A stretch of 29,508 nucleotides of DNA, taken from IMG/VR virus record IMGVR_UViG_3300045051_001397, positions 1 to 29,508 of that record. One strand, given 5' to 3'. Shown piece after piece: positions 1 to 29,508 of this stretch. The stretch is from a virus. Made by a program: the position numbers and the translations under genes. Numbering within the stretch: the stretch's first letter is position 1; every line of letters begins with the position of its first letter. Under the pieces are notes generated by a model, which was given only the letters and a program-made list of their open reading frames with translations, made no database searches and was not told where the DNA came from.

Positions 1-220
1 GAACGCGATACAGTGTAGGTTTACAGATAGGGTGAGATCCCAACTATCTGTCACGGGACTATTCGGGACTATGCGGGAAGTATTGGTACAAGCTGGTTTC
101 AGAAGTCTCTTAATCTTTTCTTAACTTAACTCCAAGCTCTTCTGTAGTGACGGAAGTTGAGATCTCGACTTCTGTAAACCTAAAACCCTTAATAATAGTG
201 ATTGTCATTTAGATAGGTAT
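1..220. other. Non-coding repeat-rich left edge; possible element end or control region
   Basis: No gene was found here. The stretch is AT-richer than the genes and dense in short repeats. TAGGTTTACAGA (16-27) is inverted at 171-182; ACAGATAG (24-31) is inverted at 44-51; CAGAAGTC (100-107) is inverted at 167-174; CGGGACTAT is directly repeated at 54-62 and 64-72. TTAACTCCAAGCTC at 126-139 recurs exactly at 2064-2077 in the control region left of the repressor. A TCTGT core appears four times in both orientations. Such clustering suits a transposase end or an operator array, but the exact terminus and any target duplication cannot be placed from this window. Confidence 0.4.
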
Positions 221-538
221 TCACCTGCGATCACCCGCGCTAGTTTTTGACTCGATCGCCTCGAACCGAGCGTCCCAAAGTCGATCGCGCATGGCGAGAT
301 CTTTTTCCGCCTGATCGCGGCTGTAAAGTTGCGTCGATAGGTTTTCTTGAATTTTTTTTACGTCCGCGGCGATCTCGCGTTGCCCGCTCTCCAAGTTTTC
401 GAGTTTGTTGCGGGTCGCCCCGAGGTTAAAGATCACGGTGGTGATCGTCAGGATGGCGGCGAGGATGGCGGCGATCGCTTGCGTTCTGTCTTCCCACGGG
501 TGAGTACGCTGGACGGGCTGTTTTCTGGCTCTAAACAT
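221..538 (-). CDS. Small membrane-anchored coiled-coil protein, possible lysis accessory
   Basis: The product is 105 residues. A basic N-terminus (MFRARKQP) is followed by one hydrophobic segment (about residues 24-43, rich in A, I, L, T) and then a charged, probably coiled-coil tail. This single-membrane-segment plus coiled-coil plan is seen in phage holin/spanin-type and tail-associated small proteins, but no family is recognised with certainty. An in-frame GTG at 562 exists, but it lies in a hairpin (557-579), whereas ATG at 538 has a good AAAAGGGG ribosome site, so 538 is preferred. The gene runs away from the neighbouring endolysin and has a copy of the dispersed palindrome centred 61.5 nt upstream of its start, as at three late genes. 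Confidence 0.6.
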   Translation of the reverse strand: MFRARKQPVQRTHPWEDRTQAIAAILAAILTITTVIFNLGATRNKLENLESGQREIAADVKKIQENLSTQLYSRDQAEKDLAMRDRLWDARFEAIESKTSAGDRR

Positions 539-556
539 GATTGGTTCCCCTTTTAC

Positions 557-579
557 CCTCACGATCGCCTATCGTGAGG
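557..579 (-). promoter_or_regulatory. Leader hairpin of the minus-strand lysis-like gene
   Basis: CCTCACGAT and ATCGTGAGG form a perfect 9-bp inverted repeat with a 5-nt loop. It lies between the palindrome at 590-609 and the start codon at 538. On the minus strand the box CGATCGTGAG resembles the CGATCGTGGAG and CGATAGTGAAA boxes found at the same place in the leaders of the terminase genes. Confidence 0.5.
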
Positions 580-589
580 CGTTGCTGTC

Positions 590-609
590 AGTGGCAAAAT
601 TTTGTCACT
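590..609. repeat. Dispersed 20-bp palindrome, copy 1
   Basis: AGTGGCAAAATTTTGTCACT, one mismatch from the consensus AGTGGCAAAATTTTGCCACT. It lies in the divergent gap between the minus-strand gene starting at 538 and the endolysin gene at 827. Its centre (599.5) is 61.5 nt from the minus-strand start codon. Confidence 0.8.
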
Positions 610-787
610 TTCGATGGCTTCGGCGGGTTGCCAGAATGATGCGTGCGGGTGGTCGATCGCTTCGCTGGTATAGGTTTCGCCGTGTTGCCGGGACTAGGAT
701 GCGCGCCCGCTCCCCGCGTAGCAAAAATCGCCCCCTGAAAAAGCGATCGGGTGGCGACGATGATCGGGGTGGTCATAAATGGGCGTT
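610..787. other. Intergenic stretch without a supported gene
   Basis: Open frames cross this stretch on both strands, but their products are rich in R, S, P and G without domain character, and neither has a convincing ribosome site. Several CGATCG words occur. I see no strong sigma-70 promoter for the downstream endolysin. Confidence 0.4.
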
Positions 788-807
788 GGGGCTTGATGCC
801 CCTTTTT
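788..807 (+). terminator. Rho-independent terminator-like hairpin
   Basis: GGGGC (788-792) and GCCCC (798-802) pair around a 5-nt loop and are followed directly by TTTTT. It ends 19 nt before the endolysin start codon, so it may stop upstream rightward transcription or act as an attenuator for the lysis gene. Confidence 0.55.
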
Positions 808-826
808 CCTAGTCGGAGGGGATGCC

Positions 827-1582
827 GTGGCGAAAGTTTTGAAGGCGACGAGAGATACCGTACTTAAGAATTACCCGATCGATAGTTCCAGTCCCGATCG
901 CCCCGCGGATTTCCTAGTGATTCCGGTCGGGGCGGGCGAGGCGATTCCGTATAACTGGATTCGGGCGAAGGGTGGTCACTGGCTTTTCGAGGGGATCGAA
1001 CCCCGAAAAGGTCGCTGGAACTGGTACGCTTTCCGATCGCATTTTGACGGGGCGGGGGTGGAGTCTCCCGTGGTGCGAAAGGATCAGTGCGAGGCGATCT
1101 TCGGGCGATCGGTCTCCGATCGCCAGTTCCAAGCACTCGATCGCTGTCTAAAACGTTTCGAGATAACCACGGTTCCCCGCGTTCGCCACTTTCTAGCCCA
1201 GATCGCCCACGAGAGCGGCGGACTTCGCTGGATGGTAGAACTGGCAAGCGGCGCGGCTTACGAGGGACGGCGCGACCTCGGCAATACCCGTCCCGGTGAC
1301 GGGGTCCGGTTTAAAGGGGTGGACGCGTTGCAGATGACCGGGCGTGCGAATTATCAGGCTTTCGCCGATTTCGTGGGCGATCCGAGGGTCATGGAAGGTT
1401 GGCGATACGTTCGCGATAACTACCTGTTTCTTCCTTCTGGATTCTGGTGGTATCGGAACGGGATGAACACGTTGATCGATCGGGGTGCGACCGTGGAGCG
1501 GGTAACGCGCCGGGTTAACGGCGGCTACAACGGACTCGCCGATCGCCGGAAATATTATGCGAAAGCTTGCGAGGTGATCTAG
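827..1582 (+). CDS. Phage endolysin, glycoside hydrolase 19-like, with N-terminal SH3-like region
   Basis: The 251-residue product is predicted to cut peptidoglycan during lysis. Residues 1-70 look like a small beta-rich binding domain (ends GRWNWYAF). From about 85 to the C-terminus it resembles GH19 chitinase/endolysin domains: FLAQIAHESGG (122-132) holds the likely catalytic E129, a second acid lies near residue 146 (YEGRRDLGN), and RFKG...LQMTGRANYQ (161-176) matches the GH19 substrate-cleft signature. The start is GTG at 827, chosen because GGAGGGG lies 5 nt upstream; an ATG at 822 is out of frame. No signal peptide is visible, so export would need a holin. It is followed directly by a small membrane protein gene. 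Confidence 0.85.
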   Translation: MAKVLKATRDTVLKNYPIDSSSPDRPADFLVIPVGAGEAIPYNWIRAKGGHWLFEGIEPRKGRWNWYAFRSHFDGAGVESPVVRKDQCEAIFGRSVSDRQFQALDRCLKRFEITTVPRVRHFLAQIAHESGGLRWMVELASGAAYEGRRDLGNTRPGDGVRFKGVDALQMTGRANYQAFADFVGDPRVMEGWRYVRDNYLFLPSGFWWYRNGMNTLIDRGATVERVTRRVNGGYNGLADRRKYYAKACEVI

Positions 1583-1822
1583 GTGATCAATCTCTTCGCT
1601 ACCCGAATGTTTTGGGGGATCGCCCTGACGCTGTTTCTGGCGATCTCGCCGAAGTTGCAGGAGATCGATAAGAAGAAATTCACGATCGGCGACTGGATCG
1701 CGGTGGCTTCCGCTCTCGCCTCGGCCGGATTGAATCTGATGGATTATCACGGCTCGGTTCCGGGGACGTACACGCCCAAGTGGTTGCCCGGGCGGAATCG
1801 AGAAGAGGGCGATTCTCGTTAG
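1583..1822 (+). CDS. Small membrane protein, holin-like
   Basis: The 79-residue product has a hydrophobic segment near the N-terminus (about residues 8-22, FWGIALTLFLAISP) and a second weaker one at about 36-52 (GDWIAVASALASAGLNL), then a polar tail with many charged residues. Size, two membrane segments and position immediately after the endolysin are typical of holins or cyanophage small membrane proteins; no specific holin family is recognised. The start is GTG right after the endolysin stop codon, with GAGGTGAT inside the end of the endolysin gene as ribosome site, so the two genes are probably translationally coupled. A strong terminator follows at 1873. Confidence 0.6.
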   Translation: MINLFATRMFWGIALTLFLAISPKLQEIDKKKFTIGDWIAVASALASAGLNLMDYHGSVPGTYTPKWLPGRNREEGDSR

Positions 1823-1872
1823 CTCGGAATTTATCGATAGTCATTCTCAATTGCAGTTTTGTGGGGTGTTTT

Positions 1873-1900
1873 TTCGGGGTGTAAGCCCCGAATTTCTTTT
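1873..1900 (+). terminator. Rho-independent terminator after the lysis block
   Basis: TTCGGGG (1873-1879) pairs with CCCCGAA (1886-1892) around a 6-nt loop, followed by TTTCTTTT. It closes the endolysin/holin-like unit and insulates the control region that follows. Confidence 0.85.
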
Positions 1901-1936
1901 GTGGTGAAGGTTCTGGCGTTTTTCGGTTCGATTTTA

Positions 1937-1990
1937 AAAGTGTAATGTTTCGCGTTTGTAACATTACACTTTCGGGATCGAACATTACAC
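1937..1990. repeat. AACATTACAC repeats: 13-bp inverted repeat plus a third copy
   Basis: AAAGTGTAATGTT (1937-1949) is perfectly inverted at 1960-1972, with a 10-nt spacer. AACATTACAC recurs at 1981-1990, exactly 21 bp after the 1960 copy. The near two-turn phasing and palindromic pair suit an operator for a dimeric repressor or a transposase/enhancer site. The region lies between the lysis terminator and the repressor block, where Mu-like phages carry operators and the transposition enhancer. Confidence 0.7.
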
Positions 1991-2037
1991 TCGCCCCGAT
2001 CGCCGATCGCCGAAACCATATCTACCAATAGGGTTTG

Positions 2038-2125
2038 CGAAGTTAACACCGAGAGTTCCGAAGTTAACTCCAAGCTCGACAGCAAACCCCGATCGCCTTG
2101 TAAGGCGCGGGTTTCCGAAGTTAAC
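2038..2125. repeat. Three direct repeats CGAAGTTAAC
   Basis: CGAAGTTAAC occurs at 2038-2047, 2059-2068 and 2116-2125; the first two are 21 bp apart. The second copy continues as TTAACTCCAAGCTC (2064-2077), which is repeated exactly at 126-139. The first and third continue as ACACC. Between copies two and three lies a hairpin (2084-2114): AAACCC/GGGTTT outside and CGCCTT/AAGGCG inside. Candidates are transposase-binding sites, an internal transposition enhancer, or operators. Confidence 0.65.
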
Positions 2126-2227
2126 ACCCGTGTGATTACAATCAGACCGCTTTTTCCCTCTAAGATGGAAAATAGTCGGTAAATAAGTAACTTTGTTCTG
2201 TCGTGTCTGTCTGGGGCAGATCTCTTC

Positions 2228-2491
2228 ATGGTGTTCGACGAGGAGTTAAAACGGAGTTTTTTAAATTTTTGCGAGTGCGATCTGGCGATCGACTGGCTGA
2301 AGTTCGCGGAAATCGAGCGCAAGGGAAATCGGGAAAAAGTTCTAAATCTCGATTTTCCGAACCCTCAACTCGCGAGCAAATTCTGGAGCCAGAGGTGGTT
2401 ACTCGTGTCCGCGGCGAGGCAGTTAAATTTAAGCCGAGACGTACTGTTCTCGGTACGGGGAGAGCGCTACGGACTGGCGCAGGTGGAATAG
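2228..2491 (+). CDS. Small protein of unknown function in the left control region
   Basis: The 87-residue product is not recognised. It is acidic at the N-terminus, has CEC near residue 16 and aromatic, probably helical segments (DWLKFAEIE, SKFWSQRWLLVSAARQLNL). No clear domain, signal peptide or membrane segment is seen. ATG at 2228 lacks a strong ribosome site. The gene converges with the repressor gene and shares a terminator with it at 2516-2543. Its place between the repeat arrays and the repressor would suit a regulator or superinfection gene, but this is only context. Confidence 0.5.
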   Translation: MVFDEELKRSFLNFCECDLAIDWLKFAEIERKGNREKVLNLDFPNPQLASKFWSQRWLLVSAARQLNLSRDVLFSVRGERYGLAQVE

Positions 2492-2515
2492 ATTTATTCG
2501 ATCGATTGAAGCGAC

Positions 2516-2550
2516 AAACCCAAGCCTTTCCGGGCTTGGGTTTTACTTTT
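2516..2550. terminator. Terminator between convergent genes
   Basis: AAACCCAAGCC (2516-2526) pairs perfectly with GGCTTGGGTTT (2533-2543) around a 6-nt loop; T-rich sequence follows on the plus strand. The A-rich left arm gives a short U-run on the minus strand, so it may also serve the repressor transcript. Confidence 0.85.
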
Positions 2551-2565
2551 GTCGCCCGCGCGGGG

Positions 2566-3180
2566 CTATAGGGCGATCGACGCGGCCTTTAGCCACTCGG
2601 ACTCGTGAAACGCCTCGCCGTTAGGGTCGAATAGTTCTCTCAAAACTCTTATTTCGTCGTCGGTGGGCGATTTCGTTCCCCGTCGGATCTCTTCTAGTTC
2701 CCGATCGCCCAAGCTCGCCAGTCCCCGCTCGCGCATCTCTTGAAGCTTTCGAGAGACCTCGCCCTCGGATACTTTATTGGCGATGCAGGAAAAATCGATC
2801 AATTCGGGGATTGTAGACATTTCAAGGGGATAGTTCTCGCTGGCTAGATCGATAAAATCGTACTCCGTTAAAGGTTTCTGCGTTCTCGGATCTTTGACGA
2901 ACCGAAGGGCGGCGATCGAGGCGATGGTGTTGTAGGTAGGCCACCCCGTCGAATTTTCCACGTTGCTGATCGTCCGTTTGGCGATCTTCTCGCCCACGTG
3001 AGTCTGAATTAAAACAACCAATTGATCCATCGACCATCCGTTTTGTTCCCGAGCTTGCCGAATCATCGCGCCGAGTCGCCGCAACCCTCTCTGCGTCCAC
3101 AGTTTAGCGTGACGGGTTCGAGGCGGAGCGGTGATGGCATCGTGTAGCGGGCTTCTCGATTTCGTGGCGATAGTTTTCAT
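2566..3180 (-). CDS. Phage repressor-like XRE-family HTH protein
   Basis: The 204-residue product has a basic N-terminus and a Cro/CI-type helix-turn-helix at about residues 35-85 (LGAMIRQAREQNGWSMDQLVVLI...KRTISNVENSTGWPTYNT). The rest is acidic and helical, without the Ser-Lys pair of LexA-type self-cleaving repressors, and ends with FDPNGEAFHESEWLKAA. It is divergent from the transposase operon, the usual place for the c repressor of a transposable phage, so the likely role is maintaining lysogeny by binding the 3181-3300 region. TACACT (minus strand, 3212-3207) could be its -10 box, and the palindrome TGTGATCACA lies just before its start. Confidence 0.8.
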   Translation of the reverse strand: MKTIATKSRSPLHDAITAPPRTRHAKLWTQRGLRRLGAMIRQAREQNGWSMDQLVVLIQTHVGEKIAKRTISNVENSTGWPTYNTIASIAALRFVKDPRTQKPLTEYDFIDLASENYPLEMSTIPELIDFSCIANKVSEGEVSRKLQEMRERGLASLGDRELEEIRRGTKSPTDDEIRVLRELFDPNGEAFHESEWLKAASIAL

Positions 3181-3184
3181 GGTC

Positions 3185-3215
3185 TGTGATCACAACCGAT
3201 AGCTTTAGTGTACAC
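3185..3215. promoter_or_regulatory. Palindromes in the repressor leader, candidate operators
   Basis: TGTGATCACA (3185-3194) and GTGTACAC (3208-3215) are perfect palindromes next to the repressor start codon. They may be autoregulatory operators. The first resembles half of a CRP-type site, which I regard as coincidence. Confidence 0.45.
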
Positions 3216-3260
3216 GGTGTTTCGGTTGGTCGGAAGATCGAATAAGTTTTTTGAAAACTA

Positions 3261-3290
3261 TTGTGCAACTCAATGCACGAATGATATATT
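3261..3290 (+). promoter_or_regulatory. Candidate early promoter with embedded operator
   Basis: TTGTGC (3261-3266) and TATATT (3285-3290) are separated by 18 bp and could be the -35 and -10 boxes of the rightward early promoter. The spacer contains the inverted repeat GTGCA (3263-3267) and TGCAC (3274-3278), so a repressor bound there would block the polymerase. Downstream lie the ribbon-helix-helix gene, transposase and MuB. Confidence 0.55.
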
Positions 3291-3324
3291 TAAGGCGTTC
3301 TTCAAAAACCGCGGTTCGCTACTT

Positions 3325-3612
3325 ATGCCGAGATCTAGAAGGTACGCCCCAGCGCTTGTCGATCAGGAGAATCTGTTTCCCGAGTTGCCCCTGAGACAGA
3401 TCTTGGCACGCGAGAAAGGTAACGCGATAAGAATCCACCCGGAGGTCTCCCGACAACTTCACCGCATCTCGATCGAGGACGGAACCAGTATGAGCGAGGC
3501 GGCCGATCGCCTGATCCTGCTCGGGATAGCGGTTCGCCACTGTCACTCGATCTCCGATTCGCTGGGCGACCTGATCGACTTTTATCTAACCGATGAATTA
3601 AAAGCGGGTTGA
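3325..3612 (+). CDS. Ribbon-helix-helix DNA-binding protein, ner-like position
   Basis: The 95-residue product carries a likely RHH domain at about residues 36-72: a short strand NAIRIHPE followed by two helices with ISIEDGTSMSEAADRLILLGI, the pattern of MetJ/Arc-type proteins. It is probably a small transcription regulator of the early operon, in the place that Ner holds in Mu, though Ner itself is an HTH protein. The frame stays open upstream to a GTG at 3208, but that start lies inside the promoter, so ATG 3325 is preferred, although its ribosome site is weak. The transposase gene begins 4 nt after its stop. Confidence 0.65.
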   Translation: MPRSRRYAPALVDQENLFPELPLRQILAREKGNAIRIHPEVSRQLHRISIEDGTSMSEAADRLILLGIAVRHCHSISDSLGDLIDFYLTDELKAG

Positions 3613-3616
3613 ATCC

Positions 3617-5698
3617 ATGTCGGAATGGTGCAGGCTACAGGATTTTTTAGGATTGCCCGATCTCCCCACCTCTTATACGGGACTGCGGAAGAAAGCCGAT
3701 CGCGAGGGTTGGAAGTGCCGGGCGCGCGAGGGGCGGGGCGGCGGTTGGGAATACTCGATCGACTCCCTGCCCGCCCCGGCCCGCGCGGCGTTGATCGTCC
3801 GCGACGCGACGAGGGAGACGCTGGAGAATCCCCCGCTCCTACAGGGATTCGGCGGCGTAGATAAGGAACGGGCGTGGGCGAATCTCCAGATCCTGCAAGC
3901 GTTCGACCAATTTTGCGAGCAGTACGGCGAGGGGCAGTTGCAACTCGCGCTAGAACTGCAATTCTGCGAGCTTTACAACCAGCGCGAGTTAATCAGTATC
4001 GCCCCGAAGGTCTTCGATTTATTTCCCACGATCAGTCGATCGAAATTATGTCGGGATCGCAAGGCGTTTCAGACCGAGGGGGTGCGCGCCCTCGGGAAGG
4101 CTTCCCGCCGATCGGGCGAGATCGATTCCTATCCCGAGGTGGGCGAGGCTCTGGAAGTGTGCGTGGCGGCCGGGCGCGGGCGCTGGAACCCGAAACAGAT
4201 CCTTAAAGCGCTACAAACGACTTTCGAGAAATTACCTTTCTATCCCTCGCTATCGCAGATCCGCCGGTGGCTGGCCCGATTCGCTACAGAGTGCCGCCAC
4301 AAATTAATTCAGTACCGATCGGAGGCGGAATCGCGGAACAAGCTTCTCCCCGCTTTCGGCAAGGCGAGCGCGGGTATCACCGAACCCAATCAACTCTGGG
4401 AACTCGATGACACGAAGCAAGACCTGATCCTCGAATATCAAGAGGACGGGGAGTGGAAGGAGAAACGCTTCGCGCTCGTGGGGGCGATCGACGTTTTCAC
4501 CCGTCGCCGCAAGTTCCAGATCTATCCCACGGCGAACTCGGAAGCGGTGCTTCTCCTCCTGCGCCGCTGTATCCTCGACTGGGGTAAACCGGGCGCGGTA
4601 AAAACCGACAACGGCAAGAACTATATTTCCGAGCGCGTCGAGCTTTTTTTGAGAGCGCTCGACATCGGGGTTAATCGCTGTGACCCCTACAATCCCCAGC
4701 AAAAACCCCACATAGAAAGACTCTTCCGCACGCTTCAACACGGGGAGTTCGAGATGCTTCCGGGGTATTGCGGGCATAACGTGGCCGAACGGCAGTCGAT
4801 CCGCGAGGCCGATAACGCGCTCCGATTGCGGATGGAGCCGGAAGCGTTTCAGGAGTGGCTCGATCGCTGGTGCGAGAAAGCCCACCTAGAGGGCAGTAAA
4901 GGTCTCGAAGGCCGTAGCCCGATCGAGGTGCTGGCGACGGCGATCCGCTCCGGGTGGAAAGCGCGCGAGGTGGCCGACGAGCGGGCGCTCGACTTCCTGA
5001 TCCTGCCGGTGAAATCCCGCAAGGTGCAGAAAGGCGGCATCCAGATCAATAACCGCTGGTACATCGCGGGCGAACTCGGTCGGATGGTGGGCAAAGAGGT
5101 TCACTGTCGCTGGCATCCCGACGACCCGAACCGAATTTACGTGTACGACTCCGAGGAACTCGACAGAATGCTGTGCGTGGCTCTAGCCGCGGAACCGCTC
5201 TCGGAGGAACAGCAGGCGCGACTCGCGGCGGCGGCGAAAACCGAGTACCGCCTAGCGAAAGAAGAGGTTTCGGCCAAGCGCAAGCAGGCCAAGCAGTTGA
5301 AGCGGATGGTGGAGTCAGATCCCGCTCAACTCGTGAAAGTTTCTAAGGCGGGTAACGTCGAGATCCGATCGCCCCGCGTCCCCGTGACGAGAGCGATCGA
5401 TCCCTTCTTCCCCCCGGCTCCGCCCGCGGAACCGGGGCGGGAACCCGCGCCTAGAAATCGGGAGAGTGGCAAAGTTTTGCCACCTCCCGAGACCAAAACC
5501 CCCCAACAGCTATTTCAGGAGCAATCGGGCCGATACCGATCGCTGTTGGAGTATCGAGTTCTCGAAGGAGGTGATCTAAACGAGGAAGAAGAAGATTTCG
5601 TTGCTTTCTGGGAAGAGATCTATCCAGCCGCGGCGAAAGCGCAGAAAGAAGCCGTTAGCCGGAAGAAAACTTACGCTCTTACCGGCTTTTACGACTAA
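3617..5698 (+). CDS. MuA-type DDE transposase
   Basis: The 693-residue product catalyses strand transfer for phage integration and replicative transposition. Residues 1-60 match the Mu DNA-binding HTH domain (GLPDLPTSYTGLRKKADREGWKCRAREGRGGGWEY is split by the wing). The RNase-H-like core has D264 (WELDD), D331 (VKTDNGKNY) and E367 (KPHIERLF); the 35 residues between the last two are typical of the DDE superfamily. The Mu-transposase C-terminal beta domain follows (about 455-515), then a coiled, basic region and a Pro-rich linker (600-650) with an acidic tail likely to contact MuB. Length is close to MuA (663). A palindrome copy lies in the linker-coding DNA at 5465-5484. MuB follows after 54 nt. 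Confidence 0.95.
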   Translation: MSEWCRLQDFLGLPDLPTSYTGLRKKADREGWKCRAREGRGGGWEYSIDSLPAPARAALIVRDATRETLENPPLLQGFGGVDKERAWANLQILQAFDQFCEQYGEGQLQLALELQFCELYNQRELISIAPKVFDLFPTISRSKLCRDRKAFQTEGVRALGKASRRSGEIDSYPEVGEALEVCVAAGRGRWNPKQILKALQTTFEKLPFYPSLSQIRRWLARFATECRHKLIQYRSEAESRNKLLPAFGKASAGITEPNQLWELDDTKQDLILEYQEDGEWKEKRFALVGAIDVFTRRRKFQIYPTANSEAVLLLLRRCILDWGKPGAVKTDNGKNYISERVELFLRALDIGVNRCDPYNPQQKPHIERLFRTLQHGEFEMLPGYCGHNVAERQSIREADNALRLRMEPEAFQEWLDRWCEKAHLEGSKGLEGRSPIEVLATAIRSGWKAREVADERALDFLILPVKSRKVQKGGIQINNRWYIAGELGRMVGKEVHCRWHPDDPNRIYVYDSEELDRMLCVALAAEPLSEEQQARLAAAAKTEYRLAKEEVSAKRKQAKQLKRMVESDPAQLVKVSKAGNVEIRSPRVPVTRAIDPFFPPAPPAEPGREPAPRNRESGKVLPPPETKTPQQLFQEQSGRYRSLLEYRVLEGGDLNEEEEDFVAFWEEIYPAAAKAQKEAVSRKKTYALTGFYD
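5465..5484. repeat. Dispersed 20-bp palindrome, copy 2, inside the transposase gene
   Basis: AGTGGCAAAGTTTTGCCACC, two mismatches from consensus, extended on both sides by GGGAG/CTCCC (5460-5488). It encodes the stretch ESGKVLPPP in the low-complexity linker of the transposase, a place that tolerates insertion. Confidence 0.7.
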
Positions 5699-5704
5699 TA
5701 AAAA

Positions 5705-5724
5705 CCCCCGTCGCCAAACGGGGG
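5705..5724 (+). other. Hairpin between transposase and MuB genes
   Basis: CCCCCGT (5705-5711) pairs with ACGGGGG (5718-5724) around a 6-nt loop. There is no U-run, so it is more likely a processing or mRNA-stability structure, or a weak attenuator setting the A:B ratio, than a full terminator. Confidence 0.6.
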
Positions 5725-5752
5725 AGTCAAATCAAAAAAGGATACGACCATT

Positions 5753-6496
5753 ATGAAGGACATAACCGTCCGAACTTCTAGCTACAAACTGATCGAGTCC
5801 GGGATACTGTGGCTCGTTACCGAGCGTCGCGAAAAGCTGGGACTCGTTTTCGGGGAGCCGGGCTACGGAAAAACCTCGGCGATCCGCGATCTCTGTCGCG
5901 AACACAAGGGAATCTACGTCGAGGCTATCAAAGGATCTTCTCCCTGTTTCCTCGCTAATTCTATTCTGAAAGCGGCGACCGGGCAGAAAATCCCGAGTTT
6001 CGCCGGCGCGCTCGAAACTTTAATCGAATATCTCCAGCAATCCAAGCGGATCGTGTTTATCGACGAGGCGGAGCGGATCGTCGATCGGGCCGACCTGATC
6101 GAGACGATCCGAACCCTCCACGATCAGGGGAACGTGCCGGTGATCCTCGTCGGCATGACGGGGATCGCCTCCAAGATTCAGGCGCGACCCCTCTTTTTCG
6201 ATCGCTTCCGCTATATGTCCCAGGTCTCTCCCGCCTCGCTAGACGACGTGAGATTGATCGCCGGACTGGCGGGGACGGAAAGACTTCCTCTAGCGATCGA
6301 GGGCGACCTACTGAACGCGATTTACCGAGATCCGCGGGTAGCCCGCAACTGCCGCCGGATCGCGTGGGCGATCGGGGAGGTGGAAAAATTCGCCCTATCG
6401 AATCAGAAGCGGGCGATCGGGCTGAAAGAGTGGGGCGATCGCCCGTTCATCCCGGAGTTCTCGGGAGTGGGCAACGTTATCGCGATGGCGAGGTAG
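5753..6496 (+). CDS. MuB-type AAA+ ATPase, transposition target selector
   Basis: The 247-residue product is an AAA+ ATPase that should bind target DNA, deliver it to the transposase and stimulate strand transfer. Walker A is GEPGYGKTS (about residues 34-42), Walker B is IVFIDEAE (about 99-106), and an arginine-finger-like DRFRYMSQ follows near 150. It is shorter than MuB (312) because it lacks the N-terminal HTH domain of MuB; DNA binding must come from the ATPase itself or the basic C-terminal part. The order A-B and the small early genes after it match transposable phages. Confidence 0.92.
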   Translation: MKDITVRTSSYKLIESGILWLVTERREKLGLVFGEPGYGKTSAIRDLCREHKGIYVEAIKGSSPCFLANSILKAATGQKIPSFAGALETLIEYLQQSKRIVFIDEAERIVDRADLIETIRTLHDQGNVPVILVGMTGIASKIQARPLFFDRFRYMSQVSPASLDDVRLIAGLAGTERLPLAIEGDLLNAIYRDPRVARNCRRIAWAIGEVEKFALSNQKRAIGLKEWGDRPFIPEFSGVGNVIAMAR

Positions 6497-6715
6497 GTGG
6501 GCGTGCGACAGCAGATCCTCGCCGAAGTCGATACCCCGTGGTTCGTGATCGCGTGTTGGGACGGGAAAGCCCGCCGGGTGCGGTTCCGATGCCGATCGAA
6601 AGCGGAGGCTTTTCAGTGGTGCGGGTGGATTCTCCGGTTCGAGCCGGAAACGAATCCCGAGGTTATTTCGCGGAAACAATGGGAGGGACTGGAATGTTTG
6701 AAATCGAGCCGATAA
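6497..6715 (+). CDS. Small early protein of unknown function
   Basis: The 72-residue product is not recognised. It is rich in W, C and R (DTPWFVIACWDGKARRVRFRC...FQWCGWILRFEPETNPEV) and probably a compact beta-alpha domain. The GTG start directly follows the MuB stop; a second in-frame GTG at 6503 is possible. Its end overlaps the next gene by 22 nt, suggesting translational coupling within one early operon. The phrase on feeding a residue patch FRCRSKAEAF resembles small phage proteins that read adjacent sequence, but I assign no function. Confidence 0.55.
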   Translation: MGVRQQILAEVDTPWFVIACWDGKARRVRFRCRSKAEAFQWCGWILRFEPETNPEVISRKQWEGLECLKSSR

Positions 6716-7080
6716 CGGCCGACGCGATCGATCTATTGCGGGAATGGTCGGAAAAGGAGCCGGAGGTGTGCCGGAAGACATTTCTCGACAACGTTTTCGA
6801 GCTTTCGATCGCCGACGCGAGGATCGTCAATCTCGGGCGGCAGGCGGCGTTCGAGCGGATCTACCTGATCAACGCGGCGATCGAGGAACGGGTTCGGGCG
6901 CGGGGTTGGTTGATCCGGTGCAACTCGAACGCGTCCGGGTGGCACTGCGCCGTTCACGCGCCTTTCGACGGCTCCCAACCGCGCGATCCCTACGTTGCCG
7001 AGACGGGAAAAACGCGGGCGATCGCCCTACTCAAAGCCTATTTGAAGGCGCTGGGGGTGGGCGATGCTCGAACTTTTTAA
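6694..7080 (+). CDS. Small early protein, first of three apparent paralogues
   Basis: The 128-residue product is unassigned. It starts with a helical acidic part (ITADAIDLLREWSEKEPEVCRKT) and ends with an A...LLKAYLKALG helix; in between lies W..RCNSNASGWHCAVHAPFDG. The first and last motifs recur in the next two genes (LFKRWAELEPSACK...LKTYLQALEKL; LLDRLADLYPDVCERV...FEAYLVELEKK), so the three seem to be diverged tandem duplicates. ATG 6694 is preferred to upstream in-frame codons because GGGAGGGA lies 6-13 nt before it. Confidence 0.7.
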   Translation: MFEIEPITADAIDLLREWSEKEPEVCRKTFLDNVFELSIADARIVNLGRQAAFERIYLINAAIEERVRARGWLIRCNSNASGWHCAVHAPFDGSQPRDPYVAETGKTRAIALLKAYLKALGVGDARTF

Positions 7081-7441
7081 AAGGTGGGCGGAGCTGGAAC
7101 CTTCGGCCTGTAAGCCCGGCGACGATCGTTCTTTTATTGTTAGCGAGAGAGGGGATTTTAGTATTTTCCGTCCGAAAGAGATCGACGAAAAATGCTACCG
7201 AAAAGAATTTTACTATCTCGCTTCAATTATCAAATCCCGTTGTGTCGATCGCCTGTGGCGGGTGAAAGTCGAGAATTTTTACGCGGAACAACCGCCTACC
7301 TTCTGGCGGTGCGCGATTCTCGACGGATGTATCCACGCTTCCGAGACGGGCGATACCGAGTTGGAAGCCGTACTGAAAACGTACCTTCAAGCCCTAGAAA
7401 AACTGTCCGCGATTCAAAACAGATTGGAGGGAAAGTTATGA
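7064..7441 (+). CDS. Small early protein, second apparent paralogue
   Basis: The 125-residue product is unassigned. It has the N-terminal motif LFKRWAELEPSAC, a central part rich in aromatic residues (FYYLASI, FWRCAILDGCIHASETGD) and a C-terminal helix LEAVLKTYLQALEKL. It overlaps the preceding gene by 17 nt and the following one by 4 nt (ATGA), so the genes are coupled. Base composition is more AT-rich around 7130-7290 than its neighbours. The layout W/C....I-x-A-x-E-T-G-D...A..YL..L matches the first paralogue (W-x-C-A-V-H...VAETGKTRAIALLKAYL). Confidence 0.7.
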   Translation: MLELFKRWAELEPSACKPGDDRSFIVSERGDFSIFRPKEIDEKCYRKEFYYLASIIKSRCVDRLWRVKVENFYAEQPPTFWRCAILDGCIHASETGDTELEAVLKTYLQALEKLSAIQNRLEGKL

Positions 7442-7749
7442 CCCCGCAAAAACAGCGTTTAGTTCGATTGCTCGATCGCCTCGCCGATCTATACCCCGAT
7501 GTGTGCGAGCGGGTGATCGGTTTTAGCTGGCGGATCGTGTACGGCGGAAAGGTGGAGATCGTTTTCGCGAGCGACACGCTGGGATTAAAGATCCCCCCGC
7601 TCGTTTTCGCCGCGCTCGACGATCTCCTACAGCCCACCTCGCGAGCGCTTTCCTTGCGCCCGGTGACTGGGTTCGCGGCGATCGATACCTTCGAGGCGTA
7701 TCTGGTGGAGTTGGAGAAGAAAAACGGCCTTTATAGCCTTAACCGATAG
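7438..7749 (+). CDS. Small early protein, third apparent paralogue
   Basis: The 103-residue product is unassigned. It opens with QKQRLVRLLDRLADLYPDVCERV, has FSWRIVYGGKVEIVFAS and LRPVTGFAAIDTFEAYLVELEKK, and thus keeps the helix-beta-helix outline and the terminal YL..LEK of the two preceding genes. The start at 7438 overlaps the previous stop in ATGA and has GGAGGGA upstream. A GC-rich hairpin at 7759 ends this small-gene run. Confidence 0.7.
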   Translation: MTPQKQRLVRLLDRLADLYPDVCERVIGFSWRIVYGGKVEIVFASDTLGLKIPPLVFAALDDLLQPTSRALSLRPVTGFAAIDTFEAYLVELEKKNGLYSLNR

Positions 7750-7758
7750 GTCAACCGT

Positions 7759-7784
7759 CCCGCGCCCGCGATAACGGGCGCGGG
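7759..7784 (+). other. Strong GC hairpin after the small early genes
   Basis: CCCGCGCCCG (7759-7768) pairs perfectly with CGGGCGCGGG (7775-7784) around a 6-nt loop. No U-run follows; instead GTATAAAT comes next, so the site may be a processing point or mRNA stabiliser between the early run and the SSB-like gene. Confidence 0.6.
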
Positions 7785-7812
7785 GTATAAATTCGCGAGT
7801 GGAGCGATAGAC

Positions 7813-8553
7813 ATGGGGTTCACGAAAGCGCCCGGATCTCTCTGGGACAAGATTCTGTTTATCAACAACTGTCAGGGCTATGCGTGGAGTTGGCCCGAAA
7901 ATAAGCCCTGCACCGAACAGGCGATCGAGGGGGTTCCCCGCGGACTGGTGATCCGCGAATCGGATTACAAGGGCGAGGTGAGCGAGAAATTACATTTCCT
8001 TCTAACCGACGACGATGGGACGGTTTACTGCCTGCGATCGGGGATCGACACCCTGTTCTCGCGGGGATTACTGCTCGGATTGCAAGTATCCCTAGCCGAG
8101 AAGATCGATCGCCCGATCATCGTCGCGCCGAGAGTCAGCGATCGGGACGAGAAAGTGATCTTCTGCAACCTCTACGCGGGGGGTCAAAAGGTGCGCTACG
8201 AGTGGGATCGCGATATCGATTGCCACGATCTGGCGCTGGAACTCGCGGCGAAATATTTCCCCGATATTCCCTTTCGCAAGGATGAACCATCACCCCCGAC
8301 GGGTGGGGCTAACCCGGCGACCGGGGAAGTGAATTTCAAGGATCTGATCGCCAAAAATAACGCCGATCTCAAGCGGCTTCAATTGCCTCAAGCGGAGGCG
8401 GTGAATATCTGCTTCTCCCGCTACGGCAAGAAGAGCCGACAGTTACTCTCGGACGCGGAACTGATCGACTTCGTGAACCATGTCGACTCGCTGGTGAAGA
8501 AGGCGATCGATAAGACGGATTCGACCCTAGCTAAAGACGATATTCCTTTTTAG
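7813..8553 (+). CDS. Probable single-stranded-DNA-binding protein with SSB-type DDIPF tail
   Basis: The 246-residue product has a beta-rich N-terminal half (about 1-160) that could hold OB-type folds, a Pro/Gly linker near 156-170, a helical part, and the C-terminal tip LAKDDIPF. An acidic tip ending in D-D-I-P-F is the hallmark of bacterial SSB proteins, used to recruit replication and repair enzymes. It is much longer than bacterial SSB (about 115-180), and I cannot match the N-terminal part to a named family by eye. In a replicative transposon phage it would coat strand-transfer intermediates and attract host DNA polymerase III or PriA. Confidence 0.6.
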   Translation: MGFTKAPGSLWDKILFINNCQGYAWSWPENKPCTEQAIEGVPRGLVIRESDYKGEVSEKLHFLLTDDDGTVYCLRSGIDTLFSRGLLLGLQVSLAEKIDRPIIVAPRVSDRDEKVIFCNLYAGGQKVRYEWDRDIDCHDLALELAAKYFPDIPFRKDEPSPPTGGANPATGEVNFKDLIAKNNADLKRLQLPQAEAVNICFSRYGKKSRQLLSDAELIDFVNHVDSLVKKAIDKTDSTLAKDDIPF

Positions 8554-8561
8554 GGGGCGAG

Positions 8562-8687
8562 ATGGAATTGCAACTATTCAAAATTCAGGCTTTTAAATTC
8601 GCCGCCTGGAGTCGATACCGACTTTTGAAAACGATGTGCGTTCAAATCGGGAAAGTCAAGGAGAGTATGAAAAATGCGCGCCTGTAG
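8562..8687 (+). CDS. 41-residue basic small protein
   Basis: This short frame (MELQLFKIQAFKFAAWSRYR at its start) has an AGGGGGCGAG ribosome site just after the SSB-like stop codon and overlaps the next gene start by 14 nt. It is basic and probably one amphipathic helix. The tight coupling on both sides is the main support; composition is more AT-rich than its neighbours. No function is assigned. Confidence 0.45.
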   Translation: MELQLFKIQAFKFAAWSRYRLLKTMCVQIGKVKESMKNARL

Positions 8688-9066
8688 ACGCTGGACGGAA
8701 AAGGAGATCGCCTATCTAGAGAAACAGGCGGGAGTTCTGCCCGCGGAAGCGATCGCCCGACGATTGAAGCGATCGTGTTCGGCGGTTTCCGCGAAGGCGC
8801 TCTCGCTGGGGTTATCGACGCGTCCGACTCTCGACTCCCTCAACGCCCGCGCCCTAGCCGAGACCCTCGGGGTCAACCATCAAACGGTGAAGCTGTGGAT
8901 TCGCTGGGGGTATCTGGGCGCGACTAAACGCGGCGAACACGAGCGGGCGCGGTGGTGCGTCACTCTCGAAAATTTCAAGGCTTTCTACAGCGCTTACGGG
9001 GCGAAACTGCCTTCCTTGAAGGCGGTAGACCGCGAGGCGATCGATTGGCTTCTAGGAGGGCGATAA
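8674..9066 (+). CDS. DNA-binding protein with Myb/SANT-like and MerR/Xis-like HTH regions
   Basis: The 130-residue product combines two likely DNA-binding parts. Residues 5-48 (RRWTEKEIAYLEKQAG...AIARRLKRSCSAVSAKALSLGL) look like the Myb/SANT or GcrA-type trihelix found in many phage proteins. Residues 57-105 (LNARALAETLGVNHQTVKLWIRWGYLGA...TLENFKAF) look like a MerR/excisionase winged HTH with a substrate wing. It probably regulates middle genes or assists transposition. It sits 2 nt before the dioxygenase gene, in the same operon. Confidence 0.7.
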   Translation: MRACRRWTEKEIAYLEKQAGVLPAEAIARRLKRSCSAVSAKALSLGLSTRPTLDSLNARALAETLGVNHQTVKLWIRWGYLGATKRGEHERARWCVTLENFKAFYSAYGAKLPSLKAVDREAIDWLLGGR

Positions 9067-9068
9067 CG

Positions 9069-9593
9069 ATGATCGCGACGACTTACACGCTAAAGGACTT
9101 AACGCCGCTCACCGTCCCCGAGGCGGATTGGCTGATCGGTTTTTTGAGCGCGGAAGGTTTCCGTGACGAGTATTTCAACGGCTCCCCCACCTGCCGCCGG
9201 ATGGTTTGGTACGGGAAGGAGATAGCCGACTACGACAAGCCGTTCCCGACGATCCGCGAGGCGCGGGCGATCCACCCGTTTTTCGATATTTTGCGCGAGC
9301 GGTACTACCCGACGGCCGATTCTATCCTCGCCTATCGCTACCCCCGCGGCGGCTCGATCTCCGAACACCGCGACAAGGGGTGCGAGCGAACGGTGGTGAT
9401 GATCAACCTCTTCGATTGCCCGCGGGATCTACTCGGGGAGAAGCGGTACTTTCAGGATTTCCGCTGGGGCGGCAATACCTACAACCTGAGCGACGGCGCG
9501 ATTATCGCCTTCGATTCGTGGGTGGCTCACGCCGCCAAGCCCGCGCCCGTTCCCCGTTACTCGATCACTTTCCGGAAAACGCTAGGAGATTGA
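9069..9593 (+). CDS. AlkB-like 2-oxoglutarate/Fe(II) dioxygenase
   Basis: The 174-residue product has the jelly-roll oxygenase signature: metal ligands H100 and D102 (SEHRDKG), H154 (VAHAAKP), and the AlkB-type 2-oxoglutarate-binding R163 and R169 in RYSITFRKT. The upstream YRYPRGG strip corresponds to the AlkB YxxG substrate loop. Known members oxidatively demethylate N1-methyladenine or N3-methylcytosine in DNA or RNA, or hydroxylate bases. In this DNA-metabolism operon, repair of alkylated phage DNA or a base modification is most likely. The gene is compact (typical AlkB about 200 residues), with the ATG at 9069 placed just after the preceding stop. Confidence 0.85.
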   Translation: MIATTYTLKDLTPLTVPEADWLIGFLSAEGFRDEYFNGSPTCRRMVWYGKEIADYDKPFPTIREARAIHPFFDILRERYYPTADSILAYRYPRGGSISEHRDKGCERTVVMINLFDCPRDLLGEKRYFQDFRWGGNTYNLSDGAIIAFDSWVAHAAKPAPVPRYSITFRKTLGD

Positions 9594-9594
9594 T

Positions 9595-9804
9595 ATGAAC
9601 CGAGAGCGACAGTTAGAGGCGACGATCGCCAACCTGAAGCGATCGATCGATTACCTCGATAAGCACCGTATCCCGCCGCTTTTCAAGGATTATATGCGCA
9701 CTCTCCGGCGGGAGAACGAGGAACTACGGGATAAGGTCGCGGCGCGCGATCGCGAGATACGGCAGTTAAACGAGCGGATAAGGAGGCTAGAAGGTGGAAA
9801 CTAA
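9595..9804 (+). CDS. Short coiled-coil protein
   Basis: The 69-residue product is almost wholly helical and charged; heptad patterns run from about residue 2 to 66 (LEATIANLKRSIDYLDKH; LRRENEELRDKVAARDREIRQLNERIRRLE). It probably dimerises. It begins 1 nt after the dioxygenase stop and overlaps the start of the large ParB-domain gene by 11 nt, so it is likely made with that protein and may be its partner. No family is recognised. Confidence 0.65.
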   Translation: MNRERQLEATIANLKRSIDYLDKHRIPPLFKDYMRTLRRENEELRDKVAARDREIRQLNERIRRLEGGN

Positions 9805-12433
9805 CTGTAAACACGAGTGGAGCGAGTACGTCGGCAAAGAAGGCCTGATCGCCGAATGCAAGAAATGTCGGGCGCGGCGGGAGGTGACGGACGAGAAAAG
9901 CCTCACCGAACACCTGATCGTCCTGTTCTCGGTGCGGGAGGAGTACCGCGAGAAGGCGGGCGGCTCGACCTCCGAGTCGGCGCGAAAAGGGTTCGAGAAG
10001 GCGGTAGCCGATAAGGACGAGCAGATCGCCGCCGCCCTGAATCGTCTACCCTATAAGCTCTACAGTACCGAGGAGCTTCTCGGGTTCGTCGGGTTGGAAT
10101 CGCTTCCCGAGCTATGGCTCCCGGAGATTGCGTCGGGGGGCGATTGGTTATCCGGCGGGCTTTTCCCGACGCGGGTGGCGTGGATGGGGGTACGGATAGC
10201 GAGGTGGGCCGTCTGGGAGCCGAAGGAACTGCCGATCGACCTACTCCAACCCCATCCCCTTAATACCCTGATCTACTCGGTGAGCGACATCTCCGCGCTC
10301 GCGGGGCAGATCAAGGATTCGGGGTGGATCAAGCCGATCGTGATCGATCGCCGTCGCCGCGTTGTCTCGGGAAACCGTCGCCTCGCGGCCGGCAAAGTTT
10401 TGGCACTGGCATCCCTGTCCGTCGAGGAGATTATTTCCGAGGACGAGACGGGGACGATCCGCCGCCTCATTCTAGAGAACGCCTCGCGGATTAAAACCGT
10501 GGAGCAGAGAGTGAGGGAGGCGCGGATACTCGAAGATATCCCCGGTTGGCTGGGTGAGGTGAGGGAGAGCCGACAGCGAACGATCGTCGAGAAAGCGATC
10601 GAGTACCTTGAGGCGCGGGGCGAGACCGATCGGGCGGGACAGTTGGTGAGCCTCGCCACGCCGGACGCTTGGAAATTGCTCAAATCGTGGAATCTCGAAG
10701 ATCTAAAAATCGAGCGCGCGATCCGGGGGCGGGATCTGATCGCCGAGAGCGTCGGTCTGGGTTCCGGGGAGAATCTCCGCAAGGCGGCGAAGGTGGTGGA
10801 GGCGATCGACTTCTTCGGGTCGATCGGGCGGCGGGCCGAGTCCGAGAGTTTGCGAAAGGAACTCGATAAATCGGTGGACGGGGCGAAAAGGGCGCTCCGG
10901 GAGATCGAGAAAGCCGAGAAGGAGTCGATCTTCTACCGCTACGTCGGCCCCGAGATACGCGGGGTCGCTCATCTCCTCCAGCCCGGCGATACCTGCTACC
11001 CGGCGGCGATCGAGTTGAACGACAGGGATAAACAGGCGGTCAAACACGATTACGCGGACGAGGTTTTCTTCGTTCTCTGGCGCGACCTGAAGATTATCGG
11101 ACTGGAGGATAAGAAACGGAAAAAGCCCGAGAAGTCGACGACTATCGCGGCGGCCGACGCGGTGGAGAGTGTTCTGTCGAAACCCGAAACCCCGTCCGAG
11201 GGCGGTATCCGGAAAGTTCCTTTCGAGGTGGGGCGGGAGGTGGTTCGTCGCGACGTTCCCGATCGCCTTTTCACCGTTCGGGCGATCGACGGGCCGCTCC
11301 TACGGGTGGAGGCGACGGGCGAGGATTATCGCGAGTCGAGCCACTGGGAGAACTACACGCGACCGCCGACGCTGGCGATCGGGGCGAGGGTTCGTTTCGT
11401 CTTACGGGAAAAAACGACCGGCGAGGTGACGCGGATTCAATGGGCGGAAAAACAGGATTGTTGGCTCTATCACGTCCTTCGCGACGACGGGAAAAACGAT
11501 TCCGCTTTCGAGGGGACGCTGGAGGAATTACTCGATCGCGAGTACGCGGTCGGCGATTGGGTGAGCGACGGCGGCTCGATCGGGGTGGTGGAATCGATCG
11601 ATCCCTTCGTCGTCGCGTGGATGGGTATCGGCGACGTTCCCGCGCCCAAGTGCGAGACGGTGGAATTCGGGAGCGAAGCGCCGCCGGAGGCGGCTCGCTC
11701 TCTTCTCCGTCCCGCCGCCTTCGATCCCCTCTGCCCGCCCAAGCGGGTGATCGGTTCCTTCAAGATCGACGATCGGGTGTCGCCGGATTGGGATCGGGAG
11801 CGAACCAAGCGCGGGCGGATCGTCTCGCGCGACGGTGATTACGTCGATATCGCTTGGGATAACGGCGAGACCTCGCAACTGCGACCGGAGCAACTCGCGC
11901 TCGTGGAGTACGAGGGTTTCTCGTTGGGCGATCGGGCGCGGGTTAACGGCGGCCCGATCGCCCCAGAGATCGGGCAGATCGTCGCGCTCTACCGCCGGGT
12001 GTCCGACGTGAAGTTAGAGGACGGGCGCAAGTGCCGCGTTCCCTATAGTTGGATTCAGGCTCTCCCCCCGCCGCTTCTCGCGCTTCAGTCCGTACACGAA
12101 GCGGTGAGCGAGTACCTCACCGAACAGCAATACCCCGAGGGGGCGGCGACGACGGTGGTGCGATTCGCCCCCCTCGACGCGCCGGCCGCCCTGAAGCATA
12201 TCAAGGCGGTAGTGAAAATCCTCGATACGCCGATGAACGAGGAATTGAAAACCTCGATCGTCGCGGCGTTTCAAGCTTATCTCGACGGGGACAAAACCCC
12301 CGCGCCGGAGGTGTCCCTAGCCGATATGGCGACCGAGGAGGAGTTACTTCACGCGGTACGATCGCTCTCTCCCGCGGGACTGGAACGGGCGATCGTCGCG
12401 CTCTGGAAACGATACAAGGAGGTGGAGTTTTGA
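9794..12433 (+). CDS. Very large ParB-domain protein with N-terminal zinc finger and C-terminal SH3-like repeats
   Basis: The 879-residue product is a mosaic. Residues 5-25 hold CKH...CKKC, a likely zinc finger. Residues about 146-250 form a ParB/Srx-fold N-terminal domain (LLQPHPLN...LAGQIKDSGWIKPIVIDR...VSGNRRLAAG), followed by a helical part like the ParB HTH region. From about 480 on there are repeated small beta domains of SH3/KOW type (VGDWVSDGGSIGVVESID; IDDRVSPDW...GRIVSRDGDYVDIAWDNGE; LGDRARVNGG...GQIVALYR), then a helical tail. ParB-fold domains act in DNA partition, as CTP switches, as nucleases, or in DNA modification. Such a long mosaic suggests a polyvalent phage protein; its reaction cannot be fixed. 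GTG start 9794 has AGGAGGCTAGAAGG upstream. Confidence 0.75.
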   Translation: METNCKHEWSEYVGKEGLIAECKKCRARREVTDEKSLTEHLIVLFSVREEYREKAGGSTSESARKGFEKAVADKDEQIAAALNRLPYKLYSTEELLGFVGLESLPELWLPEIASGGDWLSGGLFPTRVAWMGVRIARWAVWEPKELPIDLLQPHPLNTLIYSVSDISALAGQIKDSGWIKPIVIDRRRRVVSGNRRLAAGKVLALASLSVEEIISEDETGTIRRLILENASRIKTVEQRVREARILEDIPGWLGEVRESRQRTIVEKAIEYLEARGETDRAGQLVSLATPDAWKLLKSWNLEDLKIERAIRGRDLIAESVGLGSGENLRKAAKVVEAIDFFGSIGRRAESESLRKELDKSVDGAKRALREIEKAEKESIFYRYVGPEIRGVAHLLQPGDTCYPAAIELNDRDKQAVKHDYADEVFFVLWRDLKIIGLEDKKRKKPEKSTTIAAADAVESVLSKPETPSEGGIRKVPFEVGREVVRRDVPDRLFTVRAIDGPLLRVEATGEDYRESSHWENYTRPPTLAIGARVRFVLREKTTGEVTRIQWAEKQDCWLYHVLRDDGKNDSAFEGTLEELLDREYAVGDWVSDGGSIGVVESIDPFVVAWMGIGDVPAPKCETVEFGSEAPPEAARSLLRPAAFDPLCPPKRVIGSFKIDDRVSPDWDRERTKRGRIVSRDGDYVDIAWDNGETSQLRPEQLALVEYEGFSLGDRARVNGGPIAPEIGQIVALYRRVSDVKLEDGRKCRVPYSWIQALPPPLLALQSVHEAVSEYLTEQQYPEGAATTVVRFAPLDAPAALKHIKAVVKILDTPMNEELKTSIVAAFQAYLDGDKTPAPEVSLADMATEEELLHAVRSLSPAGLERAIVALWKRYKEVEF
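10388..10407. repeat. Degenerate copy of the dispersed palindrome inside the ParB-domain gene
   Basis: GCCGGCAAAGTTTTGGCACT matches 15 of 20 consensus bases. It lies in conserved ParB coding sequence (AAGKVLAL), so it may be chance. Confidence 0.3.
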
Positions 12434-12876
12434 TTAGCGAGGAGAATTACTGGCGCGCGCGCGAGGGGTTAACCGAAACCGAGGCGAGGGTTTTCGAGGC
12501 GCTCGCGCGGGACGGGTTAACGAACCAGCAGATAGCCGATCGGCATTTCGTCGTCGCGGGAACGGTGAAAACCCACCTCCGCAACATCGTCGAGAAATTC
12601 GGACTCGACGATGGCGCTTCGTCGCCGAAGCGGGTACTTTTAGCGATCGCTTTCTGGAAATACGAAGAGTGTAGGAGGTTAGCCGATGAAGAAATCGGGG
12701 GGACGGGCAAAGGTGATTTTCGTGGTGACGGTCAGTCGGGGAGACCGTCCCGGTTACTTAGAGCGGCACTACTGCAAATCCCGAAAGGCGGCGCGGAAGT
12801 GGAAACGGGATCGCTCTGTCCGTCTTGTAGGTATCGAGCGGCGGATCGTCGCCGATCGGGGGCAGGGTTTAAATAG
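12430..12876 (+). CDS. LuxR/GerE-type HTH protein with TTG start
   Basis: The frame gives 148 residues. Residues 14-62 (GLTETEARVFEALARDGLTNQQIADRHFVVAGTVKTHLRNIVEKFGLD, read in parts) form a clear LuxR-type four-helix HTH, with TETE at the start and TVKTHLRNIVEKFG as recognition helix. It lacks a receiver domain, so it is a minimal DNA-binding regulator. TTG 12430 is chosen because AAGGAGG (12416-12422) lies 7 nt upstream and it overlaps the stop of the preceding gene. The last third (after about residue 85) overlaps another gene in a different frame and reads like shadow sequence, so the working protein may end functionally near the HTH. Confidence 0.75.
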   Translation: MISEENYWRAREGLTETEARVFEALARDGLTNQQIADRHFVVAGTVKTHLRNIVEKFGLDDGASSPKRVLLAIAFWKYEECRRLADEEIGGTGKGDFRGDGQSGRPSRLLRAALLQIPKGGAEVETGSLCPSCRYRAADRRRSGAGFK

Positions 12877-12886
12877 GGGAATGTAA
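12686..12886 (+). CDS. Small basic protein overlapping the LuxR-type gene
   Basis: The 66-residue product (MKKSGGRAKVIFVVTVSRGD at its start) has a beta strand, then a basic helix HYCKSRKAARKWKRDRSVRLVG, and ends near the next gene. GGAGG lies just before the ATG, and third codon positions are more GC-rich in this frame than in the overlapping LuxR frame, so I think this frame is expressed over 12686-12886. The 191-nt overlap with an open frame is unusual. It resembles short phage proteins that interact with nucleic acid, but no family is certain. Confidence 0.6.
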   Translation: MKKSGGRAKVIFVVTVSRGDRPGYLERHYCKSRKAARKWKRDRSVRLVGIERRIVADRGQGLNRGM

Positions 12887-12890
12887 AAAC

Positions 12891-13325
12891 ATGGTTCAAT
12901 TCAGTGACAGTCCGTTAAATCGCCAGAGTCGCCGCGCCGCTAGGCGGGACTTCTCTCGGAAATCGAAAAAGCTTTTACTATCGGGTAATTGGGGCGAGTG
13001 GCGGAAAGAGCGGGGTTCGCGGTTTCCCTGTCCGAACGGCTTGGTGAATTTTTGGGCGAACGATCTTTACTCCGTCCAGAACTACAAGATCGTTTGCGAG
13101 TGGGGCGAGGTGGATTTCGTCGGCATCCGAAGGAACGACGAGAAAAAAAATATTCCTTGGTCCGATAAGCAACGCGTGAAAAACGAGCTTTTCGGCGCTG
13201 AAAGAACGGCGATCGAGGTATTCCCCGCGGAGTCCGAATTGGTCGATCAAGCGAATATGTACTGGCTCTACATTCTCCCCGAAGGCTTTAAGCTTCCGTT
13301 TAATATGTTCCGGGCGAGGGGATAA
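12891..13325 (+). CDS. DUF7694-like phage protein
   Basis: The 144-residue product has the outline I recall for DUF7694 phage proteins: a basic start, PNGLVNFWANDLYSVQNYKI, a VDFVGIRRND segment, IPWSDKQRVKNELFGAERTAIEVFP and MYWLYILPEGFKLPF near the end. Members occur in many tailed phages among DNA-metabolism or middle genes, and their function is unknown. ATG 12891 has GGGGAATG upstream. A structured gap of about 120 nt with a strong hairpin follows before the activator gene, so this is probably the last gene of the middle operon. Confidence 0.6.
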   Translation: MVQFSDSPLNRQSRRAARRDFSRKSKKLLLSGNWGEWRKERGSRFPCPNGLVNFWANDLYSVQNYKIVCEWGEVDFVGIRRNDEKKNIPWSDKQRVKNELFGAERTAIEVFPAESELVDQANMYWLYILPEGFKLPFNMFRARG

Positions 13326-13351
13326 ACCCGCCGCTTTCCGTGAATTTACCG

Positions 13352-13380
13352 GGCGATCGCTCCTAACACGGGAGATCGCC
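13352..13380 (+). terminator. Strong hairpin ending the middle operon
   Basis: GGCGATCGCTCC (13352-13363) pairs with GGGAGATCGCC (13370-13380) with one bulge and a 6-nt loop. No U-run follows, so it may be an imperfect terminator or a processing site between the DUF7694-like gene and the Mor-like gene. Confidence 0.5.
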
Positions 13381-13444
13381 TGAAAGCTCCCCTCGGGAAT
13401 CCTGATAGTGGGACTAGAGCGTTTATTCGGGACGGGGTGTGGAA

Positions 13445-13870
13445 ATGCGGGAGGAAATTTACGTCGTTCTCGACGAGCTAAACGAAAGCGATATCTGGAG
13501 CGGGGTGACGGAAGCGGATCTTCCCGAATCGCTGTGGCGGCTCGCGGGGTCGATCGGCGTGGAGGCGATCGCCCGGATCTACCGGGCGGGGCTGGGAAAG
13601 CGGCTCTATATCCCGAAAAAAGCGAGAGCCGATCACCCGATCGCCCTCGCCATAGGTTTAGACAAATTAGAAATTCTCTCTTTCGAGTACGGCGGACTGT
13701 GGATCGATTTCCCCAAGTGCGCCGGGTTACACAAGCGGGCGCGCGATCGCTCGATCCGGGAGCGGTTGGAGCATCTGCGGCGATCGGGCGAGAGTAAGAC
13801 CCGATCGATCTTCGCGGTGGCCCGCGAGTTTAACCTCTCCGCGGAGGCGGTCAAACGGGCGGCGGCCTAG
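13445..13870 (+). CDS. Mor/C-type transcription activator
   Basis: The 141-residue product resembles the Mor activator family of transposable phages: an N-terminal helical dimerisation part (LPESLWRLAGSIGVEAIARIYRAGLGKRLYIPK, in pieces), the typical R-LYIPK strand, and a C-terminal HTH (ARDRSIRERLEHLRRSGE...FAVAREFNLSAEAVKRAAA). Mor and C of Mu bind inverted repeats overlapping the -35 region and recruit RNA polymerase to middle and late promoters. Its place directly before the small terminase, 6 nt from a palindrome copy, is that of the late-gene activator. ATG 13445 is preferred over GTG 13439 because GACGGGG lies 7 nt upstream of the ATG. Confidence 0.8.
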   Translation: MREEIYVVLDELNESDIWSGVTEADLPESLWRLAGSIGVEAIARIYRAGLGKRLYIPKKARADHPIALAIGLDKLEILSFEYGGLWIDFPKCAGLHKRARDRSIRERLEHLRRSGESKTRSIFAVAREFNLSAEAVKRAAA

Positions 13871-13876
13871 AACGGA

Positions 13877-13896
13877 ACTGACAAAATTTTGCCACT
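13877..13896. repeat. Dispersed 20-bp palindrome, copy 3, upstream of the small terminase
   Basis: ACTGACAAAATTTTGCCACT; centre 13886.5, 64.5 nt before the ATG of the small terminase. A CGATCGTG box begins 31.5 nt after the centre. Confidence 0.8.
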
Positions 13897-13911
13897 GATA
13901 GAGACGGCGGC

Positions 13912-13951
13912 TTTCCCCGATCGTGGAGACAGTAAGGGGAGGATCGGGAAA
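13912..13951 (+). promoter_or_regulatory. Leader hairpin and box of the small terminase gene
   Basis: TTTCCCCGATC (13912-13922) can pair with GATCGGGAAA (13942-13951) with one bulged C. The ribosome site AAGGGGAGG (13934-13942) lies mainly in the loop. The order palindrome, CGAT-GTG box, hairpin, start codon is shared with the large terminase and radical-SAM genes. Confidence 0.55.
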
Positions 13952-14475
13952 TGCCGCGGCGCAAGAAAGTGGACGAACTGCCGGAAGAGATCAGGAGTGA
14001 ACTCAATCGCCTGCTGATCGAGCGGGCGTTCGGGGATTTCCGGGGACTGGAGGGGTGGCTGGAGGAGCGGGGGTACTCGATCGGGAAAAGCTCGATCCAC
14101 CGCTACTCGCGCGATTTTCAAGCGCAGATGGAAGATCTCAGGGTCGCGACCGAACAGGCGCGGGCGATCGCCGAGGTGTGCGGCGACGACGAGAACTCGC
14201 TGGGTGACGCGCTCTCGCGACTGGCCCAACAGAAATTGATGGACGCGTTGCGAGATATCGATCCCGCGGGCGTGGAAGAATTATCGCTCGATCGCCTCGT
14301 GAACGCGATCGCGAACCTGAACAAGAGCGCCAACGCGACGAAGAAGCACTCCAGCGACGTTCGCAAGAAAATCAAACAGGTGAGCGAGGAAGTTGCCGAA
14401 ACGGCGCGTTCTAGCGGCCTATCCGAGACGGCGGCCGAGGAGATCCGGCGCAAGATCTTGGGGGTGGCGGAATGA
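13951..14475 (+). CDS. Terminase small subunit, DUF3486/Mu gp27-like
   Basis: The 174-residue product matches the DUF3486 pattern: PRRKKVDELPEEIRSELNRLLIE at the start (in pieces), then a substrate-recognition HTH (GLEGWLEERGYSIGKSSIHRYSRDF), which is strongly typical, followed by a long helical region with ALSRLAQQKLMDAL and a coiled C-terminus. It binds phage DNA at the packaging start site and activates the large subunit; in Mu-like phages this is gp27. The stop overlaps the next start (ATGA). The upstream palindrome suggests this is the first gene of a late transcription unit. Confidence 0.88.
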   Translation: MPRRKKVDELPEEIRSELNRLLIERAFGDFRGLEGWLEERGYSIGKSSIHRYSRDFQAQMEDLRVATEQARAIAEVCGDDENSLGDALSRLAQQKLMDALRDIDPAGVEELSLDRLVNAIANLNKSANATKKHSSDVRKKIKQVSEEVAETARSSGLSETAAEEIRRKILGVAE

Positions 14476-14804
14476 GAAGCGTTAGCGCCTTAGAAGAGAG
14501 ATTCCTCGCGCTCTGGGAGCGGAGTCAGGATATCCCGTTGGAGCGGGAGTACAGGGGGATTCCGGGTCGTCTTTTCCGCTTTGACTTCTGCCATCCGGGA
14601 TCGAGGGTGGCGATCGAGGTGATGGGAGGTATCTGGACGGGCGGACGGCATAGCGGCGGCGCGGGACAGATTAAAGACTTCGAGAAGCTGAATCTGGCGA
14701 TTCTTCACGGCTGGGTGGTTTTCCAGCTTTCGGGGGAGATGATCGCCGATCGCTGGGTGGAGGCGATCGCCCGATCGATCCGCGATCGGGAAGTGCCGTT
14801 TTAG
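14472..14804 (+). CDS. PD-(D/E)XK-like small endonuclease
   Basis: The 110-residue product resembles the short Vsr/DUF559-type nucleases often found in phages: FRFDFCHPGSRVAIEV (35-50) gives the D38 and E49 of the metal site, followed by GG-W-GGRHSGGAG and the helix KDFEKLNLAILHGW, then VVFQLSGEMI. A classical E-x-K is not obvious (E49-V-M), so the lysine may come from elsewhere, as in some members. It may act in DNA end processing during packaging or recombination. It overlaps the small terminase by 4 nt and precedes the AT-rich insert. Confidence 0.7.
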   Translation: MRSVSALEERFLALWERSQDIPLEREYRGIPGRLFRFDFCHPGSRVAIEVMGGIWTGGRHSGGAGQIKDFEKLNLAILHGWVVFQLSGEMIADRWVEAIARSIRDREVPF

Positions 14805-14842
14805 CGATTCCCGGTGTCCGTACACCTCTCGATCGATCCCTG

Positions 14843-14904
14843 TTGACATTCCTTTTAGGGAGTGCGATCATTTATTTAGTTACCTAAAAGGGATTTAAAT
14901 AAAT
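14843..14904 (+). promoter_or_regulatory. Promoter and interleaved inverted repeats upstream of the ART-like gene
   Basis: TTGACA (14843-14848) is a perfect -35 box; the -10 is less clear (TCATTT from 14868). CCTTTTAGG (14851-14859) is inverted at 14883-14891, and ATTTATTTA (14870-14878) is inverted at 14896-14904. The two 9-bp pairs interleave, so as RNA only one hairpin can form fully at a time; as DNA they are two operators. The stretch is AT-rich and sits just before an inserted-looking gene. Confidence 0.6.
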
Positions 14905-14915
14905 CACCGAGAAAA

Positions 14916-15395
14916 ATGATTACATCTTACAAGCCCAAGATCGCCTATCCTTTCACGTACTGGTATCGGAATAATTCGGGAAATATCGTCGAGGCTTCGA
15001 GTCTGAGCGAGGTTCCCGAGGACATCGAACTATATTGCAATACCTACGATATCGGCAAGTATTTCCAGCGCTTGGGGGCGAACAATGTTAATCCCCACAC
15101 CTATCGCCGCGAGGGACATCTATTCATGCTGGAGATTTTACCTCTGGCGATCGAGAAATACGGCAGAGTTTTTCCGAGGCTTTATCGGGGCGTTCGATCG
15201 GATCGCCCGGATGGCGAGTACAAATTATTGTTCGGAAGCGAGGATATCGAGGTCGCTAAATTTTACGGGAAAACGATTAAAGAATATTTAAATGTTCGAG
15301 GGCTGGAGTTTCACTCGGTTCTGCGATCTGTAAAATCCGATGATTACTCGGATGGCTACGGGGAAATGGATCGCGAGGTAATTTTTTTGCCATGA
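14916..15395 (+). CDS. Possible ADP-ribosyltransferase-fold protein (accessory gene)
   Basis: The 159-residue product has an order of motifs like the R-S-E class of ADP-ribosyltransferases: RLYRGVRSD (R91), then LLFGSEDIEVAKFYG (105-118; a GSED in place of STS, followed by the usual vA..F helix), and EMDREVIFLP at the C-terminus (E150/E154). Phage enzymes of this fold, such as those of T4, modify host RNA polymerase and other proteins; others are toxins. The central STS motif is incomplete, so activity is uncertain. The gene is AT-richer than its surroundings, has its own promoter, and overlaps the following unknown gene by 4 nt, as in two-gene cargo or toxin/antidote pairs. Confidence 0.45.
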   Translation: MITSYKPKIAYPFTYWYRNNSGNIVEASSLSEVPEDIELYCNTYDIGKYFQRLGANNVNPHTYRREGHLFMLEILPLAIEKYGRVFPRLYRGVRSDRPDGEYKLLFGSEDIEVAKFYGKTIKEYLNVRGLEFHSVLRSVKSDDYSDGYGEMDREVIFLP

Positions 15396-15838
15396 ACGTT
15401 ATCAATTTAACTTTAGAACGCGTGGCCGAATTACTTGCCGATTGGGACACGGAAAGCCTTCGGCGTTATTGGAACTCGGAGATACTGGAAATCGCGGAAT
15501 GTCTCGCGCGGGAAATTCAAGGCGTGGCCGATTCTATCTCCGGGGATGACGCTTGGTGGAGTCAGTTTCCGAGCTACGATCGCGCGCGAGATTTAAACGG
15601 CCGACAGGAGGTGATCGTTCTCGATGTCGCTGTCGCTCTCGCGCGAAAGGGACTAACGAGCGATCGGCGGATTGTTAATTTTTTGCGGCACGAACTTACT
15701 AATTACGATTCGCTTTTGAGAGAAGGAGAAGACAGATCGATGTTAAAGGCAGAGATTTTAAGCGGGATCGCCGAGGCTTATCCCTATCTCGCCGAGGAAT
15801 GCGAGCGGCAGGCGAGGGAGGCACGCGAGAATGAATAG
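15392..15838 (+). CDS. Protein of unknown function coupled to the ART-like gene
   Basis: The 148-residue product is acidic and helical (LTLERVAELLADWDTESLRRYW; LDVAVALARKGLTSDRRIVNFL; LKAEILSGIAEAYPYLAEECE), without membrane segments or known motifs. It overlaps the ART-like gene (ATGA) and the next HTH gene (8 nt). The acidic, helical nature and the coupling would suit an antidote or partner that holds the upstream product in check, but this is inference. Codon use is AT-richer than the terminase genes, like the ART-like gene. Confidence 0.6.
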   Translation: MNVINLTLERVAELLADWDTESLRRYWNSEILEIAECLAREIQGVADSISGDDAWWSQFPSYDRARDLNGRQEVIVLDVAVALARKGLTSDRRIVNFLRHELTNYDSLLREGEDRSMLKAEILSGIAEAYPYLAEECERQAREARENE

Positions 15839-16151
15839 CCCGACTCGGGTTCGCGCGATTCTAGAAGCCGCGAAAGAAAAGGATTTTCTCGGGCCCGGCG
15901 ATATTTCCCCGGCGTTCAATCGAACCCTGAATACCGCGAACCGGATTCTGCAACTCTTCGCGGGCGCGGGGGAAAACGGACTAAGCAACGAACAGTTGGT
16001 CGCGCGGACGGAACTGAATATCACCACCGCCCGTGTCTACACGAAGCTTCTGCGCGATCTGGGCTATCTAGACGCGCGGACGGAGAAGGTCAACGGAGCG
16101 CCGATCGTGTATTCCCTCAAGCGCGAGCGCGTGACGATAGCGATCGATTAA
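15831..16151 (+). CDS. Winged-helix HTH protein
   Basis: The 106-residue product has a helical start and a winged helix at about 42-105: AGENGLSNEQLVARTELNITTARVYTKLLRDLGYLDARTEKVNGAPIVYSL in pieces, resembling MarR/IclR-type wings with NGAPIVYSL as the wing strand. It may regulate the accessory pair or late genes. The start overlaps the previous gene by 8 nt. It ends 119 nt before the large terminase, whose leader carries a palindrome. Confidence 0.65.
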   Translation: MNSPTRVRAILEAAKEKDFLGPGDISPAFNRTLNTANRILQLFAGAGENGLSNEQLVARTELNITTARVYTKLLRDLGYLDARTEKVNGAPIVYSLKRERVTIAID

Positions 16152-16214
16152 AGTTAGCGTTTCTAGTCCCCGACTCCCCGCGGTCGGCTTTAACCCGATC
16201 GGGGGCGGATTCGC

Positions 16215-16234
16215 TTTGGCAAAATTTTGGCGCT
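16215..16234. repeat. Dispersed 20-bp palindrome, copy 4, upstream of the large terminase
   Basis: TTTGGCAAAATTTTGGCGCT matches 16 of 20 consensus bases. The centre 16224.5 is 61.5 nt before the ATG, and a CGATAGTG box begins 31.5 nt after the centre. Confidence 0.75.
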
Positions 16235-16246
16235 GATCGTCCCTCG

Positions 16247-16283
16247 CTTTTCCCCCGATAGTGAAAACGGGTGAGGGGGAAAG
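16247..16283 (+). promoter_or_regulatory. Leader hairpin that covers the ribosome site of the large terminase
   Basis: CTTTTCCCCC (16247-16256) can pair with GGGGGAAAG (16275-16283), with one bulged T. The right arm is the ribosome-binding site, so the structure could hold back translation. The equivalent structure with different bases occurs before the radical-SAM gene. Confidence 0.55.
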
Positions 16284-16285
16284 AG

Positions 16286-17713
16286 ATGGACGCGGTATTA
16301 CTGCCTTATCAGAAAAAATGGGTGGCCGATAAGTCCCCGGTCAAGATCTGCGAGAAGAGTCGGCGGATCGGTCTGACGTGGGCCGAGGCGGCCGATGCGG
16401 CGCTGACCGCGGGTTCCGAGCGGGGGATGGACGTTTATTATCTCGGTTACTCGGAAGATATCGCCCGCGAGTTCGTCCGCGACGTGATCGACTGGACGGC
16501 GAATTTCAAGCTCGTCGCGGACGAACTCCAAGAAATTTATATCGAAGACGGGAATAAACCGATCCGATCGTTCGCGGTGCAGTACGCGAGCGGTTTCCGC
16601 GTCGTCGCGCTCTCCTCTCGCCCTACCAACCTTCGCGGCCGTCAGGGGCGCGTGATTCTCGACGAGGCGGCGTTCCACGGCGATCTACCGGGTTTAATTA
16701 AAGCGGCGATGGCGTTCCTGATGTGGGGCGGGCAGGTGCGGATCGTCTCCACCCACAACGGGGTCGAAAATCATTTTTACGAGTTGGTGGAGGATTGCCG
16801 CAAAGGAAAAAAGCCCTACAGTCTGCACCGCATCACGCTGGATGACGCGCTCGCGGACGGACTCTACAAACGGATCTGTTTCAAAACCGGACAGAAATAC
16901 TCCAAGAAAGCCGAACTCGCGTGGCGGCAGGAGTTGATCGACCAGTACGGCGAGGGCGCGGACGAGGAATTATTCTGCATCCCCAACCAGTCCGGCGGTT
17001 GCTATCTGCCGCGCCTGTTGATCGAGCGGAACATGGATGGCACTATCCCGGTTCTGCGCTTCGCGTGTAAGGACGGGTTCGCGACCGACCCCGATCGGGA
17101 GGGAAGAACGCGAGACTGGATTTCGGAGAATTTGAACCCGGTACTAGAAACCGTTAACCCGCGCTGGAAAAGCTCCTACGGGATGGACTTCGGGCGATCT
17201 GGAGACTTGAGCTATTTGCTCGTACTTCAGGAGGGGCCGGATCTGGTGCGGCGATCGATCGCGGCGATCGAATTGAGAAATTGCCCTTTCGAGCAACAGA
17301 AGCAGATTCTTTTCCACATCGGCGATCGCCTGCCGCGGTTAGTCGGGGGCGCTCACGACGCGCGGGGGAACGGTCAGTATCTCGCCGAGGTGGCGATGCA
17401 GAGATACGGCAAATATCGGATTCTAGAGGTGATGCCCACCGCGAACTGGTATCTGGAGGCTTTCCCGAAATACAAGGCGGCGCACGAGGATCGGCAGATT
17501 ATTCTCCCGAAATGCTCGGACTTGCTCGACGATCACCGACTGGTGGTGATGCAGGGCGGAATACCGCGGATTCCCGATAAACGGACGAAGGGAAGCGACG
17601 GGGGGCAACGTCACGGGGACGGCGCGGTCGCCGGGGCGCTCGCGTGGCAAGCCTCGCTCAATTGGGAGGCGGGTTTACCGGCGATGGGGTCGAAGTCGTT
17701 TAGCGCGTGGTGA
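16286..17713 (+). CDS. Terminase large subunit, Mu gp28-like
   Basis: The 475-residue product is the packaging motor and headful nuclease. The ATPase part has an adapted Walker A at KSRRIGLT (24-31), a Walker B GRVILDEAAF (121-130; D126, E127), and coupling motif VSTHN near 154-158. The nuclease is RNase-H-like: D301 in GMDFGRSGDLS, a middle part AHDARGNGQYLAE, and a C-terminal acid in HGDGAVAGALAW. Length and motif spellings fit the Mu gp28/terminase_6 group. ATG 16286 is chosen over in-frame GTG 16271 because GGGGGAAAG lies just upstream. The small terminase is 1.8 kb upstream, separated by the nuclease and accessory genes. Confidence 0.92.
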   Translation: MDAVLLPYQKKWVADKSPVKICEKSRRIGLTWAEAADAALTAGSERGMDVYYLGYSEDIAREFVRDVIDWTANFKLVADELQEIYIEDGNKPIRSFAVQYASGFRVVALSSRPTNLRGRQGRVILDEAAFHGDLPGLIKAAMAFLMWGGQVRIVSTHNGVENHFYELVEDCRKGKKPYSLHRITLDDALADGLYKRICFKTGQKYSKKAELAWRQELIDQYGEGADEELFCIPNQSGGCYLPRLLIERNMDGTIPVLRFACKDGFATDPDREGRTRDWISENLNPVLETVNPRWKSSYGMDFGRSGDLSYLLVLQEGPDLVRRSIAAIELRNCPFEQQKQILFHIGDRLPRLVGGAHDARGNGQYLAEVAMQRYGKYRILEVMPTANWYLEAFPKYKAAHEDRQIILPKCSDLLDDHRLVVMQGGIPRIPDKRTKGSDGGQRHGDGAVAGALAWQASLNWEAGLPAMGSKSFSAW

Positions 17714-17732
17714 TGGACAAAATTTCGCCCCT
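17713..17732. repeat. Dispersed palindrome, copy 5, upstream of the radical-SAM gene
   Basis: ATGGACAAAATTTCGCCCCT, the most degenerate of the leader copies. The centre 17722.5 is 64.5 nt before the ATG, and the box CGACGATG begins 31.5 nt after the centre, at the same offset as in the terminase leaders. Confidence 0.6.
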
Positions 17733-17748
17733 GTAAATTTTTAGCCGA

Positions 17749-17784
17749 TTCCCCGACGATGGGTTTGACGGACGATCGGGGGAA
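17749..17784 (+). promoter_or_regulatory. Leader hairpin covering the ribosome site of the radical-SAM gene
   Basis: TTCCCCGA (17749-17756) pairs with TCGGGGGAA (17776-17784) with one bulged G; the right arm is the ribosome site. The stem differs in sequence from those before the terminase genes while keeping position and pairing. Confidence 0.55.
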
Positions 17785-17786
17785 GA

Positions 17787-18989
17787 ATGGCCGACACTAT
17801 CAAACCTTACTACGGCGAGTTTTTCGTGAGTTGTATCCCGCTAGAGATGGGCGGGACGTATTGCAGTCACAACTGTAGCTATTGTTTTAGCAACCTCGGC
17901 AATAAAAAGCGAAAATTCGACCCCGCGGGAACGGTCAGATTGATTAAAAACCGACACGATCGCCTGGCTTTAGAGGCTCAACTGCTATCGCTGGGCTACC
18001 CGGTGCTGATCAGCAATAAAGTCGATCCCTTCAGTCGATCGAACTACCGCGAGATGCTCCCGATCATGAAGCTCCTGACCGACGAGGGCATCGGGATCGC
18101 CATCCAGACCCGCGGTGGCACGGGAATCGACGACGCGTTAAAATTCCTTCCCCCTAGCGTCTGGTACGTCTCGATCACTCACGATAGCGACGAGACGCGA
18201 AAGGTTATCGAGCGGCAGGCTCCGTCGATCGAGAGCCGGTTCGAGCTTGTAGACAAGCTAACAAGGTTCGGTCATCGTGTGGTGGTGGGCGCGAACCCCT
18301 TACATCCCGACTGGATTAAAGACCCGGAAACCTTCTTCGATCGCCTCGCCGAACTGGGAGTCGAGGGGGTGTGGTTGGAATACCTGCATCTCTCCTACAA
18401 GCAACGCGACGCGATGGGACCGCGCGAACGGGCGGCGATCGGCGAGGAATTAATTAAAAAAGCGATGAAGCGGAATCTTCCAGCCGATTGGGAGGATTTC
18501 GGGGAGCGGTGCGAGGGGGCGATCGCCCGCGCGGGGATGGAAATTTACCGGGGCGGTCAGGCGAGGCGATCGGACTTCTGGAAGCCTTTTCGCGAGACCT
18601 ACCCGAGAACTTTCCCCAATATGCAGGACTGGATCAACCACTGTCACGATAACGATATCGAGGAGTTCGATATTAACGACTGGAGGTTGTTTTTCGCGGA
18701 CAAACTACCGAAAGAGATCGATTCGAGCCAGATGTATCACTACATCGAGTTCGGGGCGCAGAGGAAGCAATCGGGGGTGACGATCCCGAAGGCGCGGAAT
18801 TACGCCGATCTCCTGCCGGTGTGCTGGAGTAACGAGAAATTCCCCCGCGCCAACCCGATCGCCTGCGAGGCGTTCCTGTATCTGGCGGAAAAAGGGAACG
18901 ACGGCGAACCGAAGCCGATTCTTAAAGACGGTCTACCGGCCTTCGGGTTTATCCCGGGGGGGACGGACTATAAATACCTGTTGGTGTAG
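17787..18989 (+). CDS. Radical-SAM enzyme of the photolyase-like/SplB type
   Basis: The 400-residue product carries the radical-SAM cluster motif C26-x3-C30-x2-C33 (YCSHNCSYCF), then NKVDPFSRSNYREMLPIMKLL and a TIM-barrel run (IAIQTRGG; WYVSITHDSD; VVVGANPLHPDW; VWLEYLHLS) like COG1533/spore-photoproduct-lyase relatives. Such enzymes use S-adenosylmethionine to make a radical; SplB repairs DNA lesions, and others modify nucleotides or proteins. The C-terminal third (250-400) is not recognised and may bind the substrate. Its place between the large terminase and a tandem ParB-like gene, ahead of the portal, is odd for a metabolic enzyme and suggests action on phage DNA or on a virion protein. 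Confidence 0.85.
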   Translation: MADTIKPYYGEFFVSCIPLEMGGTYCSHNCSYCFSNLGNKKRKFDPAGTVRLIKNRHDRLALEAQLLSLGYPVLISNKVDPFSRSNYREMLPIMKLLTDEGIGIAIQTRGGTGIDDALKFLPPSVWYVSITHDSDETRKVIERQAPSIESRFELVDKLTRFGHRVVVGANPLHPDWIKDPETFFDRLAELGVEGVWLEYLHLSYKQRDAMGPRERAAIGEELIKKAMKRNLPADWEDFGERCEGAIARAGMEIYRGGQARRSDFWKPFRETYPRTFPNMQDWINHCHDNDIEEFDINDWRLFFADKLPKEIDSSQMYHYIEFGAQRKQSGVTIPKARNYADLLPVCWSNEKFPRANPIACEAFLYLAEKGNDGEPKPILKDGLPAFGFIPGGTDYKYLLV

Positions 18990-19007
18990 CGGCAAAATTT
19001 AGCCGGG
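18988..19007. repeat. Dispersed palindrome, copy 6, between the radical-SAM and ParB-like genes
   Basis: AGCGGCAAAATTTAGCCGGG keeps the GGCAAAATTT core with a shortened right arm. It overlaps the upstream stop codon area and ends just before the ribosome site GGGAGGGAG; the centre is 19.5 nt before the next start codon. Confidence 0.6.
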
Positions 19008-19016
19008 GAGGGAGAG

Positions 19017-19763
19017 ATGGCGAGTCAGGGGTGGAAGAAGAACAAGAAGGGCTATATGGAGAAAGACGGCGCGACCCGGCGACAGATGATGGCGGAGAAG
19101 CGGGCGGCGGGCGGCGAGTACGGGTTGAGCGACACCCTTAAAGGAGAGTCGCCGGGGGCGATCGATCCGAAATGGGGTACGAGCAACGTCGAGAGAATGG
19201 GAGATCGGGTCGCTTTCGAGAAATACGACATCCCGACAATAGAGGGGGCGCGGGGGAAAGTTACCCCGGAGATCGAGTCGCTGGCGAGGGATATCGCCGA
19301 CGGAAAAGCCGATATCCTCAATCCCGTGGTCGTGGAAAAGGTCGGTTTCGAGAAATACCGCCTGATCTCCGGCGAGAGGGAATTCCTCGCCTCCAAACGA
19401 GCTAAAGAATTGAACCCGGAGATCGAGACGGTGAACGGCTATTTCGTTCGCGATCCGAAAGCGGCGCGAACCCAACTCAAACTATTCGCGGACGTGAAGA
19501 TCCCCAACAACGCGACCGGGGAGGCCGCGAAAATCGACATCTCGATGATCTCGACGAAGGTGAAAGCCGATACGAAGCCGCTCGAAAAACAGGCGCGTAG
19601 TATTCTCGGAACCGGGGACAACCTCAAGCCGGTTATTCTGCGAAAAGTGGGCTTCGAGAAGTACGAGGTGGTCGCCGGACATCAGGTTTACCACGCCGCG
19701 GTTCGGGCCAAGAGCAAAGATCGGAAATTTGAAACGATGAACGCGATCGTTCTCGATAATTAA
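19017..19763 (+). CDS. Protein with two tandem ParB/Srx-like domains
   Basis: The 248-residue product has a basic N-terminus (1-30) and two repeats of one domain. The first (about 66-145) has LARDIADGKADILNPVVVEKVGFEKYRLISGEREFLASKRAKE in pieces; the second (about 172-248) has LKPVILRKVGFEKYEVVAGHQVYHAAVRAK. The strand-turn VGFEKY-x-[LV]-[IV]-[SA]-G with a following helix is the ParB/sulfiredoxin fold; the first copy keeps GERE, the second has GHQV. Each domain may bind a nucleotide or DNA. Paired ParB-like and redox enzyme genes are known (IbrA/IbrB), so a joint function with the upstream radical-SAM protein is likely. GGGAGGGAG precedes the ATG. Confidence 0.75.
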   Translation: MASQGWKKNKKGYMEKDGATRRQMMAEKRAAGGEYGLSDTLKGESPGAIDPKWGTSNVERMGDRVAFEKYDIPTIEGARGKVTPEIESLARDIADGKADILNPVVVEKVGFEKYRLISGEREFLASKRAKELNPEIETVNGYFVRDPKAARTQLKLFADVKIPNNATGEAAKIDISMISTKVKADTKPLEKQARSILGTGDNLKPVILRKVGFEKYEVVAGHQVYHAAVRAKSKDRKFETMNAIVLDN

Positions 19764-19786
19764 ATCGTCCCGACCCCGGAGCCGAT

Positions 19787-21289
19787 ATGCAGAAATACGA
19801 GTCCGCCCACCACGGCGATCTCCCCTACGAGTCCGCCAAAGAGAACTGGGATTATTACTCCGGCGATACCTTTCAATTCTGGACGGGGCCGAAACCCCCG
19901 GCGGATCACCCGGACGCGAGAACCGTGATGAGATCTCTGGAGGAGGTATTCCACTCCCACAACGTCATCGGGGAAGCGATCGATCACTACGTCGCGGCGC
20001 TCGTGGGACAACCGTTTAACTTTTACCTATCGGCCGATAAGCCGATGGAAACCCTAACCGACGCCCAGAAAAGAGCGATCGACGCGGAGGAAGAATTTTT
20101 ACAGAAGTGGTGGGACTACCAGAAAGAGCGGGCGATCGAGTCCGGGCGCGGCGACCCGATCGCCGGGGCGGTAACGCAACTGCTCGTGACCGGGCGCGGC
20201 TATCTCCGTCTCTATCGACCCGCTCGGGTGGCGAACGACCCGGAACCCTACCGCCGGATGATCCTGCACTGCCCGGCGATCGGGAGCGTGGCGACGGAAC
20301 GCGACGCGGACGGCTTCCTGTACGAGGCGCGCTACGATTACGACCCGCCCGAGGGAGGCTCGACGGGAGATCGGGCGAGCGAGACCTATACCCTACTGGA
20401 AAACGGAAAAACGAGAATTCAGGACAGCAACGAGCCGAGGGAGGTGGACTACGGCGGGAGACTGCCGATCTTCGAGATGCGCGGGAAAAGCGTTATTACC
20501 CCGTCGGCGAAACAGGGGCAGAACTCGATCAATAAAGTTCTGACGATTAAGGACGTGAACGTGGACGCGGGAGGATTCTTGAGCCGGGTGCTGATTAACG
20601 CGCAACTTCCGGGGGAGTTCGTCACCGATCCCAATCAGCCCAACGGGCGAAAGTTCGTCCCCTCCGATCGCCCGCTCACTTTCGGTCCGCGACAGGTGAC
20701 GTACGTACAGGGAATGCCCCTCGGCGACCCCGATAACCCGTCGAGCTACACCACCCCCTCGCTGATCACCGAACAGCCGATCGACGCGGGGGTATTCGGG
20801 GGTTCGCTGGCGATCGATTACGAGGCGTTCTGGTTGTCGATCGGGTTGGGACACCTACTGACCGCGGGGGACGGGTCGCTGTCGGGACGGAGCCGCGAGA
20901 CGATCAAGGGAGATTTCGAGGTGCGATTGCAGGGGTACGCGGGGATCGTCGAGTCGTCTTTAAAGGCGATTTTCCAGACGGTGCAGATCTTACTCGCCGA
21001 TCTCTACAATCGCCCGTCGCTGAAGGAATACTCCTGCGTCGTCGAACTTAACCTGACCACCGGAAAAGCTCTGCCGGAGGAACGAAATCAGGCGATCGTC
21101 GAGTATCAATCCAAACTGCGATCGAGAACGGGGGCGATGATGGCGATCGGCATCTCCGACCCGGACGCGGAGATAGAACTGATGCAACGCGAGACGGAAA
21201 CCGAGATCGCCGGCATCGCCAAATTGGAGGCGGAGAAAACGCGGGCCGGACTTCCCTCGCTAATCGGAGCCGATAACGCCCCGGCGTGA
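19787..21289 (+). CDS. Phage portal protein
   Basis: The 500-residue product is predicted to form the dodecameric ring through which DNA enters and leaves the head. The evidence is its length, position after terminase and before the MuF protein, and portal-like features: an N-terminal helix-rich part (EEVFHSHNVIGEAIDHYVAALVGQPFNFYLS), a central stretch with GSVATERDADGFLYEARYDY (wing), then SAKQGQNSINKVLTIKDVNVDAGGF (stem/clip region, in pieces), LTAGDGSLSGRSRETIKGDF and a helical, acidic C-terminus. It differs from Mu gp29 (DUF935) in wording and may belong to another portal family. The ATG is 23 nt after the ParB-like stop. Confidence 0.82.
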   Translation: MQKYESAHHGDLPYESAKENWDYYSGDTFQFWTGPKPPADHPDARTVMRSLEEVFHSHNVIGEAIDHYVAALVGQPFNFYLSADKPMETLTDAQKRAIDAEEEFLQKWWDYQKERAIESGRGDPIAGAVTQLLVTGRGYLRLYRPARVANDPEPYRRMILHCPAIGSVATERDADGFLYEARYDYDPPEGGSTGDRASETYTLLENGKTRIQDSNEPREVDYGGRLPIFEMRGKSVITPSAKQGQNSINKVLTIKDVNVDAGGFLSRVLINAQLPGEFVTDPNQPNGRKFVPSDRPLTFGPRQVTYVQGMPLGDPDNPSSYTTPSLITEQPIDAGVFGGSLAIDYEAFWLSIGLGHLLTAGDGSLSGRSRETIKGDFEVRLQGYAGIVESSLKAIFQTVQILLADLYNRPSLKEYSCVVELNLTTGKALPEERNQAIVEYQSKLRSRTGAMMAIGISDPDAEIELMQRETETEIAGIAKLEAEKTRAGLPSLIGADNAPA

Positions 21290-21322
21290 TAGGTTTATGT
21301 AGAACGGATTGCCCGTTACACG

Positions 21323-21673
21323 ATGCTCATCGAAACACTGATCGGGGAGATCCTCGATTACTTCCAAAAGAACAGGACGATTATGAACCAGATCCTAGAA
21401 AAGACGACGGCGATCGAGTCGAAAGTGGATTCCCTGACCGCGGCGCTCGACTCCGTGAAGGGCGCGATCGAGACCGAGGTGGCGCAGGGGGCGGAGGTTC
21501 TCGCCGAGGTGCGCTCCCTCAAGGAATCCCTAGCCGACAACGCGACCGCGACCGAGGCGCTCGATCGGATCGACGCGAAACTGAGCGCCGGGGCGGAACG
21601 TCTCGCCGCCCTGCCCGGCCAGATCGCGGCGGTGATTCCCGACGCGCCCGCGGAACCGGAACCGACCGAATAA
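21323..21673 (+). CDS. Coiled-coil protein between portal and MuF genes
   Basis: The 116-residue product is helical: a hydrophobic start (MLIETLIGEILDYFQKN), then a heptad-rich part with TTAIESKVDSLTAALDSVKGAI and repeated A/E/L content, and a Pro/Glu tail (DAPAEPEPTE). Alternative start at 21383 (MNQILEKTTAIE) is possible. Such small coiled-coil proteins near portals can be scaffolds, virion decorations or structural hub proteins, but none is recognised. Note that an overlapping open frame in another phase (from 21286) is rich in R and D and is taken as a shadow. Confidence 0.6.
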   Translation: MLIETLIGEILDYFQKNRTIMNQILEKTTAIESKVDSLTAALDSVKGAIETEVAQGAEVLAEVRSLKESLADNATATEALDRIDAKLSAGAERLAALPGQIAAVIPDAPAEPEPTE

Positions 21674-21731
21674 CCCGCTACACCCGCGATTTGAACCCTA
21701 GCCGATAAACCTTTATTCAAACGGAGTTTTT

Positions 21732-21890
21732 ATGACCCGTAGCGCCCTGACGAATCCCGACCTACAATCGCCCCCGAAGCCGACGGTTATTCCGGGTAAC
21801 GAGTGGCGAGACCGCGAGTACCGTCCACCGGGACTGGAATTAACGCGACCCGAGGGGGATGATACCGAAGACCCCGACGAAGAGGAGTAG
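21732..21890 (+). CDS. 52-residue acidic small protein
   Basis: The frame from ATG 21732 has ACGGAG upstream and codes for a Pro-rich peptide with WRDREYRPPGLELTRPEGDD and an acidic end (EDPDEEE). No domain is visible. It looks like small structural-region proteins that occur between portal and head genes. It lies before a terminator-like hairpin. Confidence 0.5.
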   Translation: MTRSALTNPDLQSPPKPTVIPGNEWRDREYRPPGLELTRPEGDDTEDPDEEE

Positions 21891-21937
21891 CGCGCGTTTC
21901 GGTGATTCACTCCTCCCTCCTACAGCAAATCGGATCG

Positions 21938-21960
21938 AGCGGGCTAGTCCCGCTTTCTTT
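21938..21960 (+). terminator. Small terminator-like hairpin
   Basis: AGCGGG (21938-21943) pairs with CCCGCT (21949-21954) around a 5-nt loop, followed by TTCTTT. It ends 3 nt before the next start codon, so it may attenuate rather than end the head operon. Confidence 0.55.
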
Positions 21961-21963
21961 GTT

Positions 21964-22200
21964 ATGGACTCGCTGAAGAATATTCTCTCCCCGGTTTACG
22001 ACATCGGCGACAGGGTTAAACTGCCGGGTTACGGATCGGATTTCCGCGTCACCGGCGGTTTATACGATTCGTTTCTCGGCTGGCATTACTATTTGAAATC
22101 GACCGGCCACGATTCCGAGGGACTCGGGCGGGTTCTACCCGAAGGCTTCCTTTTAGAAAATGACCTCACCCGAACATCAATCGCTAGTGGAGCGGTTTAA
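21964..22200 (+). CDS. Small SH3/KOW-like protein
   Basis: The 78-residue product has a beta-rich, SH3/KOW-like pattern (YDIGDRVKLPGYGSDFRVTGG...GWHYYLKSTGHDSEGLGRVLPEGFLLEND). The GDRVKL start of the first strand matches the repeated domains at the C-terminus of the large ParB-domain protein (GDWVSDG, DDRVSPD, GDRARVN). It overlaps the MuF start by 41 nt. ATG 21964 is chosen since the frame before it is terminator sequence. The last residues (TRTSIASGAV) are probably an extension read through the overlap. Confidence 0.6.
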   Translation: MDSLKNILSPVYDIGDRVKLPGYGSDFRVTGGLYDSFLGWHYYLKSTGHDSEGLGRVLPEGFLLENDLTRTSIASGAV

Positions 22201-23449
22201 CGCCGTTCTCGACGGTTCCGAATCGCGGATAGCCGATCGTATCCGCCGCGCCCTCGCGAGAGCCTATGCCGAACTAGAGGACGAATTACGGCGCAAGTAC
22301 CCGAACTATCAGAGCAACGGGTCGCTGGTGGCTTACCAGCGAAAGTTACTGCTGTTAAACGAGCTTAAAGACCTATTAAACGTCGCCGGGGGGGATTTCA
22401 GCCGCGATTTCGAGGAACTGCTAAGAATCGCCGACGCGACGGGGATAGAACTGGGCGATCGCCTCCTGCAACTATCCGGGGAGGATTTCGTTCGGAGTAC
22501 GGCGACGATCCCGATCGAGGCGCTGAAATACGCGGCCGAGGAACAGACGCGCTATCTCGCCAAGTACGGCGACGAGTTCGCGGGTCGCGCGTCGGGGATT
22601 ATCGAGCAGGGATTGATTCAGGGTTGGGGCGTGGCGAAAGTGGCGGGGGAACTGCGGAAATCGCTGGAAGTGACGAAAACGCGGGCCGAGATTATCGCCC
22701 GCACCGCGTCGCTATCGGCCTCCAACGCGGCGACGGAGAAGGCTTTTCGCGATAACGGGGTGGAGTGGGTGCAGTGGATGGCGACCGCGGATTCTAGGGT
22801 CTGTTTTCCCGCGGGGACGAGGGTACGGGTTCCGGGCGGGGAGAGGGCGATCGAGGAGATAAAAGGCGGTGACGAGGTGCTGACGCTAGGGGGGTATAAA
22901 ACCGTCTACTCGGTTTCTAAGCGGGAGTACGAGGGAATATTGGTGCGACTGAAGGCGGGCGGCCGCTGGGTGGAATGCACGGCGGATCATCAGCTTTTCA
23001 CCCAAAGAGGATGGTCGATCGCCTGGGAGATCTTGCGAACCGATTTTCTCCGCGGCGCCGGGGAACCGGGATGGAGCGAGGTACAGCGATCGGAGCGCGA
23101 CGAGACCGAGCCGATAACCGTCTACAATCTCTCGGTGTCGGGGTTGCCCCAATACTTCGCGAACGGCTTCCTCGCCCATAACTGTTCTTTCTGCGCGGCC
23201 CGGAACGGGAATATGTACGAGATCGGGGCTACCCGTCCGCCGATCCACTACCAGGATCGCTGTTTTATCGTCCCGGTGAAGCGGAAGTATTTCGACCTCG
23301 GACTCGTGCGCGAGGATTGGATTCGCTCTTTCCGGGCGGCGGGACTGGAGGAGTTGAAAAAAGCCGATCGGGAACCGAATTACGGGGTGGCTCCCTTCGA
23401 GCGATCGGCGGGGCTGGAACGCGCGCCGGTTCCGGTGTGGCGACCGTAG
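22160..23449 (+). CDS. SPP1 gp7/MuF-type head morphogenesis protein interrupted by a mini-intein
   Basis: The 429-residue precursor has an N-terminal helical part (1-110), the MuF domain (TRYLAKYGDEFAGRASGIIEQG; GVAKVAGELRKSLEVTKTRAEIIARTAS; WMATADSRV) and, after the insert, CSFCAARNGNMYEIG...PPIHYQDRCFIVPV. Residues 215-341 are an intein (its own entry). Joining V214 to C342 gives a continuous conserved MuF Cys cluster, SRV-CSFCAARNG, and a mature length of 302. MuF proteins associate with the portal during head assembly and may enter the host with DNA. The start overlaps the preceding small gene. Confidence 0.88.
   Translation: MTSPEHQSLVERFNAVLDGSESRIADRIRRALARAYAELEDELRRKYPNYQSNGSLVAYQRKLLLLNELKDLLNVAGGDFSRDFEELLRIADATGIELGDRLLQLSGEDFVRSTATIPIEALKYAAEEQTRYLAKYGDEFAGRASGIIEQGLIQGWGVAKVAGELRKSLEVTKTRAEIIARTASLSASNAATEKAFRDNGVEWVQWMATADSRVCFPAGTRVRVPGGERAIEEIKGGDEVLTLGGYKTVYSVSKREYEGILVRLKAGGRWVECTADHQLFTQRGWSIAWEILRTDFLRGAGEPGWSEVQRSERDETEPITVYNLSVSGLPQYFANGFLAHNCSFCAARNGNMYEIGATRPPIHYQDRCFIVPVKRKYFDLGLVREDWIRSFRAAGLEELKKADREPNYGVAPFERSAGLERAPVPVWRP
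22802..23182 (+). other. Mini-intein (Hint domain) in the MuF gene
   Basis: These 381 nt code for 127 residues with complete splicing blocks: Cys1 in CFPAGTRVRVPGG (block A), the T-x-x-H of block B (ECTADHQLFTQRGW), and a terminal VYNLSVSGLPQYFANGFLAHN in parts (blocks F and G), ending in His-Asn before Cys+1. No LAGLIDADG or HNH endonuclease is present. With Cys1, TxxH, HN and Cys+1 all in place it should be able to splice, unlike many bacterial intein-like domains that have lost +1. Confidence 0.9.
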
Positions 23450-23467
23450 TGCCAAAATTTTGCCACG
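23448..23467. repeat. Dispersed 20-bp palindrome, copy 7, at the MuF/sigma boundary
   Basis: AGTGCCAAAATTTTGCCACG, overlapping the MuF stop. The centre 23457.5 is 20.5 nt before the start of the sigma-like gene, similar to the 19.5 nt at copy 6. Confidence 0.75.
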
Positions 23468-23477
23468 GGAGGCGGGG

Positions 23478-24164
23478 ATGGATTTCGAGAGTAATATCGG
23501 GCTGGTGCGCCACGTCCTGCACCGGACTTTCCCGACCTGGCTGAACACCGAGGAGGGGAAGGATCTCTTTCAGGAGGGGTGTATCGGACTCCTCAAGGCG
23601 ATCGATCGCTACGACGGACGGGTAAAGTTCTCCTCCTTCGCCGTCCCCTACATCCGCGGCGAGATCCTCCACTACCTCCGCGATAAACTGAAGCTCGTCC
23701 GGCATCGAACCGAAGAAGTCCGATTCGCCAGCCTCGATCGCCTACTGGAGATGTACGAGGCGGACGACGAGGGAATCCCGAACCGGGCGATCCTTCCGCT
23801 ATTCGCCGATCCGCGGACGCTGAACGATCCCTACGGGGCGATCGATCTGGAGATGGCGATCGAGTCGCTCGAACCCCGATCGCGGGAGATAGCCCTAGAT
23901 ATCGCCCGCGGCGCGACGGCGGCGGAGACGATCGCGCGGGAGGGGATCGCGGCGATCACCTACTATCGCCGTCTGAGAGCCTTGCGGGGAAGCCTACAGC
24001 GGGCGATAGAGAGAGAAAAAGAGACGGGCGCGTCGGACTGCCCGAAATGCGGCGGGCGATCGCGTCGGGCGAGGAAACTCTATCACTGCACCCGTTGCGG
24101 TTTCCACTTCGATCCGGCGCGGGTCTATCACCGCGAGCGGGGACGACCGAAGGGACACCGCTAG
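23478..24164 (+). CDS. Sigma-70-like factor with C-terminal zinc ribbon and AT-hook-like tail
   Basis: The 228-residue product begins like sigma region 2 (residues 3-75: DFESNIGLVRHVL; DLFQEGCIGLLKAIDRYD; FSSFAVPYIRGEILHYLRDK), close to the SigB/SigF/FliA branch. Residues 121-175 form a region 4-like HTH (IESLEPRSREIALDIARGATAAETIAREGIAAITYYRRLRAL in parts). The end adds a zinc ribbon with C188, C191, C204 and C207, then RGRPKG, an AT-hook-like core. The ATG has GGGAGGCGGGG upstream; an in-frame TTG at 23460 lies within the palindrome. In the head operon it could redirect host polymerase to late promoters. Region 3 is absent. Confidence 0.8.
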   Translation: MDFESNIGLVRHVLHRTFPTWLNTEEGKDLFQEGCIGLLKAIDRYDGRVKFSSFAVPYIRGEILHYLRDKLKLVRHRTEEVRFASLDRLLEMYEADDEGIPNRAILPLFADPRTLNDPYGAIDLEMAIESLEPRSREIALDIARGATAAETIAREGIAAITYYRRLRALRGSLQRAIEREKETGASDCPKCGGRSRRARKLYHCTRCGFHFDPARVYHRERGRPKGHR

Positions 24165-24232
24165 AGCGGAAAAATCGTCGCTCTCCCGCGCGCCCGTGGT
24201 ATTTAGTGGGATCGAAGGATTTTGGAGACCCC

Positions 24233-24511
24233 ATGAACAAACAGGAATTGGTGAGAGCCGTAGCCGAGAGCGTCGAGGGGGGAACCCGGAAAACCGCGGA
24301 GAAATACCTGAACGCGATTTTAGAGGTTATCTCGGACGAGTTAGCCGGCGGCGGCGACGTGATTTTAGTGGGTTTCGGGACGTTCGCGACGAAGCGCCGG
24401 GAAGAGCGATCGGGCAGGAACCCTAGAACCGGCGAGGCGATCGTCATTCCCGCGGCGACGGTTCCGGTTTTCACGCCGGGTAAGAAGTTGAAGGACGCGG
24501 TAGCCGATTAG
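24233..24511 (+). CDS. HU/IHF-family DNA-binding protein
   Basis: The 92-residue product is a full-length HU-type protein: MNKQELVRAVAE at the start, VILVGFGTFATKRREERSGRNPRTGEAIVIPA with the beta arm and a conserved arm-tip Pro, and FTPGKKLKDAV at the end. It binds and bends DNA. In transposable phages HU is needed for the transpososome, and it could also compact DNA or act at promoters. GGAG lies 9 nt before the ATG. It sits between the two sigma-like genes, probably in one transcript. Confidence 0.93.
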   Translation: MNKQELVRAVAESVEGGTRKTAEKYLNAILEVISDELAGGGDVILVGFGTFATKRREERSGRNPRTGEAIVIPAATVPVFTPGKKLKDAVAD

Positions 24512-24532
24512 TAGGCGAGGAGAATCAACGCG

Positions 24533-25396
24533 GTGAAAACAACGGAACCCCCCGATTTCGAGTCGAACACGGGCTTAATTATTTTCGTAATTAACCGCTT
24601 CTTCAAATCCCTAGCGCGCCGACCGATCGAGGAAGATCTTTTTCAAGAGGGCGCTCTCGCTCTCTTGAAAGCGATCGCTCGTTACGATAGCGAGAAAGGC
24701 GAGTTTTCCACCTACGCGATACCCTGCATTCGGGGAAGAATGCTCACCTATTTAGGGAAGCTGCCTTCCGCGACCCGGCGATCGGGGAAAAAGTTCCGGT
24801 TCTACAGCCTCGATCGGTTCGAGGAGGCACTAGAAAATAGAGATTTTATCCCGAGCCGATTTATCGCCGCTTTTATCGACCCGAGATCGATCGAAGAAGG
24901 AGACGGGGAGGAAGAGCTAGAGGCGTTCCTGTCGGAACTGGACGAACCGCTCCGGGAGATCGCCCGCGACCGATTAGACGGGATTTCTAGGGGAAGAACG
25001 CTAGAGCGACTGAAGATAACGGAACACGAGTACGCGAGGCGGCACGAGGCGCTTAGACTGGAAGCGCGGAAAATATTCAAGCGGCGCTACGGAACCGAGA
25101 TCGGGAGAGATCCGACGATTATGGAAATAGAGATCCATTCCGACAGGGTGATCGAGAGAATTAAAAGCGCGTTGAAAACCGATTCCCGGTTTTTGCCTTT
25201 AAGCGATCGCGAGCGCGATGTTTGTTTTTATATGTGCTTGGACGAGACGAACGAGGAAATAGCGGCCCGACTGAATCTCGACGGGGCGACCGCGAGAAAT
25301 ATCGTTTGCCGCGTCCTGAGAAAAACTAATCTAGAGCGGCGATCGAGTATCCTTCCCGCGATTCTAGGATTGAGCGTTAAGGAGAGGGGCGGGTGA
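24533..25396 (+). CDS. Second sigma-70-like factor with C-terminal LuxR-type HTH
   Basis: The 287-residue product shares its start with the first sigma (DFESNTGLIIFVINRFF against DFESNIGLVRHVLHRTF). Sigma region 2 is at 11-80 (EEDLFQEGALALLKAIARYD; FSTYAIPCIRGRMLTYL). The middle (130-180) has a weak HTH, and residues 220-272 form a LuxR/GerE-like HTH (LPLSDRERDVCFYMCLDETNEEIAARLNLDGATARNIVCRVLRKTNL in parts) in the place of region 4. GTG start 24533 has GAGGAG upstream. Codon use is AT-richer than the first copy. The terminator at 25440 ends the unit. Likely role: a promoter-specificity factor for late or accessory genes. Confidence 0.75.
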   Translation: MKTTEPPDFESNTGLIIFVINRFFKSLARRPIEEDLFQEGALALLKAIARYDSEKGEFSTYAIPCIRGRMLTYLGKLPSATRRSGKKFRFYSLDRFEEALENRDFIPSRFIAAFIDPRSIEEGDGEEELEAFLSELDEPLREIARDRLDGISRGRTLERLKITEHEYARRHEALRLEARKIFKRRYGTEIGRDPTIMEIEIHSDRVIERIKSALKTDSRFLPLSDRERDVCFYMCLDETNEEIAARLNLDGATARNIVCRVLRKTNLERRSSILPAILGLSVKERGG

Positions 25397-25439
25397 TATC
25401 GATCGCCGTTTCTGCGGGCTGAAAGTCAAATAGTCGATA

Positions 25440-25474
25440 AAAATCCCACCGCCGAAAAGCGGTGGGACGGTTTT
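25440..25474. terminator. Terminator after the second sigma-like gene
   Basis: CCCACCGC (25445-25452) pairs with GCGGTGGG (25459-25466) around a 6-nt loop, followed by ACGGTTTT. AAAAAT on the left side makes it usable on the minus strand as well, so it can close both the sigma operon and the minus-strand operon that converges on it. Confidence 0.8.
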
Positions 25475-25491
25475 ACGTGACGGTCGCGTGA

Positions 25492-25662
25492 CTAGGACTC
25501 GATCGATCTCGCCAACTGGAGACAGACGGTTCCGAGGTCGGATAGCGCCTCCAGTAGTTCTAGACTGGGCGGCTCCTCTAGCGCGCGATCGAGTAGTTTC
25601 TCGTTGAGAAATAACAGGTTCGCGAGGATTCGGACGTTTCGGGAATTTCGCTCTACTTTCAT
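25492..25662 (-). CDS. 56-residue acidic helical small protein
   Basis: This frame (MKVERNSRNVRILANLLFLN at its start, then helices ending ARSIES) has a very good AGGAGG ribosome site that overlaps the end of the upstream gene on the same strand, so it is probably the second gene of that operon. It is helical and Leu-rich; no family is known. A small regulator or partner of the upstream protein is plausible. Confidence 0.6.
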   Translation of the reverse strand: MKVERNSRNVRILANLLFLNEKLLDRALEEPPSLELLEALSDLGTVCLQLARSIES

Positions 25663-25674
25663 GGCTTCTACCTC

Positions 25675-26460
25675 CTATTTAACCTGACGATCGGCGAAAC
25701 GCTCGTACAGGCAAGCGTAGAAAGCGTCGATCAAGCCGCACTCCTCGATCTCGTCGAGCGGGGAGCGCCCGCTATTTTTAGCCCGCGCTCTCGCGTCGAA
25801 AGCGGCGCGGAACTTGAAAAAGGCGTAAGCCTCGTCCCAGATCTTGGCGATCGACATCCGGTACTTGATGCAGGCGTGGTGAACGAGCAGGAGGCATCTC
25901 GATCGGGTACTGACGGGCATGATCTTCGATTCGGGCGCGGGGAAGGTCAACCACAGTTGATCCGCCTCGTCGATAATCTCCTCCAGCTTCTCGATCCGCT
26001 TGTCGTGTTTCCGGCGATCGTCCTCTAGGGCGGTGAGACGTTTCCACGCCTCCTCGAAGTTCTCGACGACCCAGACGGGGACGGTGGGTTCGATGTTGTT
26101 GGCGGGGTTGTAGCCGAGTTCCCGGTGTATCCAAGAGCGAATCCCGATGGCGGCGAAGGCGCGATAAGTTTTCCGGGCTTCCTCGGTACAACGCTGACCG
26201 GCATCGAAAGAGTAGTATTCGATAATTAGAGCGATCGCTAGATCGATAATCCCGGTTTCCTCGGAATTCCGAACATCTTGAAAGCCGCCCTCCGCAAGCT
26301 TTCGGGCGAGCTTCGATTCTTTATTCCGAACACTTTCCGAGAGGGTAGAGGGAACGATCCCCGCAAGTCGGGCGACCCCGCGAAGGGAAGCGTAGGCGCG
26401 ACCTTGAGAATCGATTTTTAATTCGTCGCGAACTTCAACGGGCAGAATCATTTGAGTCAT
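25675..26460 (-). CDS. Phage regulator of antirepressor/KilA-like type found in cyanobacteria (tentative)
   Basis: The 261-residue product starts MTQMILPVEVRDELKIDSQGRAYASLRGVARLAG-IVPSTL (in pieces), a pattern I associate with cyanobacterial and phage proteins described as host regulators or antirepressors with a small HTH in front. A middle stretch (IALIIEYYSFDAGQRCTEEARKTYRAFAAIGIRSWIHRELGY) is typical of that group; then comes a coiled coil (WKRLTALEDDRRKHDKRIEKLEEIID) and an unassigned helical C-terminus. It may relieve repression or act on host proteins. Expression is leftward, from the divergent region at 26960, together with the genes on both sides. Confidence 0.6.
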   Translation of the reverse strand: MTQMILPVEVRDELKIDSQGRAYASLRGVARLAGIVPSTLSESVRNKESKLARKLAEGGFQDVRNSEETGIIDLAIALIIEYYSFDAGQRCTEEARKTYRAFAAIGIRSWIHRELGYNPANNIEPTVPVWVVENFEEAWKRLTALEDDRRKHDKRIEKLEEIIDEADQLWLTFPAPESKIMPVSTRSRCLLLVHHACIKYRMSIAKIWDEAYAFFKFRAAFDARARAKNSGRSPLDEIEECGLIDAFYACLYERFADRQVK

Positions 26461-26490
26461 AATTTTTCTAGGTAATTGTTGACAGGTGAT

Positions 26491-26514
26491 CCCCCCTTCT
26501 ATAAGGGGGGTTTT
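26491..26514. terminator. GC hairpin between minus-strand genes
   Basis: CCCCCCTT (26491-26498) pairs with AAGGGGGG (26503-26510) around 4 nt; TTTT follows on the plus strand. For leftward transcription there is no U-run, so it may partly end the upstream gene message or only protect its 3' end. TTGACA on the plus strand at 26479-26484 is noted, without a clear -10. Confidence 0.55.
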
Positions 26515-26516
26515 AA

Positions 26517-26867
26517 TTAACCGAGATAGGCGCGGCGGATCACGCGGATCGCCTCGTGATGGTCGCGACAGACCCGCGATTCGGGTTTGATCGCGCCGCC
26601 GATAATGCCCTTACGGTAGTAGGGGTGAGCCGTCCAGCCCTCGCCGCCGGGGACGCGCCAGAAACTGCCGATGTGTCGGTGTCCGTGCCAGACGCGGTAA
26701 TGCCCGGAAATTCCTTCCGCCTCGTCGATCTCGAAGGTGTAATCGCTTTCCACGTAGATCCGCTCTTCTTTCTCGTGTTGAGAGCGAATTTTAGCCTCTA
26801 GGCGATCGAGGTGGGCGATGAGGGCTTCTTCTTCGGAATCGACGGGTTCGATCGTGTGGTCTATCAT
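26517..26867 (-). CDS. Unknown small protein of the minus-strand operon
   Basis: The 116-residue product is acidic and helical at the start (DSEEEALIAHLDRLEAKIRSQHEKEE), then beta-rich and aromatic (ESDYTFEIDEAEGISGHYRVWHGHRHIGSFWRV), with H/W/G-rich middle and a C-terminal helix (HHEAIRVIRRAYLG). The H-rich part could bind metal, but no family is recognised. It is the first gene after the leftward promoter at 26986-26959, so it is the promoter-proximal gene of the three-gene leftward unit. Confidence 0.6.
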   Translation of the reverse strand: MIDHTIEPVDSEEEALIAHLDRLEAKIRSQHEKEERIYVESDYTFEIDEAEGISGHYRVWHGHRHIGSFWRVPGGEGWTAHPYYRKGIIGGAIKPESRVCRDHHEAIRVIRRAYLG

Positions 26868-26905
26868 GTCTATATCGGGGCTAAAATCCCCGGTGAAGTT
26901 TGCAA

Positions 26906-26950
26906 AGAGGAAAGGCGGGTGACGTTTCTGAGGCGATCCGCCTTTTCTCT
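26906..26950. other. Leader hairpin of the leftward operon
   Basis: AGAGGAAAGGCGG (26906-26918) pairs with CCGCCTTTTCTCT (26938-26950) with one mismatch; a smaller hairpin GGGG/CCCC lies at 26877-26890. On the plus strand the main stem ends in T-rich sequence; on the minus strand it would be a structured 5' leader in front of 26867. Confidence 0.5.
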
Positions 26951-26958
26951 TGTCCTAT

Positions 26959-26997
26959 TGTATACGTTGACGTTTTAGCGTGTCAACGTAATAATAC
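26959..26997. promoter_or_regulatory. Overlapping divergent promoters sharing one operator
   Basis: TACGTTGAC (26963-26971) is perfectly inverted at 26982-26990. Rightward: TTGACG (26967-26972), 17 bp, AATAAT (26990-26995). Leftward: TTGACA (26986-26981), 16 bp, TATACA (26964-26959). The inverted repeat supplies the -35 box of both promoters, so polymerase can use only one at a time, and a repressor dimer on the repeat would stop both. The rightward product is the Cro-like protein at 27081. Confidence 0.65.
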
Positions 26998-27080
26998 AGA
27001 ATAGCGTGTAACACATTTCACACTTAACGCATCGAAGCGTAGACGCTCGATCGTTAGTAAACTAGAATTCGAGAGACATT

Positions 27081-27317
27081 ATGGATAAGACAAAAGTGAC
27101 TAGATACGTCGATCTATCGGAGTATTGGCCGAAAGAGTCCGAGCTTACAATCCAGAAAGCGCACGAGGAAACGGGCATAGATAAGCGAACGCTGTCTACC
27201 GCCCGAAAAGGCTTTTTAGATCGGGCGCAGATCGACACGCTTTTCAAGCTCAGGGAGCTAGCCTCTAAATTGGCGGGAAAAGAAATGGCGATCGAGGACA
27301 TCGTGAAAGAGAGGTGA
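27081..27317 (+). CDS. Small Cro-like XRE/HTH regulator
   Basis: The 78-residue product is a compact helix-turn-helix protein: ELTIQKAHEETGIDKRTLSTARKGFLDRAQIDTLFKLRELASKLAGKE in parts, like Cro/CI-type HTH_26 proteins in which RTLSTARKGFL is the recognition helix. It lacks a C-terminal domain, as Cro proteins do. It likely binds the palindromes at 26963-26990 and 27423-27440, controlling its own gene, the leftward operon and the module after it. Ribosome site GAGAGA is weak. Terminator at 27342. Confidence 0.8.
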   Translation: MDKTKVTRYVDLSEYWPKESELTIQKAHEETGIDKRTLSTARKGFLDRAQIDTLFKLRELASKLAGKEMAIEDIVKER

Positions 27318-27341
27318 GGCGATCGGGAAGTGGAAGAAGTG

Positions 27342-27370
27342 AAGCGGGCGAGGTTCGTCCGCTTTTCGCT
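27342..27370 (+). terminator. Terminator after the Cro-like gene
   Basis: AAGCGG (27342-27347) pairs with CCGCTT (27359-27364), with an 11-nt loop, followed by TTCGCTTTT. It separates the Cro-like gene from the promoter of the next module. Confidence 0.6.
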
Positions 27371-27417
27371 TTTAGCCGATTCACGCGGACGGAGAAGAAA
27401 ATATTTTCTTTAATGTG

Positions 27418-27446
27418 TTGACACGTTAAAGTATTAACGTTATATT
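27418..27446 (+). promoter_or_regulatory. Near-consensus promoter with operator in the spacer
   Basis: TTGACA (27418-27423), 17 bp, TATATT (27441-27446). The spacer is occupied by the perfect palindrome ACGTTAA-AGTA-TTAACGT (27423-27440). It should be strong when free and silent when the palindrome is bound. It drives the genes from 27500 on. The TTGACACG half also occurs, inverted, in the operator at 26982-26988. Confidence 0.75.
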
Positions 27447-27499
27447 TTTAATCACAGGGGCGCTCAACGCACCACACCGCGCCCGAAGGAATTGCAACC

Positions 27500-27727
27500 A
27501 TGAAGAAGAAGCCTAAAGCTGACGAACAGCTAATCCTTTTCCTAGACGCGATCCAACGCACCTATACCGACCCCACCGACACTCAAGCGGAAGAAACCGT
27601 ACAGGGCTTCTACAGCTTCGAGGAAGACACCAAAAAACTATTCGACGCGATGGAAGCCACCGATCGCTCGCTCGCGGAACTCGAAACCACCGCCCGGAAA
27701 ATCAAGAAACGCCACGAACGCCGCTAA
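27500..27727 (+). CDS. Small charged protein of the C-rich module
   Basis: The 75-residue product is acidic, then basic at the end (MKKKPKADEQLILFLDAIQRT at the start; ARKIKKRHERR at the end), and helical; no family known. It is the first gene after a strong promoter. Its codons favour C-ending and GAA over GAG, unlike the GAG- and GGG-rich head genes, so it and the next three genes probably have a different origin. GAAGGA is the ribosome site. Confidence 0.6.
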   Translation: MKKKPKADEQLILFLDAIQRTYTDPTDTQAEETVQGFYSFEEDTKKLFDAMEATDRSLAELETTARKIKKRHERR

Positions 27728-27729
27728 TC

Positions 27730-27867
27730 ATGAAAGTCTTACTTCCCACCGCCATCGTGTTCAGCTTCTATTTCGCGCTCATCGCCCCAACGATCGATCT
27801 CTACAACCGTAAACCGATCGCCCCGAACCCCAACCCGAGAACCGAGCTTCTAAACAAACTCCGCTAA
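27730..27867 (+). CDS. 45-residue single-span membrane protein
   Basis: The frame begins MKVLLPTAIVFSFYFALIAP, which is one hydrophobic segment, followed by a polar Pro/Asn-rich tail. It starts 2 nt after the previous stop and shares its codon use. It could be a membrane-acting superinfection or lysis-timing peptide; this is only inference from size and topology. No clear ribosome site, so translation is probably coupled. Confidence 0.5.
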   Translation: MKVLLPTAIVFSFYFALIAPTIDLYNRKPIAPNPNPRTELLNKLR

Positions 27868-27904
27868 TCCCTCGACCCCGGCAAGTCGGTAAACTGCCCG
27901 CCCC

Positions 27905-28066
27905 ATGAACATCCGCCTTATCGAAGAATTGCGCGAGGCGATCGACGAAACGGATCGCCTCCTGACCAGAACCCGAGAACTACTCCAGCATTTAGAGGAA
28001 ACGCAACCATGTTATTTTCCGGCAAAATCCAAGAAATTCAGTCCACCGTCAACGCGAACGCCCTAG
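27905..28066 (+). CDS. 53-residue helical small protein
   Basis: The product starts as an amphipathic helix (MNIRLIEELREAIDETDRLL, TRTRELLQHLEE) and ends in a polar tail read through the next gene, which it overlaps by 58 nt. Codon use is as in the C-rich module. The helical part ends just at the following ATG, suggesting the real message for function is residues 1-36. No family is recognised. Confidence 0.45.
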   Translation: MNIRLIEELREAIDETDRLLTRTRELLQHLEETQPCYFPAKSKKFSPPSTRTP

Positions 28067-28644
28067 AGATCGAGGCGCTACTCTTAAGAGTCGAAGAACT
28101 CCGCGCCCAGAACTTGTCCCTCGAAAATCATTTACAGCAACTCGGTTCCGCCGAAGCCGCCGCCGAAAGCGCCATCGAGCAAGTCCGTACCGCCCTGACG
28201 ATGATCTACCACATCAGCGCCTCGGAAATCGACACCTTCAAAGCGGCGATCGACTCCCTCTTCGACTCCCCCCGCGCCGAACTTCCCGCCTCCGTTGACC
28301 CCGAACCGGAACCGCCCGCGCCCACCAAGACAGAGCGCGTTATCGACACCCTCGTGACCGACGAAGCGACGATCGACGTGACCGCCTCCCCCCTCACCGA
28401 TTTAATTCAAGAAATCACCGAAGACTTAATCGACATCGATGGCGACGACGGGCAAAATTTTGCCACTCCCGAAACCAACGGCAACGGACACGCCCCGATC
28501 GCCGACGTGAAACAACTCCTCGAAGTCAAAACGATCGTCCAGCTCCGCAAGCTTCTCCGCGCCCGTAACCTCTCCGACAAAGGCAACAAACCGCAACTGA
28601 TCGATCGCCTCCTCTCCGCCGATATCACCGCGAGCGACCTGTAA
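28009..28644 (+). CDS. Coiled-coil protein with C-terminal SAP domain
   Basis: The 211-residue product has an N-terminal coiled coil (about 5-50: IQSTVNANALEIEALLLRVEELRAQNLSLENHLQQL in parts), a helical mid-part, a Pro/acidic linker (95-165) and a SAP domain at about 170-205 (LEVKTIVQLRKLLRARNLSDKGNKPQLIDRLL in parts). SAP domains bind DNA, often AT-rich; in phages they occur on transcription-linked and terminator-type proteins. The linker DNA contains a palindrome copy (28448-28467). Codon use favours C-ending codons and GAA. It is the last gene of the promoter-27418 unit. Confidence 0.75.
   Translation: MLFSGKIQEIQSTVNANALEIEALLLRVEELRAQNLSLENHLQQLGSAEAAAESAIEQVRTALTMIYHISASEIDTFKAAIDSLFDSPRAELPASVDPEPEPPAPTKTERVIDTLVTDEATIDVTASPLTDLIQEITEDLIDIDGDDGQNFATPETNGNGHAPIADVKQLLEVKTIVQLRKLLRARNLSDKGNKPQLIDRLLSADITASDL
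28448..28467. repeat. Dispersed 20-bp palindrome, copy 8, inside the SAP-protein gene
   Basis: ACGGGCAAAATTTTGCCACT encodes the stretch DGQNFAT in the low-complexity linker before the SAP domain. Confidence 0.75.
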
Positions 28645-28665
28645 ACGACCCCGAAACAATACATT

Positions 28666-28697
28666 TTCCCCCCTGTATCCGGAACGGGGGGAATTCT
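28666..28697 (+). terminator. Terminator-like hairpin after the C-rich module
   Basis: TTCCCCCC (28666-28673) pairs with GGGGGGAA (28686-28693) around a 12-nt loop, followed by TTCT. The U-run is short. It marks the end of the C-rich module, and G-rich coding begins again after it. Confidence 0.6.
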
Positions 28698-28728
28698 AAT
28701 ATTGATCCAGCGCGAGTGTTAAAAATTC

Positions 28729-28941
28729 ATGAACGAGCCTTTATACGTTTTGATGAGGGATGGATACCCGATCTACGCGGGCGATCGCCGATCGCTAGAA
28801 AATAAAAAGCGCGAGGAGCCGGAATACTTCGAGACCGCGCACATCGTTCACGTCCATCTTTTATGTTCACCGTCCACGAGATCGACTCCTCCTGCCTCGA
28901 ACTTGTCGCCTATAACGCGGCTTCTCGACTCCTGCGCCTGA
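28729..28941 (+). CDS. Short protein overlapping the KTSC gene
   Basis: The frame opens with PLYVLMRDGYPIYAGDRRSLENKK and EEPEYFETAHIVHV, a small beta-alpha unit with an acidic helix, similar in style to many short phage proteins. After about residue 45 it runs over the next gene (79-nt overlap) and reads like shadow sequence. The start has no strong ribosome site. I think the first 45 residues are the meaningful part. Confidence 0.5.
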   Translation: MNEPLYVLMRDGYPIYAGDRRSLENKKREEPEYFETAHIVHVHLLCSPSTRSTPPASNLSPITRLLDSCA

Positions 28942-29210
28942 CCTTTAAAGGCGGGAACACTTACGACTACTATCCCGTGCCGGGGGAAACGGTGCGGGAT
29001 TTTTTACGGGCTGGGAGCCGGGGGAAATTCTACCGCGAATCGATCAAGGGGCATTACGAGAGCGTTCGACTGGAACCGGAGGAGAACGATCGCTACCGGA
29101 AAGAGGTGGAGCGCCTCAAGGAGATCCGCGACATCGATCGGGCGATAGTCCGATTACAGCGGCGCAGGAGGGAATTAGCCGAGCCGCGCGGGAAAGAGCG
29201 TATTATGTAG
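28863..29210 (+). CDS. KTSC-domain protein
   Basis: The 115-residue product has an N-terminal KTSC domain (about residues 6-66): EIDSSCLELVAYNAASRLLRLTF, KGGNTYDYYPVP, FLRAGSRGKFYRESIKGHY (in parts), which is the family pattern S-x-x-L...Y-x-x-x-x-x-x-L-x-x-x-F...G...Y-x-Y...VP. The C-terminus is a charged coiled coil (RYRKEVERLKEIRDIDRAIVRLQRRRREL). KTSC domains occur in phages and with lysyl-tRNA synthetase relatives; no reaction is known. It begins in the preceding gene and precedes the cut coiled-coil gene. Confidence 0.85.
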   Translation: MFTVHEIDSSCLELVAYNAASRLLRLTFKGGNTYDYYPVPGETVRDFLRAGSRGKFYRESIKGHYESVRLEPEENDRYRKEVERLKEIRDIDRAIVRLQRRRRELAEPRGKERIM

Positions 29211-29236
29211 CGTGAAACTCACTACACGAAACGCTT

Positions 29237-29508
29237 ATGGAATGGAGTAAGGCATTGAAAGCGATCGCCGATTCCGGGCTGGAGAACGCGCCGGAGATCG
29301 TCGAGGCGATCAAGGGTCGCTTCACGGAGATCGGGCGAGCCGAGGATCGGGTGAACCAATTAGAGGGCTTGCTCGGTAACACCCTCGATCTATTGGGGGC
29401 GGAGGGCGCGGACATGGCGACGCGACTGGAGAACGCGGGCGCGACGATTAAATCCCTTCAATCCCAGAAAGCCGATTTCGAGAATAAGTACAACGATTCC
29501 CAAAAGGA
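29237..29508 (+). CDS. Coiled-coil protein, probable head scaffold or minor virion protein (cut by window edge)
   Basis: The frame from ATG 29237 is open to the right edge (90 residues visible). It is helical, with LKAIADSGLENAPEIVEAIKGRFTEIGRAEDRVNQLEG, then ATIKSLQSQKADFENKYNDSQK (both in parts), like the N-terminal parts of phage scaffolding or protease/scaffold-linked proteins before the capsid gene. Position after the MuF block in Mu-like phages (protease/scaffold, then capsid) agrees. The 3' part is missing, so the identity remains open. Confidence 0.5.
   Translation, partial: MEWSKALKAIADSGLENAPEIVEAIKGRFTEIGRAEDRVNQLEGLLGNTLDLLGAEGADMATRLENAGATIKSLQSQKADFENKYNDSQK

Follow-up and report, generated by a model that had tools for sequence, protein, structure and literature searches.

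Genomic setting of the radical SAM gene

What does a radical SAM (rSAM) enzyme do among the packaging genes of a phage, and is the ParB-like protein encoded beside it its partner? The question was raised by a 29.5-kb virus record of a Mu-like phage, the window, which here means the whole stretch of 29,508 nucleotides that was analyzed. The Mu-like traits of the window are a Mu-type transposase, the Mor activator, a small terminase of the Gp27 family, a large terminase, and MuF. The sequence GCGATCGC was found in 21 copies, compared with 0.74 expected, and this excess points to a cyanobacterium as the probable host.

The initial annotation had described a radical SAM gene with a C-x3-C-x2-C motif and a tandem ParB-like gene lying between the terminase and the portal genes, and this observation was confirmed. 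On the plus strand, the small terminase subunit (13951..14475; Mu Gp27 family, Pfam 2.8e-40) and the large terminase subunit (16271..17713; phrog_2, 6.9e-36) are followed by the gene for the 400-aa rSAM protein (17787..18989; Pfam Radical_SAM, 5.3e-10), the gene for a 248-aa ParB-like protein (19017..19763; Pfam ParB_N, 3e-11 over two stretches), and the gene at the portal position (19787..21289). The product of the latter had no match in the Pfam or PHROGs libraries and was called portal because of its position between rSAM/ParB and MuF and its conservation in related phages (60% identity).

Three further features of this region were noted. A 159-aa ORF between the two terminase genes (14916-15395) resembled ADP-ribosyltransferases by eye (YRG...FGSED...REVIF) and had no Pfam or PHROGs match. 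MuF (22160-23449) is split by a mini-intein at about residues 215-342, where intein N- and C-terminal models matched, and the MuF of four close relatives (L002-L005) is uninterrupted at this point. Downstream of MuF, two sigma-70 region 2 proteins (23460-24164 and 24533-25396) flank an HU-like protein (24047-24511).

The late-type leader that had been noted before the rSAM gene proved to be real. The palindrome TGGCAAAATTTTGCCA occurs in eight copies in the window (592, 5467, 10390, 13879, 16217, 18990, 23450, and 28450; 0.08 expected), several of them shortly before late genes, including TerS, TerL, and the ParB gene, and it is a probable late-gene operator. The site before the ParB gene (18990..19005, plus strand) has three mismatches. 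A weaker copy at 17718 precedes the rSAM gene of the window, and a perfect core copy precedes the rSAM gene of L005. With such sites before both the rSAM and the packaging genes, the rSAM gene looks late-expressed together with the packaging genes.

Sequence and predicted structure of the rSAM protein

The cluster motif of the rSAM protein is C26-x3-C30-x2-C33. These three cysteines, which are expected to bind a [4Fe-4S] cluster, were invariant in 37 family members, and no other cysteine was invariant, the next best column holding cysteine in 26 of the 37. A SPASM-type auxiliary-cluster domain is absent, as no further conserved set of cysteines was found in these 37 members. The presence of only three invariant cysteines speaks against the chemistry of spore photoproduct lyase (SPL) and against SPASM maturases. 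Differences among the rSAM and terminase genes were 3-5 times more frequent at third than at second codon positions, and both genes are thus under selection at the protein level.

An AlphaFold model built from 17 sequences (pLDDT 90.2), which replaced a model from five near-identical sequences (pLDDT 49), consisted of a radical SAM barrel and a helical C-terminal part. The CxxxCxxC cluster motif and the partial TIM barrel place the protein in the Radical SAM superfamily. The nearest solved folds were those of pyruvate formate-lyase (PFL)-activating enzyme (Z 16.4), SPL (15.4), viperin (15.1), NifB, and SuiB. The best matches fell within about 2 Z units and included protein-modifying enzymes; as these scores are too close to one another, the fold assigns no single function.

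The ParB-like gene of the window is not a core gene of its clade

The rSAM protein was 70-74% identical in four IMG/VR contigs (L002-L005), in all of which its gene lies between the terminase and portal genes. As L004 and L005 are near-identical in this region, they represent three distinct relatives. Identities within this clade were 77-80% for the terminase and 60% for the portal. In 45 further contigs with a large terminase 40-64% identical to that of the window, no such rSAM gene was found in the flanks examined. Of the three distinct relatives, one has a ParB neighbor beside the rSAM gene (L002, at 31% identity); in L003, L004, and L005 the rSAM gene leads directly into the portal gene. 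Since the ParB neighbor recurs in L002 alone, the rSAM gene is core to the clade and the ParB gene of the window is not. In L002, a 122-nt inverted repeat (9743-9864 and 11205-11326, 98% complementary) that encodes an N-terminal tag described below surrounds the rSAM gene; it is either a recent duplication or possibly a substrate for inversion.

The window ParB protein combines an N-terminal W-x-K tag (19017..19145, plus strand; MASQGWKKNKKGYM...AEKRA) with two ParB/Srx-like domains on the same strand. Domain 1 (aa 69-141; 19221..19439) carries ISGEREFLAS in place of GERRxxA, and domain 2 (aa 172-243; 19530..19745) carries VAGHQVYHAA. The two halves were 40% identical (E 3.5e-14). The nucleotide-binding GxRR-type motif is intact in neither repeat (GEREF and GHQVY), both of which lack the usual arginine pair. 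No matches to this protein were obtained by a DNA-pattern search or by tblastn in isolated phages, and its relatives were reached only via the rSAM gene. Its most plausible role is that of a tagged accessory protein.

Other proteins with such domains were encountered. ParB-like domain 2 weakly matched residues 1272-1400 of a 1717-aa 'Tail protein' (PDB 9k3a_B, E 0.00098), and virion proteins may thus also carry ParB-like domains. In a distant Mu-like phage (L055, 7848-9218), a further protein with tandem ParB-like domains has an N-terminus that by eye resembles a zinc-ribbon primase.

A family of phage rSAM genes paired with a different ParB gene

A profile built from the clade and from the rSAM proteins of YuA-type phages retrieved two groups from viral contigs, and a broader profile extended the set. 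Group I, which includes the window, comprised 52 loci, of which 39 were distinct at 90% identity; group II was YuA-like. The two groups were split in the tree with support of 100/99, and L150 came out as the neighbor of the window clade within group I (94/88). A genome scan that used the clade rSAM as the query gave no matches, and the broadened profile matched genomes of Drouetiella (a cyanobacterium), a Nitrospiraceae MAG, and Termititenax. In the Nitrospiraceae MAG, a second radical SAM ORF of 252 aa (L148, 6324-7079) lies just upstream of the ParB-rSAM pair. No close homologues of the window rSAM or of two tested group I rSAMs were found in 50,697 isolated-phage records.

Recurrence of the gene pair next to the terminase, which had been proposed as a check, was observed in many unrelated phages. 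A ParB-domain protein adjoins the rSAM in 31 of 33 distinct group I loci, a count that omits the window clade and three contigs starting at the rSAM gene; 28 were identified by gene picking and three (L081, L084, and L166) on closer search. The two frames overlap or lie no more than 25 nt apart in 19 of the 28 gene-picked loci. The exceptions were L078, a short contig with a close relative (L092) that does carry the ParB gene, and L155, in which a ParB gene is located elsewhere on the contig. In L095-L097, the ParB and rSAM genes have both decayed to fragments together. Of 34 group I contigs tested, 30 had the large terminase; where this gene and the rSAM gene were both placed by hand, they lay no more than about 6 kb apart.

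The partner-type ParB has a conserved C-terminal tail. This tail was considered by eye as a ribbon-helix-helix DNA-binding domain, an assignment that Pfam did not support. The partner-type ParB is not adjacent to the rSAM in the window clade. The pairing put forward in the initial annotation therefore stands for the family, in which rSAM and ParB genes recur side by side, but not for the particular ParB gene of the window, which differs from the conserved partner and does not occur beside the rSAM in L003 or L004/L005.

A possible DNA-modification module

Our preferred reading, to which we assign a probability of roughly 45%, is that rSAM and ParB form a late-expressed phage module that modifies phage DNA. 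In this two-gene module, rSAM would be the enzyme, expressed late alongside the terminase. The ParB-type protein would most likely bind phage DNA or activate the target with a nucleotide, and rSAM would take a hydrogen from a base, so that the DNA would be chemically modified shortly before its packaging. Such a modification would probably protect against host nucleases or steer packaging. In the window clade, the partner gene would have disappeared from its adjacent position by loss or relocation; a ParB domain related to it is found in an upstream 879-aa protein (9794..12433, plus strand; Pfam ParB_N, 0.008), which is kept in the clade and matched the partner-ParB profile of the other group I phages (E 1.5e-7). 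Tagged accessory proteins, the tandem ParB protein among them, occupy the slot beside the rSAM gene in its place.

Phage DNA is suggested as the most likely substrate by guilt by association, through the other partners of ParB proteins (methylase fusions, PAPS reductase, and Dpd). The analogy to IbrA/IbrB drawn in the initial annotation was apt: the same ParB family pairs with a PAPS reductase in Rhizobium phage L338C and is fused to DNA methylases. The IbrA/IbrB and phage ParB-PAPS reductase pairs likewise set a ParB/Srx-family protein beside a redox-type modifying enzyme, which is a PAPS reductase there and a radical SAM enzyme here. The ParB-DNA methyltransferase fusions (PHROG 498), which occur in many isolated phages, share the ParB domain family, whereas the group I ParB is encoded separately, has a conserved C-terminal tail of its own, and is paired with an rSAM. 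Within group I, L081 has a DNA methylase (5.3e-45) next to the ParB-rSAM pair, and L089 encodes a fusion of ParB and methylase. In 7-deazaguanine DNA modification by DpdA/DpdB, a ParB-like ATPase (DpdB) helps the base-modifying enzyme (PMC12839542); this system also has a ParB-like protein as the partner of a modifying enzyme, although the enzyme is of the TGT type and the system serves host defense.

Besides these associations, the ParB adjacency, the joint decay of the two genes, and the presence of the large terminase on most contigs argue for DNA modification, as do the nesting of the window clade within group I (94/88 with L150) and the placement of the nearest relatives in isolated phages, the YuA-type rSAMs, among the genes of a thymidine-hypermodification pathway. 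Several observations count against it. The window clade lacks the conserved ParB partner next to the rSAM gene, the nearest solved folds include protein-modifying enzymes, and RcMeacham has a ParB-like protein near the terminase without such an enzyme. Furthermore, a pure DNA-modification model leaves unexplained the tagged proteins that are tightly tied to the rSAM in several lineages.

ParB-family proteins with a modifying enzyme are recurrently DNA-modification machinery, and a radical SAM version, kept next to the packaging motor in diverse uncultivated phages, would extend this kind to new chemistry. No description of the group I rSAM family or of the ParB-rSAM pair was found in the literature searched, whose coverage excluded most subscription papers. 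Relative to that literature, the pair beside the terminase appears to be new in its enzyme, the general kind (ParB with a modifying enzyme) being known.

N-terminal tags and protein modification as an alternative

The first 43 residues of the window ParB protein are shared with otherwise unrelated proteins in related phages (E 1e-21). This clade tag was found on clade contigs only: beside the rSAM gene in L002 (twice), L003, and L004, in either orientation, and on another three late genes in G004. Different tags were found in other group I lineages: MAxxGGxWxK on three genes in L155, on two in L089, and on one each in L071/L072 and L151, L093 having a W-G-H variant; TEENLQCG in L092 and L078; and LDNSxGxQYYGGNDP in L150.

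A loose screen for shared N-termini was drowned in high-GC frame noise and was repeated with strict filters and controls. Sharing confined to the N-terminus was then detected in 5 of 39 group I records, always beside the rSAM gene, compared with 0 of 92 controls (p 0.002). On the whole contigs of L150, L155, L089, and L092, the tag occurred solely on genes beside the rSAM. The pattern MAxxGGHWxK was found on 7 of 2.9 million viral contigs, with the rSAM gene or its 3' end no more than about 2 kb away in every case; group I rSAM contigs account for six of them, and the remaining one starts with an rSAM 3' end like that of L072. The association between tag and rSAM is too specific to be disregarded.

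The tagged bodies comprised ADP-ribosyltransferase (three), Nudix, DnaJ, and ParB domains; HipA-like kinase bodies in L155 and L089 were recognized by eye only, with no Pfam match. This repertoire is typical of virion-injected phage effectors (PMC5512222, PMC9503650), neither of these papers mentioning radical SAM. The polyvalent and MuF-type effectors described there have the same bodies beside terminase or portal genes; the shared N-terminal tag and the tie to a radical SAM gene are the difference found here. Judging from their domains and gene positions, the tagged proteins may be virion-packaged effectors.

These findings are the basis of the strongest rival to DNA modification, which we consider possible but distinctly less probable. 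According to this explanation, rSAM is a protein maturase that would modify lineage-specific N-terminal tags (W-x-K or Gly-rich) for head loading or for activity after injection. Its clients, many with effector-type domains, would include the window's tandem ParB protein. The specificity of the tags for rSAM-adjacent genes, the restriction of the clade tag to clade contigs, and the effector-like bodies are all in its favor. However, many group I loci consist of ParB, rSAM, and terminase genes with no tagged neighbor, and the tag therefore cannot be the sole substrate of rSAM. The tag sequences vary by lineage, the seven contigs with the MAxxGGHWxK pattern represent only two or three lineages, three of the four tagged genes in G004 lie more than 20 kb from the rSAM gene, and the enzyme lacks auxiliary-cluster cysteines. 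A Lys-Trp crosslink as in streptide, which the W-x-K motif brings to mind, was left as speculation, as rSAM has no auxiliary clusters.

In its furthest-reaching form, which we consider about as probable, this reading would have rSAM modify N-terminal tags post-translationally on otherwise unrelated phage proteins as a cargo or activation label. We know of no phage protein-tagging system of this type. If the tag were the substrate, it would to our knowledge be the first radical SAM-dependent protein label in phages, and would open a way to study how effectors are selected for packaging.

Remaining alternatives

A less probable explanation is that the two genes of the window are unlinked accessory genes in an insertion hot spot between terminase and portal, their pairing being functionally meaningless. 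The presence of a window-type ParB neighbor in only one of three distinct relatives and the occurrence of tagged genes in the slot in either orientation agree with a hot spot. The ParB-rSAM adjacency across the deep lineages of group I, mostly with touching frames, and the retention of the rSAM gene in all four relatives, at a conservation close to that of the terminase, do not.

SPL-like repair of UV lesions, whether in packaged or in injected DNA, found no support and is very unlikely; UV repair had been offered in the initial annotation as an alternative to DNA or nucleotide modification. SPL is among the closest folds (PDB 4fhc and mutants, Z 15.1-15.4) and the probable host is photosynthetic, but the identity is 11% over the radical SAM barrel alone and no sequence match of rSAM to SPL was found. 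The SplB-like label thus holds at the superfamily level and not beyond it: there is no fourth invariant cysteine and hence no conserved counterpart of the catalytic Cys140 of SPL. Late co-expression with the terminase fits the repair of incoming DNA poorly, and the ParB partnership would be left unexplained.

Least probable of all is a role for rSAM in 5-hydroxymethyluracil-based thymidine hypermodification of the YuA type. Remote similarity links rSAM to YuA gp12 (24% identity, E 4e-4; MW2, E 2e-5), which sits among the genes of such a pathway. However, none of these genes, among them those for a kinase, a dUMP hydroxymethylase, and a PLP enzyme, was found in 56 group I records (for the most part flanks or fragments, and including the incomplete window), compared with 30-39 of 48 YuA-type records, and the tree separates the two groups. 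The flanks of YuA/MW2-type rSAMs that were examined also had no partner-type ParB. The YuA/MW2-type rSAMs (PHROG 9252, 'DNA repair photolyase') and group I, at about 24% identity, are both phage-encoded members of the superfamily and share the CxxxCxxC motif, a DPF motif, and the C-terminal CH/F/D positions.
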